Source: Cellvibrionaceae bacterium 1162T.S.0a.05 (GTDB lineage Bacteria > Pseudomonadota > Gammaproteobacteria > Pseudomonadales > Cellvibrionaceae). Taken from it: 64,000 bases of DNA. Below are positions 1 through 64,000 of this stretch, in pieces. Under the pieces are notes generated by a model that saw only the letters and a list, made by a program, of their open reading frames with translations, had not been told where the DNA came from and ran no database searches. Positions within the stretch are counted from its first letter, which is position 1. Each line of letters begins with the position of its first letter. The translations under genes and the position numbers were made by a program. The stretch spans positions 2,198,392 to 2,262,391 of the forward strand of contig LANB01000001.1 in assembly GCA_000964245.1 (NCBI GenBank), read 5' to 3'.

Positions 1-1
1 T

Positions 2-85
2 CCGCCTGAGGTTTTACGTAACGCACTGTGGGCGCTCGATAAAACGGATGATTTCAAACCTCTTCCTTCAAGTGTAAAAAAATAA
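2..85 (+). CDS. C-terminal end of an upstream gene (partial)
   Basis: An open frame enters from the left edge and ends at TAA 83-85, leaving 27 visible residues that finish SSVKK. It stops 16 bases before the next ATG, and the AGGAG ribosome binding site of that gene lies in between, so the two are probably co-transcribed. Too little is visible to name a family. Confidence 0.5.
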   Translation, partial: PPEVLRNALWALDKTDDFKPLPSSVKK

Positions 86-101
86 GTAAAAGGAGTCAGG
101 C

Positions 102-2438
102 ATGTCAGTGAAAATATATTTTCAAGGAGAGATTCTTGATGATTTTGAACTAGATGAGGTCAAACAAAACCTCGCAAAACTTTTTCGCAAGGATATTGAA
201 CAGCTTGCCCCTTTATTTAGTGGTAAAAAAATAGCCATTAAAGAATGTCAAAGCGAAGGGGAAGCTGAAAAAGTCTGTGCGCGTCTTGAAAAAGCCGGAG
301 CGCTTGTTTGGATGTCGCCCGAACCGTCTGCAGACCAACCGGTAACCCGGGCTGATCATCAGGCTGAGGTTGATGCTCAAGAAGAGCTTCAAGAAGTTGC
401 ACAGCAAGTTGTCCCACAGGAAAAAAATGTTGCAACGGCCCCACGAGTAACCAAAGATCCAGAGCCTGCGAGGATCGAACACAAGGTAAGCTGGAAGCAA
501 GTATTTAAATATCGTGTTGATACCTTTATGGCGAAAGGGGGATCGTCTTCCTTTAAAGCGTTGACAGCGGCTTTTCTGTCAATTTTCTTTTTAATTGCGG
601 GTTTTCGCGGTTTGTTACATTTCCTCAGCCCGGAAGCTGCGCTGCAATATGAAAGCCTGGACTTTTTCGGTAACGTCTATATCACATTCCTGCAGTTGAC
701 CGATCCCGGAAATATGGCGCAGGACATTTTGTCTTCGCCATGGTACAAATTATTTGCTGTTTTTGCAGGTTTGGCGGGCGTTGTATTGCTCTCGGCACTA
801 ATCGCCTTTATTACCACAGCGCTCGACCAGAAACTCAATGAGTTAAAGCGTGGTCGCTCAAAGGTGATTGAGCAGGATCACACCCTGATATTAGGCTGGA
901 ACGAGCAGCGCATAGTCGAAATCATTCGAGAACTGATCCTCGCGAATGAAAGCGAGGATGACGGTTGTATTGTGATACTTGCAGATATGGACAAGGAAGC
1001 CATGGACGATATTCTGCGCCTGCAAATTCCTGATAGGAAAACATCAAGAATTGTAACGCGTAGCGGCCGGGTTTCTACCCTGGCGAACCTGGATATGGTG
1101 TCCATCGAACATTGTCGTTCCATTGTCATCCTTGGAACTTGTGAAGATACGGCAGCCGCGGAGGAAAAAATCAAGAGTGATGCAGCGGTGATTCAAACTG
1201 TTCTTGCAGCATCCAGCAAGGCGCACAACGACGAAGTCAACATCGTTGCAGAAATTTTCAATGACTCCTACCGCGATATTATTGAAAACAGTTTTTCGTC
1301 ACGCGTGGTTATCGTCAATACCAGCGACATACTGGCGAAATTACTCGTGCAAACGTCCCGCTCCGTTGGTTTGTCAGTGGTTTACAGTGAAATCCTGTCT
1401 TTTGATGGCTGTGAAATGTATTTTCACGGTGAGGATGACTGGCGGTCTACACGCTTTGGTGACCTCGCCTATTTTTTCCCGGACGGTGTCCCGATGGGTG
1501 TCCGGAATTCCAGCGGTGAGTTAATACTCAATACTGATCCGGACTACGTGATGAATTACGGTGACGAAATTATTATTGTCGCTGATGATGATTCCACTAT
1601 TGAATTCAGGTCAGAGAAAGTTGTCACGCCTGTCGGTTTGGAGCTGGTCAATAGCACTCAGGAACAACAAACAGAAAAAGAGCTGATTATCGGCTGGAAC
1701 CACAAGGCCCCGATTATTATCAGTGAATTTGCAGACTATGTGATGGATGGCAGTGTGATCGACATCATGCTGCAGCATCCAACGGATGCTGAACGTAAGG
1801 AAATTAAAAAGCTGGACGAAGATATCGACAATATAAAAATCAATCTTGTTGAGCTTAACCCGCTGAATCGTGATGATTTGCTGAGCCTTGATCCCTTTAA
1901 TTACAACAATATTATTATTCTGGCTGGTGCTGGCGATGACCTGCTTGCGCAGCAAGTTGACTCGGCCAATATTGTGACCTTACTGTTGTTGCGTAATATT
2001 TTTGAAGCGTATCCTGAAGAGGCGGCCTCAACAAAACTGATTACTGAGATTCTGGAATCGCAAAACCAGCCAATTGTTGCTCAAGCGGGTGTGAAAGACA
2101 TTATTATATCCAATCAATTGGTGAGTATGATCATTGCTCAGGTGTCCGAAGATGTCGATATCAAGGATGTGTACGATGATATCTTTCAGGAAGACGGTTC
2201 CGAAATCTACCTCAAACCCCTCTCGCAGTATTATCAGGACTTTCCGCTTGAAGTGAATTTTGCTGATTTGATTGATCTGGCTCAGCAGCGCAATGAAATT
2301 TGTATCGGCGTGAAAATCAAGGCGCTTGAAAACGAGGTGGAAGAAAATAATGGTGTAGAACTTATTCCACTAAAAGACAAACGCTTTACCCTTACGGGCG
2401 AAGATAGTCTTGTGGTGCTAGCAGAAGATGAACTCTAG
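102..2438 (+). CDS. CASTOR/POLLUX-like ion channel with RCK domains
   Basis: A 778-residue inner-membrane ion channel of the CASTOR/POLLUX/DMI1 type. Residues 1-75 look like the small domain found at the N-terminus of many gammaproteobacterial envelope proteins. An acidic, Gln-rich linker follows, then TM1 at about 152-175, a pore-like segment with TFLQLTDPGN at about 195-204, and TM2 at about 214-240. The rest is cytosolic and holds two nucleotide-binding RCK/TrkA-N-like units, starting near TLILGWNEQR (about 261) and LIIGWNHKAP (about 530). In this family RCK domains gate the pore in response to ions or nucleotides. The start is fixed by AGGAG eight bases upstream. Ion selectivity cannot be read: there is no classic TVGYG filter. 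The family is clear, the function inferred. Confidence 0.85.
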   Translation: MSVKIYFQGEILDDFELDEVKQNLAKLFRKDIEQLAPLFSGKKIAIKECQSEGEAEKVCARLEKAGALVWMSPEPSADQPVTRADHQAEVDAQEELQEVAQQVVPQEKNVATAPRVTKDPEPARIEHKVSWKQVFKYRVDTFMAKGGSSSFKALTAAFLSIFFLIAGFRGLLHFLSPEAALQYESLDFFGNVYITFLQLTDPGNMAQDILSSPWYKLFAVFAGLAGVVLLSALIAFITTALDQKLNELKRGRSKVIEQDHTLILGWNEQRIVEIIRELILANESEDDGCIVILADMDKEAMDDILRLQIPDRKTSRIVTRSGRVSTLANLDMVSIEHCRSIVILGTCEDTAAAEEKIKSDAAVIQTVLAASSKAHNDEVNIVAEIFNDSYRDIIENSFSSRVVIVNTSDILAKLLVQTSRSVGLSVVYSEILSFDGCEMYFHGEDDWRSTRFGDLAYFFPDGVPMGVRNSSGELILNTDPDYVMNYGDEIIIVADDDSTIEFRSEKVVTPVGLELVNSTQEQQTEKELIIGWNHKAPIIISEFADYVMDGSVIDIMLQHPTDAERKEIKKLDEDIDNIKINLVELNPLNRDDLLSLDPFNYNNIIILAGAGDDLLAQQVDSANIVTLLLLRNIFEAYPEEAASTKLITEILESQNQPIVAQAGVKDIIISNQLVSMIIAQVSEDVDIKDVYDDIFQEDGSEIYLKPLSQYYQDFPLEVNFADLIDLAQQRNEICIGVKIKALENEVEENNGVELIPLKDKRFTLTGEDSLVVLAEDEL

Positions 2439-2444
2439 CAAGTT

Positions 2445-2477
2445 AAAAAAAGAGACAAACCGGAAAGGTTTGTCTCT
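2445..2477 (-). terminator. Intrinsic terminator for the minus-strand pair
   Basis: A perfect 11-bp stem (2451-2461 with 2467-2477) and 5-nt loop is followed, on the minus strand, by six U residues (A-run 2445-2450). It ends transcription of the 107-aa gene. It may also stop the convergent channel gene, but there is no T-run on that side. Confidence 0.85.
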
Positions 2478-2517
2478 ATCCTACAAAGGATAAAGTCCAT
2501 GGAGGAGAGTTGAAACG

Positions 2518-2841
2518 TTAATTTGCCAGCGCCAGGCGAGCCGCACGGACAACTGCATCATCTTCGTAGCGCATAAAAATGGTCCCGTTCGGGCTGTCGC
2601 CACGCAGGGCATCGAGAATGTCTTGTTCCGAGTAATGCAGCAAAAGGTCGAGAGCGACACGTGTACCTTGGCCCTCCCTCACCAGGCTGCGATCAGTCGT
2701 GGCAAATGGCGGGCTCAAAAACTCAGCTTGAACCTCAGCCCCGGGCTCACCGGCTTTAGCGATCTCTATCCAAAGAATTAAAAGAAATAGACTGGCAGCC
2801 CAGAACAAATTCAAGGATTTAAAAAAGTTAACAGGTTTCAT
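2518..2841 (-). CDS. Exported or membrane-anchored hypothetical protein, 107 aa
   Basis: A small protein with one N-terminal hydrophobic segment at residues 10-27 (FWAASLFLLILWIEI), either a signal peptide or an anchor. About 75 polar residues follow and are probably periplasmic. The C-terminal half contains DILDALRGDSPNGTIFMRY and ends in an Ala-rich helix. No family is recognised. AAAAGGAC lies about seven bases before the ATG, and a strong terminator follows the stop, so this is a real transcription unit. It starts 24 bases after the 29-codon ORF on the same strand, and the two are probably one operon. Confidence 0.6.
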   Translation of the reverse strand: MKPVNFFKSLNLFWAASLFLLILWIEIAKAGEPGAEVQAEFLSPPFATTDRSLVREGQGTRVALDLLLHYSEQDILDALRGDSPNGTIFMRYEDDAVVRAARLALAN

Positions 2842-2865
2842 ATTAAAGTCCTTTTAAAACGAAAT

Positions 2866-2955
2866 TCACAGGCCCTGAATTGCGCTAATTAGCCCAATTA
2901 CACCAAGCGAGAAACTACCGAGAGTAAAAAAAGCGGATACGAGAAAAGATTTCAT
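2866..2955 (-). CDS. 29-aa single-span membrane peptide
   Basis: ATG at 2955 to TGA at 2866 encodes 29 residues beginning MKSFLVSAFFTLG. Almost the whole peptide is one hydrophobic helix, ending SAIQGL. A strong ribosome binding site (GGAGGG) sits about seven bases before the ATG, better than that of many large genes here. It comes first in an operon with the 107-aa membrane protein and lies just downstream of a CRP-like site. Function unknown; small one-span peptides often modulate a membrane partner, here perhaps the adjacent protein. Confidence 0.6.
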   Translation of the reverse strand: MKSFLVSAFFTLGSFSLGVIGLISAIQGL

Positions 2956-3281
2956 CTGGTTCCCTCCAGAGAGTGTCATCAATGTATGGTGCTTACTTTA
3001 GTCGAATGCCCCGTTTCGGGCTGTGATCGAAGTTACAATACGGCTGTGAAAAATTACCCATGAGCAAGAATGGCGCTTTCTATACGCCAAAAGCGGAGAA
3101 CAGCTTGTGCAATAAGGCGAAGCTAAAGCTCGGTTCTTCCTCAGCTTTCAAAAGAACTGCTGTGGTATAGTGGCGCCAAAGCATCCGGCGGTCTAAAGGC
3201 GAAGTATTAAAAACGCTTTCCACCGCACACCAATAGCGACTACGCACACAAGAAGCAAGAAGCAAGAAGAACAGTCATGCC
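2956..3281. other. Gene-free divergent region before the cyclase
   Basis: No coding frame is convincing in these 326 bases. It holds the CRP-like site, an extended -10 (TGGTATAGT, 3163-3171) that could serve the cyclase gene, and short AGAAGCA-type direct repeats at 3248-3270 just before the start codon. Confidence 0.5.
2995..3037 (-). promoter_or_regulatory. CRP/Vfr-like site and minus-strand promoter
   Basis: TGTGA-TCGAAG-TTACA at 3022-3037 matches nine of ten bases of the CRP/Vfr palindrome TGTGA-N6-TCACA. On the minus strand TAAAGT (3000-2995) could be a -10 giving a start near 2988, which places the site centre at -41.5, the class II activator position. The target would be the small membrane operon starting at 2955. 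The divergent nucleotide cyclase gene begins 245 bp to the other side. Confidence 0.45.
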
Positions 3282-5504
3282 ATGAATGACGCAGCGCTCC
3301 AGCAAAAAAAACTTACCTTGATGTTTACCGACATCGTGGGTTACTCGCGCCTGATGGGCCGAGACCAGGCGCAAACGATTGCAATGCTTGAAGACTATCG
3401 TCGTATTCTCGTTGAGCAAATAGATAAGCACCAGGGCACCGTAATCGAATTCATTGGCGATGCCGTTTTCGCCCGTTTTGACAGCGCACAGTCTGCGGTT
3501 GATGCGGCCATCGGCATTCAAAAAGAACTGTTTACCTTCAACCATTTCCGCGACAAAAGTCTACCCCGCTTGCAAACCCGAATTGGCCTGCACAGCGGTG
3601 AGGTTATGACAAAGGGCGATGCGGTATTTGGTGATGACGTGAATATCGCCGCGCGCCTCGAACCTATAGCCGTTGCGGATGGAATCTGTATTTCCAATGC
3701 CGTCTACGACGAAATTCAGGAAAACCTTAAAGAACCCCTACTAAAATTGGGTGTACAACCGCTTAAAAATATCGAAACCAGGATCAAGGCCTATCTCATA
3801 CGGCCGTTGGGTATCACCTTCAAGACACGCCTGCACTACGCCAACCGCAAGCTCAACCAAAAGCTGGGCGCCTACCGTTACCCCATTGCCGCCGCCGTTC
3901 TATTGGTGATTATTTCACTGATTTATTGGGTGCCACGCTGGCTGGTTCCAGGTTACGATGCCAACTACGTGGAAATTGCCGACTTCAAAAACCTGATGAA
4001 CGCCGAAGGTGAAGTTGACTACCTCAGTGCTGGAATTACCGAAGCCGTGCGCTCACAGTTGGCAGATGTGCGTGACGTATATCTGGTTAAAACCGGCGAA
4101 GGTATTCTCGCACCAATTATGCTGGAAGGCAGCGTACAGAAAGTGGGGGATAACCTGCGCATTGCCTATCAACTGATTCGTCGCAAAGGAAATGTGCAAA
4201 TTGCAGGCGGTAAGTTGGATGGTGTCTACGAAGATATTTTTATTTTGCAGGATCGGGTAACAGCTGAGATTGCGAAATATTTGGCTGAAGAATTTGGCTT
4301 ACCGAATTTTCGGCCTGCGAAAATTGATCTGACCTCGGATGTGTTGGCTTATGACTACTACATGCGGGGTATGAGGTGGTTAACCATGCCGTCAGCACAA
4401 GAGGCCATGGATGAAGCTATAAAGTTTTTTACAACAGCATTGGTGCATGATCGAAGTTTTCCTTTCGCGTTTATGGGCTTGTGCCGAGCCTACAGAACAA
4501 AATATTACCTTTCACAAGAAATAAATTACTTCGAGCAAGCGGAAAAAAATTGTAGTAAAGCTGTAGCGCTAAATGGCGAATCGACTCAAATATTGACTGC
4601 GGCCAGTGCGTTATATATAGAAAAAGGAGATTATAATAATGCGCTTAAAATTCTGTTAAGTTTAAACAAGGATCAATATCTTGATGTTGAAATTGTTAGG
4701 CTAATTTCGCGAGTATATGGTCTGATTGGTGAGTATGAGAAAGCAGAAGAAATTGTTCAGGAGTTGATAGCGCAACAACCAAAAAATTGGCATGGCTATC
4801 AGATACTAGGTCTTTTGTACCTCCGATCAAAAAAATATGATAGTGCAATTGAACAATATAAAAATGTTATTGACATTACGCCAGACAATTCGGTTGCGTT
4901 AAGCAATATTGGTTCAAGTTATTATTTTAAAGGAGATATAAAAAAGGCAGCTAATTTTTTCGAAAAAGCAGTAGAAGTAATGCCAACTAGTTGGGGGTAT
5001 TTGAATTCGGGAGTGATGTTCTATTATCTCAGTGAGTTTGATAAGGCTGAGATAAATTTTAGGCGCGGCCTGGAAATTTCCCCCGGGGATTTTTTGATTT
5101 ATTTGAATTTGGCTGAAGTTCAAAGGCTGAAACAAAAAAATAAAGATTTATATTTGGAAACTTATAGTAAATCTATAGATTTAGCCGAAGAAAAAATTAA
5201 TATCAATAAAAAGGATATAGTTGCACACTATGTGTTAGTGATAAGCAGTTTGTACGTTGGCAACGTTGAGGCTTCAAGACAGTACTTAGAGGACCTTGAG
5301 GGGATTGATAGCGACGATACTGATGTGCTCTATGCCAAGCTGAGATTTTTAATTTTTGAAGCAAGTTATAAAAATGCATTGGGGGTGATTCGTCAGCTGC
5401 TTGATCAAGGGCATCCGCTTGAGTTGATACGCATAGATCCTGATTTGGAGGAGTTGAGAAAGCAAGAGGTTTATAAGAGATTTATTTTTAATTATGAAAA
5501 ATGA
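3282..5504 (+). CDS. Class III nucleotide cyclase with TPR domain
   Basis: A 740-residue membrane cyclase expected to make cAMP or cGMP. The catalytic domain covers about residues 8-180 with metal aspartates D17 (FTDIVGYS) and D60 (FIGDAVFARF) and transition-state N121/R125 (VNIAARLE). One TM segment follows at about 200-220, then a TolB/FlgO-like region at about 225-335 (MLEGSVQKVG, EDIFILQDRV), then TPR repeats from about 350 to the end. At the purine-selectivity positions it has E56, as in guanylate cyclases, and A114, where adenylate cyclases have Asp or Thr and guanylate cyclases Cys, so the substrate is open. From about 4480 the gene becomes clearly AT-richer than its catalytic half, suggesting the TPR tail was acquired or diverged separately. 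The ATG has only a weak AAGAAG-type ribosome binding site. Confidence 0.88.
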   Translation: MNDAALQQKKLTLMFTDIVGYSRLMGRDQAQTIAMLEDYRRILVEQIDKHQGTVIEFIGDAVFARFDSAQSAVDAAIGIQKELFTFNHFRDKSLPRLQTRIGLHSGEVMTKGDAVFGDDVNIAARLEPIAVADGICISNAVYDEIQENLKEPLLKLGVQPLKNIETRIKAYLIRPLGITFKTRLHYANRKLNQKLGAYRYPIAAAVLLVIISLIYWVPRWLVPGYDANYVEIADFKNLMNAEGEVDYLSAGITEAVRSQLADVRDVYLVKTGEGILAPIMLEGSVQKVGDNLRIAYQLIRRKGNVQIAGGKLDGVYEDIFILQDRVTAEIAKYLAEEFGLPNFRPAKIDLTSDVLAYDYYMRGMRWLTMPSAQEAMDEAIKFFTTALVHDRSFPFAFMGLCRAYRTKYYLSQEINYFEQAEKNCSKAVALNGESTQILTAASALYIEKGDYNNALKILLSLNKDQYLDVEIVRLISRVYGLIGEYEKAEEIVQELIAQQPKNWHGYQILGLLYLRSKKYDSAIEQYKNVIDITPDNSVALSNIGSSYYFKGDIKKAANFFEKAVEVMPTSWGYLNSGVMFYYLSEFDKAEINFRRGLEISPGDFLIYLNLAEVQRLKQKNKDLYLETYSKSIDLAEEKININKKDIVAHYVLVISSLYVGNVEASRQYLEDLEGIDSDDTDVLYAKLRFLIFEASYKNALGVIRQLLDQGHPLELIRIDPDLEELRKQEVYKRFIFNYEK

Positions 5505-5515
5505 TAGGAGATGAT

Positions 5516-5953
5516 ATGAAAAAAATAGCATTTTTGTTTTTGGTGGTTTTTTTAGTGAGTTCTTGTGCTTCTTATACTAAATGTGATTGTGAAATACCTG
5601 GTCCAGCACTTGTAAAAGTGTTTATGGATGTGGACGGTAAACCTAATGTTAATATTGAAAAATTGTCTACCTATCCTGGCGAAGTCGTCATTTTTGAAGG
5701 CTTGCCAGAGTTTGAATTGGTCTTTAATCGTGACCCGGGAAACCCAAATGGAAAAACAAAGAAATATTCTTCAAAAAAGGGAGTTATTAAATTAAGAATA
5801 TCTAAAGAATATAAGGAAGTTTTGGCATCTCTGGAGAAGACTGAAGATCGGGATCAAGATGAATCACGTTCAGTAAAAGCTGTCATTATTAAATACGATA
5901 TACATGCTCAAGGAGAAAAGCGGGATCCCAAGATTCGAATAATTGAGCATTAA
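5516..5953 (+). CDS. Small lipoprotein, 145 aa
   Basis: The signal peptide MKKIAFLFLVVFLVSSC has the lipobox VSSC, so the mature protein starts at Cys17 and is lipid-anchored, probably in the outer membrane. The mature part is charged and beta-rich by appearance, with KCDCEIPG near the start. No family is recognised. A frame-open ATG exists at 5501, but GGAG at 5508-5511 selects 5516. It starts 11 bases after the cyclase stop, shares that gene's AT-rich composition, and is followed by a terminator, so it is the last gene of the cyclase operon. Confidence 0.75.
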   Translation: MKKIAFLFLVVFLVSSCASYTKCDCEIPGPALVKVFMDVDGKPNVNIEKLSTYPGEVVIFEGLPEFELVFNRDPGNPNGKTKKYSSKKGVIKLRISKEYKEVLASLEKTEDRDQDESRSVKAVIIKYDIHAQGEKRDPKIRIIEH

Positions 5954-5981
5954 TTTTACTTTTGAGTAAATTCAATCAATC

Positions 5982-6009
5982 AAAAAGCCGGTTAATACCG
6001 GCTTTTTTT
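5982..6009 (+). terminator. Intrinsic terminator of the cyclase operon
   Basis: An 11-bp stem AAAAAGCCGGT / ACCGGCTTTTT (5982-5992 with 5997-6007), a TAAT loop and a seven-T run. It lies 28 bases after the lipoprotein stop. Confidence 0.9.
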
Positions 6010-6310
6010 ATCAACAACACCTCAGAATCTGTAGAATAAGGTTTCTTATCTTTCACCACCAACACAACAAGGAGTGGAATCTTTGCTTTGAAAGTTAATC
6101 ACGATTAGCAAAATTTGGGGGCGGTTGTATTTGCTGTATACTCAATCGAGGCGGCGTTCAATTAAGGCAATTGGTTAACCTGTTCAGTAATCTGACCTGA
6201 TATAGGCACAGTCGAAAAGCAGCGATATAAACTGTACAAAATACGAGCTATAGTAGCGGTAGCCCGCTATAATGCGTGGACTTACAGGTTAACGGACAAC
6301 ACCGTACTCA
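6010..6310 (+). promoter_or_regulatory. Gene-free leader upstream of the rhomboid gene
   Basis: About 300 bases with no convincing frame. A consensus -10 TATAAT lies at 6268-6273, 38 bases before the rhomboid ATG, but the -35 at the right spacing is poor. No clear Shine-Dalgarno sequence precedes the ATG. Confidence 0.3.
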
Positions 6311-7240
6311 ATGTTCTTCCTCCCCTTTAAAATAGACTCCCGCATAAAAGGGCTTCCGCTCTTTACCGTGATGGTCTGCCTGATCTGTTTAGGGGTGTAT
6401 TGGGAGCAATACACACGTGACCGTGCCTATTATCAGAGTGTCAAACATTATTGCTATCAGGATATTGAAAAAGACGTGCTAACAGCCTTGCGCCTTGTAC
6501 GCCACGAGCAGGTTGGAAACTACTGTGAGGAGGTTTTCGAGGAAATCAGGAGTGCAGAGCGACCAGCGGTGAAAATGAAATCCCTGGCAGAGCAGGCAGA
6601 GAACACAGGCTTGTTTGCCGATAAGGAAGACAATGTTGCCTATGTCTTTTTGCGTTTATCAGAGGGCTACAACGAATTCACCCGGCGTGTACCGCGTTTG
6701 CTAACGCGGGATCTAAGTTATGATCCGCGCAACCCGAATGTGTGGAAAATGTTTACTGCCACGTTTTCTCACGGCGATTTATTGCATCTCGCTGGTAATT
6801 TACTGTTCTTCTATATCTTCGCGGCTTCCGTTGAGTTGGTGATTGGTCACTTCGTTTTTGCCGCTTTTATATTACTTTCCACTGTGACCACGAGTCTGGC
6901 TTACAGTTACGCCACAATGAACGTGGAGAACGCCATGCCGACGGTAGGGCTTTCCGGGGTCGTGATGGCAATGGTTGCTGCTTTGGCCTTGATGCTGCCC
7001 CATGCACGCATTAATTGCCTTTTATGGATCGGTATTATTGTCAAGATCATTCCCATTCCGGCTATTTTTCTTGCGGTGTGGTACATCGGGTGGGATATCT
7101 ACGACATGCGCCGTTTTGGCCAGCTGTCTGGTATTAATTATGTTGCGCACATCAGTGGTGCAGTCCTCGGTTCCATTTTAGGACTGTACTACACGGTGTT
7201 TGAAAAGCGTCGTGTGCGTGAGGCCACAGTTCACTACTAA
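6311..7240 (+). CDS. Rhomboid-family intramembrane serine protease
   Basis: A 309-residue polytopic protease expected to cleave membrane substrates within the bilayer. TM1 is near residues 14-30, and a soluble insertion of about 110 residues follows before the rhomboid core. The core shows the family signatures in order: FSHGDLLHLAGNLLFFYIF, then GLSG with the catalytic serine, then HISG with the catalytic histidine near the end. All catalytic elements are present. The ATG at 6311 has a weak ribosome binding site; a downstream start would damage TM1. The substrate is unknown. Confidence 0.9.
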   Translation: MFFLPFKIDSRIKGLPLFTVMVCLICLGVYWEQYTRDRAYYQSVKHYCYQDIEKDVLTALRLVRHEQVGNYCEEVFEEIRSAERPAVKMKSLAEQAENTGLFADKEDNVAYVFLRLSEGYNEFTRRVPRLLTRDLSYDPRNPNVWKMFTATFSHGDLLHLAGNLLFFYIFAASVELVIGHFVFAAFILLSTVTTSLAYSYATMNVENAMPTVGLSGVVMAMVAALALMLPHARINCLLWIGIIVKIIPIPAIFLAVWYIGWDIYDMRRFGQLSGINYVAHISGAVLGSILGLYYTVFEKRRVREATVHY

Positions 7241-7323
7241 TCTGGCGCTGGGAACTACGCAAAACCTGAACTTTGTGCTTGAATTAGCGGGTGTCGAATT
7301 TTTCGTGGATCAGGAGGACTTGA

Positions 7324-7767
7324 ATGCGAATAACAGCAATTAAACGCTTGGTTGTATCCTTTTCACTTGTTGCTTACATTTTGTCCAGTACGGCTTGTGG
7401 GGTCATCCTTTACCCGGAGCGTCAGGGGCAAAAGGGGGGCAAAATTGATTTGGCCGTTGCTTTCCTTGACGGGATTGGCCTGTTGTTATGGGTTGTACCG
7501 GGTTTGGTTGCGTTTGCAGTAGATTTTCATCAAGGCACCATCTACTTACCCAACTCACAAGCGGCGATTGACGCGGGTGAGGACGAGTATCGGGAAGTGA
7601 AAGTCCATTTGCCGATGACCATGGAAAACATTGAAGCCGTGCTGCAGCAGGAATTGGATATGCCCATAGATCTGAGTGATGAGCGCGCAATTGTACGAAA
7701 TATAAGCATAGAGGAGCTGCAAAACAGCCAGTCTCTCGCCTCCCTCGTTCAGGCTCCTAAAGCCTGA
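7324..7767 (+). CDS. Lipoprotein with hydrophobic inner segment, 147 aa
   Basis: A signal peptide ends in the lipobox SSTAC (Cys25), giving an outer- or inner-membrane lipoprotein. The mature part has a second hydrophobic stretch (LAVAFLDGIGLLLWVVPGLV, about 42-62) followed by FHQGTIYLP and a polar C-terminus. This resembles in layout the YceK/YidQ-type lipoproteins but I cannot assign it. AGGAGG lies a few bases upstream of the ATG. It follows the rhomboid gene by 83 bases and may be co-transcribed. Confidence 0.6.
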   Translation: MRITAIKRLVVSFSLVAYILSSTACGVILYPERQGQKGGKIDLAVAFLDGIGLLLWVVPGLVAFAVDFHQGTIYLPNSQAAIDAGEDEYREVKVHLPMTMENIEAVLQQELDMPIDLSDERAIVRNISIEELQNSQSLASLVQAPKA

Positions 7768-7801
7768 CTCCCAGTAAAACGCCTGATTTTTAGACAAAAT
7801 T

Positions 7802-7828
7802 AAAAAAGCCGACCTCATAGAGGTCGGC
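7802..7828 (-). terminator. Minus-strand intrinsic terminator with no annotated gene upstream
   Basis: A perfect 9-bp GC-rich stem (7808-7816 with 7820-7828) and 3-nt loop; the A-run 7802-7807 reads as six U on the minus strand. No minus-strand protein gene lies upstream of it for more than 10 kb, so it either blocks antisense transcription or ends a small RNA. Confidence 0.7.
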
Positions 7829-7894
7829 CGAAGCTGCACGCCTGTTGCAGAAAAAGCATTTTGGCCCGGAAGCCCCGTGGGGCCCAGGCATGTC
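7802..7894 (-). ncRNA. Candidate small RNA on the minus strand
   Basis: The terminator at 7802-7828 is preceded on the minus strand by about 65 bases with two more hairpins (GCATG/CATGC and GCCCC/GGGGC). Further upstream are a possible -35 TTGAGA (7929-7924) and an AT-rich -10 (ATAAAA, 7906-7901) at 17-bp spacing. A transcript of roughly 90 nt is inferred. The -10 is poor and there is no homology evidence. Confidence 0.25.
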
Positions 7895-7902
7895 ATGCTC
7901 TT

Positions 7903-8375
7903 TTATCTAATATGAATTTGGTGTCTCAAACCTTTCAAAATTTCACACTATTTCATCTTGCTACGCTGATGGTGAGGGAGCGGAAAGGCGTTTTGGCGGA
8001 GTGGGGATGCTTGTTCCGAATGGGTGTTTGATCTTGGGCCGGGTGTTTTATCGTGGACATAAAAATGTCATGCCGATGTCATTTGCAAGAAAAACGACAC
8101 ATTCGTGTTAATTTTATGTAATAAAAATGTCACAAAAATATTTTTCTTCTGAAAAAATTTATAAAAAATTGAACTTTTTTAGCTAAGTGCTTGTTCTGCT
8201 TGAATGAATCAGGATGCATTGGTTTTAAAAAACAATTTTATATTCGTGTGGATTCTGGTTCATGATCTTTCTGTAACAATATTGAAATATTCAGAACTCA
8301 GAATGCCCAAACATTAAATTCGGGGGAATAAAGTGACATTTCCCCGGTGAATTGATTGTTTGGGGATCCGTCACA
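7903..8375 (+). promoter_or_regulatory. Gene-free leader of the TonB receptor
   Basis: About 470 AT-rich bases with no credible frame on either strand. It contains the Pho-box-like repeats at 8054-8082, a lone ATGTCAC half-site at 8128-8134, and a 6-bp hairpin (8323-8328 with 8340-8345) just before the receptor start. The length suggests a long regulated leader. Confidence 0.5.
8054..8082 (+). promoter_or_regulatory. Pho-box-like triple repeat upstream of the TonB receptor
   Basis: Three heptamers are phased at exactly 11 bp: TGGACAT (8054-8060), ATGTCAT (8065-8071) and ATGTCAT (8076-8082). The second and third each match six of seven bases of the PhoB half-site CTGTCAT with the canonical 4-bp gap; the AAAA gap between the first two also fits. 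No good -10 lies 10-11 bp downstream, so the exact promoter is uncertain. The regulator assignment is inferred. Confidence 0.5.
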
Positions 8376-11300
8376 ATGTTCCATAAGTTTCGACCGCTTC
8401 TGGTCGCCACCCTTTTATTTTTTTCTTTTAATGTTTTCTCAGCAGAAATGTTGGTCAACGTCTTTCTTAATGCGCGGCCGGTTCAAGGTGCGCAAGTCAG
8501 TGTCAACGGTGTGAACGTCGGCGCGACTTCAGAATCCGGAAGTATTGAAGCGTCTGTTAATCCGGGCAAAAACAAGGTGCAGATTTCGAAAGACCTTGTT
8601 GTTATATCCGAATATGAATTTAGTGTTGACGATGATCAAAATGTTGAGATCGCCTTTAAATTTTCGGAATTAAGCGAAGAGCCCGAAATTAATTTTGAAA
8701 AATATAAGCTTGATGAGCAGGGAAGTGGAGCAATCGGGATTCTTCAGGGTGTTGTTCTTGATGAGCAACAAGCGCGTGTCGCTAACGCAATAATTACGGT
8801 TGAAGATACCGGGGAAAGTGCCACAACCAACAGTTTGGGTGGCTATATTCTGGAACTGCCGCGCGGTTACTACACTTTATTGATTGAGCACCCGGATTAC
8901 CGGGTTAACAGGGAAGAAGATGTTCGCGTCGTCTCCAATATTGGGGTTGCGGTCACCAGCACCTTGCATCCGCGTCCTTTGAATCGCGTTCAAATCGATG
9001 CGCCTACGATGCCAATCATTGAAGAAACCAAAGTATTGGGTACCTTCGTTCCGACGGAAACCACAACCGATATGGAGCGTATGTCTTATGCAATTGTCGA
9101 TGCGATTGATGCGGAGCAATTAAAACGTTTTGGTGACAGTTCCGTTGCATCGGCTATTGCGCGCATTGCTGGTGTGACCATCGCCGAAGACAAGTACGCA
9201 GTCGTGCGTGGTTTGGATGGGCGCTACATTTCTTCGACGCTTAACGGAAATTTAATGCCGACCACAGACCCGATGCGTCGAGATGTCCAGTTGGATTTAT
9301 TTTCCGCAAATATCATCGGGAGTATCGAAATTCAGAAAAGTTACACCGTAGATATGCCCGGTGATACCACGGGCGGTTCCGTGGGAATGAACACCAAGGA
9401 CGTGCCAGATGGCTATACGCATCAATTGTCTGTCGGTCTGGGTTATCTCGACGGTGTGACCGGTGAAGATATTGTCACTTACGAGGGCAGTGACAGCGAT
9501 TGGTTGACCTGGGATGATGGCTTGCGGGAATTGCCTGCAGAAATCAATGAGACCTTCCAGGCATTTGTAGGCCCGAATGTGTATTCGCCCAACACCTGCA
9601 ATATTACGGGGTGTGACATTACCTTTGAAGAAAATGCACGCCTTGCGCAACAATTTCCGGTTATTTACAACGTGAAAAGCGAAAGCGCTTCACTGCCATA
9701 CAATTTTGGTTATGCGCTCGGTAATGTACATGATCTATCGGCGGGTGAGCTAGGTTATTACGGATCTTTCGCCTACGGAAATAAAATCAGTAACCGTATT
9801 GATGCTTACATTGCAGATGAAAATGTCAGCGCGAATTACAGCCTGAGCAAGAAAAGTGCTGCAATGAACGGTTATTTTGTTATCGGACTTGAGGATAACT
9901 TCGACGCAAATTGGGTCAGTAAAACGATTTTCTTGCGTCAGTCGGATGATGCGACGCGCTATGAAACAGGGTTTAACGTCGATGATGAAAATGACTACGA
10001 AACCGCAACCTTGCATTGGGTTGAGCGGGAATTTATCGCACAGCAATTTTCTGGCGATAAGTTGTTTGCTGGTAAGCATGACCTGAAATGGCGACTGGGC
10101 TTCTCGGAAACCAACATGCTGGAACCCGACCGTCGCACCTGGACTTATATTGGTGATGTTTTCATCCCAACACAAACCGAAAGACGTTTTTCGGAGCTCA
10201 GTGAAAACGGATTAGACATCGGCCTCGACTACGGTTTTACTTTCGATGTTACTGATTCTGCGAGTATGGATTTCAGCTCAGGTTTTCTCTTCAATAACCG
10301 CGAGCGAGACTGGTATTTGGCGCGATTCAGTTTCCGTCAGGGCCAGGGTGGTATACCTGACGATACCAGTGCAGACCCCGAAATTCAGTTGAGCACATCG
10401 TCCTTACAAGATCAGCACTATCAATTATTTAAAAGCACAACCAATACGGATAGCTATACCGCAGAAGTTGAAACCACCGCATTTTATGTTAATACCATTA
10501 CACATTTTGATAACGGTGTTAGCCTGGTTGCCGGTTTACGTGTTGAAGACAACATGCAAGCCCTGCTTTACCCTTACTCGGTTGGCCCTATTGAAGATGT
10601 GCTTGATGAATCGCACACGCTGCCCGCTTTCTCCTTGTCCTATGATCTGGATGATGCATGGAAATTCAGAGGCTCGTTCAGTCAAACAGTCTCGCGCCCG
10701 GGTTTAATTGAGCGTTCGCGTTCATCTTCTTTCGATTCTGTGACCTACGAACAAATTTTTGGTAACCCGGAGCTGGTCACAGCTGAGATAGATAACCTGG
10801 ATTTGCGGATTGAATATTATTTCAGTGACGGTGGTAGCGCATCTTTTGCGTGGTTTACCAAAACCATCGATAACCCAATAGAACGAACCGTTCCCGATGC
10901 ATCCGGGTCCGCGGCGCGCAACTCCTACACCTTTAGAAACTCCCTGAGTGCCGACCTCGACGGTATTGAACTGGATTTCAATAAGCAAATTTACGATGGC
11001 AATAGTTGGGCAGTTTTGATCGGTGGCAACATTGCGTATATCGATTCCTCTGTCGATCTGGATGAAGAAAGTCTTCGCCTTGAAGGCGATGATGCTCAAG
11101 GTCGAGAACTGCAGGGGCAGAGCCCCATTCTCGTTAATTTGCAAGTGGGTATCGATCACGTTCCGACGGGACAAGCTTTCACCTTATTGATTAATTCCTT
11201 CGATGACAAAATGTACAAAGTCGGTCGCGGATCAGACTTTGGAAATGAAATTGAGTTAGGCCGGACCTCGCTTGATCTCAGTTATGAAAAGGAATTTGAA

Positions 11301-11432
11301 AATGCATCCAAAATAACGTTCAGAATTAAAAATTTATTGGATGAAAATGTTGAGTACTCACAAAACGGCAACACTATTGAGGGATACTCGAGAGGTACCG
11401 AATTCACAGCAAAGTACACGCATAATTTTTAA
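8376..11432 (+). CDS. TonB-dependent outer-membrane receptor
   Basis: A receptor of about 1018 residues importing a ligand across the outer membrane with TonB energy. A signal peptide ends near FSAEM. Two small beta domains precede the plug; the second (GILQGVVLDEQQARVANAII) is carboxypeptidase-regulatory-like. The plug carries MPGDTTGGSVGMNTKDVPDG, and the rest is a 22-strand-type barrel ending in Phe (YTHNF), as needed for BAM insertion. A TTG at 8352 would extend the frame, but ATG 8376, after GGGGA, starts directly at the signal peptide. It sits behind Pho-box-like repeats and upstream of a surface lipoprotein, a cytochrome and a PhoX-like phosphatase, suggesting a phosphorus-containing ligand. 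The ligand is not proven by sequence. Confidence 0.9.
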   Translation: MFHKFRPLLVATLLFFSFNVFSAEMLVNVFLNARPVQGAQVSVNGVNVGATSESGSIEASVNPGKNKVQISKDLVVISEYEFSVDDDQNVEIAFKFSELSEEPEINFEKYKLDEQGSGAIGILQGVVLDEQQARVANAIITVEDTGESATTNSLGGYILELPRGYYTLLIEHPDYRVNREEDVRVVSNIGVAVTSTLHPRPLNRVQIDAPTMPIIEETKVLGTFVPTETTTDMERMSYAIVDAIDAEQLKRFGDSSVASAIARIAGVTIAEDKYAVVRGLDGRYISSTLNGNLMPTTDPMRRDVQLDLFSANIIGSIEIQKSYTVDMPGDTTGGSVGMNTKDVPDGYTHQLSVGLGYLDGVTGEDIVTYEGSDSDWLTWDDGLRELPAEINETFQAFVGPNVYSPNTCNITGCDITFEENARLAQQFPVIYNVKSESASLPYNFGYALGNVHDLSAGELGYYGSFAYGNKISNRIDAYIADENVSANYSLSKKSAAMNGYFVIGLEDNFDANWVSKTIFLRQSDDATRYETGFNVDDENDYETATLHWVEREFIAQQFSGDKLFAGKHDLKWRLGFSETNMLEPDRRTWTYIGDVFIPTQTERRFSELSENGLDIGLDYGFTFDVTDSASMDFSSGFLFNNRERDWYLARFSFRQGQGGIPDDTSADPEIQLSTSSLQDQHYQLFKSTTNTDSYTAEVETTAFYVNTITHFDNGVSLVAGLRVEDNMQALLYPYSVGPIEDVLDESHTLPAFSLSYDLDDAWKFRGSFSQTVSRPGLIERSRSSSFDSVTYEQIFGNPELVTAEIDNLDLRIEYYFSDGGSASFAWFTKTIDNPIERTVPDASGSAARNSYTFRNSLSADLDGIELDFNKQIYDGNSWAVLIGGNIAYIDSSVDLDEESLRLEGDDAQGRELQGQSPILVNLQVGIDHVPTGQAFTLLINSFDDKMYKVGRGSDFGNEIELGRTSLDLSYEKEFENASKITFRIKNLLDENVEYSQNGNTIEGYSRGTEFTAKYTHNF

Positions 11433-11439
11433 TGGCAGT

Positions 11440-11478
11440 CGAATACGTTCGTCAGATGCGGCAAGCGTATTCGGTTTT
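11440..11478 (+). terminator. Hairpin between the receptor and lipoprotein genes
   Basis: An 8-bp stem CGAATACG / CGTATTCG (11440-11447 with 11466-11473) with an 18-nt loop and a short T-rich tail. It could be a leaky terminator or an mRNA-stabilising structure that sets different levels of receptor and lipoprotein. Confidence 0.5.
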
Positions 11479-11489
11479 CTTTAATAAAA

Positions 11490-11507
11490 GCGTCATAGAA
11501 CTTTGTT
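11490..11507 (+). promoter_or_regulatory. Weak Pho-box-like repeat before the lipoprotein gene
   Basis: GCGTCAT-AGAA-CTTTGTT has the 7-4-7 spacing, but its second half-site is poor. Its place, just after the receptor terminator and 43 bases before the lipoprotein ATG, is what makes it worth noting. Confidence 0.25.
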
Positions 11508-11550
11508 ACTTAAGCAACACTATTTGAAAACCCAGAGATAAGAGATAGCT

Positions 11551-14364
11551 ATGAATAAACTACAACTTATTTTGGCGCTAGGCAGCGCGTCATTGTTTCT
11601 GGCGGCTTGCGGCGGATCAAGCTCAGGTCCGGGAACGGGCTCTTCCAGTTCCAGCTCAAGTTCCAGTGGTAGCAGCGCGAGCTGTGAAACAAATTTACCG
11701 TCTTTTGTAGCGTGTACAGAAGGTGACACCGCAGATATTTATACTATCAGTGGTGCAATTACTGAAGATTTCACCATCGACATGAGTGCAACAAAAGAGT
11801 GGCGTTTACAAGGCACTGTTACAGTGGGCACAGGTAACACCACAACAGTCAATAATGATGACGACGTGGCGGCAGTTCGCGCGGCAGGTGTTGAGCTTGT
11901 TATCGAGCCCGGTGTCAGCGTCGGCGCTTATGACGATGCGAAATTAATTGTTACTCGCGGTTCAACAATCAATGCAGCGGGTACCGCAGCAATGCCAATC
12001 ACTTTCAGCTCTGTTGCAGATGCCGACTTCGATGGCGAAGGCGAGTGGGGTGGTATTGTGGTTCAAGGTTTTGCGCCTCAATACGGTGCGGGTAACACCG
12101 GCGCGTGTTTTGGAAGCGGAACAACCTGTAACGTAGACGGCGAAGGCGGTGACGACATCGGTGTTTACGGCGGCAACGACGAAGCAGATAACAGTGGTGT
12201 GATTCGTTATGTTCGTATCGCTGAAGGCGGTTTGGTTGCTGGCCCGGATAACGAAGTGAACGGATTAACCTTGCAAGGCGTCGGTTACGGCACCACGGTT
12301 GAATACGTTCAGGTTCACGGCAACCTCGATGATGGTATCGAGTGGTTTGGTGGAACTGTTAACGTTAAGTACGCGGTTCTGACGAACAACGACGATGACG
12401 ATATCGACTTCGATGAAGGTTATGTGGGTAATATCCAACACGCTATTGTGTTGAAAAACCAAACGAAAATCGCACCGACTGGAAGCAATGACCCTCGCGG
12501 TATTGAAGCGAACAGTTCCGACGAAGATTACGTTCCACAAACCAATGCGGTTCTTGCCAACGTGACGGTTATCGGTGGCCCGGTAAACAATGCTGACGGT
12601 AATGAGCAGCCTGGTATGCGTTTGCGTGGTTCGCTAACGGCCACAGTGTATAACTCGGTAGTCGAAGGCTTTGACACAGGGTGTATCCGCATTGACGATT
12701 CTGACATCGACGGTGAAGGTGCAGGTACAGAAATCGTTGACTCCACAGTCTCTCTTTACAATGTATTGGGAAATTGTGCAGATGGTTTCTACGATAAGCG
12801 TGATGCCGATGTTGCCGAAAATGCTGTTGGCACAACCGTGACTTTTGATGCGGCTTACGCAGTGACTGAAGCGACCGCCTCCTTGCCTTCTGCGGTTGAA
12901 ATTGCAGCGGTAGGAAACTCAGGTTTCACCTTTGATGCAACTGATTACATCGGTGCAGTTGCACCGGGAACAGATGCGGCAAATGCCTGGTGGGCAGGTT
13001 GGACTTTGCCTGGTACGTTGGCAGATGTTGCAGAAGTGGTTCTCCCGGACGAAACGCCAGACTTCGTAACGTGTGCAGACAGTGTTTGCACCATCACGGG
13101 TTCAATTTTACAGGACTACACTTTGGTACCCAGCGTTGAATGGCGCATTGACGGAACTGTGACTGTCGGTAACGGAAACACGACGACAGTGTCTAACGAT
13201 GACGACGTCGCGGCCTTGCGCGATGCTGGTGTGACCTTGACCATTAACCCCGGTGTTAGCGTGGGCGCATTTGATGATGGCAAACTTATCATCACGCGCG
13301 GTTCAAAAATTATGGCAGAAGGCCTGTCATACGCGCCGATCACGTTCAGTTCGGTTGCCGATGCAGACTACGACGGTATCGGTGAATGGGGTGGTCTTGT
13401 TGTTCAAGGTTTTGCACCGCAATACGGCGCGGGTAATACCGGAGCATGTTACGGTGCAGGCACGACCTGTAACGTAGATGGTGAAGGCGGCGATGATATC
13501 GGTGTTTACGGCGGTAACGACCCGGCAGATAACAGTGGTGTGATTCGCTATGTGCGTATCGCGGAAGGCGGACTGGTTGCTGGCCCGGACAACGAAGTGA
13601 ACGGTTTGACGCTGCAAGGTGTCGGTCATGGAACAACCGTTGAGTATGTGCAGGTTCACGGAAACCAGGACGACGGCATCGAGTGGTTCGGCGGCACTGT
13701 TAACGTTAAGTACGCAGTGTTAACGAACAACGATGATGACGATCTCGACTACGACGAAGGCTTCCAGGGTAACATCCAGCACGTTATCGTCCGCAAGGAT
13801 CCTAACAAAGCGGATCCCACAGGTTCCAATGACCCACGCGGAATCGAAGCGAACAGCTCCGACGAAGACTATGTGCCACAAACTATGGCGGTACTGTCAA
13901 ACATTACCCTGATCGGTTCAGATATTTCTGACAGCAACTGGGGCATGCGTTTGCGTGGCGCCGTCACCACGGCGATTCATAACAGCGCGATTATCGACTT
14001 CGATAATGGTTGTGTTCGTATCGACGATGCCGATATCGACGGTTCCGGTGCGGGTGATGTTATTGAAGCGTCTGATATTACCTTTAACAATGTTATTGGT
14101 AACTGTGATGCAGGTTTCTACACACACGAAACGGCTGATACTGAGTCGGGGACAGTGGGTGCGCAAACCTTTACGCTGGATGCTGCATGGGCTATCGCTG
14201 AAGCTGTTGGTCAACTCGACGCTGCCGTGGAAGTAACGGCACAAGACAACGGTTCAGATTTCGAGTTCGACGCAACGGATTACATCGGTGCCGTTGAGCC
14301 CGGTACCACTGCGGCTGAAGCCTGGTGGGCTGGCTGGATTTTACCGGGTACCCTGGACCAGTAG
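11551..14364 (+). CDS. Duplicated beta-helix surface lipoprotein
   Basis: A 937-residue lipoprotein with lipobox LAAC (Cys20), then a Gly/Ser-rich tether with a run of nine serines, then two tandem homologous units of about 435 residues (about 51-490 and 503-937). Each unit has the look of a right-handed parallel beta-helix, with short repeating strands (EWGGIVVQGF, VIRYVRIAEGG, VEYVQVHGN, VKYAVLTNNDDDD), many acidic clusters that could bind calcium, and the same end (AWWAGW.LPGTL). The tether and acidic character suit a surface-exposed ligand-capture protein working with the upstream receptor, analogous to SusD beside SusC though not homologous. The ligand is inferred from context to be phosphorus-related. 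Confidence 0.8.
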   Translation: MNKLQLILALGSASLFLAACGGSSSGPGTGSSSSSSSSSGSSASCETNLPSFVACTEGDTADIYTISGAITEDFTIDMSATKEWRLQGTVTVGTGNTTTVNNDDDVAAVRAAGVELVIEPGVSVGAYDDAKLIVTRGSTINAAGTAAMPITFSSVADADFDGEGEWGGIVVQGFAPQYGAGNTGACFGSGTTCNVDGEGGDDIGVYGGNDEADNSGVIRYVRIAEGGLVAGPDNEVNGLTLQGVGYGTTVEYVQVHGNLDDGIEWFGGTVNVKYAVLTNNDDDDIDFDEGYVGNIQHAIVLKNQTKIAPTGSNDPRGIEANSSDEDYVPQTNAVLANVTVIGGPVNNADGNEQPGMRLRGSLTATVYNSVVEGFDTGCIRIDDSDIDGEGAGTEIVDSTVSLYNVLGNCADGFYDKRDADVAENAVGTTVTFDAAYAVTEATASLPSAVEIAAVGNSGFTFDATDYIGAVAPGTDAANAWWAGWTLPGTLADVAEVVLPDETPDFVTCADSVCTITGSILQDYTLVPSVEWRIDGTVTVGNGNTTTVSNDDDVAALRDAGVTLTINPGVSVGAFDDGKLIITRGSKIMAEGLSYAPITFSSVADADYDGIGEWGGLVVQGFAPQYGAGNTGACYGAGTTCNVDGEGGDDIGVYGGNDPADNSGVIRYVRIAEGGLVAGPDNEVNGLTLQGVGHGTTVEYVQVHGNQDDGIEWFGGTVNVKYAVLTNNDDDDLDYDEGFQGNIQHVIVRKDPNKADPTGSNDPRGIEANSSDEDYVPQTMAVLSNITLIGSDISDSNWGMRLRGAVTTAIHNSAIIDFDNGCVRIDDADIDGSGAGDVIEASDITFNNVIGNCDAGFYTHETADTESGTVGAQTFTLDAAWAIAEAVGQLDAAVEVTAQDNGSDFEFDATDYIGAVEPGTTAAEAWWAGWILPGTLDQ
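11701..14361 (+). repeat. Internal tandem duplication of about 1.3 kb
   Basis: The two halves of the lipoprotein (about 11701-13020 and 13057-14361) align from start to end at protein level, with near-identical stretches such as NTTTV.NDDDVAA and NDPRGIEANSSDEDYVP. The DNA copies differ at many third positions, so the duplication is old and kept by selection. Confidence 0.85.
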
Positions 14365-14397
14365 CGCACTTCAAAGCGTTAATAAATAAAGCTATAA

Positions 14398-14422
14398 AAG
14401 CCGCGCTTCGGCGCGGTTTTTT
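14398..14422 (+). terminator. Intrinsic terminator after the lipoprotein gene
   Basis: CCGCGC-TTCG-GCGCGG (14401-14416), a stable UUCG tetraloop hairpin followed by six T. It ends the receptor-lipoprotein unit, and a new Pho-like promoter begins ten bases later. Confidence 0.93.
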
Positions 14423-14431
14423 CGTTTAAGG

Positions 14432-14465
14432 CTTTCATAAAAACGTCATCCGGGTGTCTTATTGT
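14432..14465 (+). promoter_or_regulatory. Pho-box-like promoter of the cytochrome/PhoX pair
   Basis: CTTTCAT-AAAA-ACGTCAT at 14432-14449 has the canonical 7-4-7 layout and matches 15 of 18 bases of an ideal PhoB box with an AAAA gap. A possible -10, TATTGT at 14460-14465, lies ten bases downstream, the distance seen in Pho promoters. It precedes the cytochrome gene start by about 110 bases. Confidence 0.6.
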
Positions 14466-14556
14466 GTGATCCGGAACAACGTGATACGGATGTTTTAGGG
14501 ACAAACAATTTACACACGGATGTGTAACCCTCTAGTGCAATCGAAGTTTTATTTCC

Positions 14557-16278
14557 ATGAAAGATAAAAAAAAACGCCTGTTAATAACACTACTATTGGC
14601 CACGACTTTTTGTGCGACGCAACCAAGTGTTGCGGCACAAAGTGAGTTGGATCATCACGAAAAAATTATCGCGGGGTTGCGCAGCTCAAATGACGTGCGT
14701 CCACCCGAGCCGGAAGTTCACCCGGTTGCAGCGCAATTTAACCGGGAAGCAGTTATTCCACCTCAGTGCTACACCCGTACAGAAGGGCAATACAACCCCT
14801 GCTATGTTTGCCACCAAAACGCCATTGAGGGCCGCGAAAACGTGATGAACGACGGTGGCTTGCAGGTCGCCTATAGTTTTAGTGACGAAGGCTTGGTAAA
14901 CCACTGGCAAAATCTTTTTGAAGACCGCAGTGAAGCAGTAAAAAAAATCAGTGATGATGAAATTCTGGAGTGGGTGAATCAAGATAATTACAGCGATTTA
15001 ACTGCGCGTTTGAAAGAAGCGAAATTTGAAGGTTGGATACCGGATTTAAACGGGTTGCATCTTGCTGAAAAGGCCTTTGATGAAGCAGGCTTCGCTAAAG
15101 ACGGCAGCGGCTGGGTTGCCTTCAACTATAAACCGTTACCTAGCACCTTCTGGCCAACAAATGGTTCAACAGATGACGTGATGATCCGTCTCGCTGAAGA
15201 TTTTCGAGTAAATGAACACGGTGAGTATGTTGAGGATATTTATAAAGCCAACCTGGCAATTCTTGAAGCCAGTATAAAAAGCCTTAACAAAATAAGTAGC
15301 TTGCCTATTGATGAACGAAAAATTGGCAAGGATCTCAATGCCGACGGTAAGCTTGAGGTAATTGAAAACATTACAGTTGTCGACCGTTATGTGGGAAAAG
15401 CAGAAAAAATATGGCTGGAAAAAACCATTTACCCGGCTGGAACAGAATTTTTACACACTGTGCGCTACCTCGGTGTAGATGAAAAAAATCAAATCGGTAT
15501 ATCCACGCGTATGAAAGAAGTGCGCTACATGCGCAAGTGGCGAAGTTATCTTAAATCGGTATATGCCCGCCAATACCAATTGGAAGCCTATGAAAAAGAA
15601 GCGGGGCATTTGCCCGGCTACAATCGTATTGGCGACCACGGTTTAGATAATGGCACAGGCTGGGCAATACAGGGTTTTATCGAGGCGCGCGATGGCAGCT
15701 TGCGGATTGCGACGCACGAAGAAAACTTTTTTTGTATGGGCTGTCACAACAGTATTGGTTCTACCATTGATAAAACCTTCAGTTTTGCGCGTAAACCCGA
15801 TGGCGCAGCAGGTTGGGGCTATATCAACTTGAAAGGTATGCCCGATGTGCCCAATAAAGGTGAGACGGAGGGTGAGATACTCACGTATTTAAGACGCGTT
15901 GGCGGCGGTGGTGAATTTCGTAGCAATGAAGAAATGTATGCACGCTGGTTTAAAGAGAACGGTGAGGTGAATGAAGACAAAGTGCGCGCGGCCAAAGACG
16001 TGTATGAATTAATTACCCCTTCACTAAGCCGGGCAATGCAGCTAAATAAAGCCTACCGCACAATTGTTGAACAGCAGGATTATATTTATGGCCGGGATGC
16101 AACGGTAGCGCCACCAAAAAATGTCTATGACCAGGTGAGCAATGAAAGCTCGCCGACTTTACCCGCAGAAAAAATCTACGCTTGGGATATTCGCCTTGAT
16201 TGGTTAAAAAATAATATAACGAATGAGAATGGTTTCGAAAAAAATCATACACCTGTCATATTAACGAAAAATAACTGA
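14557..16278 (+). CDS. Di-haem c-type cytochrome family protein
   Basis: A 573-residue periplasmic protein with an N-terminal signal peptide ending near SVAAQ. Two haem-attachment motifs are present, CYVCH (Cys82-His86) and CMGCH (Cys393-His397), about 310 residues apart. The large haem-free insertion between them and the Lys/Glu-rich surface are unlike small electron-carrier cytochromes. I do not recognise a named enzyme family. The gene is 53 bases upstream of the PhoX-like gene with no terminator between, so they form one operon behind a Pho-like promoter. A redox job linked to the phosphatase, whose family uses an Fe-Ca cofactor, is a reasonable but unproven inference. Confidence 0.75.
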   Translation: MKDKKKRLLITLLLATTFCATQPSVAAQSELDHHEKIIAGLRSSNDVRPPEPEVHPVAAQFNREAVIPPQCYTRTEGQYNPCYVCHQNAIEGRENVMNDGGLQVAYSFSDEGLVNHWQNLFEDRSEAVKKISDDEILEWVNQDNYSDLTARLKEAKFEGWIPDLNGLHLAEKAFDEAGFAKDGSGWVAFNYKPLPSTFWPTNGSTDDVMIRLAEDFRVNEHGEYVEDIYKANLAILEASIKSLNKISSLPIDERKIGKDLNADGKLEVIENITVVDRYVGKAEKIWLEKTIYPAGTEFLHTVRYLGVDEKNQIGISTRMKEVRYMRKWRSYLKSVYARQYQLEAYEKEAGHLPGYNRIGDHGLDNGTGWAIQGFIEARDGSLRIATHEENFFCMGCHNSIGSTIDKTFSFARKPDGAAGWGYINLKGMPDVPNKGETEGEILTYLRRVGGGGEFRSNEEMYARWFKENGEVNEDKVRAAKDVYELITPSLSRAMQLNKAYRTIVEQQDYIYGRDATVAPPKNVYDQVSNESSPTLPAEKIYAWDIRLDWLKNNITNENGFEKNHTPVILTKNN

Positions 16279-16331
16279 AACGCGCGGCGGTTATGCTCCC
16301 AGCAGTTTTACAAACCACTTGGGAGATAACA

Positions 16332-17906
16332 ATGAAAGTAAAAAGCTCTTTGGCCAAAATCGTGGCCGCCACAACAGCAGGACTTTGCGCGCAAGCTGCT
16401 GTTGCAGGAACTGACGTATTTTTTAATCCATTGACGCAAAGTGCGGCAGTGGCCTCGCCAAACCACATTAATGAATTGACCCAACCCTGGGTTGCCCCCG
16501 CCGGTATCAGCCAGGTGAATTTGACCAGCATGGCGGAAATCGAAGCCGATCTCACACAAAGTGTTGTGCGTACAGGGTCGGGTAACGGTCAGTCCATGTT
16601 TGACATGATCGCTTACGACCCTTCAGGTAAATTTCTTTTCATTCCTCATGAAACCGTTTCGGGTGCCGGCTTGTCGCGTTACAGCATTGAAGACGATACC
16701 AACCTTGTCTTGTTTTCCGGTGATGAACAAGGCCCTGCGGGAGACTGGAGCAACGACTACGGTGCTTTCGACCCCGCACGTTTTACCCCAAATGGCACAG
16801 TATGGTTAGGTGAAGAATGGTCTGGTGAAGGTCGAGTGATTGAAGTTGTGAACCCTTTTGCTGACCCTGCTGATATTGAAATCCGCGAAGTACATAGCAT
16901 TGCAAATGTCAGCCACGAAGGAATCTTCTTTAGCAAACAAGACAAACGCACAATCTATTACGTGGACGAAAATAATTCTGGTTCTATTTACAAATTCGTG
17001 ATGAAGAAAAAAGGTGATTACAGTCAGGGCCAAACGTTTGTGTTGGCAGTTGATGCCTTTGATAGTAGTGAAGCATCCAGCAACTGGAATGCTACAAGCA
17101 GTGAACGTACGGGTTTAGCGACCTGGCTTCCTTTAACAGATAAAAACGGTACGCCCTTGAGTGCAACTGATCCATTTGCTGCTGGTCAGGGTAACGGCCG
17201 TTCTGCCGCTGACGAAGTAGGTGGTACACCTTATGGTCGCCCGGAAGATACTGAAGTGGGACGACTCGCAAATGGCAACGAAGTGCTGTACGTTGCTGCA
17301 ACTTCTGAGCGCACGGTTTATTCCATTGAAATTCTGAATAGCGAAAAAGCGATTGTCCGCGAGTTTGCCAGTGATGCCAATACGCCAAAAAATATGGGCT
17401 TCCCGGCAACGACAGCGGTGATGAACTCTCCGGATAACCTCGCACAGGATGCCCTCGGCAATATTTATATTATTGAAGATGCGCCCAACAGTTCAGACGT
17501 GGGTGGCGATATCTGGTTTGTTCGCGATATTGACGGTGACGGTGAGGGAGAGTCAATTTATCACTTCCTCAGCATTCAGGCAGACGGTGCCGAAGCAACG
17601 GGTATGATTTTCAACCCTGCTAAACCCACGCAATTTGTCGTTGCGGTGCAACACCCGGATAGCACCAACATCGAAGTGAATCCAGAAGGATTTGGTGATG
17701 CAGTTTGGTTGTTCGATCTTGAAGATGTTGTACCACCACGCTGTGACAAATACGGAATTAATCATCACTACTTTGGTGGTTATAGCTATCGTCGTCACTA
17801 CGAGCGTACCTGCTCCAATATGAGTGATTTCAATTTCACTTATCTACTCAAGAAAGCGGGCTATAAAAAGCCCAAGCACAAGAAACATTGGAAAAAGAAA
17901 CACTGA
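16332..17906 (+). CDS. PhoX-like (DUF839) phosphatase
   Basis: A 524-residue exported protein of the PhoX/DUF839 family, whose characterised members are periplasmic alkaline phosphatases with Fe and Ca cofactors. Signal peptide at residues 1-25 (cleavage near AVAG). Family motifs appear in order: PHE (about 105-107), GEEWSGEG (about 160-167), SHEG (about 194-197), YYVDE, RPEDTEV (about 303-309), SPDNLAQD (about 366-373), EATG (about 421-424) and QHP (about 440-442). GGGAG six bases upstream selects ATG 16332 over an earlier in-frame ATG at 16293. The last 20 residues are His/Lys-rich and unusual, perhaps metal- or surface-binding. Whether it is an alkaline phosphatase or a relative with another ester substrate cannot be settled here. 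Confidence 0.82.
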   Translation: MKVKSSLAKIVAATTAGLCAQAAVAGTDVFFNPLTQSAAVASPNHINELTQPWVAPAGISQVNLTSMAEIEADLTQSVVRTGSGNGQSMFDMIAYDPSGKFLFIPHETVSGAGLSRYSIEDDTNLVLFSGDEQGPAGDWSNDYGAFDPARFTPNGTVWLGEEWSGEGRVIEVVNPFADPADIEIREVHSIANVSHEGIFFSKQDKRTIYYVDENNSGSIYKFVMKKKGDYSQGQTFVLAVDAFDSSEASSNWNATSSERTGLATWLPLTDKNGTPLSATDPFAAGQGNGRSAADEVGGTPYGRPEDTEVGRLANGNEVLYVAATSERTVYSIEILNSEKAIVREFASDANTPKNMGFPATTAVMNSPDNLAQDALGNIYIIEDAPNSSDVGGDIWFVRDIDGDGEGESIYHFLSIQADGAEATGMIFNPAKPTQFVVAVQHPDSTNIEVNPEGFGDAVWLFDLEDVVPPRCDKYGINHHYFGGYSYRRHYERTCSNMSDFNFTYLLKKAGYKKPKHKKHWKKKH

Positions 17907-17935
17907 TTCAATTCCAATATCGTGAACCTTCCTCT

Positions 17936-17963
17936 AGCCCTGCATTCTGCGGGGCTTTTTTTT
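17936..17963 (+). terminator. Intrinsic terminator of the cytochrome/PhoX operon
   Basis: An 8-bp stem AGCCCTGC / GCGGGGCT with a 5-nt loop and eight T, followed by an unusual run of G. It lies 29 bases after the PhoX-like stop. Confidence 0.9.
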
Positions 17964-18088
17964 GGGGGGGGGCAATAGGACAGGATGTCGTCGCAATAAA
18001 CCGAACTGTTTGTTTTTTAGCAAATATCCAAACTTTAGGTTATATCCGCTTATCGCTTAAATAACGACTTTATCTGACGCCTCTTGAG

Positions 18089-18442
18089 ATGGCATCTCAA
18101 GTCTCCTATTTTGAAAGCATGAAGATCGTGGATATGAATTTTACAGAAGACGCATTGCTCGCCATCGACCTTTTAAGAAAGATCATTGACAAGGTGGAGC
18201 GGCCAGCCATTGAGTTTAACGAAAGTGTCGACGAGCTGGTGCAGCTACTCGATATCGCCGCACACACCAATTCCGAAGAAGTTGTGCGTGCAGCGCAACA
18301 ATTTATGGGGTTTGTGGATGTCGGGCATATCGCCTTTTTCAAAACCGTGGGCGTCAAGATTCATAATATCTTTTTTCCGCCCCACCTCAGCGGTTTTGAA
18401 ATGACTGAAGTATTAGGTGGCGATAGTATTTATTCCAGCTGA
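18089..18442 (+). CDS. Hypothetical protein, up to 117 aa
   Basis: A small, mostly helical, acidic, soluble protein with no signal peptide and no TM segment (for example LAIDLLRKIIDKVERPAIEF). Not recognised. Three in-frame starts (18089, 18119, 18134) all lack a good ribosome binding site, so the N-terminus is uncertain. It stops 16 bases from the convergent metallophosphoesterase gene. Codon use looks normal for the region, which supports it being real. Confidence 0.5.
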   Translation: MASQVSYFESMKIVDMNFTEDALLAIDLLRKIIDKVERPAIEFNESVDELVQLLDIAAHTNSEEVVRAAQQFMGFVDVGHIAFFKTVGVKIHNIFFPPHLSGFEMTEVLGGDSIYSS

Positions 18443-18458
18443 AATTTATTCCGCGTGA

Positions 18459-19271
18459 TCACGCCGCGCGATTGTTCACAACAACCGCTTCCGATTCCGG
18501 CTCTTTCTCCTCGACCACTTTGACATCTTCCACATAGTGAATAATGCGCAAATGCCCCGCATGATCCTCCACTAAAGCAGTACAACTCTCAATCCAATCT
18601 CCGGTGTTGCAATAAGTGAAACCGTCTTTGTGGTCCAGGTCACAAGCGTGAATATGCCCGCATACCACACCGTCGTAGTGGCGACGTTTGGCTTCGGCGA
18701 TACACTGTTGTTTGTAGCGCTCTATTGCTTTGCGAGCGCCAGCGACGTTTTCTTTAATTTGGCCTGCGAGTGAAAAGTAAGGCTTGCCGAACCATTTGCG
18801 GAAGCGGTTTGCCCAGCGGTTAATAAATAAAAGAAAGTGATACAGCACATCACCGGCAAAGCGGGTGAGCCAATCGAATTTCATGTAGGCGTCCATGGCG
18901 TCGCCATGAAAAATCAAGAATTTCTTACCCTCAGCCGTTTCGTAATCATATTCCATGTGGATTTCGACAGGGCCGATCTTCTCGCCATCAAAACGCCGAA
19001 AGGGGTCATCGTGATTGCCCGGAATATAAATAACGCGTGTGCCTTTATCCGCTAACTCATAGAGTTTGAGGAGGATGTGGTAGTGCTCTTCCGGCCAGAA
19101 AATGCGTTTTTTCAAGGACCACAAATCCACAACATCGCCGACCAGAAACAGAGTGTCGCATTTCAGGTTGCTCAGGAAGTTGTCGAGGTATTCGGCTTTG
19201 CAGTCTTTAAAGCCCAGATGTATATCGGAAATCCACACGGTGCGCGCATTGACGCAAGGCGAAACTGACAT
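18459..19271 (-). CDS. LpxH-like metallophosphoesterase
   Basis: A 270-residue calcineurin-like hydrolase of the UDP-2,3-diacylglucosamine diphosphatase (LpxH/LpxH2) group, a lipid A pathway step. All five metal-site motifs are visible: SDIHLG (near 16-21), GDVVD, GNHDD, FHGD and CGHIHA. It is cytosolic or membrane-peripheral, with hydrophobic and basic stretches in the middle (LYHFLLFINRWANRFRKW). The acidic, Val-rich C-terminal tail is beyond the usual family length. It lies divergent to the TetR regulator. The LpxR-like gene nearby makes a lipid A link plausible, but related family members have other substrates. Confidence 0.8.
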   Translation of the reverse strand: MSVSPCVNARTVWISDIHLGFKDCKAEYLDNFLSNLKCDTLFLVGDVVDLWSLKKRIFWPEEHYHILLKLYELADKGTRVIYIPGNHDDPFRRFDGEKIGPVEIHMEYDYETAEGKKFLIFHGDAMDAYMKFDWLTRFAGDVLYHFLLFINRWANRFRKWFGKPYFSLAGQIKENVAGARKAIERYKQQCIAEAKRRHYDGVVCGHIHACDLDHKDGFTYCNTGDWIESCTALVEDHAGHLRIIHYVEDVKVVEEKEPESEAVVVNNRAA

Positions 19272-19502
19272 AGGGGGTGCTCCTCAGTTTTCGCAAAGTT
19301 TGGCGGCCCCGTATGACGTTTTTGTAACAGAAGCTTGAACTTTTGGTGACAAGCACCTGAGCCCCGAACACTGACGTTATAGGTGGTTCACACGAGCGGC
19401 TAAGTGCAATTAACTAACGATATGCGCGAGGGGTGCAGAGGCCTGCGCCAGATGCCAGTGAGTCAGGGAAACACAGTGTTTCAAAATTGTGTATTGAAAT
19501 TT

Positions 19503-19519
19503 AAGACGACCGGTCATAT
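19503..19519 (+). promoter_or_regulatory. TetR operator copy 1 (autoregulation)
   Basis: AAGACGACCGGTCATAT with the palindromic core GACCGGTC (19508-19515) lies ten bases before the TetR start codon, so a bound repressor would block its own gene. The identical 17-mer recurs at 20134-20150. Confidence 0.8.
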
Positions 19520-19528
19520 ATTAGCGGC

Positions 19529-20113
19529 ATGTATGCAAAAGCATTGAAAAAGAACCAGATCCTTGATGCCGGCCTCGAGTGTTTCCATACGCGTGGGTAT
19601 AACGGCACCGGTGTGAAGGACATTGTCGATACTGCGGGTGTGCCGAAGGGCTCATTCTACAACTATTTTGAGAGTAAAGAGCAGTTTGCAGTGGAAGCAT
19701 TGGATCGACTTTCCGCTGAGCATATACAGGAGTTACGGCAAGGCTTGTTTGCCGAAGGAAAGCCTGCGGGGCAGCGCATTGTGGATTTTATGGTGGCCAA
19801 AATTGACCACTGCGTGGAAGAAGAAATGTTTGCTGGCTGTTTGATGGGCAACCTGGTGCAGGAAATGGGGGAGACCTGTGAGCCTATCCGTAAGAAAGTC
19901 AGTGAGTTAATGGACGAACATATCAATGTGTTTGCCGAAGCGATCCGCGAGGGTCAGGCAGACGGTTCAATTAACACCGAATTAAATGCGCTTGAAGTGG
20001 CTGAATTCTTGTTTGCCTCCTGGGAAGGGGCGTTATTGAAGATGAAAGCCGATCGATCCCGTCGAGCCTTTGATGTGTTGTTACGCCACGCGGCTTTAAT
20101 CCTGAAGCCCTAA
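19529..20113 (+). CDS. TetR-family transcriptional regulator
   Basis: A 194-residue repressor. The N-terminal helix-turn-helix is typical (ILDAGLECFHTRGYNGTGVK, then VPKGSFYNYFESKEQF). The C-terminal ligand domain has two cysteines (DHCVEE, FAGCLMG) that could serve as a sensor, although this is speculative. Operators with core GACCGGTC lie directly before it and directly after it, so it very likely represses itself and the LpxR-like gene downstream. The ligand is unknown; an envelope-active lipid or electrophile would fit the neighbours. Confidence 0.92.
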   Translation: MYAKALKKNQILDAGLECFHTRGYNGTGVKDIVDTAGVPKGSFYNYFESKEQFAVEALDRLSAEHIQELRQGLFAEGKPAGQRIVDFMVAKIDHCVEEEMFAGCLMGNLVQEMGETCEPIRKKVSELMDEHINVFAEAIREGQADGSINTELNALEVAEFLFASWEGALLKMKADRSRRAFDVLLRHAALILKP

Positions 20114-20133
20114 AAAAAATTTGTTCAAAAAGC

Positions 20134-20150
20134 AAGACGACCGGTCATAT
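20134..20150 (+). promoter_or_regulatory. TetR operator copy 2 (before the LpxR-like gene)
   Basis: The same AAGACGACCGGTCATAT 17-mer, in the same orientation, 46 bases before the LpxR-like start codon. The core GACCGGTC is at 20139-20146. Confidence 0.8.
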
Positions 20151-20196
20151 TACAACCAAAAGTTGAACGTTATGCCATTGGACCATGGAGTTAACA

Positions 20197-21249
20197 ATGT
20201 CGAGGTATATCAATTTTATTGGAGCTGTGGGTATGTATGTACTTACTATTGCCACACTTGAGGCCGCTGAACTGCAGCCCTCACGCATGAAGGCAGGCAC
20301 ACCTAAACAGGGGTGGTCCCTCGCCTTTGATAATGACCTGCTTGCCGGTGGGGCACGCGATAAGGATTTCACTTACGGCTTGAATTTCACGCAAAAAGGC
20401 GGTTCGCAAAACGGTGTGCTCAACCCCGCGCGTTTTCGATCGGGTATCGATAAGGTCTTCAAACTACACCGTCCGGGGGCGGCGAAAATTCAGGGTAATA
20501 GCCTGGAATTGGGGCTCTACGGCTTTACCCCGGAAGACATTTCCCGGGAGTCTGTCATTGAAGATGATCGCCCTTATGCCAGCCTTGTCTACGCTGCCAG
20601 TACGCAAACCACGCTCGATGTTCCCAGCCAGGAAGCCGTGAGCTCCAGTTTTAGCCTTGGTGTCCTGGGCCTGGATCTTGTCGGCAGTCTGCAAAACAAC
20701 CTGCATGCCAGCGTCGACGGTGAGGAAGCGATGGGCTGGGCCAATCAAATATCGGCGGGTGGCGAACTGACTGCGCGTTACACCCTCAGTAAGCAACGAT
20801 TACTGCCGCCGGTATTGGGGCTGGAAAGTAAGAGCACCTGGCAAATCTCGCTCGGCTATATCACAGAAGCCAGTTACAGCCTGGGCTTTCGTCAAGGCTT
20901 GATCGATTCACACTGGTGGGAGTTCGATCCCGAGCTGACGATTTACGCCGAAAATGCATCGAACGCAAATTCAAGTGTGCGCGAGCGTTATGTCTGGGGT
21001 GGTGTTGCCGTCAAGGCGCGTGCCTATAACAGTTTTTTACAAGGACAAGCGCGTTCCAGTGCGCACACCTATAACAGCAACGACCTGCGCCATTTTTTGC
21101 TTGAAGCCTGGGCGGGATACACGCATTCATTTGCGAACCACTACCGTTTTAGCTACGTGTTGCGTGCACATTCGTCGGAAATCAAAGCGGGGAATGGCGA
21201 CCGCTCTCTTGTTTGGGGGGGCGTCGTTTTCTCAAAGAATTTGCAATAA
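20197..21249 (+). CDS. LpxR-like lipid A deacylase (DUF2219)
   Basis: A 350-residue outer-membrane barrel of the LpxR family, which removes the 3'-acyloxyacyl chain from lipid A. After a signal peptide (ending near LEAAE) come the family motifs WSLAFDNDLLAG, DFTYGLNFTQ and DRPYASLVYAA. GGAG and spacing select ATG 20197 rather than 20185. It is under the second TetR operator and has its own terminator. This suggests inducible lipid A remodelling. The catalytic residues were not mapped one by one, so activity is inferred from family. Confidence 0.82.
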   Translation: MSRYINFIGAVGMYVLTIATLEAAELQPSRMKAGTPKQGWSLAFDNDLLAGGARDKDFTYGLNFTQKGGSQNGVLNPARFRSGIDKVFKLHRPGAAKIQGNSLELGLYGFTPEDISRESVIEDDRPYASLVYAASTQTTLDVPSQEAVSSSFSLGVLGLDLVGSLQNNLHASVDGEEAMGWANQISAGGELTARYTLSKQRLLPPVLGLESKSTWQISLGYITEASYSLGFRQGLIDSHWWEFDPELTIYAENASNANSSVRERYVWGGVAVKARAYNSFLQGQARSSAHTYNSNDLRHFLLEAWAGYTHSFANHYRFSYVLRAHSSEIKAGNGDRSLVWGGVVFSKNLQ

Positions 21250-21253
21250 ATGA

Positions 21254-21280
21254 ACGGCATCGTGAGATGCCGTTTTTTTT
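21254..21280 (+). terminator. Intrinsic terminator after the LpxR-like gene
   Basis: ACGGCATC-GTGA-GATGCCGT followed by seven more T. It separates the LpxR-like gene from the transporter operon, which therefore needs its own promoter or read-through. Confidence 0.93.
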
Positions 21281-21355
21281 CTGGCTTAAATTTTTATAAC
21301 TGTATTTAAAACACTGGCGCAGTACGAAAACCACACACGGTGCTGCGGGTAAACA

Positions 21356-23779
21356 ATGACGAGAGTAAAAATTATGGATGGATCAACAACTGCGCCCAAT
21401 GCGCAACCGGACGGGCCGATAAATCGATATGCAAACTTCATCATTCGCTATCGTTGGTGGATGATCGCAACGAGTATTGTTGTCAGTTTATTTTTAATTA
21501 GCGGTGCGCGATTTTTGGGTTTTAACAACGAATACCGCGTATTTTTTTCTGACGATAACCCACATCTGCAAGCGTTTGATGCACAGCAGCTTACCTATAC
21601 AAAAAATGACAATATTTTATTTGTAATCACGCCTGAAAAGGGTGAAGTCTTTACACGAGAAACGCTCGCCGCTGTCGAAGAGGTGACGGCAGAAGCCTGG
21701 TACTTACCGTTCGCCTTGCGCGTCGATTCAATCAGTAATTTTCAATTTACCGAAGCCAGTGATGACGAGCTGATTGTCGGTAATTTAATTGAGAATGCAC
21801 GTAGCTTGAGTGATGCGGATTTGGCACAGGCAAAACAGCGAGCACTCAACGAGCCGGTGTTGCTGGGGCAGCTCATAAATCACGACGCATCCGTTACCGC
21901 AGTCAATGTCACTTTTCAGATGCCGCAAGTGGAAATGGATGAAGCGCCGCGAGCGGCCGCCGCCGTACGTGAGTTGAAAACCCGCATAGAAGCCAACTAT
22001 CCCGTGAAGGTACACTTGAGTGGTGTTGTGATGTTGTCCAACGCCTTTTTTGAAGCCTCTATGCAGGATATGGCAACGCTTATCCCGGCGATGTATCTGG
22101 TGATTATCCTGGTGATGTTATTTTTAGTTCGTTCAATCGGGGCGACGTTTGCCACTGTGCTGGTTATTTTCTTTTCTATGTTGGCGGCGATGGGGGCTGC
22201 AGGTTGGGCGGGTATCAAACTGACACCACCGTCGACCTCGGCAACCACAATTATTATGACGCTAGCCGTTGCTGATTCGATTCACTTTCTGGTCACGATG
22301 TTTGTTGGCATGCGTAAAGGCATGAGCCGACATGATGCAATTCGATATAGCCTACGTCTGAATATTGGCCCGATCTTTTTAACCTCTGTCACGACTGCAG
22401 TCGGGTTTTTATCGATGAATTTCAGCGATGCGCCGCCTTTTCATGACCTGGGCAATATTACAGCCTTCGGTGTGATGGTTGCTTTTGTGCTCTCGGTTGT
22501 ATTTTTGCCCGCAATGATGGCTGTATTGCCCGTGAAAGCCAGTGCAAGTCAAAGTCGATTTTCTGTCTGGATGGATGGCCTCAGTGATTTTGTCCTGCGC
22601 AGGAGAACGCCTATTTTCTGGAGTACGGCTTTACTGGCCTTGCTGCTTGTTGCGGCAATTCCAAAAAATGTGTTTGAGGATAATTTCATTGATTATTTCG
22701 ATGAAAGTATTCAGTTTCGAACCGATGCAGACTATGTGAATGAAAAACTAACCGGGATTTACCAGATTCAATATTCAATTCCTGCCGGAGAAGACTATGG
22801 CGTCAGTGATCCCGATTTCCTTCGGCAAGTTGATGGCTTCGTTACATGGATGCGCGAGCAGCCCGAAGTGCTGCATGTGAATACTTTTACCGATACGTTT
22901 AAGCGAATCAACAAAAATATGCATGCGGATGACCCCGCCTGGAATCGCTTACCGGAAGATAAGGAGTTGGCTTCACAATATCTTTTACTCTACGAATTGT
23001 CCTTACCCGAAGGGCTGGATCTCAACAACCAGTTTGATATTGGTAAAAGTGCGACCCAGGTGATTGTGACGATCAAGGATTTACCCACCAGTCAGATAGC
23101 GGATGTTTCAGAGCGCGGTTCGGCGTGGTTGCAAGAAAACGCCGGTATTCAATCTTATGGTGTGGGCCCTGCTGTTATGTTTGCCTATATCTCGCATACC
23201 AATATGAAAAGTATGCTGTTGGGCACATCGGTTGCCATCGTCATTATCAGTATTCTTATTACCCTGTCTTTGCGGAATATTCGTTTGGGTGCACTCAGTT
23301 TAATTCCTAATTTACTGCCGCTGGCTTCTGCCTTCGGATTGTGGGGTCTGTTAATCGGCGAGGTGAACGTTGCGGTCTCCATGGTAAGCGGTATGGCCCT
23401 GGGGATTGTGGTGGATGACTCAGTGCATTTTCTCAGTAAATATTTGCGGGCACGCCGCGAGAATAAACTCGATCGTGAAGGCGCGGTGCGCTATGCATTC
23501 TCTTCGGTAGGCGTCGCGATCGTTGTTACCTCCATTATTCTCGTCATTGGTTTTAGCGTGCTCGCGCAAAGCAGTTTTGGAATGAATTCAAATATGGCAA
23601 TTCTCACGGCGATAGCCATCATATTGGCGCTGGTATTGGATTTTTTACTCCTGCCTGTTCTGCTTTTAAAGTGGGATAAAAAAGACGCATATCAAACAGC
23701 AGTCAATCAGAATTCAGAAGAGCAAAATAAAAAATTAGACACCCAGGAGGGTACGTCAAACCCTCTCCCGGTTAATTAA
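21356..23779 (+). CDS. RND/MMPL-family lipid transporter
   Basis: An 807-residue inner-membrane exporter of the RND superfamily (MMPL/HpnN-like). It has two halves of six TM helices, each with a periplasmic loop after TM1. Helices are obvious at about 35-55 and 230-400, and again in the second half (about 455-475, 620-775). Conserved intramembrane segments include TLAVADSIHFLV and MALGIVVDDSVHFLSKYL, the latter with the paired Asp proton-relay motif. It is followed 15 bases later by a LolA-like carrier and then a barrel, which together resemble a lipid export route from inner to outer membrane. A second possible start is ATG 21374. No TetR operator copy lies directly upstream. Confidence 0.88.
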   Translation: MTRVKIMDGSTTAPNAQPDGPINRYANFIIRYRWWMIATSIVVSLFLISGARFLGFNNEYRVFFSDDNPHLQAFDAQQLTYTKNDNILFVITPEKGEVFTRETLAAVEEVTAEAWYLPFALRVDSISNFQFTEASDDELIVGNLIENARSLSDADLAQAKQRALNEPVLLGQLINHDASVTAVNVTFQMPQVEMDEAPRAAAAVRELKTRIEANYPVKVHLSGVVMLSNAFFEASMQDMATLIPAMYLVIILVMLFLVRSIGATFATVLVIFFSMLAAMGAAGWAGIKLTPPSTSATTIIMTLAVADSIHFLVTMFVGMRKGMSRHDAIRYSLRLNIGPIFLTSVTTAVGFLSMNFSDAPPFHDLGNITAFGVMVAFVLSVVFLPAMMAVLPVKASASQSRFSVWMDGLSDFVLRRRTPIFWSTALLALLLVAAIPKNVFEDNFIDYFDESIQFRTDADYVNEKLTGIYQIQYSIPAGEDYGVSDPDFLRQVDGFVTWMREQPEVLHVNTFTDTFKRINKNMHADDPAWNRLPEDKELASQYLLLYELSLPEGLDLNNQFDIGKSATQVIVTIKDLPTSQIADVSERGSAWLQENAGIQSYGVGPAVMFAYISHTNMKSMLLGTSVAIVIISILITLSLRNIRLGALSLIPNLLPLASAFGLWGLLIGEVNVAVSMVSGMALGIVVDDSVHFLSKYLRARRENKLDREGAVRYAFSSVGVAIVVTSIILVIGFSVLAQSSFGMNSNMAILTAIAIILALVLDFLLLPVLLLKWDKKDAYQTAVNQNSEEQNKKLDTQEGTSNPLPVN

Positions 23780-23794
23780 AAGGATACATACACT

Positions 23795-24580
23795 ATGTTC
23801 AAACTAAATAAATTTGTATTTGTTACAGCGTTTCTTGCGAGCGCTTACGTTGGTGCGCAATCCGCAGAGGAGCGAGGATTGGCTATTGCAAGAGAAGTTG
23901 ATGTTCGCGATGCGGGGTTTCAGGATGCAACGGTGGATATCACCATGTATCTTCGTGATAAACAGGGAAATGAGCGTGCTCGTAATATGCGTAACAAAAT
24001 TATGGAGGTAGAGGGAGATGGTGATAAATCCATGATCATTTTTGATAATCCCGGCGATGTAAAAGGAACCGCGTTTCTCTCTTTTACACATAAGGAAGGT
24101 CCGGATGATCAATGGTTATTTTTACCAGCACTGAAACGTATTAAAAAAATCTCGTCGAGTAATAAAGCGGGCGCGTTTATGAATAGCGAGTTCGCGTTTG
24201 AGGATATTGCCTCACAAGAAGTAGAGAAATATACCTACCGATTTCTGCGAGAGGATGAATTTGAGGGCAGGAAGGTGTTTGTGAATGAAAGCGATCCCGT
24301 TGATCCTAAGTCCGGCTACTCGAAAATAGACGTTTTCGTCGATCAGGAACGTTATATTCCTTTAAAAGTGGAATTTTACGATCGCGGAGGACGACATAAA
24401 AAAACACTGACACTGACAGGCTATCAATCGTATCTTGATAAATATTGGCGCGCGAACACCTGGACCATGGAAAATCATCAAACCGGGAAAAGTACCGTAT
24501 TAAAAATGAATAACTGGACTTTTCGTAATGGTTTTTCAGAATCCGATTTTAATAAAAACAGTTTGTCTCGGGCAAAATAG
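23795..24580 (+). CDS. LolA-like outer-membrane lipoprotein-sorting protein
   Basis: A 261-residue periplasmic protein with a signal peptide (ending near VGAQS) and the COG2834-type fold, related to LolA: a half-barrel able to carry acyl chains. Recognisable stretches are DVTIDITMYLRD-like strands, PGDVKGTAFLSF and WLFLPALKRIKKISSSNKAG. The position between an RND transporter and an outer-membrane barrel suggests it shuttles a lipid across the periplasm. AAGGA lies eleven bases upstream of the ATG. Confidence 0.85.
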   Translation: MFKLNKFVFVTAFLASAYVGAQSAEERGLAIAREVDVRDAGFQDATVDITMYLRDKQGNERARNMRNKIMEVEGDGDKSMIIFDNPGDVKGTAFLSFTHKEGPDDQWLFLPALKRIKKISSSNKAGAFMNSEFAFEDIASQEVEKYTYRFLREDEFEGRKVFVNESDPVDPKSGYSKIDVFVDQERYIPLKVEFYDRGGRHKKTLTLTGYQSYLDKYWRANTWTMENHQTGKSTVLKMNNWTFRNGFSESDFNKNSLSRAK

Positions 24581-24589
24581 GGCGTGAGG

Positions 24590-25840
24590 ATGTTTAGCAG
24601 TAAATTTCTTGTTTTTATCAAAAATCGGATATTTCTCGTTAATCGTGTTTTGCTTGTGATATTGACGATTAGCAGTGCGTCTTTCCCCGCATTTGCGGGC
24701 GAAGGACGCGGCTATATCGCAGCGCAAACGCGTCTGTTTTGGCACGACGCGTTGTATGCTGGTCAGGAACAACAAAATATTTCGCTTGCTGGCTGGTACG
24801 AATATTTTCAAGACAATGAAGACGGTGATCAGCGTATCGCCTTGAGTCTCTTTGGCCGGGCAGACAATGAAGACGATGAGCGAAGTCACATGGATATCCG
24901 CGAGTTATATTGGTGGAAGGGCTTTAACGAATTTGAACTGTATGCAGGTGTGCGTAAGATTTTTTGGGGCGTGACAGAATCTGTGCATTTAGTGGATGTG
25001 ATAAATCAGGATGATTTGTTGGAAAACCTGGATGGCGAAGAAAAGCTGGGTCAGCCAATGCTGCAAGTTTTAACTCAGCGGGATTGGGGGCTGGTTGAGT
25101 TTTTTGTCCTCCCGGGTTTTCGAGAAAAGTCGTATCCGGGTGTGGCGGGTCGCTTACGACCTGGCTTGCCAATAGTAGAAGAAGCGCGCTATCAAAGTCG
25201 TCGTAAAGACAAGCACATTGATTGGGCTGTACGTTGGAGTCATTATTTTTCAATTTGGGATATGAGCTTATCGCATTTCTCTGGTACACATCGCGACCCC
25301 TATTTTTTTCCCATTGTTGAGGAGAATGGTTTCGATAATGATTCCGGGGTAGCACTGCAGGCCTATTATCCCCAGGTCGATCAAAGTGGACTTGCTCTAC
25401 AGGCGACGGTCGATGCCTGGTTATTGAAAATGGAAGCGATCTCCCTAAAAGAGCGCGATGTTGGTCGCAACTCTGCAGCGGTGCTCGGTTTCGAATATAC
25501 CTGGTTTACGCTGGCAGGAAGTAATGGTGATTTGGGTCTTGTGGTGGAATATCAGTGGGATGATCGCCGTGGTTTACGCGAATCACTCTCACAGAATGAT
25601 TTGGCCCTTGGCGCGCGTTGGGCGTTTAATGATCTGGACGGTTCAGAAGTGCTGGCATTGGTCAACCAGGATCTGGAGAAGGATAATCGCTTTTTTAGTG
25701 TCGAGCTCAGTCGTCGTCTCACAGACAACTGGAAACTGGAATTGGAAGCGCGTATTTTTTCTCAAGCTGAAAACGATACTTTTGAATACCAGCTTCGCAA
25801 CGATGATTATTTACAGGTTGAATTGCGTCGTTATTTTTAA
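24590..25840 (+). CDS. Outer-membrane barrel partner of the RND/LolA pair
   Basis: About 416 residues with a signal peptide (ending near AFAGEG) and an amphipathic strand pattern ending in Phe (LRRYF), the BAM recognition end. It resembles DUF1302-type or related porin-like barrels that commonly accompany RND plus LolA-like genes, but I cannot name it. A GTG at 24584 is in frame, yet AGGG eight bases before ATG 24590 favours the latter. It starts nine bases after the LolA-like stop, so translation may be coupled. Confidence 0.75.
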   Translation: MFSSKFLVFIKNRIFLVNRVLLVILTISSASFPAFAGEGRGYIAAQTRLFWHDALYAGQEQQNISLAGWYEYFQDNEDGDQRIALSLFGRADNEDDERSHMDIRELYWWKGFNEFELYAGVRKIFWGVTESVHLVDVINQDDLLENLDGEEKLGQPMLQVLTQRDWGLVEFFVLPGFREKSYPGVAGRLRPGLPIVEEARYQSRRKDKHIDWAVRWSHYFSIWDMSLSHFSGTHRDPYFFPIVEENGFDNDSGVALQAYYPQVDQSGLALQATVDAWLLKMEAISLKERDVGRNSAAVLGFEYTWFTLAGSNGDLGLVVEYQWDDRRGLRESLSQNDLALGARWAFNDLDGSEVLALVNQDLEKDNRFFSVELSRRLTDNWKLELEARIFSQAENDTFEYQLRNDDYLQVELRRYF

Positions 25841-25893
25841 CGAGAGTTTCATCGTGGACTTGGCAAGTTCAGTTTTAAAACTGTAAAATAGAG

Positions 25894-25916
25894 GCCCGTT
25901 ATTCGCGGGCTTTCTT
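25894..25916 (+). terminator. Weak terminator after the RND operon
   Basis: GCCCG / CGGGC stem (25894-25898 with 25906-25910) and a TTTCTT tail. Short but well placed, 54 bases after the barrel stop and just before the next promoter. Confidence 0.6.
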
Positions 25917-25929
25917 CAATTTGCTACCA

Positions 25930-25964
25930 GCGTCAAAAAGTCGTCATTTAATTCAGTCTATACT
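25930..25964 (+). promoter_or_regulatory. Pho-box-like promoter upstream of the DUF481 gene
   Basis: GCGTCAA-AAAG-TCGTCAT (25930-25947) has the 7-4-7 phasing of a PhoB box, and a good -10, TATACT (25959-25964), lies eleven bases after it. The normal -35 position (AAAAGT) is poor, as expected for an activator-dependent promoter. Half-sites are similar to those at 14443 and 8065. Confidence 0.5.
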
Positions 25965-26030
25965 GCTTGCTCTGTGAATTCTCATAGGCAGGGTTGTTTT
26001 GAGTCTTGCTGACTCAGACAGGAGTTTTAC

Positions 26031-26168
26031 GTGCCAGTATCTGTTTTAAAAATGAGTCGGTTTGATGCATACAATTCAAGCTGGTTTGCAAGTATGGTAG
26101 TTGATGTAGCCATTTGCATCGCAAAAAAAGTACTGACTGGCAACTGGATTCCAGGTCTGAACTGTTGA
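26031..26168 (+). CDS. 45-aa small protein with strong ribosome binding site
   Basis: GTG 26031 to TGA 26166-26168 encodes 45 residues starting VPVSVLKMSRFDAY and ending NWIPGLNC. AGGAG sits seven bases before the GTG. The middle (ASMVVDVAICIAKKVL) is moderately hydrophobic, not a full TM span. It lies 67 bases after the putative Pho-like -10 and 49 bases before the DUF481 ATG, so it may be a translated leader or a real small protein. No family recognised. Confidence 0.4.
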   Translation: MPVSVLKMSRFDAYNSSWFASMVVDVAICIAKKVLTGNWIPGLNC

Positions 26169-26217
26169 AAGCCCACCTGATTAACCTGAAAATTAATTCT
26201 AATTTGTGGAGTGATGA

Positions 26218-27018
26218 ATGAAATATTTTGTATCCCTTTTAGCCGTGATCCTCGCGGTTAACACCTTCGCGGAAGACGCAGGTGATACCAAGGAAGAGCG
26301 CGCAATTTCTGCGGAAGCTGAACTGGGAATGATAATTACTTCCGGTAATACCGAATCCAGCGCAACCAATGCAAAGCTGGATGTAAAACAGGATTTTACA
26401 AAGTGGAAGAATAACTATGTTCTTGAAGCTTTTTATAAGGACGACGAATTAACCATTGACGATGGTGCTGGCGACGTCACCAGAATTACGCAAACAACGG
26501 CTGACAAAATCTTCGCGTCTTTTCAATCGGATTATAAATTGGGAAGCAAGCATCAGGGGATATTTGGTTATGCTTCTTATGAAAACGATAAATTCAGTGG
26601 ATTCGATTATCAATCGACGATTGCTGTGGGTTATTCCGATCGGCTTTATGAGAATGCCAAGTCGTGGTTGGATTACAGCGTCGGTCCGGGTATGGCGATT
26701 GCGAGAACAGAAGAAACTGTCGATGATGAAGGCATTGTAACGCCTTCGGAAAAAACGGAAACCTTTGCGGTACGTTTGTCTGGCGCCTTTCAATATAAAA
26801 TCAGTAGCCATGCAAAGTTTATTCAGAAATTGAGCAGTGATTTGGCTACAGAATCAGACAAGAATACTCGTGTTAAATCGGAGACTAGTCTGACAGCAAC
26901 CATCAATGGCTCAATGGCTTTAAAACTCTCCTATCTGATTAACCATAACACTCAGCCTCCCAGCGAAAAGGAAAAAACGGATACCACCACTGCAGTAACA
27001 TTGGTTTTTACCTATTAG
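26218..27018 (+). CDS. DUF481 (YdiY-like) outer-membrane protein
   Basis: A 266-residue protein with a signal peptide (ending near TFAEDA) and the DUF481 pattern: AELGMIITSGNTESSATNAKL near the N-terminus, alternating aromatic/polar strands, and a final strand ending in VFTY. Members are small outer-membrane barrels, some described as salt-induced. GGAG precedes the ATG. The Pho-like promoter upstream suggests stress or starvation control. Confidence 0.85.
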   Translation: MKYFVSLLAVILAVNTFAEDAGDTKEERAISAEAELGMIITSGNTESSATNAKLDVKQDFTKWKNNYVLEAFYKDDELTIDDGAGDVTRITQTTADKIFASFQSDYKLGSKHQGIFGYASYENDKFSGFDYQSTIAVGYSDRLYENAKSWLDYSVGPGMAIARTEETVDDEGIVTPSEKTETFAVRLSGAFQYKISSHAKFIQKLSSDLATESDKNTRVKSETSLTATINGSMALKLSYLINHNTQPPSEKEKTDTTTAVTLVFTY

Positions 27019-27055
27019 GAAGTAAGAAAAAAATCCGGAACTGGTTAAGATAAGT

Positions 27056-27132
27056 TGGTCGGAGTGAGAGGATTCGAACCTCCGACCCCTGCCTCCCGAA
27101 GGCAGTGCTCTACCAGGCTGAGCTACACTCCG
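27056..27132 (-). tRNA. tRNA-Pro (anticodon CGG)
   Basis: A 77-base cloverleaf on the minus strand with acceptor stem CGGAGTG paired to 3' CACTCCG, discriminator A, and CCA encoded in the DNA. The anticodon loop TTCGGGA gives CGG, reading proline CCG codons. The T-loop GGTTCGAATCC is standard. No integrase or attachment duplication is seen beside it. Confidence 0.97.
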
Positions 27133-27268
27133 ATGTGCTGATTGTAATGCTGATATTTGCTCAGCGTCCAGTCCATCCGATGCAGGTTTGAGCCAAACTA
27201 AATGGTAAATCTGACAAATTTTATTTGTAGCGTTATTTTCTAATTGAAGAGCAGCTGTAGAGCTCTGA

Positions 27269-27296
27269 AGGCGAAGCGAGAGCTTCGCCTTTTTTT
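27269..27296 (+). terminator. Plus-strand terminator between tRNA-Pro and purD
   Basis: AGGCGAAGC-GAGA-GCTTCGCCT with seven T. No plus-strand gene ends nearby, so it most likely stops read-through from the DUF481 gene, 250 bases upstream, and protects purD from antisense transcription. Confidence 0.85.
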
Positions 27297-27318
27297 GTGC
27301 GCATTAAAGGTGAAACTT

Positions 27319-28599
27319 TTACCGTTCTAAAGCCCGCCAGCCGATATCACGGCGCAGATAGACATCTTTCCAGGAAATTTTATCTGCGAGTTCATAAGCC
27401 GCTTTTTGCGCGGCAGCAATATCCTCTCCGAGGGCTGTTGCACACAACACTCGCCCCCCATTGGTGACGACGTTGCCGGCTTCATTGAGCTTTGTGCCCG
27501 CATGAAAGACCTTGGCGATACTGGTATCGATGCCCTCAAGCCCGGAAATTTCATCCCCCTTGTTGTAAGCGCCAGGGTAACCACCTGCTGCGAGGACAAC
27601 ACCAACGGCCGGACGTGGGTCCCATTCGGTTTGCAAATTTGCAAGATTTTTATCGAGTGCCGCTTGGCAAAGCGCAACCAAATCAGATTGCAAGCGCAGC
27701 ATAATGGGTTGGGTTTCTGGATCACCAAAACGGCAATTGTATTCAATCACTTTTGGTGTCCCGTCTTCGGTGATCATCAGCCCGGCGTACAGAAACCCTG
27801 TGTAGGTGTTGCCTTCGGCAGCCATGCCCCGAATTGTAGGCATAATCACTTCGTCCATAATACGTTGGTAAACCGCATCAGTCACAACAGGCGCGGGTGA
27901 GTAGGCACCCATCCCACCCGTATTTAAACCGGTGTCGCCTTCACCTGCACGTTTGTGATCCTGACTGGTCGCCATGGGCAAAACCGACGTGCCGTCGGCA
28001 ATGACAATAAAACTGGCTTCTTCGCCCTGTAAAAACTCTTCAATTACGACGCGACAACCTGCGTCACCAAAGGCATTGCCACTCAACATATCTGTTACGG
28101 CGTTTTCTGCTGTTGTTAAATCTTCGGCAACAATGACACCTTTACCTGCTGCCAGGCCATCGGCTTTGACAACAATGGGAGCGCCTTTCTCGCGCAAGTA
28201 TGCGAGCGCGGGTTCGACTTCGGTAAAACTTTGATAATCGGCGGTAGGGATATTGTGGCGAGCGAGAAAATCTTTTGTAAACGCTTTGGAGCCTTCCAAT
28301 TGTGCTGCGCCTTTAGATGGGCCGAAACAGGCAAGGCCTTGTTCCTGAAAAAAATCAACAAGCCCGTCAACCAGAGGGGCTTCTGGGCCAACAATTGTTA
28401 GCGCCACCTGCTTGTCTTTTGCAAAATTTGCGAGTTTTTCAAACTCATCGACATTGATGGCAACATTTTCCAATTTATTGTCAGTGGCTGTTCCAGCATT
28501 GCCTGGGGCAACATAAACACAGGAGACATCCGGGTTTTGTGCGGCCTTCCAGGCAAGTGCATGTTCGCGACCGCCAGAACCAACGATTAAAATATTCAT
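27319..28599 (-). CDS. purD: Phosphoribosylamine-glycine ligase
   Basis: A 426-residue cytosolic enzyme joining phosphoribosylamine and glycine with ATP in de novo purine synthesis. The N-domain begins MNILIVGSGGREHALAWK. The ATP-grasp core shows PIVVKADGLAAGKGV and the metal-binding EYNCRFGDPETQ. Length matches the family. It follows purH by 58 bases on the same strand; the pair are typical neighbours, with IMP synthesis completed by PurH. Confidence 0.98.
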   Translation of the reverse strand: MNILIVGSGGREHALAWKAAQNPDVSCVYVAPGNAGTATDNKLENVAINVDEFEKLANFAKDKQVALTIVGPEAPLVDGLVDFFQEQGLACFGPSKGAAQLEGSKAFTKDFLARHNIPTADYQSFTEVEPALAYLREKGAPIVVKADGLAAGKGVIVAEDLTTAENAVTDMLSGNAFGDAGCRVVIEEFLQGEEASFIVIADGTSVLPMATSQDHKRAGEGDTGLNTGGMGAYSPAPVVTDAVYQRIMDEVIMPTIRGMAAEGNTYTGFLYAGLMITEDGTPKVIEYNCRFGDPETQPIMLRLQSDLVALCQAALDKNLANLQTEWDPRPAVGVVLAAGGYPGAYNKGDEISGLEGIDTSIAKVFHAGTKLNEAGNVVTNGGRVLCATALGEDIAAAQKAAYELADKISWKDVYLRRDIGWRALER

Positions 28600-28657
28600 T
28601 TTATTATCCTTTTACTTACTGTCTTGTTAGCCCCTGAAGGTATTTCTATGAAGCTGT

Positions 28658-30238
28658 TTAGTGGCGGAAATGGCGCACACCAGTAAAGATCATTGCCATA
28701 TCGTGTTCGTCAGCAGCAGCAATGACTTCTTCGTCTCGCATGGAGCCTCCGGGTTGAATGACAACACTGATACCCGCGGCAGCGGCGTTGTCGATACCGT
28801 CCCGGAAAGGAAAGAAGGCATCTGAAGCCATGACAGAGCCGGGTACTTCGAGCCCGGCGTGTTCGGCTTTGATGCCAGCAATACGTGCAGAGTTTACGCG
28901 GCTCATTTGTCCGGCGCCGACACCAATGGTCTGCTGATTTTTTGCGTATACAATCGCATTGGATTTCACCATCTTTGCCACTTTCCAGGCAAACAGGGCA
29001 TCGCGAATTTCTTCTTCTGTCGGCGTGCGTTTGCTCACGATGTTCAAGGCATTACGATCAATGCTGTGTGTATCGAGATCCTGAACCAGAAGGCCGCCAG
29101 ATACTTTTTTGAAATCAAAGGCTTCGCGTTTATCACTTTGCCAGTGTCCACAACTCAAGAGGCGAACGTTCTTTTTGGCTGCCAGAATTTCACCTACGCC
29201 GGGGTTGACTTCAGGTGCGATGATCACTTCAACAAATTGTTGATCGATGATCGCCTGAGCAGTCTCTTTATCAAGGGCGCGATTAAATGCGATGATGCCG
29301 CCGAAAGCAGATTCAGGGTCTGTCGCATAGGCAAGTTTGTAAGCGTCTAAAATTGTTGAGGCAACGGCGACCCCACAGGGGTTGGCATGTTTAACAATTA
29401 CGCAGGCAGGTTCTTCAAAAAGTTTAACCGTTTCCAATGCCGCGTCGGTATCCGCAACATTGTTAAAAGAAAGTTCTTTGCCCTGGTGTTGAAAGGCATT
29501 GGCAACATTGGCTTCTTCGTTATTCTTTTCAATATAAAAAGCGGCGTCCTGGTGAGGGTTCTCGCCGTAACGCATGCTTTGCAGTTTTTGAAATTGGAAA
29601 TTCATGGTGCGAGGAAATTTAGCATCGCCGTGATGAACTTTGCCACCGAGATAATTGGCTATCGCGCCGTCGTAAGAAGCGGTATGTTCAAAAGCCTGAA
29701 CGCTTAAATCAAAACGTGTTGCCCGACTCAGACAGCCATCATTCAATTGCATTTCGTTAATAACAGAAGCGTAACTTGTGGCATTGACAACAATGGCCAC
29801 GTGATTAAAGTTTTTGGCTGCTGCGCGTACCATTGTTGGGCCGCCGATATCAATATTTTCAATGGCGTCGGCGAGTTCACACCCTGGCTTGGCGATGGTT
29901 TCCTGGAAGGGGTAGAGATTCACTACCACCATATCGATGGGCTGAATGTCGTGCTCTTCCATCACCTCGTCGTCTGTACCGCGGCGTGCGAGTATGCCGC
30001 CGTGTACTTTTGGGTGCAGGGTTTTAACGCGACCGCTCATCATTTCCGGGAAGCCGGTGTAGTCAGAGATTTCTGTGACTTTAATGTTGTTTTCATTCAA
30101 CAAGCGAAACGTACCGCCTGTTGAAAGTAATTCAACACCTTCCGCTTCCAGTGCCTGGGCGAGTTCGAGTACGCCGGTTTTATCGGAGACGCTGATCAAT
30201 GCGCGTCGAATTTTCACAAGGTCTGCAACCTGGGGCAT
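28658..30238 (-). CDS. purH: Bifunctional AICAR transformylase/IMP cyclohydrolase
   Basis: A 526-residue enzyme performing the last two steps of IMP synthesis. The N-terminal cyclohydrolase domain begins at about residue 9 ([12 protein letters not shown]). The C-terminal transformylase has the family motif KHANPCGVA and ends in the typical [12 protein letters not shown]. Length is normal. It is transcribed with purD downstream; a 110-base gap separates it from fis upstream. Confidence 0.98.
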
Positions 30239-30285
30239 GTTGAGTTCCTGTTTACCTGATGTATTTAATGCTTGCCTTTAACGAC

Positions 30286-30319
30286 GAAGGGAACTACGCA
30301 TCGCTACATAGCTCCCTTC
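30286..30319 (-). other. Hairpin between fis and purH
   Basis: An 11-bp stem with one wobble pair (30286-30296 with 30309-30319) and a 12-nt loop. There is no U-run on either strand, so it is not a typical terminator. It may attenuate or stabilise the fis transcript. Confidence 0.4.
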
Positions 30320-30348
30320 CTGAGATGCGCGCATCGCACGCGAAATTT

Positions 30349-30651
30349 TTAAAGTAAACCGTATTGCTTGAGTTTTTTCCTCAATGTACCTCGGTTCAAA
30401 CCGAGAACGTTCGCAGCTTTGGTTTGATTGTGACGAGTGTACTTCATTACCACTTCAAGCATGGGCGCTTCAACTTCTGAGAGCACCATGTCATAAACAT
30501 CGGTAACGTCCTGGCCGTCCAAATGTTGAAAATAGTTGCTAACTGCTTTTTCAACACAGTCCCGCAAACTTTGATCTGCTGGTACTGGCCCCGTATTCTG
30601 CGTGGAAAAGGTCGTGGTCCTTTCGTTTGTGAGCGTATCCGCTGTGTTCAT
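30349..30651 (-). CDS. fis: Nucleoid protein Fis
   Basis: A 100-residue DNA-bending protein controlling rRNA, replication and recombination. The C-terminal helix-turn-helix ([20 protein letters not shown]) is near-identical to the classic Fis sequence. Its ATG overlaps the dusB stop by four bases (ATGA), the conserved dusB-fis translational coupling of gammaproteobacteria. Confidence 0.98.
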
Positions 30652-31679
30652 GCTGCTTCTTCCTCGTAGGGTTTAATAGTTTCAAAATGCTTAACAATGG
30701 CTTGAATCTGTTCGTCGCAACCTTCAAGCGTGTTAAAACGGGTTCTCAGTGTTTGACCCTCAGCGATATGCTCGCAATACCAGCCGACATGCTTACGTGC
30801 AATGCGCACACCCTGGTGGGTGCCGTAAAACTGATGTAAGTGCTGAACATGTTCAATCATCACTGATTTGATGTCTTCACTGTTTGGATGCGTGTCTGGC
30901 GATTTTTGTTCACTTGCCTTGCGATGATTTGCTGAATCAAAATGTTCTGCCAGTTCCTGATTTAATGACCGGAACAACCAGGGTTGCCCCAGCGCGGCGC
31001 GGCCTACCATAACAGCTTGCGCGCCAGTTTGTTGTAAAACTTTTTTTGCTTTTTCCGAATTTGTGATGTCGCCATTGGCAATGACCGGAATGCTGACAGC
31101 ATTCACAACATCGGCAATCGTTTCATACTCGGCATCACCATTAAAACGGCAAGCTCGGGTTCGTCCATGTAAGGTGAGGGCGGCAATACCGCAGTCCTCG
31201 GCCATGCGTGCAATGCGCACGGCATTTTTGTTTTGTGTGTCCCAACCGGTGCGGGTTTTTAACGTGACTGGCACGTCAACTGCCGCGACAGTTTTTTGCA
31301 GAATTTCAGCAACTAAATCTTCGTCACGTAAAAGGGCGGAGCCGGCGAGTTTTTTACACACTTTCTTGGCCGGGCAGCCCATATTGATATCGACAATTTG
31401 TGCTCCGAGTTCAACACATTGTTTCGCTGCAGCAGCGAGTAACTCGGGTTCGCTTCCGGCAATTTGCATGGAAACGGGTACACTTTTGTTGGTATCAATA
31501 CGCAAACGGCTGGTACTTTTGCGGCTATGCCATAAAGAGGTGTCGCTGGTTAGCATCTCGGTGGTGGCCAAACCTGCACCGTAACGCAGACAGAGTTGCC
31601 GAAACGGCAAATCTGTGACACCGGCCATGGGTGCGAGCAAAGCTCGACTCCCTATGGTGTAGTCACCGATCGAAAACAA
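30648..31679 (-). CDS. dusB: tRNA-dihydrouridine synthase B
   Basis: A 343-residue FMN enzyme that reduces uridine in tRNA. The TIM barrel begins [18 protein letters not shown]; the family motif [13 protein letters not shown] with the catalytic Cys follows, and later [12 protein letters not shown]. The frame starts with TTG (31677-31679) preceded by GGGGGA; the first ATG would delete the first barrel strand, so TTG is the likely true start. A weak start could limit the coupled fis. Confidence 0.96.
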
Positions 31680-31868
31680 AGGACTTTTCCCCCAAAGAGT
31701 TGCTCACTGGCAGAACTGCGCTTCCCGAATAAAGTCAGTTAAAACGCACCAAAATTGTGAGTTTTGTTGAAGGACTTTTTCTCGGGAAGGGCGGCTATGA
31801 TACCTAAGGTTGACGGAAGAGGGAAAGCACAAATTGATCAATTTGCTCAATTAACATCCCTGAATTAT

Positions 31869-33227
31869 TTATTCAGGAATGGTAATGAAATAGCTGACGG
31901 CGTCGGGGCCCGGGTCGTTGATTTCAATGGCAATGTGAACGGGTTGATTCACTGGCATTGCATCACGGCCGGCGAGTTCACCGCCGAGATATTCTGCGGC
32001 TTCAAAACGACGCGCTGCCACCGGGTTATTTTTAATATCAACAAACACCAGATCCAGAGGGGGAAAGCTTTGCGGAAAGCGTGCCGTGTTGTTGATGATG
32101 GCGTCGACCATGAGCGCATCTTCAATAGCGGGGTGAGTGCGTACCACCAGATTGCTTGCCTTTATTTTACTGCGATCGCGCAGTTGCGGTAGCTCACAAC
32201 TTAAAAAACTGCAGACCTCGCCATAGTAGCTGCGCCACGGCTGAATTGTACTGAGATCGTCGAAACGAAATATCGCGAGCTGCACAAAGAGAAGAATACC
32301 CGCGGTTGCGGCTAAACCTGTCCACAAGGCTTTGGATTGCCATATGGGGTAGCGCGTGCTGACATTGAACTCGACGGGTTCAGGTTCGATGGCGTGAATG
32401 TAACGACTATTGGATGTTGCACCGTATTGGTCCTGGTAGGCGTAGTCGTCAATCTCGTCGATATCGCCAATATCCGGCTCGGCTTCAAAGTTCTCATAGT
32501 CCGTTTGTATGTAGTCTTCGTCGTCCGCGTCGTCTTCGTGATAATCGGGTGCCTCGAAATACGCGTCATCATCCAGATTCTCGTCGAGGTCGGTATCGTC
32601 CTCGAGCTGTTTGCTGCTCTGCTTATGGGTAATGGGATCGTCGTCTTCACTTTTTCTCAAGTCTTCGATTAATGAGAAATGATCCGGGCTGAGCTTTGCG
32701 CCGGGCGGGGCGGGGGGTTCTTCACCGTAAAACTGACCTCTTTCTCCAGAGGAGGCATCGCGTGATTCAAATAGCTGCCGCTTGGGCGCCTCGACTTCTT
32801 CTGGCTCTTCGGGTGCTTCGCGTTTTATTTTGAGGGCAGCAGGCTCGTCGTCATCATCGGCCAATAAACTTTCAGCCCAACTTTCGTCGGTGTCGGTCTC
32901 ATCGTCGTCTTCGTCCTCGTTAAACTCTCGCTCAAATAAATTGCTTTCAGAAGGGCCAAAAGTGGACGCCATAATGACATTGCCTTCCATATCGGAAGAA
33001 GCGTAGAGATCTTCTTCTTCATCCATGTCATCACTGATGAGAATGTCGTCCTCGTCTTTTTGTGTCTTTTCGTCCTCGACCAGATGTTCACGGGCATTAA
33101 AAATATTCAAACAGGAGCCACAACGCACTGCGCCCTTGGCCGAATTCAAATGGGCATCGGTCACGCGAAAGGAGGTATCGCATTTTGGGCAGCGGGTGAC
33201 ATTGTTGTTGGCGACATTATTGGCCAT
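31869..33227 (-). CDS. Zinc-ribbon, single-pass membrane protein (DUF3426)
   Basis: A 452-residue protein of the MJ0042-finger/DUF3426 type. Two CxxC pairs (CPKCDTSF, CGSCLNIF) form a zinc ribbon at about residues 13-43. A very long acidic Asp/Glu-rich linker (about 50-290) follows, then one TM helix (LWTGLAATAGILLFVQLAIF) and a C-terminal periplasmic DUF3426 domain with short beta-strands. It sits between prmA and dusB, its usual place in Pseudomonas relatives. Function is not established. Confidence 0.88.
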   Translation of the reverse strand: MANNVANNNVTRCPKCDTSFRVTDAHLNSAKGAVRCGSCLNIFNAREHLVEDEKTQKDEDDILISDDMDEEEDLYASSDMEGNVIMASTFGPSESNLFEREFNEDEDDDETDTDESWAESLLADDDDEPAALKIKREAPEEPEEVEAPKRQLFESRDASSGERGQFYGEEPPAPPGAKLSPDHFSLIEDLRKSEDDDPITHKQSSKQLEDDTDLDENLDDDAYFEAPDYHEDDADDEDYIQTDYENFEAEPDIGDIDEIDDYAYQDQYGATSNSRYIHAIEPEPVEFNVSTRYPIWQSKALWTGLAATAGILLFVQLAIFRFDDLSTIQPWRSYYGEVCSFLSCELPQLRDRSKIKASNLVVRTHPAIEDALMVDAIINNTARFPQSFPPLDLVFVDIKNNPVAARRFEAAEYLGGELAGRDAMPVNQPVHIAIEINDPGPDAVSYFITIPE

Positions 33228-33332
33228 GAAGCTGACTTTCCTGTTAAGGCTTATCCTTTAATTGTGTTGTTTGCCGATTTTTCGGGCCGAGGGCGAAAGT
33301 GTATATGCTGCGTGCGTAAGCGTGAAGTGTCA

Positions 33333-34208
33333 TTATTTTTTGCGTGCGGCAAGACACAACCACTCTTCGCGTTCAGCGCGATGTTCAATGTCAAAATCGT
33401 TTGCATAGGCGGCTTCTACACTTGCTCCCTGGGTTGCCAGAATACCTGATAAACATAGCAGACCGCCCGGGCGCACGAGGGCTGAAAGTGTGGGAGCAAG
33501 GTCGACGAGAGGACCAGCGAGAATGTTCGCGAGCACCAGATCGACTTCGGTTTGCGGGCATTTCCCCGGGTAATACACAGGAAAGCTTTCGGCAGGCAAG
33601 CCATTGCGAAGGGTGTTGTCACGCGTTGCCAGGAGCGCTTGTGGATCGATATCGATACCACAGACAGATTCGGCACCGAGTAGCAGGGCTGCCACGCCGA
33701 GTATGCCTGAGCCGCAACCGTAATCAACGAGCTGCTTACCCTCAACGTCCTGTTGTGAGAGCCATTGCAAACATAAAAAAGTGGTCGGATGGGTGCCGGT
33801 GCCGAAGGCGAGACCCGGGTCCAGTTTCAAATTGACAGCTGCGGGCTCCGGCGGCTCCAGCCAACTTGGGCAAATCCATAAATTATCTGCGCATTGAATG
33901 GGGTGAAAATGTTGCATCCATTCGCGTTCCCAATCTTTATCTTCCAGTTGATGCCAGTGCGCATCGTCAACCTCGGGGCAGCGTTGTTGAACCTGTTGGA
34001 GTAGGGCCTGGGTATCGACGCTGGCTTCAAACAAACCGGTTATACGTGTTTCTTGCCAAAGTGGGGTTTCGCCCAGTTCGGGCTCGAATATCGGTTGGTC
34101 GGCGTTGTCCTGCAGCGTGACTGCGAGGGCGCCGAGGCGACTGAGCTCGCTCTCGATATTGTTTGCCAGCTCTCGGGAACTGTTAATGCGAAGTTGTAAC
34201 CAGGGCAT
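33333..34208 (-). CDS. prmA: Ribosomal protein L11 methyltransferase
   Basis: A 291-residue cytosolic enzyme that trimethylates L11. Residues 1-100 are the substrate-binding domain. The Rossmann methyltransferase shows VDYGCGSGILGVAALLLGA for AdoMet and the catalytic-site NILAGPL. Length is normal. It lies downstream of accC beyond an intrinsic terminator. Confidence 0.98.
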   Translation of the reverse strand: MPWLQLRINSSRELANNIESELSRLGALAVTLQDNADQPIFEPELGETPLWQETRITGLFEASVDTQALLQQVQQRCPEVDDAHWHQLEDKDWEREWMQHFHPIQCADNLWICPSWLEPPEPAAVNLKLDPGLAFGTGTHPTTFLCLQWLSQQDVEGKQLVDYGCGSGILGVAALLLGAESVCGIDIDPQALLATRDNTLRNGLPAESFPVYYPGKCPQTEVDLVLANILAGPLVDLAPTLSALVRPGGLLCLSGILATQGASVEAAYANDFDIEHRAEREEWLCLAARKK

Positions 34209-34220
34209 AAGTCAAAGAGT

Positions 34221-34243
34221 AAAAAGGGGGCTACCGCCCCCTT
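34221..34243 (-). terminator. Intrinsic terminator between accC and prmA
   Basis: On the minus strand AAGGGGGC-GGTA-GCCCCCTT ends in U residues (A-run 34221-34225). It lies 20 bases after the accC stop, so accBC forms one unit and prmA is expressed by read-through or its own promoter. Confidence 0.9.
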
Positions 34244-34262
34244 GAATAGTGTTACTGAGCGT

Positions 34263-35606
34263 TTAGCTCAGACCGAGTTTCTTTTCGAGGTAGTGAATGT
34301 TGACGCCGCCTTTGGAAAACTCGGGGTCGTTCACGAGGTCGATCTGTAGCGCAGTATTGGTTTTGATGCCATCGACTACCAGCTCATCCAAAGCGATACG
34401 CATACGTCGTAACGCAGTAGCGCGATCTTCTCCGTGGGTGATGAGTTTGGCAATCATCGAATCGTAGTAAGGGGGTACGGTATAGCCGCCATAAAGGTGC
34501 GAATCCACCCGCACACCCAAACCACCGGGGGCGTGAAACTTATTCACTTTACCGGGGCTAGGCATAAAGGTTTTCGGGTCTTCGGCGTTAATGCGGCATT
34601 CGAAACTGTGACCGTTGAGTTTGATATCGGACTGGTCAAACGAAAGCCTGTGGCCTGCACACACGCGAATTTGTTCCTTGATCAAATCCACGCCGGTAAT
34701 CATTTCGGTAACCGGGTGTTCGACCTGAATACGTGTGTTCATCTCAATGAAATAGAAACGCCCGTCTTCATAGAGAAATTCAAATGTACCCGCACCGCGA
34801 TAACCGATTTCAACACAAGCATTGACACAACTTTGGTACACCGCCTGGCGAATATCGTCCGGAATACCCGGCGCGGGGGCTTCTTCGATCACTTTTTGAT
34901 GGCGACGTTGCATGGAACAATCGCGGTCAAAAAAGTGAACGGCCTGGCCCTGGCCATCGGCCATGACCTGAATTTCAACGTGTCTAGGGTTTTGCAGATA
35001 CTTTTCCATATACACGGTGGAATCGCCAAAAGCGGCACCGGCTTCGGATTGAGTGACCTGAACGGATTTCCACAAGGCATCTTCATTGTGGACAACGCGC
35101 ATTCCACGTCCACCACCGCCGGCAGCCGCTTTAATGATAACGGGGTAACCAATGTTGGCGGCGATGCTTCGGCAGGCTTCTTCGTCTGCGGGCAGGGGGC
35201 CACCTGAGCCCGGTACGGTGGGGACACCGGCTTTTTTCATTGCTTCAATGGCGCTTACCTTGTCGCCCATCAGACGAATCACATCCGGGTCGGGGCCAAT
35301 GAACACATACCCACTTTTCTGGACCTGCTCGGCAAAGTCTGCGTTTTCCGCTAAAAAACCGTATCCGGGGTGGACGGCCGTGGAATCAGTAATTTCCATC
35401 GCGGCAACAATGGCAGGAATATCGAGGTAGCTTTTCTTGGAAGGGTTGGGGCCTATACAGACAGTCTCGTCTGCGAGGCGAACGTGTTTTAGTTCACGGT
35501 CCACCACCGAGTGCACCGCAACCGTTTTAATATTTAATTCCTTACAGGCACGCAATACGCGTAATGCGATCTCGCCCCTGTTGGCTATAAGAACCTTTTC
35601 AAACAT
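34263..35606 (-). CDS. accC: Acetyl-CoA carboxylase, biotin carboxylase subunit
   Basis: A 447-residue ATP-grasp enzyme that carboxylates biotin on AccB, the first step of fatty-acid synthesis. It begins [19 protein letters not shown]. The Gly-rich ATP loop [11 protein letters not shown] and active-site [14 protein letters not shown] are intact. Length is normal. It follows accB by 17 bases in the universal accB-accC order. Confidence 0.99.
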
Positions 35607-35623
35607 GTGTGCGTTCTCCGCTA

Positions 35624-36094
35624 TCAGGCAATGACGACAAGCGGCTGATCAAACTCCACAGGCTCGCCGTCATCAACCAAAATGGCTTCGACAACACCGG
35701 CTTTATCGGCCTCGATCTGGTTCATCATTTTCATCGCCTCAACGATGCAAATAACATCTCCGGCTTTTACGGACTGGCCCACTTCAATAAAGGGTGCTGA
35801 GCCGGGGCTGGGAGAACGGTAGAACGTACCAACCATGGGCGAGGTAACCTGGTGGCCACTGACAACTGGCGCACTTGCGGCAGGCGCAGCGGCGGCGTCA
35901 GGCGCGGTAGCGGGAGCCGCAACAGGCGCTGGTGCCACAGCAGGGGCAGGTTGCACAATGGTCTGCAAGGGCGCAGCAACGGTTTTGCCGCCTCGACTAA
36001 TGCGCACAGATTCTTCGCCTTCCTTGATCTCTAATTCCTCAATGTTGGATTCTTCGAGTAGTTCGATCAGTTTTTTAATTTTGCGGATGTCCAT
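35624..36094 (-). CDS. accB: Biotin carboxyl carrier protein
   Basis: A 156-residue carrier. A short helical N-terminus ([20 protein letters not shown]) is followed by an Ala/Pro-rich hinge and the biotinyl domain with the modified lysine in EAMKMMN. It is co-transcribed with accC. Length matches the family. Confidence 0.99.
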
Positions 36095-36165
36095 TGAAAC
36101 CTCGTGGTTAAAACTTGTAGTTAAGACTTAACTGCTTTTATCGTTGTAAGACTTCTTCGTTCTAC

Positions 36166-36609
36166 TTACTTGTCCTTGCTCAGCGAGATTGCTGCTTGCA
36201 AGGCAAGTTCGTAACTCTGGGGGCCAAAACCGCAGATGACACCTGCGGCCAGGTCAGAAAAATAACTGGTTTTGCGAAACTCTTCACGTTTGTGCACGTT
36301 GGATAAGTGGCATTCAATAAACGGAATATCAACCGCAGCCAGGGCATCACGCAGGGCGATGCTGGTATGCGTAAAAGCCGCCGGATTGAAGATGATAAAA
36401 TTCACACCTTCATTTTTTGCCTCGTGGATACGTTCAATGAGTTCGTATTCGGCGTTACTCTGGAGGACTTGCAGGTGGTGGCCGGCCTCAATACAGAGGG
36501 CGGTAAGTTTTTGGTTGATATCTTCGAGCGTGGCATGGCCATAAATGACGGGCTCACGGCTGCCGAGCAGGTTGAGATTGGGGCCGTGCAATACGAGTAT
36601 GGTCGCCAT
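36166..36609 (-). CDS. aroQ: Type II 3-dehydroquinate dehydratase
   Basis: A 147-residue shikimate pathway enzyme. Family motifs [28 protein letters not shown] and [12 protein letters not shown] (catalytic His) are all present. It is the first gene of the minus-strand block before accBC; a 71-base gap separates it from accB. Confidence 0.98.
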
Positions 36610-36916
36610 ATGTGCTGATTATTCTGTGCATGATTCTGCAAATGAGAGCGGATTTTGCCGGTTTTGAATGGCGCTGTCTATGAAAACTGTGCAGATAAGT
36701 GAAATTGGACGAAGTTTCTGGCGAGTTTGCCGAAGATTGGCGAAAAAAGTAGCGTTGGCATATTTTTGGGCGAATCTTGCTGGAAGACTTAAGTCTCTGT
36801 CGCCAAAATTAGGGATTATTACCTTTGCAATACCAGAGGCAATCCACGAAAATGCGCCTCTCACAGGGTCGAACCCGTATAAGCACAACCAGGGAAGTAT
36901 AAAAAGGCAGTAGAGC
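36610..36916. other. Gene-free divergent region between aroQ and the exopolysaccharide genes
   Basis: These 307 bases hold no coding frame I trust. They must carry the promoters for aroQ and the sugar transferase. A perfect 12-bp palindrome AGACTTAAGTCT (36785-36796) is a possible regulator site. A TGGCAT...GGGC element near 36756 resembles sigma-54 but is one base too long between GG and GC. Confidence 0.4.
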
Positions 36917-38323
36917 GTGTCATACATACGTATTCGTAAACACTATATCCATATTCCGCATCTTGTTCTCGGTGTTATTGAGTTTTGTTGTCACTTTGCA
37001 GTGGTTTGGCTATTGGATACCGTGCTGGTGGCCAAGGTTGAGCCGGCCATTACGTTGGCAACCCAGTGGCCGATCTATTTGATCTATGCCCTTTTATTGA
37101 GTTGCTCAACGCTTGCAATGGGGGTGTATAACGCACTCTTGTCGGAAAGTGCGACCAACATGCTTCTGCGCACCCTGGTCAGTTACTTTTTGATTGCGAT
37201 GCTTGGTTTTGTCGCAATACGCTTGATTTTCCCCGCTTTTGTTCCCGGTCAGCTTGTCCTTTTCTGGTCGATAATTTCCAGCCTGGTGGCGACCGTTCTC
37301 ATTCGCATTGTGTTCGGCGCAACTTTCGATATGCGTCGCTTGCGACGTAAAGTTTTAATTTATGGTGCCGGGAAGAAAGCCGTGGATATTGTAGAAGCGC
37401 TCGGAGAAGAAGGCTTTCACGACGTGGAACTTTTCGGTTGTGTAAAAAGCAATGGACACGACGGGCTGGTTGACGAGTCGCTTTTACTGGACGAGCCAGA
37501 AAATTGGAGTCGGTTTCTCAAGAAAAATAAAATATCCGAAGTGGTGATTGCTCAAGACGAGCGCAGAAAAAGCGAAGGGGGCGGCGTTCCTTTAAACCAG
37601 CTGCTGTTTGCCAAGCTTCAGGGCGTTGATATCACAGAGGTCGCCAGTTTTATCGAGCGTGGACAAAATAAACTGGAACTTCCCTTACTGGAAACCTCAT
37701 GGATGTTGTTTTCCGATGGCTTTAAATATTCCAAATCAAGGGACTACGGCAAGCGTTTGTTCGATTTGATTGTCAGTTTTTTACTTTTCCTGGTAGTGGC
37801 GCCGCTTATGATTCCGACTGCGCTCGCGGTGTTTCTTGAAACGGGGCGGCCCATTTTCTATCACCAGGAACGCGTTGGTTACAACGGGCGTCGTTTTCGC
37901 ATTTATAAATTTCGAAGTATGCGCCAGGATGCAGAAAAAGGCGGCAAAGCAGTTTGGGCGAAAAAGAATGATAGCCGTGTTACCAAGGTGGGCGCCTTCA
38001 TTCGAAACACACGATTGGATGAGCTTCCCCAACTTTTGAATGTAATTCGTGGCGAAATGAGCTTCGTTGGGCCGCGACCCGAACGCCCCGAATTTGTCGA
38101 TGAATTAAGCAAAAAAATTCCGTATTATGATCTTCGTCATACCGTTAAGCCGGGTTTGATGGGTTGGGCACAATTAAAGTACCCCTATGGCGCTTCGGAA
38201 GAAGATGCAAAAAACAAATTAGAGTACGATTTGTATTACACCAAAAATCACAGTTTGATGATGGACGTGCTGATTATGATCCAAACCGTTGAAGTCGTGT
38301 TACTGGGCAAGGGCGTACATTAG
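36917..38323 (+). CDS. XrtA-type exopolysaccharide initiating sugar transferase
   Basis: A 468-residue polyprenyl-phosphate sugar-1-phosphate transferase of the EpsB2/TIGR03013 kind, which starts repeat-unit assembly on the inner membrane. Four or five N-terminal TM helices (about 15-135) are followed by a nucleotide-binding-like domain (VLIYGAGKKAVDIVEAL) and the C-terminal bacterial sugar transferase domain, with RLFDLIVSFLLFLVVAPLM and RTRLDELPQLLNVIRGEMSF-type motifs (shown in part). The start is GTG 36917. It opens the exopolysaccharide operon. The added sugar cannot be read. Confidence 0.93.
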   Translation: MSYIRIRKHYIHIPHLVLGVIEFCCHFAVVWLLDTVLVAKVEPAITLATQWPIYLIYALLLSCSTLAMGVYNALLSESATNMLLRTLVSYFLIAMLGFVAIRLIFPAFVPGQLVLFWSIISSLVATVLIRIVFGATFDMRRLRRKVLIYGAGKKAVDIVEALGEEGFHDVELFGCVKSNGHDGLVDESLLLDEPENWSRFLKKNKISEVVIAQDERRKSEGGGVPLNQLLFAKLQGVDITEVASFIERGQNKLELPLLETSWMLFSDGFKYSKSRDYGKRLFDLIVSFLLFLVVAPLMIPTALAVFLETGRPIFYHQERVGYNGRRFRIYKFRSMRQDAEKGGKAVWAKKNDSRVTKVGAFIRNTRLDELPQLLNVIRGEMSFVGPRPERPEFVDELSKKIPYYDLRHTVKPGLMGWAQLKYPYGASEEDAKNKLEYDLYYTKNHSLMMDVLIMIQTVEVVLLGKGVH

Positions 38324-38342
38324 GAACAAAAGGGAGAGAATG

Positions 38343-38960
38343 ATGAATAAATTAACGATACTCGTATTTTCAGCGCTGCTGTTTATTTTGGGCGCGTGTT
38401 CCTCTAATCAGGTAATGGAGCTGGAGCGTCCGCCTTCAAACAAGCAGATTATCAGTGAATACAAAATTGGGGTAGGGGATGCGCTTCAGGTAAGCGTTTG
38501 GCGCAACCCGGATTTATCCATGGCTGTGCCTGTTAGACCTGATGGAAAAATTTCCTTGCCTCTGGTGGGGGATGTGCAGGCGGCAGGGGTGAGCACTGAA
38601 AAGCTTTCGGGCAATATTGCAAACTCATTGGGTTCATATATTAAAAACCCACAGGTCACTGTTATTGTGACGTCGTCAGGTAGTGCAGAATTTCGCAATC
38701 GTGTGCGTGTGACGGGTGCGGTGAATTCGCAAATCACCACGCCTTATCGCGATGGTATGACTGTGCTGGATCTCGTGCTGGAAGCTGGCGGGCTTAATGA
38801 ATTTGCATCCGGCAACAATGCCAAACTCTATCGCGGTTCTGGTGGGGCGGTGAAGGTATATCCGATATTCCTGGATGATATTCTCAAAAAAGGCCGCCTG
38901 GACAGTAACTACGAACTGAGTCCCTCTGACATTATTACTGTTCCAGAAAGGGTATTCTAG
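38343..38960 (+). CDS. Wza-like polysaccharide export lipoprotein
   Basis: A lipoprotein of about 205 residues with lipobox LGAC (FSALLFILGACSS). A Poly_export domain (YKIGVGDALQVSVWRNPDL) and one SLBB domain (VRVTGAVNSQITTPYRDG) match the short XrtA-associated exporter. It forms the outer-membrane exit for the polymer. GGGAG selects ATG 38343 (an ATG at 38340 is adjacent). The gene ends one base before the next start, so translation is coupled. Confidence 0.92.
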   Translation: MNKLTILVFSALLFILGACSSNQVMELERPPSNKQIISEYKIGVGDALQVSVWRNPDLSMAVPVRPDGKISLPLVGDVQAAGVSTEKLSGNIANSLGSYIKNPQVTVIVTSSGSAEFRNRVRVTGAVNSQITTPYRDGMTVLDLVLEAGGLNEFASGNNAKLYRGSGGAVKVYPIFLDDILKKGRLDSNYELSPSDIITVPERVF

Positions 38961-38961
38961 A

Positions 38962-40473
38962 ATGGATCCGCAAAAGATCAGGGAGCTACTGGTCGCATTG
39001 CGACTTGAGTTGGTCACCTATAAAGAATGGTGCATTGTCATTTTTGTAGGCGTTGCCAGTGTTGTATTGGCTCTGGGATTAATTTGGCCGCAAACCTATC
39101 GCACGAGCGCGGTGCTTTATGCCGATGTAACAAACATTATTGAGCCATTGTTGCGTGGTCGCGCAGAGGTCACCAAAGTCGATCGCTCACAAACAGCAAA
39201 AGATGTTATTTATACGAGGAGATTCGCGGAAAATGTCGCAATAGATGTCGGCATGGCTAAAGATGCCAATGACAACGCAGGCATCGATCGAGTCGTGTCT
39301 CTTATTCGATCCGCCGTAAAAATTGAATCGGTCAGTAAAGACTATTTTCGTATTAGTTTTGCCGCGAGCGACCCGGATCGTTCGTTTAATATTTTAAACA
39401 CTGTCGTTAATTCTTTTATTGAATACACGTCAAAGCAAAAGAAAGACGAGAGTTACTCGGCTTACAAATTTATTGACTCTCAAGTTCAGGCTTATAAAAA
39501 GCAGCTGGAAGAAGCTGAGCTGCGCCTGAAGGATTTTAAAGCCGCTAATGTAGAAGGTACGGAAGCGTCTGTGTCCAGCAGAATTTCGAGTTTACGTTCG
39601 GAAATAGAATCCCTGAGACTTTCGATTGAAGAAAACCAATCACGGGTTTCAACGTTTAAATCACAATTAAGCAACGAATCGGATTATTTACAAGCGCGCT
39701 CAAGGTTGGATGCGCTGCAGGCGAGAAAAAAAGCGTTAACCGATAACCTTGAAGGGCTGCGCCTGGTGTATCAGGATAATTATCCCGATATTGTGACATT
39801 GAAAGCACAGATTGCAGAAGTCGATAACCAAATGCAAGCAATCTACGAGTCTGAAGGCTTGAATGCCGGCGGATCGCGCGGCAGTGAAAACCCACTTTAC
39901 GAAGAGTTGAGAAAACAGCTTTCGGTTGCCGAAGTTGAGTTGAAGGCACAAAACCAGCGCATGATGTCGCTTGAGCGTCTATTGGAGCAGGAATACGGTC
40001 GCGCTCAAAAAGTAGCTGAAAATGAGGCTTCGCTCGCCGAGCTTACGCGCGACTACAATGTGACGCGTGAAGTGTATGAAGAAATGCTTGGCAGAAAAGA
40101 AAGCGCTCGCTTGTCAATGGTTCTGGATATTGAAGGGCAGGGGGTGACTTATCGTATTCATGAGCCAGCGATTTTCCCATTGAAGCCGAGTGGTTTGTTA
40201 CCGATTCATTTTGCAGTGGTTGCACCTTTTCTAGCATTGCTTACGCCGATTGGTTTGGCTATTGCCTACATTATGCTCGACCCACGTGTAAGATCTTACT
40301 CTCGATTGGTTGAAGCATTTAATGAAGACTTGCCGGTTATTGCCTCAGTGCCTCATACCTCCACGGCGATTACAAAACGGATTGTCAAACGGGACGCAAT
40401 GATCATTATGGCGGTATTGGTTTTGTTCTTTGCTGTCTACTCTGCCGTGGTATTCCAGAAAATCCTTAACTAG
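38962..40473 (+). CDS. GNVR chain-length determinant (XrtA type)
   Basis: A 503-residue inner-membrane Wzz-like protein with TM1 at about 23-43 and TM2 at about 412-435, plus a C-terminal helix at about 480-498 (MIIMAVLVLFFAVYSAVVF). A long periplasmic coiled coil (about 160-370) lies between. It sets polymer length and co-operates with the exporter. Unlike many such proteins it carries no Walker-A kinase domain, and the separate autokinase usually encoded next is missing here. Confidence 0.92.
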   Translation: MDPQKIRELLVALRLELVTYKEWCIVIFVGVASVVLALGLIWPQTYRTSAVLYADVTNIIEPLLRGRAEVTKVDRSQTAKDVIYTRRFAENVAIDVGMAKDANDNAGIDRVVSLIRSAVKIESVSKDYFRISFAASDPDRSFNILNTVVNSFIEYTSKQKKDESYSAYKFIDSQVQAYKKQLEEAELRLKDFKAANVEGTEASVSSRISSLRSEIESLRLSIEENQSRVSTFKSQLSNESDYLQARSRLDALQARKKALTDNLEGLRLVYQDNYPDIVTLKAQIAEVDNQMQAIYESEGLNAGGSRGSENPLYEELRKQLSVAEVELKAQNQRMMSLERLLEQEYGRAQKVAENEASLAELTRDYNVTREVYEEMLGRKESARLSMVLDIEGQGVTYRIHEPAIFPLKPSGLLPIHFAVVAPFLALLTPIGLAIAYIMLDPRVRSYSRLVEAFNEDLPVIASVPHTSTAITKRIVKRDAMIIMAVLVLFFAVYSAVVFQKILN

Positions 40474-40493
40474 GAAAGTCGAGGTTTCGAGAA

Positions 40494-41804
40494 GTGCTAA
40501 AAAATTCCCAAGCGACCATCAATCTCGCTCCGCTGTTATTGGCTTGTTCTGCAATCGTCAGCTCTATTGCAGTGAGCCCGGCCATGGGTTTGGAGTTGGA
40601 TTTTGGTTTGGGTGGCGGCGTTACTAACTCTGACAATGCGACCCGAATCGCAAACGACGATTTGGCAATTTCAGAAAACCGCTACAGTCTCAATGCCAGT
40701 ATTGCAGCCGTTCATAATTCAGAAAGAATTAACCTGAATTCGAATTACGTTTACACAAGAACAACTTTCTCTGAAGAGAGTCAGCCAGATCGAAGTGCAA
40801 AAAATGGTAATACCGTATTGAATTTTGGTGCGGCCAGCGATTACTTGAATCTGGCATTGACTCACTCGGTTGTCCTGACACTGGCCGACCCATCAGCAAC
40901 ACAATTACTTGAAAATTTGCAGGAACGAAACATTTATGGTGTCGAGCCCGCTTTAAACTTGCGTTTGAGTCCCGTGGACCGATTGCGTGTTTCCGGTGCG
41001 CACCAAAAAATTGATTACGAAGAGCAAGAGTTCAGGAATTCAACGCGAGACACAGCGGCGCTGAATTGGTTTCATTCGTTTAGTCGTATTAGAGAGTTTA
41101 ACCTTTCTGTTTCCAGATCTGACATAGAATTTGAATCCCAGCCTGCTGCAAATTACACGCTGGACTCCGTGAATCTTCGCTATGCTTCAAGATTGCGTAT
41201 GTTGCAATATCAAATCAGCTTGGGGCGGGAAGAGACGGATGTGCTCTCCAACAATAGCTATAACCTTGATTTCAATTTCTCGTTGCCAACGTCTACTTTG
41301 GGTTTGACCTTGTCGCGCGCGCTGCGGGACACCTCAAGCGGCAATATGAATACAGTATTTCTTGATGAAGAAGGCAATGTGTTTTTTGATGGTGGTGCCG
41401 ATCAAGTCGATCAAATTGTATTAACGGAATCAGAAATACTCTGGACGAGTGGTATTTTATGTCTTCGTTGTAATATCCAGCTATCCTATCGCATTGCCGA
41501 AGAGGCTTATGCTGTTAATCTCGAGCTTGATAATGAGCAAGTTGTCGCAAATGCACGTTTTAATTATCAGTTCCGAACTAATCAATCGCTTGGATTACAG
41601 TATTCAAATTCTACGAGGGAATTTGAGGGCGCACCTGAGCGAGACTTTACATTAGATCGGGTTGAAATAAGTTATCGCTTCAGTTTGTCCAATGGAATGG
41701 AATCCAGACTGTTTACCAGTAGACAGGAAAGGGAAAACACCAATGTTTCCGCGGATGTTACTGAAGAGAATCAATACGGTCTAATATTGGATTATCGTTT
41801 CTAA
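40494..41804 (+). CDS. XrtA-system outer-membrane barrel (TIGR03016-like)
   Basis: A 436-residue outer-membrane beta-barrel with signal peptide (cleavage near SPAMG), regular amphipathic strands and C-terminal Phe (LILDYRF). It fits the uncharacterised barrel conserved in XrtA exopolysaccharide loci. The start is GTG 40494 with GAGG upstream. Its TAA stop lies inside the left CTAA target duplication of the MITE, so the insertion restored the stop codon exactly. Confidence 0.85.
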   Translation: MLKNSQATINLAPLLLACSAIVSSIAVSPAMGLELDFGLGGGVTNSDNATRIANDDLAISENRYSLNASIAAVHNSERINLNSNYVYTRTTFSEESQPDRSAKNGNTVLNFGAASDYLNLALTHSVVLTLADPSATQLLENLQERNIYGVEPALNLRLSPVDRLRVSGAHQKIDYEEQEFRNSTRDTAALNWFHSFSRIREFNLSVSRSDIEFESQPAANYTLDSVNLRYASRLRMLQYQISLGREETDVLSNNSYNLDFNFSLPTSTLGLTLSRALRDTSSGNMNTVFLDEEGNVFFDGGADQVDQIVLTESEILWTSGILCLRCNIQLSYRIAEEAYAVNLELDNEQVVANARFNYQFRTNQSLGLQYSNSTREFEGAPERDFTLDRVEISYRFSLSNGMESRLFTSRQERENTNVSADVTEENQYGLILDYRF

Positions 41805-41943
41805 GGAACCTCTGAAAAATGGCCTATTTTCCCTGTAGCGGCGTCAGCTCCGTGCTCGAATCCTCATTTACTCGAGTAAACTCCGGTTCTCCGCGCGGTG
41901 CTTCCTTGCCACAGAAAAAATATTTCCATTTTTCAGAGGTTCC
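41805..41943. mobile_element. 139-bp MITE with 18-bp inverted repeats and CTAA target duplication
   Basis: The ends are perfect inverted repeats (GGAACCTCTGAAAAATGG at 41805-41822; complement at 41926-41943), extending imperfectly inward. The element is flanked on both sides by CTAA (41801-41804 and 41944-41947). A 4-bp YTAR-type duplication and this kind of end suggest an IS5-family source. It encodes nothing. Confidence 0.88.
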
Positions 41944-41996
41944 CTAATTTTTTCTTGCCCTGTATTTTCTATTTTTTTCCTGTACTTCGATCGCCC

Positions 41997-43385
41997 TTAA
42001 GGGATATGTTTGATGAGTGGCGGCCCAATCAGTTTTGTTATTGAAACGGGTATACGTTTCCAAACGGCAATCGCTAATTTGTATTTCGGGTTGTCAGGGT
42101 TCATCTGCGGAAGTGCAGAACCTTCATTCAATATGTAATGCCAATAGTGTACGAGCGGTTTTGCTCCCCACTGTTTTTTAAACTTGAATGTTCCCGCATC
42201 GATAGTTGATCTTCCAAAATCGAACCAACCGTAGTCTTTCTCAATAGCAAAATTGAGGATGTTCTTATACATCCACATATTAATATTGTACTTATTGGCT
42301 TGTTTGACGGTTGATGCCCAGGGAATTTCCAGCATGTCTTTATAACCAAAAAGGAAGGCTGCGCCTAAGGCTTTGTTATTTGCTTTCACAACCACAAGTG
42401 TTGCCTGATCGGGGAAGGTATCCAGTATGTTTTTAAAGAAGGTTTTGCCATAGACGGGGGTGCCGAGATCACGCATGTTTCTTGAAAAAACCCGATAGAA
42501 ATCATCCAGCAGCTCAGTCTTGCCAAAGAAACAGTGCGGATTGATTTTTTCGCTAATCTTGTATTGGGAGCGGACCTTTGCCCCGAATGCATCCTCCAGG
42601 AGTTGGAATGATTTAGGAAGGCTGAGAATCATGGAAGCCTTGCGCGATTCGGAAGGGAGATCTTGTAGCTCTTCTGTACAGCGCAGCTCAATGTGTTGCC
42701 AGTTTTCTCGCTGCATCAAGGCGCGAGCATGCTCGCACAAGGCCTTGGTAATTGCGGGAGAATCTGTGAGGGGCCCGCCATAATTAAAAAAAGGTACAGA
42801 GACGGCAAAACAACCGAATAACCGACTGTCGAATGCGGTTAAAGGAAGAACGCCAACACAGTTTTTTTCTGAATCCCGGGCGAGCAAATAAACACTGCGG
42901 TGGCCAAAACTTTGCTCAATCAAACCCTTCCAGGCATAAGCGTGGTAAGCCGAGGCTTGCGGGTGGGCGAGCACGTATTTGTCCCATTCTTCCCCGGTGT
43001 GTGTTTCCTCAATACTGAATCCCGTATTGGTGTTGTCGCGGTTCGAAATGGTATCAAATCTCGGGGGAAACTCTGCGCTTGTCGGTGTGAATAAATCGAC
43101 TAGCGTGCTTTCCAGGTGTTTTCGTTCGGCCTCAAGCGAGTTCAGTGTCTGGCTAACAGCCTGCATTTCCTTTTTCAGATTCTCCAGTGCAGCGGGATCA
43201 CCTTTTACTTCCTTGAATAAGCTGGCTTTTTCCTGCTTTTGAGATTTTACTTTTTTTATATCCTTTTTTACGCGGGGCAGTTCAGACAGTATGCGATTAA
43301 TCTCCTCTGCGCAGGTGCAGGCTTCGAGTGAGCCCCAGGTGTTGAGAATTGCCGTCTGCGGGTCTTTTAGAATGTTTTTAAGCAT
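41997..43385 (-). CDS. FemAB-like protein of the XrtA system
   Basis: A 462-residue protein. Residues 1-125 form a charged coiled coil (KKDIKKVKSQKQEKASLF) not typical of FemAB proteins. The remainder is a GNAT-type FemAB fold of the XrtA/PEP-CTERM-associated family, ending near WFDFGRSTIDAGTFKFK. FemAB relatives transfer aminoacyl groups; here a modification of the polysaccharide or a PEP-CTERM protein is inferred. It overlaps the deacetylase upstream by eight bases. Confidence 0.88.
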   Translation of the reverse strand: MLKNILKDPQTAILNTWGSLEACTCAEEINRILSELPRVKKDIKKVKSQKQEKASLFKEVKGDPAALENLKKEMQAVSQTLNSLEAERKHLESTLVDLFTPTSAEFPPRFDTISNRDNTNTGFSIEETHTGEEWDKYVLAHPQASAYHAYAWKGLIEQSFGHRSVYLLARDSEKNCVGVLPLTAFDSRLFGCFAVSVPFFNYGGPLTDSPAITKALCEHARALMQRENWQHIELRCTEELQDLPSESRKASMILSLPKSFQLLEDAFGAKVRSQYKISEKINPHCFFGKTELLDDFYRVFSRNMRDLGTPVYGKTFFKNILDTFPDQATLVVVKANNKALGAAFLFGYKDMLEIPWASTVKQANKYNINMWMYKNILNFAIEKDYGWFDFGRSTIDAGTFKFKKQWGAKPLVHYWHYILNEGSALPQMNPDNPKYKLAIAVWKRIPVSITKLIGPPLIKHIP

Positions 43386-44256
43386 TATTTTTCAAATCTT
43401 CCAACTTGATTTCATTACTGAAATCCGTCTGATCAAGAACTTGCCCTACGGTACAAAAGCTGAAATCCGTAAGCATTTGCTTGAGGCGTGACTCGCAACG
43501 AGAAAGATTGGTGTAATGGCGGAATCGACTGAAGGCACTGATATTTTTAACTCTTGGCTGGTCAGGGTCGATCTCCCAGGGGTGAAGGTAAAAAATCATG
43601 GGCCGGGTTCCCTGACCGCTTGCGCGTGAAAATAGCCATTTCGACAGAAAATAAGGGTATTGGCGGAAATAGCCTCCGCCTGCCGCTGGAATCGATTGGC
43701 CTGCAACCTTGGCGGTTGTGAGAGGGAATTCAACGATTGAGCCGCTTTCGCTGCGGATTGTGTAGGGGAGGTCGGGGCTTGCGGGTATGCCGTACCTGTC
43801 GTGATGAATGGGGAAAATACTGGAATCCCACGTAAAGCCCAGTTCGATCAAGGTTTCAATAGCCCATAGGCTGTCAGTTGTCACCGAATAACTGGCCGCG
43901 CGATACCCCTTTATCTGAATTCCCGTGATGTCTTCAAGTATTGACTTGGAGCGTGCGGTTTCCTCGCGGAAAACCTTCGGGGTTTGCGTATATATCAATT
44001 GATGGCTATATCCATGGGATGCAATCTCATGGCCACGCTCGACAATTTTTTTAACAAGGCTGGGATGGCGTTCGGCAACCCAGCCCAGGATAAAAAATGT
44101 GCCTTTCGTCTTGAATTCATCGAAAAGGTCGAGAATCCGGAGAGTATTGTTTTCAACCCGGCTTGGCCACTTATCCCAATCTTCGTATTTCACGGCACTA
44201 AACAGGGCTGCAACCTGAAAATAATCTTCAACGTCAATGGTCATCGCATTTAGCAT
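43378..44256 (-). CDS. XrtA-system polysaccharide deacetylase
   Basis: A NodB-type deacetylase of about 292 residues, TIGR03006-like. It starts MLNAMTIDVEDYFQ with the metal Asp; HGYSH supplies the metal histidines and SYSVTTDSLWA follows. The frame is open to 44376, but those extra 40 residues are not family-like, so ATG 44256 is chosen. It probably removes N-acetyl groups from the exopolysaccharide. It is translationally coupled to FemAB. Confidence 0.9.
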   Translation of the reverse strand: MLNAMTIDVEDYFQVAALFSAVKYEDWDKWPSRVENNTLRILDLFDEFKTKGTFFILGWVAERHPSLVKKIVERGHEIASHGYSHQLIYTQTPKVFREETARSKSILEDITGIQIKGYRAASYSVTTDSLWAIETLIELGFTWDSSIFPIHHDRYGIPASPDLPYTIRSESGSIVEFPLTTAKVAGQSIPAAGGGYFRQYPYFLSKWLFSRASGQGTRPMIFYLHPWEIDPDQPRVKNISAFSRFRHYTNLSRCESRLKQMLTDFSFCTVGQVLDQTDFSNEIKLEDLKNNA

Positions 44257-44408
44257 AAGCGCCGGTATTCCCTTTAGATGAAAATGGATGATTATAACTT
44301 GTTGGTCAGGTCCTGTAAGCGCTGTAATTAGAATATGGAAGAGACAAAGCCTGGTAGTCGTGCAAAAATAAGGCATAAGTTTTCAATGACGGAAATAGGC
44401 GGGTTTCG

Positions 44409-45926
44409 GTGTCGAGGATTGCAAATTATCTGGCGAGTTGGGGTTGGTTGCCGATGGCGCTGGTCTCGATTCTATTGCTTTTCCATGATGCCTTCCTTGC
44501 GTTACACGTTAAATGGGCTGCATTCAACCAAAGTTACTCACATGGCTATCTTATTCTGCTGATAGCTATTTATTGGTTGGTCACGGAAGAAAGAAGGAAG
44601 CTCAAGCCCGGTTACCCTGCAATTATGTTTGCGTTTACCCTCGTGCTTATTTGGTATTTCGGCTGGGCGACTCAAACACTTATATTTCAACAGGGCATAC
44701 TGCCTCTCGTTCTGCTTTGCTTTTATCTTGCGGCATTTGGAACGCGTGCTGCTATTTATTCCTCAGGAGCATTTCTCTTTCTCTATTTGGCCATTCCGTT
44801 TTGGGATGTGTTTCAGCCCTATTTGCGATTGGCGACATCGACAGTTGTTCAGCACTGGATTTATTGGGTTGGGATACCCGCCTTTGTTGATGGCTTTACC
44901 ATTGAGCTTCCCTACGGCGTCTTGAAGGTCGCGGGGAGTTGTGCGGGGCTGAACTTCTTCTTAATGGGCCTGGTTATTGGCCTTATTTACGTTAGCCGAA
45001 TGGCTGGGCCACTGTGGCTGAAAGTTGCGCTTGTTTTGTTTTTACTTTTAATTTCGATTATCGCTAATTGGATTCGTGTCTTCTTGTTGGTGCTTATTGG
45101 ATATTATTCGGAAATGCAAAGCGGAATTGTTTACGACCATGGTATGTTTGGTTGGGTAATATTTGCCATCGCGTTGTTTTTCTTCTTTTTCGCGGTACAC
45201 TTCCTATTAAAAATGGACTTTTTCGTTCGTTTAACACGTTTAAGTGTAAGTTCGAGCACAGTGGAAGCGACGGATGTGAACGATACGAACGAGAATAAGC
45301 TCAAGGGAGATGAGCAAGGCATATGCTACCGAATTATCGTTATCTATGCTGCCGTGTTTTGTATTCTGGCCTTCCCTGTTTTTGTCGCGCAGAACAAGCA
45401 AAATCTTTCGAATGCGGCAGTGGATGTGTCGAATAATTTTACGCATAACTGGAGTGAAATAGAACATCCGGAATTTAATATTGGATATGTTGGTTGGGAT
45501 AAGAGTTTGAGTTGGTACAACAATGACAACCCACTAGCTGAAATGACTGCTTACATTTATTTTTATCAGATGCAGGGAAAGGAAATGATTCATTCGGATA
45601 ATAAAATTGCCAGTGAAAATCAGCTTATCAGGCAGTCGACTTTGCAGGCGCCTGAGGGGTCATTGCAATACAGGGTTGTGCGTGGTGCAAGGGCTGACTA
45701 CCTGGTGGTGTTCAGCTATCGAGTGGGTAATCAATTTGCGCCCTCTGCTTTGAGTGGGAAAATCCTGCAATTTTTCGAAGCCCTCAGAGGCAATACCACT
45801 GCAGCGCTGCTCACTTACACATTGAAATGTTCTCGCAGGTTATGTGAGCGTGAGCAAGACTATGTAGAGGAAAATAGTAGTGATGTGAGCAAGTACCTGC
45901 TCTCTACAAATTGGTTGGTTTTCTAG
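44409..45926 (+). CDS. xrtA: Exosortase A fused to EpsI domain
   Basis: A 505-residue fusion. The N-terminal exosortase is polytopic, with about eight TM helices, and holds the catalytic triad: Cys178 (GSCAGLNFF), Arg223 (NWIRVF) and His244 (YDHGMFGW). It cleaves PEP-CTERM sorting signals on exported proteins. Residues from about 310 to the end form a periplasmic EpsI domain, linked to exopolysaccharide assembly. The start is GTG 44409. It opens the plus-strand arm, divergent from the deacetylase. No PEP-CTERM substrate gene is seen in this window, so substrates must lie elsewhere. Confidence 0.95.
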   Translation: MSRIANYLASWGWLPMALVSILLLFHDAFLALHVKWAAFNQSYSHGYLILLIAIYWLVTEERRKLKPGYPAIMFAFTLVLIWYFGWATQTLIFQQGILPLVLLCFYLAAFGTRAAIYSSGAFLFLYLAIPFWDVFQPYLRLATSTVVQHWIYWVGIPAFVDGFTIELPYGVLKVAGSCAGLNFFLMGLVIGLIYVSRMAGPLWLKVALVLFLLLISIIANWIRVFLLVLIGYYSEMQSGIVYDHGMFGWVIFAIALFFFFFAVHFLLKMDFFVRLTRLSVSSSTVEATDVNDTNENKLKGDEQGICYRIIVIYAAVFCILAFPVFVAQNKQNLSNAAVDVSNNFTHNWSEIEHPEFNIGYVGWDKSLSWYNNDNPLAEMTAYIYFYQMQGKEMIHSDNKIASENQLIRQSTLQAPEGSLQYRVVRGARADYLVVFSYRVGNQFAPSALSGKILQFFEALRGNTTAALLTYTLKCSRRLCEREQDYVEENSSDVSKYLLSTNWLVF

Positions 45927-45935
45927 GGTTTTACT

Positions 45936-46940
45936 ATGTCAGCGAGTGCTCGCCTACTTCAGTTTTTCGCAGAGTCGTTTGTCGGAACGCCGCTTCGAAA
46001 ACTGGCGGGTTGGCACACGCCCGTTTTTCTCCTGCATCGAATTGCAGACGCTGAGAAAGACGTTGATGGGCACAATGTCGACCATATCAGGACCTGTCTC
46101 GAATACGTTCGTAAGCACAATTACAATGTGATTAGCCTGGAACAGCTCTGTCGCTATATGCGCGAAAATAGTCGCCCGCCAGAGCGCGCCGTGGTGTTTA
46201 CTATAGACGACGGTTTTGAAGATCAAATTGGCACAGCGGCGGATTTATTTTCCGAGTTTGATGTACCGCTTACCTGCTTTGTCATCACGAATTTTATTGA
46301 AGGTAACATATGGCCCTGGGATGATCAGGTGCACTACGTGCTTAAAAATACCCCCTTGTCGACGCTCAATTTTAGCTACCTGGACGGCAGTTCTGAGGTT
46401 TTGAGTAAAGAGGGCGGTGCATGTCTTGAGGGCGCGCGCACAAAGGTTCGCAATAAACTTAAGGCTTACGACCAAGCGGAAATATACAGCTGGCTCGCAG
46501 ATTTCTATCGAACGGCAGAGGTGGAACAGCCTGAACTGCCCCCCGCTAACTATCGGCCTGCCACTTGGCAAGCGATCAACCAATTTGTTGCGCGCGGCCA
46601 TGCCGTCGGCGCTCACACCTGTAATCACAGAATATTATCGACATTGAGTGATGAAGACTCGCATGCAGAAATCACCGGCTCGATAGCACGCCTTGAAGAA
46701 AATGTTCCGGGAGCTTCCAAGGTTTTTGCCTACCCGACGGGCCGTTTAAGTGATTTCGGTGAGCGGGAGAAAACGGATCTTGAAAGCCTCGGAATGCTGG
46801 GGAGTGTTTCTACTGAGCCCGTGGCCGTGTCAGAAGGTAGCCACATGCAAGCGCTGCCACGATTTGCCTTGCCCGAGAAATTGAGTGATTTCATTCAGTA
46901 CCTGAGCTATATCGAAACCTTGAAAAATAAGCTTCGTTAA
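45936..46940 (+). CDS. Polysaccharide deacetylase, NodB type
   Basis: A 334-residue deacetylase with VFTIDDGFEDQ (metal Asp pair) and HTCNHRILSTL (metal histidines), followed by FAYPTGRLSDFG. No signal peptide is clear. It starts nine bases after xrtA. It overlaps the tail of the convergent deacetylase by four bases. Confidence 0.9.
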   Translation: MSASARLLQFFAESFVGTPLRKLAGWHTPVFLLHRIADAEKDVDGHNVDHIRTCLEYVRKHNYNVISLEQLCRYMRENSRPPERAVVFTIDDGFEDQIGTAADLFSEFDVPLTCFVITNFIEGNIWPWDDQVHYVLKNTPLSTLNFSYLDGSSEVLSKEGGACLEGARTKVRNKLKAYDQAEIYSWLADFYRTAEVEQPELPPANYRPATWQAINQFVARGHAVGAHTCNHRILSTLSDEDSHAEITGSIARLEENVPGASKVFAYPTGRLSDFGEREKTDLESLGMLGSVSTEPVAVSEGSHMQALPRFALPEKLSDFIQYLSYIETLKNKLR

Positions 46941-47932
46941 GCGAGTCGAGCCCGAAATTTTAAGGCGTTATTACTGATATCGTTGTGCAAGGGTATGCGC
47001 TTGATTTGATGGCTGGATAAGTTTGCAGATGTATTGATACCCATTTGAGTTGTTACAGCGGCTTGATAACATTTTTGAACCGTTGTGAGGGCGAGAGGGG
47101 AAACATCGCCATTGGGATAACAAAAAAGCTCAACGGGTTTTCCGAGATGACTTTCAAGTTGCTGTCTACTTTCAATAATTTCTTTCGTTAGCGTCTCTGC
47201 GTTCAGATTTTCTTTTAAGCGCATGTGATTTTGGGTATGCGAGCCAATTTCAACCAAGCCGCTGTCAGACATTTCCTTGAGTTCAGCCCAGGTCATGAGC
47301 GAGGCGTCCGGTTCAGGAACGGCAAGGCGTACTTCCATTTGATTGAGCGCTTCAATGATCACTTCATCGGATAACGATTTTAATATTGCGATCGCCTGCG
47401 CGAGCGTTTCCTTATCTCGCAAATTACCCGTTATCCCCTGTTCTGCTAATAAGGGCTCGCGTGCAAGCTGCTCTTGTTCTACATGGTTTGCAATGTGAGC
47501 GAGCCTGTTGGGCCAAAACATACGGTTGGTTTCCAGCATGTCCGAAACAGCGAATAAGGTTGCCGGCGTATTGGTTTCTTTTAAGATCGGAAACGCGTAT
47601 TCATAGTTATCGCGCCAGCCATCATCGAAGGTAATCACACAGGCTTTTTCGGGTAAGGGGTCGCCGTTTTTTTTCATCTGTATCCATTCGCCCAGTTTGA
47701 GAGGTGTAAACAGGCGATTCACCCACTCAAGGTGCATGCGAAATGTATCTGGCTCAACAATCATGCCCGGTTCTTCGGAAGCATGACGGGAATCATTTTT
47801 TGGTAGAATGCGGTGATACATCAATACCCATAACTGCGCATCGTCGGTATTTTTGACATGTCGACCGAAGTTGGCGCGGTAGAGCAGCAGGGGCAAACGA
47901 ATCAAGTCTTTGGCGGCGCTTTGCAAATGCAT
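46937..47932 (-). CDS. Polysaccharide deacetylase, NodB type (second)
   Basis: About 331 residues with VLMYHRILPK, CVITFDDGWRDN (metal Asp pair) and GSHTQNHMRLKE (metal histidines), then FCYPNGDVSP. An upstream start at 47989 would overlap the divergent glycosyltransferase, so ATG 47932 is favoured. It is a paralogue of the gene it converges with, but the two are diverged, suggesting separate substrates or origin. Confidence 0.88.
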   Translation of the reverse strand: MHLQSAAKDLIRLPLLLYRANFGRHVKNTDDAQLWVLMYHRILPKNDSRHASEEPGMIVEPDTFRMHLEWVNRLFTPLKLGEWIQMKKNGDPLPEKACVITFDDGWRDNYEYAFPILKETNTPATLFAVSDMLETNRMFWPNRLAHIANHVEQEQLAREPLLAEQGITGNLRDKETLAQAIAILKSLSDEVIIEALNQMEVRLAVPEPDASLMTWAELKEMSDSGLVEIGSHTQNHMRLKENLNAETLTKEIIESRQQLESHLGKPVELFCYPNGDVSPLALTTVQKCYQAAVTTQMGINTSANLSSHQIKRIPLHNDISNNALKFRARLA

Positions 47933-47979
47933 TGTTGTATCACTAGATAACGAGTTGAGAAGAAGGACATTGTAAAGCC

Positions 47980-49086
47980 GTGAAAACAATCTTGCATCTG
48001 ATTGATACCACTGGCCCCGGTGGAGCAGAAACCGTATTTATCCAGTTGGCAGATAAGCTGCGCACGCAAAATTATCGCTCTATTGTCGTTATACGTGGCC
48101 CGGGTTGGGTGCAAGAAGAGCTGGAACGCCGCGGCCTGTCTCCAATCATTTTGCCAAGTAAGGGCAGTTTTGCCTTTGGGTTTTTATGGAAGCTTGTAAG
48201 GCTCCTGAAAAAGGAAAAAGTGGATTTAATTCAATCCCATTTGCTGGGCTCCAACGTATATGCCGCGATGGCCGGGTTGCTCAGCGGCGTGCCAGTAGTG
48301 GCAACCTACCACGGAATGGTTGATGTTAACCCGAATGAGCGCTTCAGGTTTATCAAACACCAGGCAATGAAGTGGGGAATTAAACGCTATGTCGCTGTGA
48401 GCGCAAGCCTGATGGAAAACATTGAGAAACAACGGTTACTCGATGTGAGGAAAACCAGAGTGATTTATAACGGTGTGGATACTGCGCTCTATGGTCAGGC
48501 TAAACAGCATGATCTGAAGGCGCGCCTTGGCTTGCCAGAAGAGGCCATAGTCTTTGGTAGCCTCGGTAATATCCGCCCGGCGAAGGCCTATGACAACCTG
48601 ATTAAAGCGGGAAGCAGGGTGATTGAGCGCTATCCCAACGCACATTTTGTTATTGCTGGGCACCAAAAGCCCTCTCTCATGGAAAAGCTAAACACGTTGA
48701 CCCAAAGCCTCGGAGTCGAAAAGCACTTTCATTTTTTGGGCTTTTGCTCGGATTGCGCGGATTTTTTAGCGCAGGTTGATATTTTCGTGTTGTCGTCATC
48801 GTCAGAAGGCTTCTCGATTGCGACAATCGAAGCGCTGGCGAGTCAATTGCCCGTGGTGGCGACGCGTTGCGGAGGCCCGGAAGAGATTTTGACCGACGGC
48901 GAGAATGGGCTTCTGGTTGAGGCAAATAGCCCAGAAGCGTTAGCGAAGGGGCTGCTTGCCTTACTGGCGTCTCCAGATCTGGCGCAAAGGCTTGCTGAAG
49001 CGGGCTCGCGCCATGCTGCGGAGACATTTGGTATTGAAGCGATGTTGCGCGACTATGATCAGATTTATAAGGCGCTAAGCCCCTAA
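47980..49086 (+). CDS. Glycosyltransferase family 4
   Basis: A 368-residue GT-B cytosolic glycosyltransferase. The N-terminus ILHLIDTTGPGGAETVF is typical of GT4. The C-domain carries VFGSLGNIRPAKAYDNLI and the nucleotide-sugar motif SSSSEGFSIATIEALASQLPV-like (EX7E). It probably adds one sugar of the repeat unit. The start is GTG 47980, within the divergent gap to the deacetylase. Confidence 0.93.
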   Translation: MKTILHLIDTTGPGGAETVFIQLADKLRTQNYRSIVVIRGPGWVQEELERRGLSPIILPSKGSFAFGFLWKLVRLLKKEKVDLIQSHLLGSNVYAAMAGLLSGVPVVATYHGMVDVNPNERFRFIKHQAMKWGIKRYVAVSASLMENIEKQRLLDVRKTRVIYNGVDTALYGQAKQHDLKARLGLPEEAIVFGSLGNIRPAKAYDNLIKAGSRVIERYPNAHFVIAGHQKPSLMEKLNTLTQSLGVEKHFHFLGFCSDCADFLAQVDIFVLSSSSEGFSIATIEALASQLPVVATRCGGPEEILTDGENGLLVEANSPEALAKGLLALLASPDLAQRLAEAGSRHAAETFGIEAMLRDYDQIYKALSP

Positions 49087-49177
49087 CCTCCTGTAAATTC
49101 TTAAAAAGATTATTTTATCCCGGCAGCCTTCCGGGGAGGCTCAGGTGGAGTAGCTGATGCAGTTAGATGTAGATTAA

Positions 49178-50362
49178 TTAGAGCCCGAGGTTTTTCAGGT
49201 ACTGTCGAAACTCAGTTAAAGCCGGTTTCAAGTCGCCCCAGCGATTGAGTTCGTGCCGTGTACGGAAGGGGCGGGGTATAAGAAAATCGACAATACGCTG
49301 TATTTTCTCCAGCGAGGAGAATTCCTTGTCCTTGAGGACGAGGTAGAGAGAATCGAGGTCACCCAGTAACCAGCGCAGTCGATTGCCGATTTTGTAAGGT
49401 GCCTGTTCGCAAGGGGTCTCTCCCGTAGAGATTTGCCAAAGTAATTTTGGGAAGTCGACACCTGCATCGATAGCAAGCTGCAGGGATCCCCAAAACCGCG
49501 TATTGACCTCCATGAGCCAGGGCTTGCCTTGCGGGTCAACGCGGAATTCCACCATTGCGACACCGTGCCACTGTGCGTTGTCGAGCAGCCGCTGAGCCTG
49601 TTCCAGCTGTGCGGGGTTGAGGCTCGCGCTCTCGCTCAACACACTGACGCCACCTCTGGGCGGCTTTTCACGCAGGCGCCGGTGGGCAAAAAATGCCACA
49701 GACTTGCCACGGTTGTAGATTGCAAAAATACCAGCTCCGTGACCGGGGATAAACTCTTGAAGCATAAAGGCGTGAGACTGCAGCCAAGTGCTCGTTTCGA
49801 GGTGCTTTTGCAAATCCTCTTTCGAATAGGCAATTTGCACCGTTGTGTTCAACCAGTGATCATCCAGCCAAAGCCGCGATAAGCAGGGTTTGATCACAAT
49901 GGGAAAGGATGTGTACTGATCTACATCTACTTCAGCAGCGCTCTGGTAAATTTGCGCTTGCGGTACGTTCACACCAATATCAAGCGCCTTGCTATGGAGT
50001 TGGCCCTTATCCGCCAGCAACATAATCTGTTTGTAATCCGTATAAGGAATGATCACGCCTTCGAAACGCGATGCATTCATTTGTAAAAGCTGGCTTGTGA
50101 CTTCAGTGGTTGGAAACAAGGCATGGAAATCATGTTGTTTGATGACGTTTTCAAGCCATTCCAGAAAGGCCGAAGGTTCGGAATCCGGTGCGGGACAGGT
50201 AAGAGCAAGTGAACAAAAGCGCGAACTGCCCGCGATACACTTTGTGGTAGAATCGGCAGCCGCGATAAACAGCGAATTTATGCTGCCGAGCGAGCGGGTC
50301 ACAGCAAGCGCACTGCGCTGATTTCCGTCGAGTACCAGAATGCGGTATGGCGAACTAGCCAT
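49178..50362 (-). CDS. ATP-grasp domain protein
   Basis: A 394-residue cytosolic ATP-grasp ligase. A pre-ATP-grasp Rossmann domain (RILVLDGNQRSALAVTRSL) is followed by FPIVIKPCLSR, LQEFIPGHGAGIF and the metal site MEVNTRFWGSLQLA. Such proteins join a carboxylate to an amine or thiol and appear in some exopolysaccharide clusters, presumably for amino-acid or acyl modification. The substrate is unknown. It is the only minus-strand gene here, between plus-strand neighbours. Confidence 0.85.
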   Translation of the reverse strand: MASSPYRILVLDGNQRSALAVTRSLGSINSLFIAAADSTTKCIAGSSRFCSLALTCPAPDSEPSAFLEWLENVIKQHDFHALFPTTEVTSQLLQMNASRFEGVIIPYTDYKQIMLLADKGQLHSKALDIGVNVPQAQIYQSAAEVDVDQYTSFPIVIKPCLSRLWLDDHWLNTTVQIAYSKEDLQKHLETSTWLQSHAFMLQEFIPGHGAGIFAIYNRGKSVAFFAHRRLREKPPRGGVSVLSESASLNPAQLEQAQRLLDNAQWHGVAMVEFRVDPQGKPWLMEVNTRFWGSLQLAIDAGVDFPKLLWQISTGETPCEQAPYKIGNRLRWLLGDLDSLYLVLKDKEFSSLEKIQRIVDFLIPRPFRTRHELNRWGDLKPALTEFRQYLKNLGL

Positions 50363-50395
50363 TGTAGTAAAACCAACTGATTGAAAGAAAGCGAA

Positions 50396-50950
50396 ATGCT
50401 AAGTGCTTTAACAAACTATATCAACGATAATTTTGGCTCGAAAAAGGGCGCGTTAAATTATGTCAAATTTAAAATGCTATTATTGCTGGGGCATTACAAG
50501 AAATATCAAAAAATAGATTTTGCAAAAGTCGATAGATTGATATTTATTTGCTCCGGGAATATTTGCAGGAGTTGTTTTGCTGAATATGTAGCAAAACATT
50601 TTGGGAAGCGGGCGGAATCATTTGGCTTGCACTGCCGAGGAGGGGACCCGGCTGACCCTCGAGCACGTGATTATGCGAAATCAGTAGGGCTTGATATGAC
50701 AAATCATATCACGCGTAATATTAAGGACTATCAGCCGGGAGAGAGCGATCTTTTGATTGTAATGGAGCCAAAGCATATAGAAGGCTTACCTGCAGAGCTT
50801 CAAGCCAAGTGTCAGCTCACTATAGCGACGCTATGGGCAGACCCCACTTCGGCGTATTTACATGATCCTTATTCATCCAGCCTGAATTTTTTTAAGCAGT
50901 GTGAAAGCCGGTTGTGGCAAGCAACCAGGGAATTAACTGAAAATGTCTAG
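50396..50950 (+). CDS. Low-Mr protein-tyrosine phosphatase
   Basis: A phosphatase of about 184 residues, Wzb-like, with the P-loop CSGNICRS (Cys52-Arg58) and the general-acid DPY near the C-terminus (HDPYSSS). An extra N-terminal 40 residues precede the domain. A TTG at 50381 could extend the frame, but ATG 50396 is preferred. These enzymes normally act on a polysaccharide tyrosine autokinase, and none is visible in the window. It overlaps the polymerase gene by eight bases. Confidence 0.9.
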   Translation: MLSALTNYINDNFGSKKGALNYVKFKMLLLLGHYKKYQKIDFAKVDRLIFICSGNICRSCFAEYVAKHFGKRAESFGLHCRGGDPADPRARDYAKSVGLDMTNHITRNIKDYQPGESDLLIVMEPKHIEGLPAELQAKCQLTIATLWADPTSAYLHDPYSSSLNFFKQCESRLWQATRELTENV

Positions 50951-52229
50951 CGGTTCAGCTAGTGAATTTTATTTCCTTAAAATCAAGCCCATGTGGCAGT
51001 ACTTCAAGGGTGAGCATTTATCCTTTTGGATGATCTGTTGTTATCTCTTTTTTGAATACACGCGGCCACAGGCAATTTTTCCCGTTATAAATTTTCTTCC
51101 CTGGACCCAACTCTTTTTGTTGGGAAGTATTGCAGGCGCCTTTCTTGATAAGTCGGTGAAGTGGGTAAACACCCCGGCGAATTTCTTTATGATTTGGCTG
51201 GCGATCGCAATTTATATTTCCAGTCTAACTGCATACTACCCCCACTTGTCAAAAGAGCACTATATTGACTTTTACGGTTGGTTTGTAATCTATTTCTTGA
51301 TTATCAATATTGTAAATACAGAAAAAAGATTTTATCTGTTCCTTATTATTTTTATCTTATGTGCAGCAAAAATATCCATAGGGACATCAAAGTCCTGGGC
51401 TATGAGAGGTTTTGGGTTTACAAGTTGGGGCTTGATGGGGCCAAAGGGTTTTTTTCAAAACTCCGGAGAGTTGTCTATATTAATGTTAACTTTGTTTCCG
51501 GTTGCCTTTAAGTTATGGGAGTTTTTGAAAGATAAAATATCTCGTATTGAATCTTTTTTGTTGTCACTTTTTTGGATTACGCCAATATTAACTATTCTTG
51601 GTGCTAGCAGCAGAGGTTCGCAGCTGGCTCTGGCTGTATTGCTCTTAATGATGTTCAGGAAGAATGTATTTAAGGTAAAGCCGTTGATAATCACAGCCGT
51701 ATTTATGGTCGCGTTGTTTAGTTTTCTCCCTGAAGAGCAAAAGGACAGGTTTAGATCTTCCGGTGACGACAGGACTTCTCAGCAGCGTCTCTTGTATTGG
51801 GAGCGTGGCTGGGAAATGATGAAGTCTCATCCCTTTCTCGGTGTCGGTTATTTTAATTTTTCAAGGTATTTTGCGACGCACTATCCATCAGATATGTTAT
51901 ACGACAAGGCCGAGTTGCCTCACAATATTTTCATTCAAGTCGGTACTGATTCTGGATTTATTGGTTTGATTCCATTTATCCTGTTAATCGTTTATTGCTT
52001 TGTAGTGGGATATAAGATGGCAAAAAAAGAGGTCTATGAGTCTAACAGGTTGCTTAGTTGTAGTTGTGTTGGAATGTCATATGGTATTTTAGGGTTTATG
52101 TTGGCAGGGCAGTTTGTTACCGTTGCATATTACCCTTTCTTATGGATTGGCTTGTCTTTTCTTGTTGCAGGCAGCAATGTCTTTAAAATCACCAAAAAAA
52201 AGAAAATTGTACGGTATCAAGAAGACTAG
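50943..52229 (+). CDS. O-antigen ligase/polymerase-like protein (XrtA type)
   Basis: A 428-residue polytopic inner-membrane protein with ten or more hydrophobic segments. The long periplasmic loop carries the Wzy_C-like pattern SSRGSQLALAV, then DRTSQQRLLYWERGWEM and HPFLGVGYFNF, then LPHNIFIQVGTDSGFIGL. It matches the exosortase-A-associated O-glycosylation ligase (TIGR03097) group. It likely polymerises or ligates repeat units in the periplasm. The AT-rich composition starts about here. Confidence 0.88.
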   Translation: MSSGSASEFYFLKIKPMWQYFKGEHLSFWMICCYLFFEYTRPQAIFPVINFLPWTQLFLLGSIAGAFLDKSVKWVNTPANFFMIWLAIAIYISSLTAYYPHLSKEHYIDFYGWFVIYFLIINIVNTEKRFYLFLIIFILCAAKISIGTSKSWAMRGFGFTSWGLMGPKGFFQNSGELSILMLTLFPVAFKLWEFLKDKISRIESFLLSLFWITPILTILGASSRGSQLALAVLLLMMFRKNVFKVKPLIITAVFMVALFSFLPEEQKDRFRSSGDDRTSQQRLLYWERGWEMMKSHPFLGVGYFNFSRYFATHYPSDMLYDKAELPHNIFIQVGTDSGFIGLIPFILLIVYCFVVGYKMAKKEVYESNRLLSCSCVGMSYGILGFMLAGQFVTVAYYPFLWIGLSFLVAGSNVFKITKKKKIVRYQED

Positions 52230-52365
52230 GTTTTATTGGTTCAGCTCGGCTTTAAGTCGGGTAGACATTTTTATGGCAGATGTAAAGCCTAATCGAAATT
52301 TATAACTATTTATTGACTAAGGTCGATAGTATTCCTTTGTGTCTTAATGTGGTGATGGATAATTT

Positions 52366-53319
52366 ATGAAAGTCACTGTTGTGATTCCGGTCTTCAATGA
52401 GGAGAGGTATTTGTCTGAATGCCTTGATTCTATATGCTATGGGCAGGATTTTGATGATTATGAGGTTTTGGTTGTGGACAATGGCTCCACAGATCGAAGC
52501 ATTGAAATCGCACGGAAATTTCCAGTCAAAATACTAGAAAAAATCGGAGTAAGAGTTGGGGGTGTAAGAAATTATGGTGTGGAGCATGCTGAAGGGGAGA
52601 TAATCGCATTCCTTGATTCCGATTGTGTAGCAGATAAAAAATGGATCTCGAGAGGTGTTGATCATTTAAATCAGGGTTGGAGTGCTGTTGGCGGGCTCTA
52701 TTTATTGAGAGATTCACCCAGTTGGGTTGAAAAATATTGGATACTCCAGAACTCTAGCGATAGTGAGGCATATCAGAAAACTTTTGTTGGTGGTTGCTTG
52801 TTCATACATAGAAATGTGTTTGACAGTGTTGGTGGATTTAATTCCAGGCTGGCGGCAGGAGAAGATTCAGATCTGACATCACGTCTTTCGGAGAGAGGGT
52901 TTAGAATTAACATTTTCACTGACCTGAATGTTATACATTTGGGCTTTCCCGATAGTTTGTATAGTTTCATTCGCCGTCAAATATGGCACTCTGGTGACGC
53001 TTATCAAAAATTACCTGCTATTTTGATTGATAAAACTTTCATTCTGACTCATTTATTCTTGTTTGGGTTTGTATTTTTTTTGATCTTAGTGCTTGCATAC
53101 GGTTTTGTATTTCCAGCGATTATTGCCTTAGCTATATGGTTGGGCGTGCCCATAATTTTTAGCCTAAAACGGTTGTTGCGGTGTAGTGGTCGCAGGTTTA
53201 GGGTTCGGGAGTATTTGATGATTTATTTTATTGACTTTAGTTATCTGTTGGGGCGGGTTTTGGGTCTGTGGAGCTCGTTTAAAAAGTTTGTAAAGGTTGA
53301 TTCGCGGTTCAAAAACTAA
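52366..53319 (+). CDS. Glycosyltransferase family 2
   Basis: A 317-residue membrane-associated GT-A enzyme. It begins VTVVIPVFNEERYLSECLDS. DXD-type AFLDSDCV and the acceptor motif AGEDSDLTSRL are present. Two C-terminal TM helices (LFLFGFVFFLILVLAYGFVF and the next segment) anchor it. It adds one sugar of the polymer. Confidence 0.93.
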   Translation: MKVTVVIPVFNEERYLSECLDSICYGQDFDDYEVLVVDNGSTDRSIEIARKFPVKILEKIGVRVGGVRNYGVEHAEGEIIAFLDSDCVADKKWISRGVDHLNQGWSAVGGLYLLRDSPSWVEKYWILQNSSDSEAYQKTFVGGCLFIHRNVFDSVGGFNSRLAAGEDSDLTSRLSERGFRINIFTDLNVIHLGFPDSLYSFIRRQIWHSGDAYQKLPAILIDKTFILTHLFLFGFVFFLILVLAYGFVFPAIIALAIWLGVPIIFSLKRLLRCSGRRFRVREYLMIYFIDFSYLLGRVLGLWSSFKKFVKVDSRFKN

Positions 53320-53523
53320 TCAATCGATATAACAAATAGTTATAAAGTGTTTTCCTGCTCTGGATGATATTTCCGCTAAAGATTTGAAGCACTCAGCAAA
53401 TCAATCTAAAAATGGCGGGAAATTAATCATTGGCTTCATACTTGATCAGGCTATCACATTCTCAGCCCTATAATTATTGCAATATCCGGCTTAGATTTAA
53501 GTTTTGAAACACGAGGTACTGTG

Positions 53524-55083
53524 ATGCGGAGAATTATTCTAACTTTCTTTTTGGTCTGTCTTTCAGGGTTTGCTTTGGCGCAAGACTTCCCCTTGCCGGC
53601 AGGCAGTTTCATTTCTGCGAAAATGCCAATGGCTCTGGTATATCCGCGGCCTGACTCCGAGACTCAATCGCACGCTCGTCACCGTCTTGCACATCCTGGA
53701 ATGCCATACGAAATCCCCATTGGTGTACAGGGAGGGGCTTGGCCTTTCAGGTATGAAATAATTGAATCTCCTTCTGGAGCAACGATTGGTCAGGATTACG
53801 GAGACGATAATTACGGGGTGATATCCTGGACCCCTACGGCTAGTAGCGGAAACGAACGATTTCAAGTTCGGGTTACAGACCAGGATCGAAATACCTTGCT
53901 GATTGATTGGAGCGTAAAAATTGATGCAACCGCATTCATATTCATCCAGGATGGATGGGCTGGCGAAAAGTTGGGTACGATATCGAGCCCCTTGGAAGAT
54001 ATTTCAGATTGGTACCAAAATGACGAAGATGATGACCGGTATCACAATAAGGTCATAGTATTCAGGTCTGGTAACTATAGTTTGGTCGGAGACCCATCTA
54101 GAGATGATAACGTTCGGCTTAATTCGGGTTCGAAAACGCCCTCGTTAATTGGTTATCCTGGGGAGGTGGCTGAAATTGATTGCTCGAGGGCAAAAATATT
54201 TACCGATAATAATGCTCTTAGAGATTTATTTGTTGCTGATTTAAAATGGACCAATGCCCGGGCTGACGTGAACAATGCACATTTTTTCTGGGCTATTGGA
54301 GATGTTTCTCGTTCTACGTGGTGGCGCAACCATTTTGACAATCTGCCCCGTGGCTTGCAGGGTACCGACAACCCGGCAGCTGTTTTTATTTCCTCTATTG
54401 GGCCGTCCAATCTCAAAGAGCATGTTCTTTACAAGCATAACTTACACACAGATATCAACAACAGTGGCAGTAATGGTGCTTATATAGATGTTTATTCAGT
54501 AAGTTATCTGCTCATTGAGGAAAATGTAGTTCGTAACAGTAGGACCTATGCGGGATTCTGGGGAAAAGAGTCGACATCTTATGTAAGTATTCGAGCAAAT
54601 GAGGCTTGGGACAATGTCAATGGCACTCAAATTGAAATTGGCTATGGTAATAAAGACGGTGTTGTGCCTCATGACCATGAGGTATGTTGGAACAAAGTTA
54701 AGTTAGCCAACCCTGGTGGAAATACGTCTTCGATGCTATGGTCAGGGCACACACAAAATACCGGAAAATTCTACAACTCGTTTATTTATAGAAATACTAT
54801 AGTTGGCGGGAATGTATGGATTAGATTTTTGGGGGCGGAGCCCTATGTGGTCGAAGGGAATGTTTTCGAAGTGGACAATATGGCCAAATGGGATGAGTCC
54901 CTGATTGAGGGCAGGGTAGAAAATATTGTTTTGAGATCTCTTGATGATGTGGTTGGGCCAGATGGTAGACTTAGAGGGGTGTATAGGACGAGACACTTGG
55001 GTCGCTTGGGGCATGAAGTCGCGGCGAGCACGTCTTCTCCTCCAGACTCTCCAGAGAGATTTTCAGTTAATTCTACACCATAG
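53524..55083 (+). CDS. Secreted right-handed beta-helix protein
   Basis: A 519-residue exported protein with signal peptide (cleavage near LAQDF). An Ig-like region (about 65-140, with GVISWTPTASSGNERFQVRV-type text) is followed by a parallel beta-helix from about 150 to 470 (VFRSGNYSLVG, YLLIEENVVRNSRTY, SIRANEAWDNVNG). The fold is common in polysaccharide lyases and epimerases; within this cluster it might trim or modify the exopolysaccharide, but no catalytic site can be named. The tail is Ser/Pro-rich and is not a PEP-CTERM signal. ATG 53524 is preferred over GTG 53521. Confidence 0.75.
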   Translation: MRRIILTFFLVCLSGFALAQDFPLPAGSFISAKMPMALVYPRPDSETQSHARHRLAHPGMPYEIPIGVQGGAWPFRYEIIESPSGATIGQDYGDDNYGVISWTPTASSGNERFQVRVTDQDRNTLLIDWSVKIDATAFIFIQDGWAGEKLGTISSPLEDISDWYQNDEDDDRYHNKVIVFRSGNYSLVGDPSRDDNVRLNSGSKTPSLIGYPGEVAEIDCSRAKIFTDNNALRDLFVADLKWTNARADVNNAHFFWAIGDVSRSTWWRNHFDNLPRGLQGTDNPAAVFISSIGPSNLKEHVLYKHNLHTDINNSGSNGAYIDVYSVSYLLIEENVVRNSRTYAGFWGKESTSYVSIRANEAWDNVNGTQIEIGYGNKDGVVPHDHEVCWNKVKLANPGGNTSSMLWSGHTQNTGKFYNSFIYRNTIVGGNVWIRFLGAEPYVVEGNVFEVDNMAKWDESLIEGRVENIVLRSLDDVVGPDGRLRGVYRTRHLGRLGHEVAASTSSPPDSPERFSVNSTP

Positions 55084-55104
55084 TTTTATTGCATGACTTC
55101 GAAA

Positions 55105-55140
55105 GGGGCTGCTTTGTTGGGCAGCTCCCTTATTTTCTAA
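55105..55140 (+). terminator. Weak terminator after the beta-helix gene
   Basis: An imperfect GC-rich hairpin (AGGGGCTGC ... GCAGCTCCCT, one bulge) followed by TTATTTT. It separates the beta-helix gene from the ligase gene. About 240 bases without a gene follow. Confidence 0.45.
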
Positions 55141-55324
55141 CCTGCCAGAAACCATCCTGCCTACACAATCGCTTGGGTATCCAATAATTTTTTTTCAACG
55201 AGCTGTGTTAAAATCAGCGCTAGTAGCCTCGTGAATAGGTCCATCGAAGGTTGAATAGACTCTCTGCAATATGGCTGCTTTCAATACATAGTTAATTTCA
55301 AGGCAAGGCCTTAAGAGAAAATTC

Positions 55325-56665
55325 TTGCTCGTGGACAAATTATATTTATTACTTCCATCTTTCCTCCAAAATATAGCGCTCACTCTTTACGGAATACAAA
55401 TGTATCGCCAAAGATTTGTTGGGGAAATACCAAAGGAATATTCTAAGCTTGGTCAATTACGTTGCTCGCCATCTGAAAATGATTTTGAAATTCAAGAGCT
55501 ATTGCTGAATAAGTTGTTAGCTCATGCAGTGAAAAATGTCCCTTTTTACAGGAGTTGTGTTGAGGAGAGGGGGCTTAGCCTTGGAGACGTAAACAGCAAA
55601 AACTATGAGCAGATATTTCCCGTATTAAGTAAGCAAGATATCGTAAGTGATCCTCAGAGTTTTTTTGCGATTGACAAAGGCTCAAAGAAAGATAGTTTTA
55701 TTCTCTCCACAAGTGGGAGCAGTGGAACTCCTTTGCGGATATTGACCAATAAACAAGCTAGAAGAATCAATTATAGGTATTATGAATTTTTGTTAAAGGA
55801 ATTTGGTGCGAGCTACCGGGAAAGAAGTACAACATTTGCTGGCCGGGTTTTGTATAAAAATCTGACTAATGGAGTTTCGCGATATGATTATTATAACTCC
55901 ACTCAATACCTTTCATCCTATTTTTTATCTGAAACATCTGTTAATAGCTATTTTGATGCTATCTGTTCCTGGAAGCCTAAGTTTATTGATGCGTATCCAT
56001 CTATTATTGGCCAGTTCGTAGATTTGTGTTTGCAGAAAAATCTAAAACTAAACTTTTCACCGAAGTTTGTTCTGACAAGCTCGGAGACGCTGACCAAAGC
56101 GGTAAGAAATAAAATCGAAAACTTTTTTGGATGCCCTGTTGTTGATCATTATGGATGTACCGAGATGGCCATTTCGGCTTTTTCAGATGGAGGAGATTAT
56201 TATCTTGATCCAAAGTACGCAAAAGTTGAATTGGTATCAGTTGGGGAAAATATTTATAAGGTTATTGCGACGGGACTGTTCAACTATGCAATGCCTCTTA
56301 TTCGTTATGATATCGGTGACACTGTATCACTCTCGGAGCCGGGAAATCCATACAAGTTTAATGCAGTAGAAGGCCGGCTTGATGACTTGGTGGTTACACC
56401 GGAGGGGCGAAAAATTGGTAGACTAGATCCGTGCTTTAAGGGTATTCAAGGAGTAAGATATTCTCAGGTAATACAGAAAAGTTTAACGGAAATAGAAATC
56501 AAGGTTGTTCTTGATGATGAGCATGCTGACTTATTTATTATTGATGATCTTTTGAAAAATTTTGCGCAGAGAACGTCAGATAAGATTAATTTCACTGTAA
56601 CGTTAGTTAATGATATTGAAAGGTCTGCAAATGGAAAATTTAAATCTGTGGTCTCGTTGATGTGA
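55325..56665 (+). CDS. CapK/PaaK-like AMP-forming ligase
   Basis: A 446-residue protein of the phenylacetate-CoA ligase-like family, the capsule-associated CapK branch. Adenylation motifs are visible: the Ser/Gly loop STSGSSGTPLRI, VVDHYGCTE, and the C-terminal motif RLDDLVVTPEGRKIG. In exopolysaccharide clusters such genes may attach an acyl or carboxylic group to the sugar or carrier. The TTG start (AGAG seven bases upstream) is tentative; GTG 55331 is an alternative. AT-rich like its neighbours. Confidence 0.85.
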   Translation: MLVDKLYLLLPSFLQNIALTLYGIQMYRQRFVGEIPKEYSKLGQLRCSPSENDFEIQELLLNKLLAHAVKNVPFYRSCVEERGLSLGDVNSKNYEQIFPVLSKQDIVSDPQSFFAIDKGSKKDSFILSTSGSSGTPLRILTNKQARRINYRYYEFLLKEFGASYRERSTTFAGRVLYKNLTNGVSRYDYYNSTQYLSSYFLSETSVNSYFDAICSWKPKFIDAYPSIIGQFVDLCLQKNLKLNFSPKFVLTSSETLTKAVRNKIENFFGCPVVDHYGCTEMAISAFSDGGDYYLDPKYAKVELVSVGENIYKVIATGLFNYAMPLIRYDIGDTVSLSEPGNPYKFNAVEGRLDDLVVTPEGRKIGRLDPCFKGIQGVRYSQVIQKSLTEIEIKVVLDDEHADLFIIDDLLKNFAQRTSDKINFTVTLVNDIERSANGKFKSVVSLM

Positions 56666-56732
56666 TTAGGTTTTAATTTTTTTAGAAATAATCAACAGTT
56701 AATAAACTAGAGAAATGTAAGGTAGATTGTAT

Positions 56733-57578
56733 ATGCAGGGGTCCAAGCTGGGGCGTGTTTTCAACGAAAGTATCAGGAATATCGCTCGTGAAATTAAGGT
56801 GACTTTAACGCCTCCTGCGTCACCTGATAAATGGTTGTTTCTTGTAGGTTGTTATAATTCAGGAACAACTCTATTGGCTGAGCTGCTGTCAAAGCATGAT
56901 GAAATTGGAGCTTTGCCGACTGAGGGGCACTTTATCACTGATGAATTTGTTAAGGATTATGATATTGGTATTCCTCGTATGTGGTGGAAGGGGGAGCACC
57001 TGTTTCGTCTTACCGAGAACGACGAAGGTCCAGACCCTGTCAGAATTAAGAAAGAATGGGCAATGAGGTTGGATCGCAGCAAGCCGGTCTATTTAGAGAA
57101 ATCGCCACCAAATAGTGCTCGGACACGCTGGTTTCAGAAACACTTTTCTAATGCCTATTTCGTTGCAATTGTAAGGAACGGGTATGCAGTTGCGGAGGGT
57201 ATTTCCAGAAAGGGAGATCCGAAGCATCTAGTAAATAGTTGGCCTATTGAAGACTCTATAATGCAATGGAAAAGAAATAATGAAGTATTGCTTGAGGATG
57301 AGCCTTACTTAAAGAATCTAAAATGGATTAAGTACGAAGATCTCGCTGCTAATCCTCAAGAAGTTTTAAATGATATCTGTAAGTTTGTTGGAATATCCGA
57401 ATTCAGTAATTTTGATTCCGATGGAAAATTTTCTATTCATGAGCGGGAGGAGTCAGTAAAAGATCTAAATCAAATCAGCATCGATAGGTTAAGCCCAAAA
57501 CAGATAGAAATCATAAATAGCAAGGCGGGTGAGATGTTAAAGCGTTTTGGGTATGAAATCTTACCAGTTGAGGCTTAG
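56733..57578 (+). CDS. Sulfotransferase (first of three)
   Basis: A 281-residue PAPS-dependent sulfotransferase of the Sulfotransfer_3 type. The 5'-phosphosulfate loop is LVGCYNSGTTLLAELLSKH; the 3'-phosphate motif is VAIVRNGYAVAEGISRK. It lacks TM segments. It probably sulfates sugars of the polymer. ATG 56733 is chosen; TTG 56727 is in frame just upstream. Confidence 0.9.
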   Translation: MQGSKLGRVFNESIRNIAREIKVTLTPPASPDKWLFLVGCYNSGTTLLAELLSKHDEIGALPTEGHFITDEFVKDYDIGIPRMWWKGEHLFRLTENDEGPDPVRIKKEWAMRLDRSKPVYLEKSPPNSARTRWFQKHFSNAYFVAIVRNGYAVAEGISRKGDPKHLVNSWPIEDSIMQWKRNNEVLLEDEPYLKNLKWIKYEDLAANPQEVLNDICKFVGISEFSNFDSDGKFSIHEREESVKDLNQISIDRLSPKQIEIINSKAGEMLKRFGYEILPVEA

Positions 57579-57591
57579 TTTCCGGGTTTTC

Positions 57592-59058
57592 CTATCTTAC
57601 CCTTAAAATTAGATTTTGTAGGCTCTCTTTTGTGGATTTGTTCATGTAGAAAAAAAGCGCAAGGGTTAGTGTGTAGATTGTGCAAAGAGAAGTTTTTGCG
57701 ATAGCAGACCAACCAAGACTGAGCGAAGATAATCCACTGAAAATATCAATAGCACATGCTGCCACAGATAGTCCCAAAGCTTTATACATAAACCCAGTGC
57801 TGATTTTAATATCCAGATAATGTCGGCTCCATAAATAAGTAACGCCGTAGATGGCAACGTTGGCCGCTAATAGTCCATACGCAGCACCAACAAAGCCGCC
57901 TTTAGGTATAAATGCCAAATAGATTGCTGTAAGTAAAATTGCGTTGATATATTTAATGTACGTTATTTTGATGGTTTTATCCGACGCGAGAAACCAAAAA
58001 TTAAAGAACAGGCCCAGGCAGTAGAATACGCTGGCATAAGTGAGGGGTAAGAGGGCTTTAGCGGCCAAGTGAAAAGCGCTATCTGCCATCACTTTAATCA
58101 CTGTATCGCCGAGTATTCCTACACCGGTTGCAGAAAAAAATAGAAACCCTGCTATAAAATCAAAAACTCGTTGGAATTCAAAATTCTTATTCGTTGAGTT
58201 ATTTAATAATTTGAATCGTTCAGTCTGCCACCATTGAGAGAACGGTTGCCAGATTACCAGACCCACTATCATTGCAAGACGGTTCGCAAGCTCAAAAAGC
58301 CCAACATCGTCCAATCCGGCGTAAATCCGAATAAAAAAACGATTGCAGGATGTGGCGTAGAGGGCCGCAGCCCCAGCTAACCATAATGGCCATGAGAAGC
58401 GAAATAGCCTGACTATTAGAGTTTTATCTATTCTAAAGCCGCATTGGTACAAGATATAGCTGGAAAAGATCACAGTGAAAAGTGCTGAAGCAGTAATGTT
58501 GCTTACAATAGCGCCCATCACTCCCTTGTTAAGGAAAACAATAAGCCATATGTTCAAGCTTAATTGCACTGCTAGTTTAGCAATAGATGAAAAGACGAAC
58601 AAATAGGGCCTTTCCAGTAGGCGCAAGTAAGTCATTCCATAGTACTCAATGCCGCTACCAAAAAGTAAAAACCCGTATATTGCGAGGTATATCGACAGCG
58701 TTGAGTCGCCAAAAATAAGGTGTGCTAACGGCTTTTGTGCTGAAAAAATTATTACAAAACCAATTGAGCTAAAAAAAGCCGTAATGATGAGTGACGTAGA
58801 AAGAACGGTTTTTCGAAGATTTTCGTCATCGTGCTCATAGTAAAAGCGCGGTATCGCCTGAGCGAAACGAGCACCTATAACGAGTTCGAAGATTGATATC
58901 GAGAGTGTTAGTAAAGAAATAATCCCATAGTCTGCAGGCCCAAGGTAGCTCGTATAAATGGGTAGCATGACAAAACCAACAAGTTGTCGAATAAATGTGC
59001 CTGCGGTATAAATCGCGATCACTTTGGATGTGCGTTTTGGCTGCGTTTGTTTTTTCAC
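57592..59058 (-). CDS. Polysaccharide flippase, Wzx/MATE-like
   Basis: A 488-residue protein with about 12-14 TM helices of the polysaccharide biosynthesis flippase family. It begins with a Lys/Arg-rich cytosolic start and VIAIYTAGTFIRQLVGFVML. It moves undecaprenyl-linked repeat units to the periplasm. Its start overlaps the upstream glycosyltransferase stop by four bases, forming a minus-strand operon with the sulfotransferase at 60.2-61 kb. Confidence 0.93.
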   Translation of the reverse strand: MKKQTQPKRTSKVIAIYTAGTFIRQLVGFVMLPIYTSYLGPADYGIISLLTLSISIFELVIGARFAQAIPRFYYEHDDENLRKTVLSTSLIITAFFSSIGFVIIFSAQKPLAHLIFGDSTLSIYLAIYGFLLFGSGIEYYGMTYLRLLERPYLFVFSSIAKLAVQLSLNIWLIVFLNKGVMGAIVSNITASALFTVIFSSYILYQCGFRIDKTLIVRLFRFSWPLWLAGAAALYATSCNRFFIRIYAGLDDVGLFELANRLAMIVGLVIWQPFSQWWQTERFKLLNNSTNKNFEFQRVFDFIAGFLFFSATGVGILGDTVIKVMADSAFHLAAKALLPLTYASVFYCLGLFFNFWFLASDKTIKITYIKYINAILLTAIYLAFIPKGGFVGAAYGLLAANVAIYGVTYLWSRHYLDIKISTGFMYKALGLSVAACAIDIFSGLSSLSLGWSAIAKTSLCTIYTLTLALFFYMNKSTKESLQNLILRVR

Positions 59059-60203
59059 TTGCCTAATACTTTACTAAAAACTCTTAAAAGAGCCTCGTGG
59101 GTGTGTTGTAATTGGTAATATTCTTTCTGTATTTCTTCCGCCTTTTTACCGAGCTGTATTCGTTTGGTGGGGTCCTTTATCAGTTTTTCTATCTGATTTG
59201 CAGCAGATTCAATATCATCTTCTTTGTAAATCAATCCGGTTTCATCGTGTGTGGTCGCGCCGCAAACCGAGGGATTGTCTGGCACAACAACAGGTAATTG
59301 CGCTTGCATGTACTCCAGAATCGAAAGAGAGTAGCCAACTTCGCCTTTGCTCGGGTGAAAGGCGATATCGCAAATTGGCAATATTTGTGGAATATTATTC
59401 ACACGCCCTGGCAAGCTTACATTGTTTTCTATTCCCATTTTTCGAGATTGATCTCTGAACATTTCAAGGTGTGGACCTTCGCCACAGTATAAATAATGAA
59501 GACCGGTGTAACCTCTATTGATGACCAATTCGTGAACGGTTTTTAATGCGAATTCTACACCTTTATAGGTGTTGGCACGCCCGGTTGAGATAAGTAAGGT
59601 TGTGTAAGAGATGCTGTCTCGAATTGGTAATTTTTTTTCGATTGTATCCAAATCGCTGACTGTGTTGATGCCGTTTTGGGCAGAGAAACATTTTTTTAAA
59701 GGTAAGCAGGCAACTTCATGTAGGCGGTTGCACACAAAATCGGTTGCACCAATAGCAGCATCGCAATTTATGCCGGGAATACGCGATCTTAACGATTTTA
59801 TGATTTTCTTTAGTCCGCGAGGCTTGGTGCGTAAGCCGGGAGTGTGGTCGTGAATGATAATGCTCTTTACGCCAGCGGCCCTATAAAAAATATAGCGCCA
59901 GCTCGACGTTGGCCAGTCTGAAAAGTAAAGTGTTTTAACTTTAAGTTTTTTGATGAATTTTAATTGGCGAACTATGGAAAGTCGGCTGGAATTTGAAAAT
60001 GAAAAATGATGTATTTGTAAGTTTGACTCTTCAATACTTTTCGGGATTTTGCTGATGCTGGGATAAGCTAGCGCGGTGTTGAATGTGTGCGAGTACTTTT
60101 TGTCTATAGCGACCCAAAAACTTTCCATTAGCCACCACGCATACCCCACTGCTGAATCATAGTTGGCTACACAGAGAAGCGTTTCCTTGTTTGATTTACT
60201 CAT
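59055..60203 (-). CDS. Glycosyltransferase family 4 (second)
   Basis: A GT-B glycosyltransferase of about 382 residues with IHDHTPGLRTKPRG in the N-domain and LLISTGRANTYKGVEFAL plus FHPSKGEVGYSLSILEYMQAQ in the C-domain. ATG 60203 is preferred over TTG 60209. It overlaps the sulfotransferase upstream by eight bases and the flippase downstream by four, so three genes are coupled. Confidence 0.92.
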   Translation of the reverse strand: MSKSNKETLLCVANYDSAVGYAWWLMESFWVAIDKKYSHTFNTALAYPSISKIPKSIEESNLQIHHFSFSNSSRLSIVRQLKFIKKLKVKTLYFSDWPTSSWRYIFYRAAGVKSIIIHDHTPGLRTKPRGLKKIIKSLRSRIPGINCDAAIGATDFVCNRLHEVACLPLKKCFSAQNGINTVSDLDTIEKKLPIRDSISYTTLLISTGRANTYKGVEFALKTVHELVINRGYTGLHYLYCGEGPHLEMFRDQSRKMGIENNVSLPGRVNNIPQILPICDIAFHPSKGEVGYSLSILEYMQAQLPVVVPDNPSVCGATTHDETGLIYKEDDIESAANQIEKLIKDPTKRIQLGKKAEEIQKEYYQLQHTHEALLRVFSKVLGK

Positions 60204-60966
60204 AGTCAACGAAATTTCTGTTTAGTACAGTCTTCCGGTGTAATCCATCGAACTGATAGCCTAATGAAACAATATCAAATTTGTAAAGATCGTAAACTTT
60301 TTTAATTGAATCTTGAGTATAGATCTCGCGATACCCCGCTCGTTTGGAGGCGTTTGTGTGTTTTAAATTTTTGTTTGTTAGTCCTAGCTTATTTGAAATA
60401 TTGTCAAAGTCTTCTTGAATTGTTTCGAAATATCCGATGTAGTCGATGATCGGCTTGTTTTTTCGGTCACAAATGAATTTGTGCTGCGGTCGAAGGTGTA
60501 TGTGGCTGTTTAGTTTCTCTTCGGTTAGCCAATTCATAACAAAGTCGTTAAAATCTTTAACATTGGATAAATTGATTCTGGCCCAGTTCGCGTCATCCTC
60601 ATTCCAACCGCCTCCAGTAAGGTATGAGTAGGCAGAATATAATCTATCCCATGGGTTGCGAACAAATGTAAATTTAAAGCAATTATTAAAGTGTTTGCGC
60701 CCAAAAATAACCCGATACTGTTGTGCAGTGTAGTGGTAAGGCAGTTCTCCGAAGAGACTCAATGCCAGAGATGTACCGGCAGCTTTCGTTATGTGTACAA
60801 ATATGGCCTTGTTTTGGTAGTACCTTCGGAGCGAGAAGTCGCCTTTCTCGGAAGGAAAAACCGTATGTTTAAGGCTTTCTACTTCGCTATAATGGCGCAT
60901 CTTATACAGCCAAAATCGTGCTTCTGAGGGGACGTATTTTTTGTATATGTCTTTGAGGTTGGGCAT
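60196..60966 (-). CDS. Sulfotransferase, family 2 type (second)
   Basis: About 256 residues with the PAPS 5' loop FVHITKAAGTSLALSLFG and 3' motif FTFVRNPWDRLYSAYSYL, typical of Sulfotransfer_2 carbohydrate sulfotransferases. An alternative ATG at 60999 is possible, but AGAGAAG before ATG 60966 is the better site. It is the first gene of the minus-strand operon. Confidence 0.9.
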   Translation of the reverse strand: MPNLKDIYKKYVPSEARFWLYKMRHYSEVESLKHTVFPSEKGDFSLRRYYQNKAIFVHITKAAGTSLALSLFGELPYHYTAQQYRVIFGRKHFNNCFKFTFVRNPWDRLYSAYSYLTGGGWNEDDANWARINLSNVKDFNDFVMNWLTEEKLNSHIHLRPQHKFICDRKNKPIIDYIGYFETIQEDFDNISNKLGLTNKNLKHTNASKRAGYREIYTQDSIKKVYDLYKFDIVSLGYQFDGLHRKTVLNRNFVDYE

Positions 60967-61046
60967 GGCTTCTCTCTCGCTTGCGACGGTATTGTACATG
61001 ACTCATGCTGTGGGAGTTACACTTTTGATAAAGTCGGAAAATTGAA

Positions 61047-61883
61047 ATGTATTTAGCAAAAAATTTCGTTTATTTGGAGCTGCACAAGACCGCATGTACT
61101 CATATTGGGCACTGGATTAGTCAATTTGTTGATGGACAACAAATTGGTAAGCACAATGTGCTACCGAGTCATTTGCGGGATAGGTTTGTATTGGGCTCTA
61201 TCAGAAATCCTTGGGATTGGTATGTGTCTCTATGGGGATATGGCTGTGATAATAAAGGTTCGGTATGGCATCAAAGTCTTGATCGTGTCAATGTGGCTTA
61301 TTATTGGAGGCAGTTGCCAAGCGAAATGGGCGGCGGTAGCGTCGGCATCAAGAACTTTGCCCGTCAATTTTATGAAGATTTGGTGAAGGATATAGAACCT
61401 TGGAGAGCAGCATATAAAGACTCATCAGACCCGAAGTGTTTTAAAAGTTGGTTGAAATTGATGTTTGCTTTTGAACGACGATTTGATGTTCGCGAAGGTT
61501 ATGGCTTCAGCCCTGTGGCAGTATCGAGTGGAATCCTTGGGTACAGGTTTTTAAAGTTTTTTACCAGTTTGGGTGAAAACCTTTACAAAGAGGCTAAGCT
61601 CTCGGACAGAAATGGGCTTTTTGAGGTGTGGGACAAATATAAGCTCCATGGCTTTTTTATTCGTATGGAAGAGCTTGAAGAAGACTTGATTAAAGGGTTG
61701 GATCTTGCGGGTTGTCCACTTTCTAGTGATCAAAAAGGCCAGTTAAGGCAGGCGAAAGAGAACAAAACAAATACTTCATCGCGATTGCCGCCGAGTCACT
61801 ATCATGATGATGAGACAGTCAGAATGATTGCAGAGAGAGAGCGGTTAATAATAGATTTGTTCGATTACAATCCCCCCGTTTAG
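61047..61883 (+). CDS. Sulfotransferase-family protein (third)
   Basis: A 278-residue protein with 5' loop LELHKTACTHIGHWI and 3' motif LGSIRNPWDWYVSLWGYG. It is divergent from the sulfotransferase operon by 80 bases and convergent with the next glycosyltransferase. The loop is less canonical (TACTHI) than in the other two, so activity is likely but less sure. Confidence 0.85.
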   Translation: MYLAKNFVYLELHKTACTHIGHWISQFVDGQQIGKHNVLPSHLRDRFVLGSIRNPWDWYVSLWGYGCDNKGSVWHQSLDRVNVAYYWRQLPSEMGGGSVGIKNFARQFYEDLVKDIEPWRAAYKDSSDPKCFKSWLKLMFAFERRFDVREGYGFSPVAVSSGILGYRFLKFFTSLGENLYKEAKLSDRNGLFEVWDKYKLHGFFIRMEELEEDLIKGLDLAGCPLSSDQKGQLRQAKENKTNTSSRLPPSHYHDDETVRMIAERERLIIDLFDYNPPV

Positions 61884-61920
61884 TTGGTAAGCTCAATTGA
61901 AGAAGATCTGCAATTGCCCC

Positions 61921-63165
61921 TCATTTTATCTGGATAAGCTCGTCGTAAAGAGACTGCATTCGGTTTCCAATCACAGAAATGTCATAATTTTCCTCTACCC
62001 AAAGCCTTGCACGCGAGCGGATCTCAGGCCACTCATGAACTTGCTCGATGAGCGAGCCTAGCTGAGTCTCAATCGCATCACTATTACGATCTTCGACTAA
62101 ATACGCGTTTTCTCCATTGATTACACATTCAGGGATTCCGCCGGTAAAGGTGCTAATAACAATAGCGCCGCAGGCTTGTGCTTCCTGAATCGCGACGCCC
62201 TGGGTTTCTTCATGAAAGCCGTCTTTTGACTTTACGCTGGGGAAAAGAAAAATGTGCGCGTTTTGGTATTCCGTAATTAGCTCTTCTTCACTTAAGCCGC
62301 TGCGAAAGTGAACTTTATCTTTCAGGCCTTGTTCTTTTGCGAAGGCTTCCAATCTGGTTTTTTCTGGGCCAGAGCCAACCAAAGTGTAGTCAAGATCAAA
62401 GCCTTTTCGTGTCAATCGGGCGATTGCGGTTAATGCGTATTCATGCCCCTTGTCAGGGTGGAAGCGGCCAACGCTCAGTATTTTTATTGGGCCACTGGTG
62501 GGGTCTGACTTTTCTGCAAGGGCAAATCGGTTTGTGTCTGTGCCTTGGGGCATTATGCGTAATTTGTCAGAGCTGGCACCGAGCGAAATATACTGTTTTT
62601 TGGCGAATTCAGTGTTTACGAGAATGATATTAGCCAGATTTGTGTACTCAGCACGTTGGTGTTCGCTGAGTGGGCGGACGCCAACCGGTGGAAGCCCGTG
62701 AAATGTAATGACAACCGGGCATTTTTGCGCACGAATGATTGGCAAGAGTTGGTGACCGGCGGGCTCGGAATGGCAGTGGATTAAACTGATGTTTTGGTCT
62801 GTGATGTATGGCGCAAGATTGAGGCTACTCACGATATTGGTGGAGGCAGAGCGATACTGGCTTAGGTATTTTGGTATGCGAATCAAGCCTTTAAGGCTGC
62901 GAATAAGAAAAGATGGGACCAAAAAATTTCGAAAAATATTTCGTTTTCGATCTTTTCCACCTAAGGGGATATAAATTGTATTTGCGGTTAGATTCAATTC
63001 GTCGAGCTTGCTTGCATAAATTTTATCCCCAGGCTGTGTGCTTATAACCCGGACATGGTTTCCGTGGAGGGCCGCCTGTATAACGCTGTTTGCAAGCCAG
63101 GGTTGTATGGTGTTTGGAAATTTCGCAGCAATTATCCAAATATTTTTTTGCATGGAGTTAGTCAT
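61921..63165 (-). CDS. Glycosyltransferase family 4 (third)
   Basis: A 414-residue GT-B enzyme starting with IWIIAAKFPNTIQPWLANS. LIHCHSEPAGHQLLPI and ILSVGRFHPDKGHEYALTA lie mid-chain, and the EX7E-type nucleotide-sugar motif ETQGVAIQEAQACGAIVIST is near the end. It starts just after the partial gene next door on the same strand. It adds a sugar of the polymer. Confidence 0.93.
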   Translation of the reverse strand: MTNSMQKNIWIIAAKFPNTIQPWLANSVIQAALHGNHVRVISTQPGDKIYASKLDELNLTANTIYIPLGGKDRKRNIFRNFLVPSFLIRSLKGLIRIPKYLSQYRSASTNIVSSLNLAPYITDQNISLIHCHSEPAGHQLLPIIRAQKCPVVITFHGLPPVGVRPLSEHQRAEYTNLANIILVNTEFAKKQYISLGASSDKLRIMPQGTDTNRFALAEKSDPTSGPIKILSVGRFHPDKGHEYALTAIARLTRKGFDLDYTLVGSGPEKTRLEAFAKEQGLKDKVHFRSGLSEEELITEYQNAHIFLFPSVKSKDGFHEETQGVAIQEAQACGAIVISTFTGGIPECVINGENAYLVEDRNSDAIETQLGSLIEQVHEWPEIRSRARLWVEENYDISVIGNRMQSLYDELIQIK

Positions 63166-63169
63166 TTAG

Positions 63170-64000
63170 TTAATTTTTAAAAAAATTATTATATAGCCCC
63201 AGTGTTTCAGCGGCAGTAGACGTGATCGTATATTCTTCGGGGAAACCAGGAAGCGTGGAGTTGCCGTCAATCGCTTGAATAACTTTTTCTGCGTAACCTT
63301 CTGGGGAGTGAGTTTGTACCAGGAATTCAGGTTGTTTTTCAAAAAGTTTACTGAGTCCGCCGACATCATGACAAATAAATCGTGTTCCAATCGCAAGGCT
63401 TTCAAGAGCGGTCATCGGCAGGCCCTCATGGTCAGAAGGCATAACAACAGCATGTAGACCATGTATGCAGTTGCGAATATCCATGCGGTGTCCGTGAAAA
63501 ATGATGGGAGCTTTCGTTGCTTGTGCCCGCATTTTCATTTCTGTTTCTAGCTTGCCTTCACCGAAAATATGAAATTGCCATTTTATATCTTTGTGTGTGG
63601 TGACTAATAAATGCGCCATGTCGATGAAAAGGTCGACCCTTTTCACGGGGTCGAGTCGCCCGATTATGCCGATATGTACCGCTTCGGGGTCGTTGAGTTT
63701 GAAGTCGGGTTGTTCAATATCGTGAGAGACATCGCCCGGAGAAATTCCGTTGTTGATGACGTATAGGCGACCTTTTGGAAAGGTTTTCAATAGTTTTTCC
63801 TTTAAATCCGCGCTGACAGCAATGATGCCCTTCTGCAGGTAATTACCGCAAAATTTGTCGAGAGTGGACTGCACTTTTCCCATGCCAGAGGGTTTGAATT
63901 CAGGCGCCCCATGAACCGTTCTCACACACGGTCGCCGCAGCGTGAGTACATTTGCAATGCTGCCAAAAATATTCTCTTTTTGGCGGTGGGTGTGAATTAT
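63170..64000 (-). CDS. Glycosyltransferase family 4 (fourth, 5' end outside window)
   Basis: 276 visible residues of a GT-B glycosyltransferase. The open frame reaches the window edge with IIHTHRQKENIFGSIANV and continues into RTVHGAPEFKP, so the start lies outside; a GTG at 63925 is only an internal codon. IGIIGRLDPVKRVDLFIDMA and HEGLPMTALESLAIGTRFI give the donor-site motifs. It ends four bases before the third GT4. Confidence 0.92.
   Translation of the reverse strand: MIHTHRQKENIFGSIANVLTLRRPCVRTVHGAPEFKPSGMGKVQSTLDKFCGNYLQKGIIAVSADLKEKLLKTFPKGRLYVINNGISPGDVSHDIEQPDFKLNDPEAVHIGIIGRLDPVKRVDLFIDMAHLLVTTHKDIKWQFHIFGEGKLETEMKMRAQATKAPIIFHGHRMDIRNCIHGLHAVVMPSDHEGLPMTALESLAIGTRFICHDVGGLSKLFEKQPEFLVQTHSPEGYAEKVIQAIDGNSTLPGFPEEYTITSTAAETLGLYNNFFKN

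Follow-up and report, generated by a model that had tools for sequence, protein, structure and literature searches.

Four neighboring genes on the forward strand (8054-17963) of the window, i.e. the whole 64,000-nucleotide stretch of Cellvibrionaceae DNA analyzed here, encode a TonB-dependent receptor, a lipoprotein, a di-haem c-type cytochrome and a PhoX-family protein. This composition, including the beta-helix nature of the lipoprotein, had been proposed in the initial annotation and was borne out by Pfam matches, CxxCH motifs and predicted fold. The receptor gene (8376-11432) shows Pfam matches to plug, barrel and carboxypeptidase-D-like domains, the carboxypeptidase-regulatory-like domain being N-terminal; its frame is open from a TTG at 8352, with the ATG at 8376 judged by eye as the likely start. 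It is followed by the gene for an ElpS-like lipoprotein containing two beta-helix domains in tandem (11551-14364). A hairpin with a T-run, likely a terminator, is located between the lipoprotein and cytochrome genes (14401-14422, placed on the forward strand from the sequence; the hairpin listing has this stem solely for the opposite strand) and likely splits them into two transcription units. The cytochrome gene (14557-16278), assigned by motifs, alignment and fold comparison, is followed by the PhoX-family gene (16332-17906; Pfam and alignment), whose product carries a Sec-like signal peptide as judged by eye, and by a terminator-like hairpin 3' of that gene (17936-17956, forward strand).

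All four genes are preceded by Pho-box-like sites on the forward strand, as scored with a weight matrix made for this analysis from the E. coli consensus. Upstream of the receptor gene, the previously described 11-bp-phased repeats were recovered as three half-sites at 11-bp spacing (8054-8082), including TGTCATGCCGATGTCAT (8066-8082), the only perfect TGTCAT-N5-TGTCAT (zero mismatches) in the 4.4-Mb genome searched. The box reported 5' of the cytochrome/PhoX pair was likewise reproduced, with 15 of 18 bases at 14432-14449 agreeing with an ideal Pho box (15.4 bits; together with a weaker overlapping second unit, 14432-14460). Sites that had been missed are located at 8116-8133 5' of the receptor gene (15.3 bits), at 11479-11496, 72 bp 5' of the lipoprotein gene (weak, 11.3 bits), and, 90 bp 5' of the PhoX ATG, at 16242-16259 in the terminal part of the cytochrome gene (12.2 bits). 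A site scoring 10.5 bits or higher on the gene's own strand and within 300 bp 5' was found for 4/4 of these genes compared with 1/47 other ORFs of the window (Fisher p = 2e-5), and the entire window contains 15 sites at this threshold compared with 8 when its letters are reversed. As positive controls from the same genome, which encodes PhoB and PstB, the pstS promoter scored 17.3 bits and a divergent PstS-like/PAP2 promoter 22.4 and 22.6 bits. Motif enrichment was also observed 5' of relatives of both the receptor/lipoprotein and the cytochrome/PhoX genes. For the latter, 68 non-divergent cytochrome loci were counted (80 minus 2 with less than 150 bp upstream and minus 10 divergent loci kept apart, and including 6 without a PhoX partner found in the six-frame search). 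Sites of at least 10 bits are present on the operon strand in 23/68, 21 of these 23 having a PhoX partner, compared with 9/68 on the opposite strand and 2/68 with reversed letters. In 45/68, no box reaches 10 bits, and the seven Binatota-type loci (L141, L142, L144-L148) all belong to this group; a threshold of 16 bits leaves 3 loci on the opposite strand and 2 on the operon strand. Taken from the motifs in the window and their enrichment in relatives, the originally suggested Pho control is supported, and both pairs of genes are probably PhoB-controlled.

The lipoprotein consists of two halves of about 440 amino acids with a mutual identity of about 70%. The predicted structure of one half is a beta-helix by fold (pLDDT 91.8). 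The 50 PDB fold matches listed for it are, by name, alginate epimerases, pectate lyases, tailspikes, PfbA and similar proteins, which we take to be right-handed beta-helix proteins; none of these 50 reached an E-value of 0.001. Searching the lipoprotein against Pfam returned spurious matches only, and the SusD family is absent among the Pfam families matched by 11 lipoprotein members. A TonB receptor gene adjoins the lipoprotein gene in the window and in 26/26 related loci. In ElpS (CC0170)/CC0171 of Caulobacter and the Flavobacterium FI/FII lipoproteins found with TBDTs, a surface lipoprotein likewise lies beside a TonB receptor. According to PMC2996285, the ElpS-type lipoprotein is phosphate-starvation-induced, and activation of an unknown phosphatase is the role proposed for ElpS, cc0171 itself being reported as constitutive. 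T2SS genes follow the Caulobacter pair, and ORFs with T2SS motifs similarly lie 3' of the receptor/lipoprotein pair in 2/26 related loci (L244, L245). The likeness to ElpS is one of gene arrangement, and the window lipoprotein differs in carrying two beta-helix domains. The earlier statement that no named system has this composition thus needs revision for the receptor/lipoprotein half and otherwise stands. SusCD and PusCD systems also combine a TonB transporter with a surface lipoprotein; however, the lipoprotein described here is a beta-helix protein without a SusD-family match. We infer that receptor and lipoprotein form a cell-surface unit capturing or presenting a phosphorus-bearing ligand.

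According to the initial annotation, the four genes build a single outer-membrane-to-periplasm route. The corresponding reading, in which all four products act together in a single pathway of organophosphate import and cleavage, has in its favor that the genes are contiguous, co-oriented and each equipped with Pho-like sites. However, the two halves occur apart in 30 loci examined, namely 20 cytochrome loci without receptor/lipoprotein and 10 receptor/lipoprotein loci without cytochrome/PhoX. Across 57 related genomes, no significant association of the halves was found, the cytochrome being present in 4/8 genomes with a strong lipoprotein match and in 15/49 others (p = 0.42). One conserved four-gene system was rejected on these grounds, and with the terminator-like hairpin between the halves also speaking against it, we consider a joint pathway unlikely. 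The window appears to hold two separate, adjacent modules instead.

The PhoX-family protein matches PF05787 with 65.4 bits (gathering cut-off 24), the match covering only the C-terminal part of the profile (positions 207-515). Which of the PhoX active-site positions bind metal is in part assumed here. Shared with the classical PhoX of Pseudomonas fluorescens (3ZWU; Fe-Ca cofactor) are, besides PF05787, E193/E194, E273, R385 and E387 as well as the NSPD Asp, GxExTG Glu and QHP His positions; the window enzyme accordingly keeps E162, E196, R303, E305, D368, E421 and H441. It differs from classical PhoX in having a di-haem partner gene, in lacking a Tat (twin-arginine) signal (no RR is found in its first 40 residues) and in the iron-ligand position, where Cys179 (NC..TPWGT motif) is replaced by Asp147. 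This replacement is fixed in the alignment of 56 PHX2 sequences (D147 in 55/55 letters, one gap), in which E161 and E162 (each 55/55), E196, R303, E305 and H441 (each 56/56), E421 (55/56) and D368 (54/56) are also conserved. A loss-of-function protein was considered, against which these retained ligand positions speak. Most PHX1 partners are circularly permuted. They retain the Cys, so that making up for Cys loss cannot be the cytochrome's sole purpose.

The absence of a Tat signal extends to other haem-paired PhoX proteins. In 58 related genomes, 46/48 stand-alone PhoX proteins judged carry a Tat signal (25/25, 14/16 and 7/7), compared with a classical (S/T)RRxFLK-type signal in 0/22 haem-paired ones (the window protein, 19 of the related set, L311 and L312, the last with an RR outside the classical motif). 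Fisher's test gives p = 3e-16, or 5e-10 when the five paired proteins that have an RR of any kind are put in the Tat group; since haem-paired PhoX proteins may share ancestry, the number of independent events behind the split is smaller than the number of rows. Calls of signal type were made by motif and by eye, leaving out the truncated PhoX of L293.

In the di-haem protein, haem 1 is bound at C82xxC85H86 and haem 2 at C393xxC396H397, the latter in a cytochrome-P460/c'-beta-like domain (weak match). The protein itself has no match in Pfam or NCBIfam, and one scan of GTDB genomes confirmed 453 relatives. The cytochrome P460 family PF16694 is touched at E-values up to 1 by 17/21 family members (best 3.5e-4), and P460/c'-beta proteins occupy the top nine places in Foldseek and the top twelve in VIA-align (best Z 4.7, 135 residues, rmsd 3.5). 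Aligning the domain to P460 with hhalign gave E 9e-5 at 59% probability, the local run covering 117 columns and the global run only 12; against the PDB, phmmer with the single cytochrome and a profile search reached best E-values of 0.51 and 0.68. With the best fold matches falling in residues ~150-420 and a GW...GF...CxxCH...D..F signature, the second haem domain is weakly indicated to be P460-like; an extra N-terminal haem domain and large insertions set the protein apart from cytochrome P460/c'-beta. His300, invariant in the family (101/101), aligns, in a weak alignment, to the ILxK lysine position of P460, presumably the haem-cross-linking Lys. Assignment as a MauG/bCCP di-haem peroxidase was rejected: 21 members together match 24 Pfam families, and PF03150 is not one of them.

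A PhoX-family protein adjoins the di-haem protein in 75/80 GTDB loci kept, covering several phyla (74 by six-frame partner search plus L159, which is cut by a contig end). Three arrangements were identified: 41 PhoX-first, 23 cytochrome-first and 10 divergent. Cytochromes without a PhoX neighbor make up 5/80 (L113, L118, L150, L154, L163). In related genomes, the pair is adjacent in 20/22 loci (19/20 of the first set and L311), cytochrome and PhoX being about 1.4 kb apart in L312. Partner types track the cytochrome tree with 5 label changes among typed rows, or, with untyped rows treated as a group, 10 compared with a shuffled mean of 36.8.

We tentatively favor, at slightly less than even confidence, a surface-capture module next to a Sec-exported PhoX-like hydrolase that needs its di-haem partner for the metal site, both under PhoB control. 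At the level of sequence, this draws on the adjacency over phyla and gene orders, the PhoX ligands kept with a fixed Cys-to-Asp change, the Tat split and the Pho-box enrichment. Classical Tat-exported PhoX would be loaded with iron intracellularly and then exported in folded form; in a Sec-exported PhoX the metal would be inserted outside, so that a redox protein would be needed there. The partner may establish or maintain Fe(III) in the Fe-Ca centre, or modify one of the residues there, with the P460-like haem as a putative oxidising site and haem 1 as an electron relay, and the matured enzyme would free phosphate for the Pst transporter. Such reliance on a di-haem partner would resemble the Flavobacterium MauG-PhoX operon. 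As described in PMC8115612 and PMC8812569, Flavobacterium PhoX (Fjoh_2478) is low-phosphate-induced and shares an operon with a MauG-like cytochrome (Fjoh_2477), i.e. also a non-classical PhoX-family enzyme adjoining a c-type cytochrome (MauG di-haem). No activity was seen for this PhoX alone in Pseudomonas putida, a result for which PMC8812569 also considers incomplete expression or mislocalisation as the cause. Fjoh_2477 is listed there as PF03150, the family missing from the window cytochrome family, which has a P460-like domain instead, and the two pairings therefore look convergent. A broader proposal, which we regard as possible but doubtful, is that there is a general class of phosphatases that are Sec-exported unfolded and gain or keep their active iron-calcium centre outside the cell with the help of a P460-like di-haem oxidase dedicated to them. 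This haem-dependent route would have arisen independently of Flavobacterium MauG-PhoX and would link phosphate scavenging to redox chemistry. Among the literature matches listed (titles and abstract openings), none dealt with a P460-like cytochrome together with PhoX. We know of no description of a haem-dependent, Sec-exported PhoX class.

The pair could also be merely co-regulated, with the cytochrome working in respiration or in NO/hydroxylamine chemistry when phosphate is short and having only its promoters in common with PhoX. P460 and c'-beta relatives do act on NO or hydroxylamine; however, the pairing persists in all three gene orders, in several phyla and with divergent PhoX partners whose types track the cytochrome tree, which makes this improbable. 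Similarly, we see little reason to prefer another PF05787 beta-propeller, e.g. for binding or adhesion, with phosphate being incidental: the partial Pfam match, the replaced Cys179 and the collagen-like N-terminal repeats of two scanned PHX1 partners would fit, but ligand positions are strictly conserved in 56 sequences and Pho boxes are present. A redox enzyme, with the propeller binding a reduced or organic phosphorus compound such as phosphite or a phosphonate and the di-haem P460-like protein accepting electrons from this compound, phosphate being formed by oxidation, would account for the frequent pairing with a potentially catalytic haem, the changed iron ligand and the Pho boxes. It is poorly reconciled with the remaining PhoX ligand positions being kept and with neighbor clustering, which yielded no broadly recurrent third gene and mostly lineage-local neighbors such as trk or cys genes; to our knowledge, such a phosphite- or phosphonate-oxidising PhoX-cytochrome pair has no biochemical precedent, and we judge it quite unlikely.

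One of the main ways of accessing organic phosphorus is via PhoX-type phosphatases. Should a large PhoX branch require a haem partner, phosphate scavenging in the bacteria concerned would be tied to haem, redox state and iron, and phosphatase screens expressing PhoX alone would miss such enzymes, as may be the case for Flavobacterium PhoX. The favored haem-dependent reading also makes a simple rule testable, i.e. that PhoX proteins without a Tat signal have a haem partner and those with one do not. One genome (G029, L053) encodes a non-Tat PHX2-like protein without a cytochrome of this family, meaning that the partner is not strictly essential. Downstream of the pair, one relative has a gene for a PhoA alkaline phosphatase.

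The four adjacent plus-strand genes match their initial annotation as a TonB receptor, a lipoprotein, a di-haem cytochrome and a PhoX-family protein. The host genome is a single contig of 4.40 Mb. The receptor (8376-11432) probably starts at ATG 8376 and not at TTG 8352, as judged by eye, and contains plug, barrel and carboxypeptidase-D-like domains based on Pfam. It is followed by the 937 aa lipoprotein (11551-14364), for which a Pfam search gave no significant match, the 573 aa cytochrome (14557-16278), which carries two CxxCH motifs and has no match in Pfam or NCBIfam, and the PhoX-family protein (16332-17906; start ATG 16332 by eye; PF05787, 65.4 bits). A hairpin with a T-run, identified from sequence, lies between the lipoprotein and cytochrome genes (14401-14422), and another terminator-like hairpin is found at the end of the PhoX gene, in a window scan yielding 20 terminator-like sites compared with 13 in shuffles. 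Based on these hairpins, the four genes are read as two transcription units.

A survey of 58 related genomes, including that of the window, identified the cytochrome in 20. A PhoX-family gene adjoins it in 19 of the 20 loci fetched around the cytochrome, none of which contains the receptor or the lipoprotein. In two further cytochrome loci, PhoX is either adjacent (L311) or located about 1.4 kb away (L312). The receptor adjoins the lipoprotein in all 10 loci fetched around the latter, or 26 of 26 once 16 further loci are added, and neither cytochrome nor PhoX is found in those 10. The cytochrome is not significantly more common in genomes with a strong lipoprotein match (4 of 8 versus 15 of 49 others, p = 0.42). 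As the modules occur apart in the fetched loci and their co-occurrence is not significant, the four-gene row amounts, in the genomes and loci surveyed, to two Pho modules lying side by side at this site, and the proposal of one four-gene scavenging system is unsupported.

The Pho-box motifs noted initially hold up under weight-matrix scoring. TGTCAT-N5-TGTCAT without mismatch occurs only once genome-wide, at 8066-8082, while allowing up to two mismatches gives 316 matches on both strands compared with 230 for a control pattern. The strongest matrix site in the window is located at 14432 and scores 15.4 bits, using a matrix derived from the E. coli consensus. All four genes have a site scoring 10.5 bits or more on their own strand, no further than 300 bp from the start, as does one of the 47 remaining ORFs (p = 2e-5). 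As controls, the host pstS promoter scores 17.3 bits and a divergent PstS-like/PAP2 promoter 22.4 and 22.6 bits, and with letters reversed 8 window sites are found instead of 15. PhoB (359 bits) and PstB are encoded in the host genome. The sole other ORF with such a site (19313-19330, minus strand, 59 bp upstream) is a neighboring calcineurin-like phosphoesterase (18459-19271, minus strand; PF00149), possibly the lipid remodelling enzyme PlcP. Elsewhere in the host genome, two strong divergent boxes (L166:4645-4731) separate a PstS-like/OmpA-domain protein from a PAP2-like phosphatase and an MJ1255-type glycosyltransferase. A near-perfect box (L165:8195, genome 1454194), with 24.1 bits the top score among the stretches scanned with the matrix, sits in an ORF resembling a sensor kinase, about 560 bp ahead of a gene resembling polyphosphate kinase, both named by eye.

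One half of the lipoprotein has a predicted fold with a pLDDT of 91.8. No PDB structure matched this half at E 0.001 or better; the 50 matches listed are of kinds known as right-handed β-helix proteins, such as AlgG and AlgE4 (alginate epimerases), PfbA, pectate lyases and tailspikes. Relatives' receptor and lipoprotein promoters have a median Pho score of 12.0 (n = 16) compared with 5.8 for other promoters of the same loci (n = 222, p = 2.5e-4). In two of the 26 lipoprotein-receptor loci (L244 and L245), lipoprotein, receptor and ORFs with type II secretion motifs follow the Caulobacter elpS-cc0171-gsp order given in excerpts of PMC2996285, a likeness by gene order; no such motifs were found in the other 24. 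According to these excerpts, ElpS is produced upon phosphate starvation and proposed to activate an unknown phosphatase, and cc0171 is constitutive. Excerpts of PMC8115612 state that low phosphate induces the Flavobacterium FI/FII lipoproteins, which adjoin TonB transporters, and that FI/FII and FIII share 31-36% identity with the Caulobacter protein across roughly half of their sequence.

A single GTDB genome scan yielded 453 confirmed cytochrome relatives, of which the best 80, including Gammaproteobacteria, Verrucomicrobia, Myxococcota and Binatota, were kept and examined. A PhoX-family gene is found within 600 bp in 74 of these 80 loci (41 PhoX-first, 23 cytochrome-first, 10 divergent), rising to 75 with L159, where the contig ends inside the PhoX-family gene; L113, L118, L150, L154 and L163 are unpaired. 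Partners are of divergent types, namely PHX2 (found in the window), PHX1, in which the Cys of PhoX is kept, and a double-PhoX type. Partner type tracks the cytochrome tree, with 5 changes among typed rows, or 10 with unpaired rows as an extra group, versus a shuffled mean of 36.8. PHX1 shows circular permutation, the GAEVTG...QHP blade that is C-terminal in PhoX being N-terminal in 11 of 13 aligned proteins and C-terminal in L041 and L042. No third gene recurs broadly near the pair in the neighborhoods of the examined loci; at L041, a PhoA-type alkaline phosphatase gene directly follows it.

Upstream Pho boxes were scored for the 68 non-divergent loci, of which 62 have an identified PhoX partner and 6 do not. 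On the operon strand the best box has a median of 8.7 bits, exceeding the 5.1 bits of the opposite strand (Wilcoxon p = 1e-4), with a median of 3.0 bits for 2570 tiles from these loci, and at least 10 bits are reached in 23 loci on the operon strand (21 with partner), 9 on the opposite strand and 2 with reversed letters. In the related genomes, 35 cytochrome/PhoX promoters, mixing first and second genes and including two from L053, have a median of 8.6 versus 5.7 for 214 others (p = 8e-5). Against Pho control, 45 of the 68 loci, including the seven Binatota-type loci, stay below 10 bits, and with the threshold raised to 16 bits the operon strand has 2 loci and the opposite strand 3.

Across 101 cytochrome sequences, the only nearly invariant His residues are those of the two CxxCH motifs and His300; Cys71 is also invariant. 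Using a cytochrome model (pLDDT 76), P460 and c'-beta proteins rank first in both Foldseek (E 0.025, alone not significant) and VIA-align (Z 4.7, under the tool's safe level). PF16694 is touched by 17 of 21 family members at E ≤1 (best 3.5e-4), and domain profile comparison with P460 (E 9e-5, probability 59%) aligns His300 to the ILxK lysine, presumably the haem-cross-linking lysine of P460. Judging from profiles and model, we call the cytochrome P460-like, not a P460.

Mapping on the Pseudomonas fluorescens PhoX structure (3ZWU, Fe-Ca cofactor) places Asp147 of the window protein at Cys179, and Asp occupies this column in each of the 55 PHX2 sequences that are not gapped at it. The other ligand positions (E161, E162, E196, R303, E305, D368, E421 and H441) are nearly invariant in PHX2. 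Excerpts of PMC4223295 describe PhoX and PhoD as Tat-exported and binding Fe3+ via a Cys thiolate, located in PhoD where purple acid phosphatases have Asp, and speculate that thiolate and Tat export permit cytoplasmic iron insertion. Stand-alone PhoX-family proteins in the 58 genomes carry a twin-arginine signal in 46 of 48 judged cases (batches of 25/25, 14/16 and 7/7), versus an (S/T)RRxFLK-type signal in 0 of 22 haem-paired proteins (window, 19 related loci, L311 and L312), with signals typed by motif and eye and the truncated protein L293 left out. RR is found in or before the signal region in 5 of the 22, and RK in two relatives. Fisher's test gives p = 3e-16, or 5e-10 if the five RR cases are counted as Tat, values that count rows, so that common ancestry lowers the independent evidence. 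The natural reading of signal peptides and lipoboxes is that haem-paired PhoX proteins use Sec. The two non-Tat stand-alone proteins are L053, from a genome without such a cytochrome, and L301, whose genome encodes an orphan cytochrome elsewhere (L028). The L301 double-PhoX lipoprotein and the L028 di-haem cytochrome lie on different contigs and are perhaps a split pair.

In excerpts of PMC8812569 and PMC8115612, phoX is said to share an operon with a MauG-like cytochrome in all Flavobacterium genomes. This PhoX is a phosphate-controlled lipoprotein, and no activity was seen when it was expressed on its own; as possible reasons, the authors name poor expression or localization, or a cofactor need. 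The window family differs in its di-haem partner and represents the same pairing in other phyla, together with the Tat split. We hypothesize that Sec-exported PhoX-like enzymes may need an extracellular haem protein that establishes or maintains their metal site or alters a residue. A conserved pair of non-Tat PhoX and P460-like di-haem partner, the latter an uncharacterised protein, appears to be the better account than one four-gene system.

Several partners carry additional features. Members of the PHX1 family (L032, L031 and kin) have collagen-like Gly-x-y repeats downstream of the lipobox. A 1611 aa PhoX partner (L036:4435-9270) is fused to an endonuclease/exonuclease/phosphatase domain (PF03372) along with PKD and DUF5017 domains, and L311 contains a similar 1488 aa frame. 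The C-termini of two PHX2 proteins (L053:9234-10601 and L026:7836-9335) resemble PEP-CTERM sorting signals by eye.
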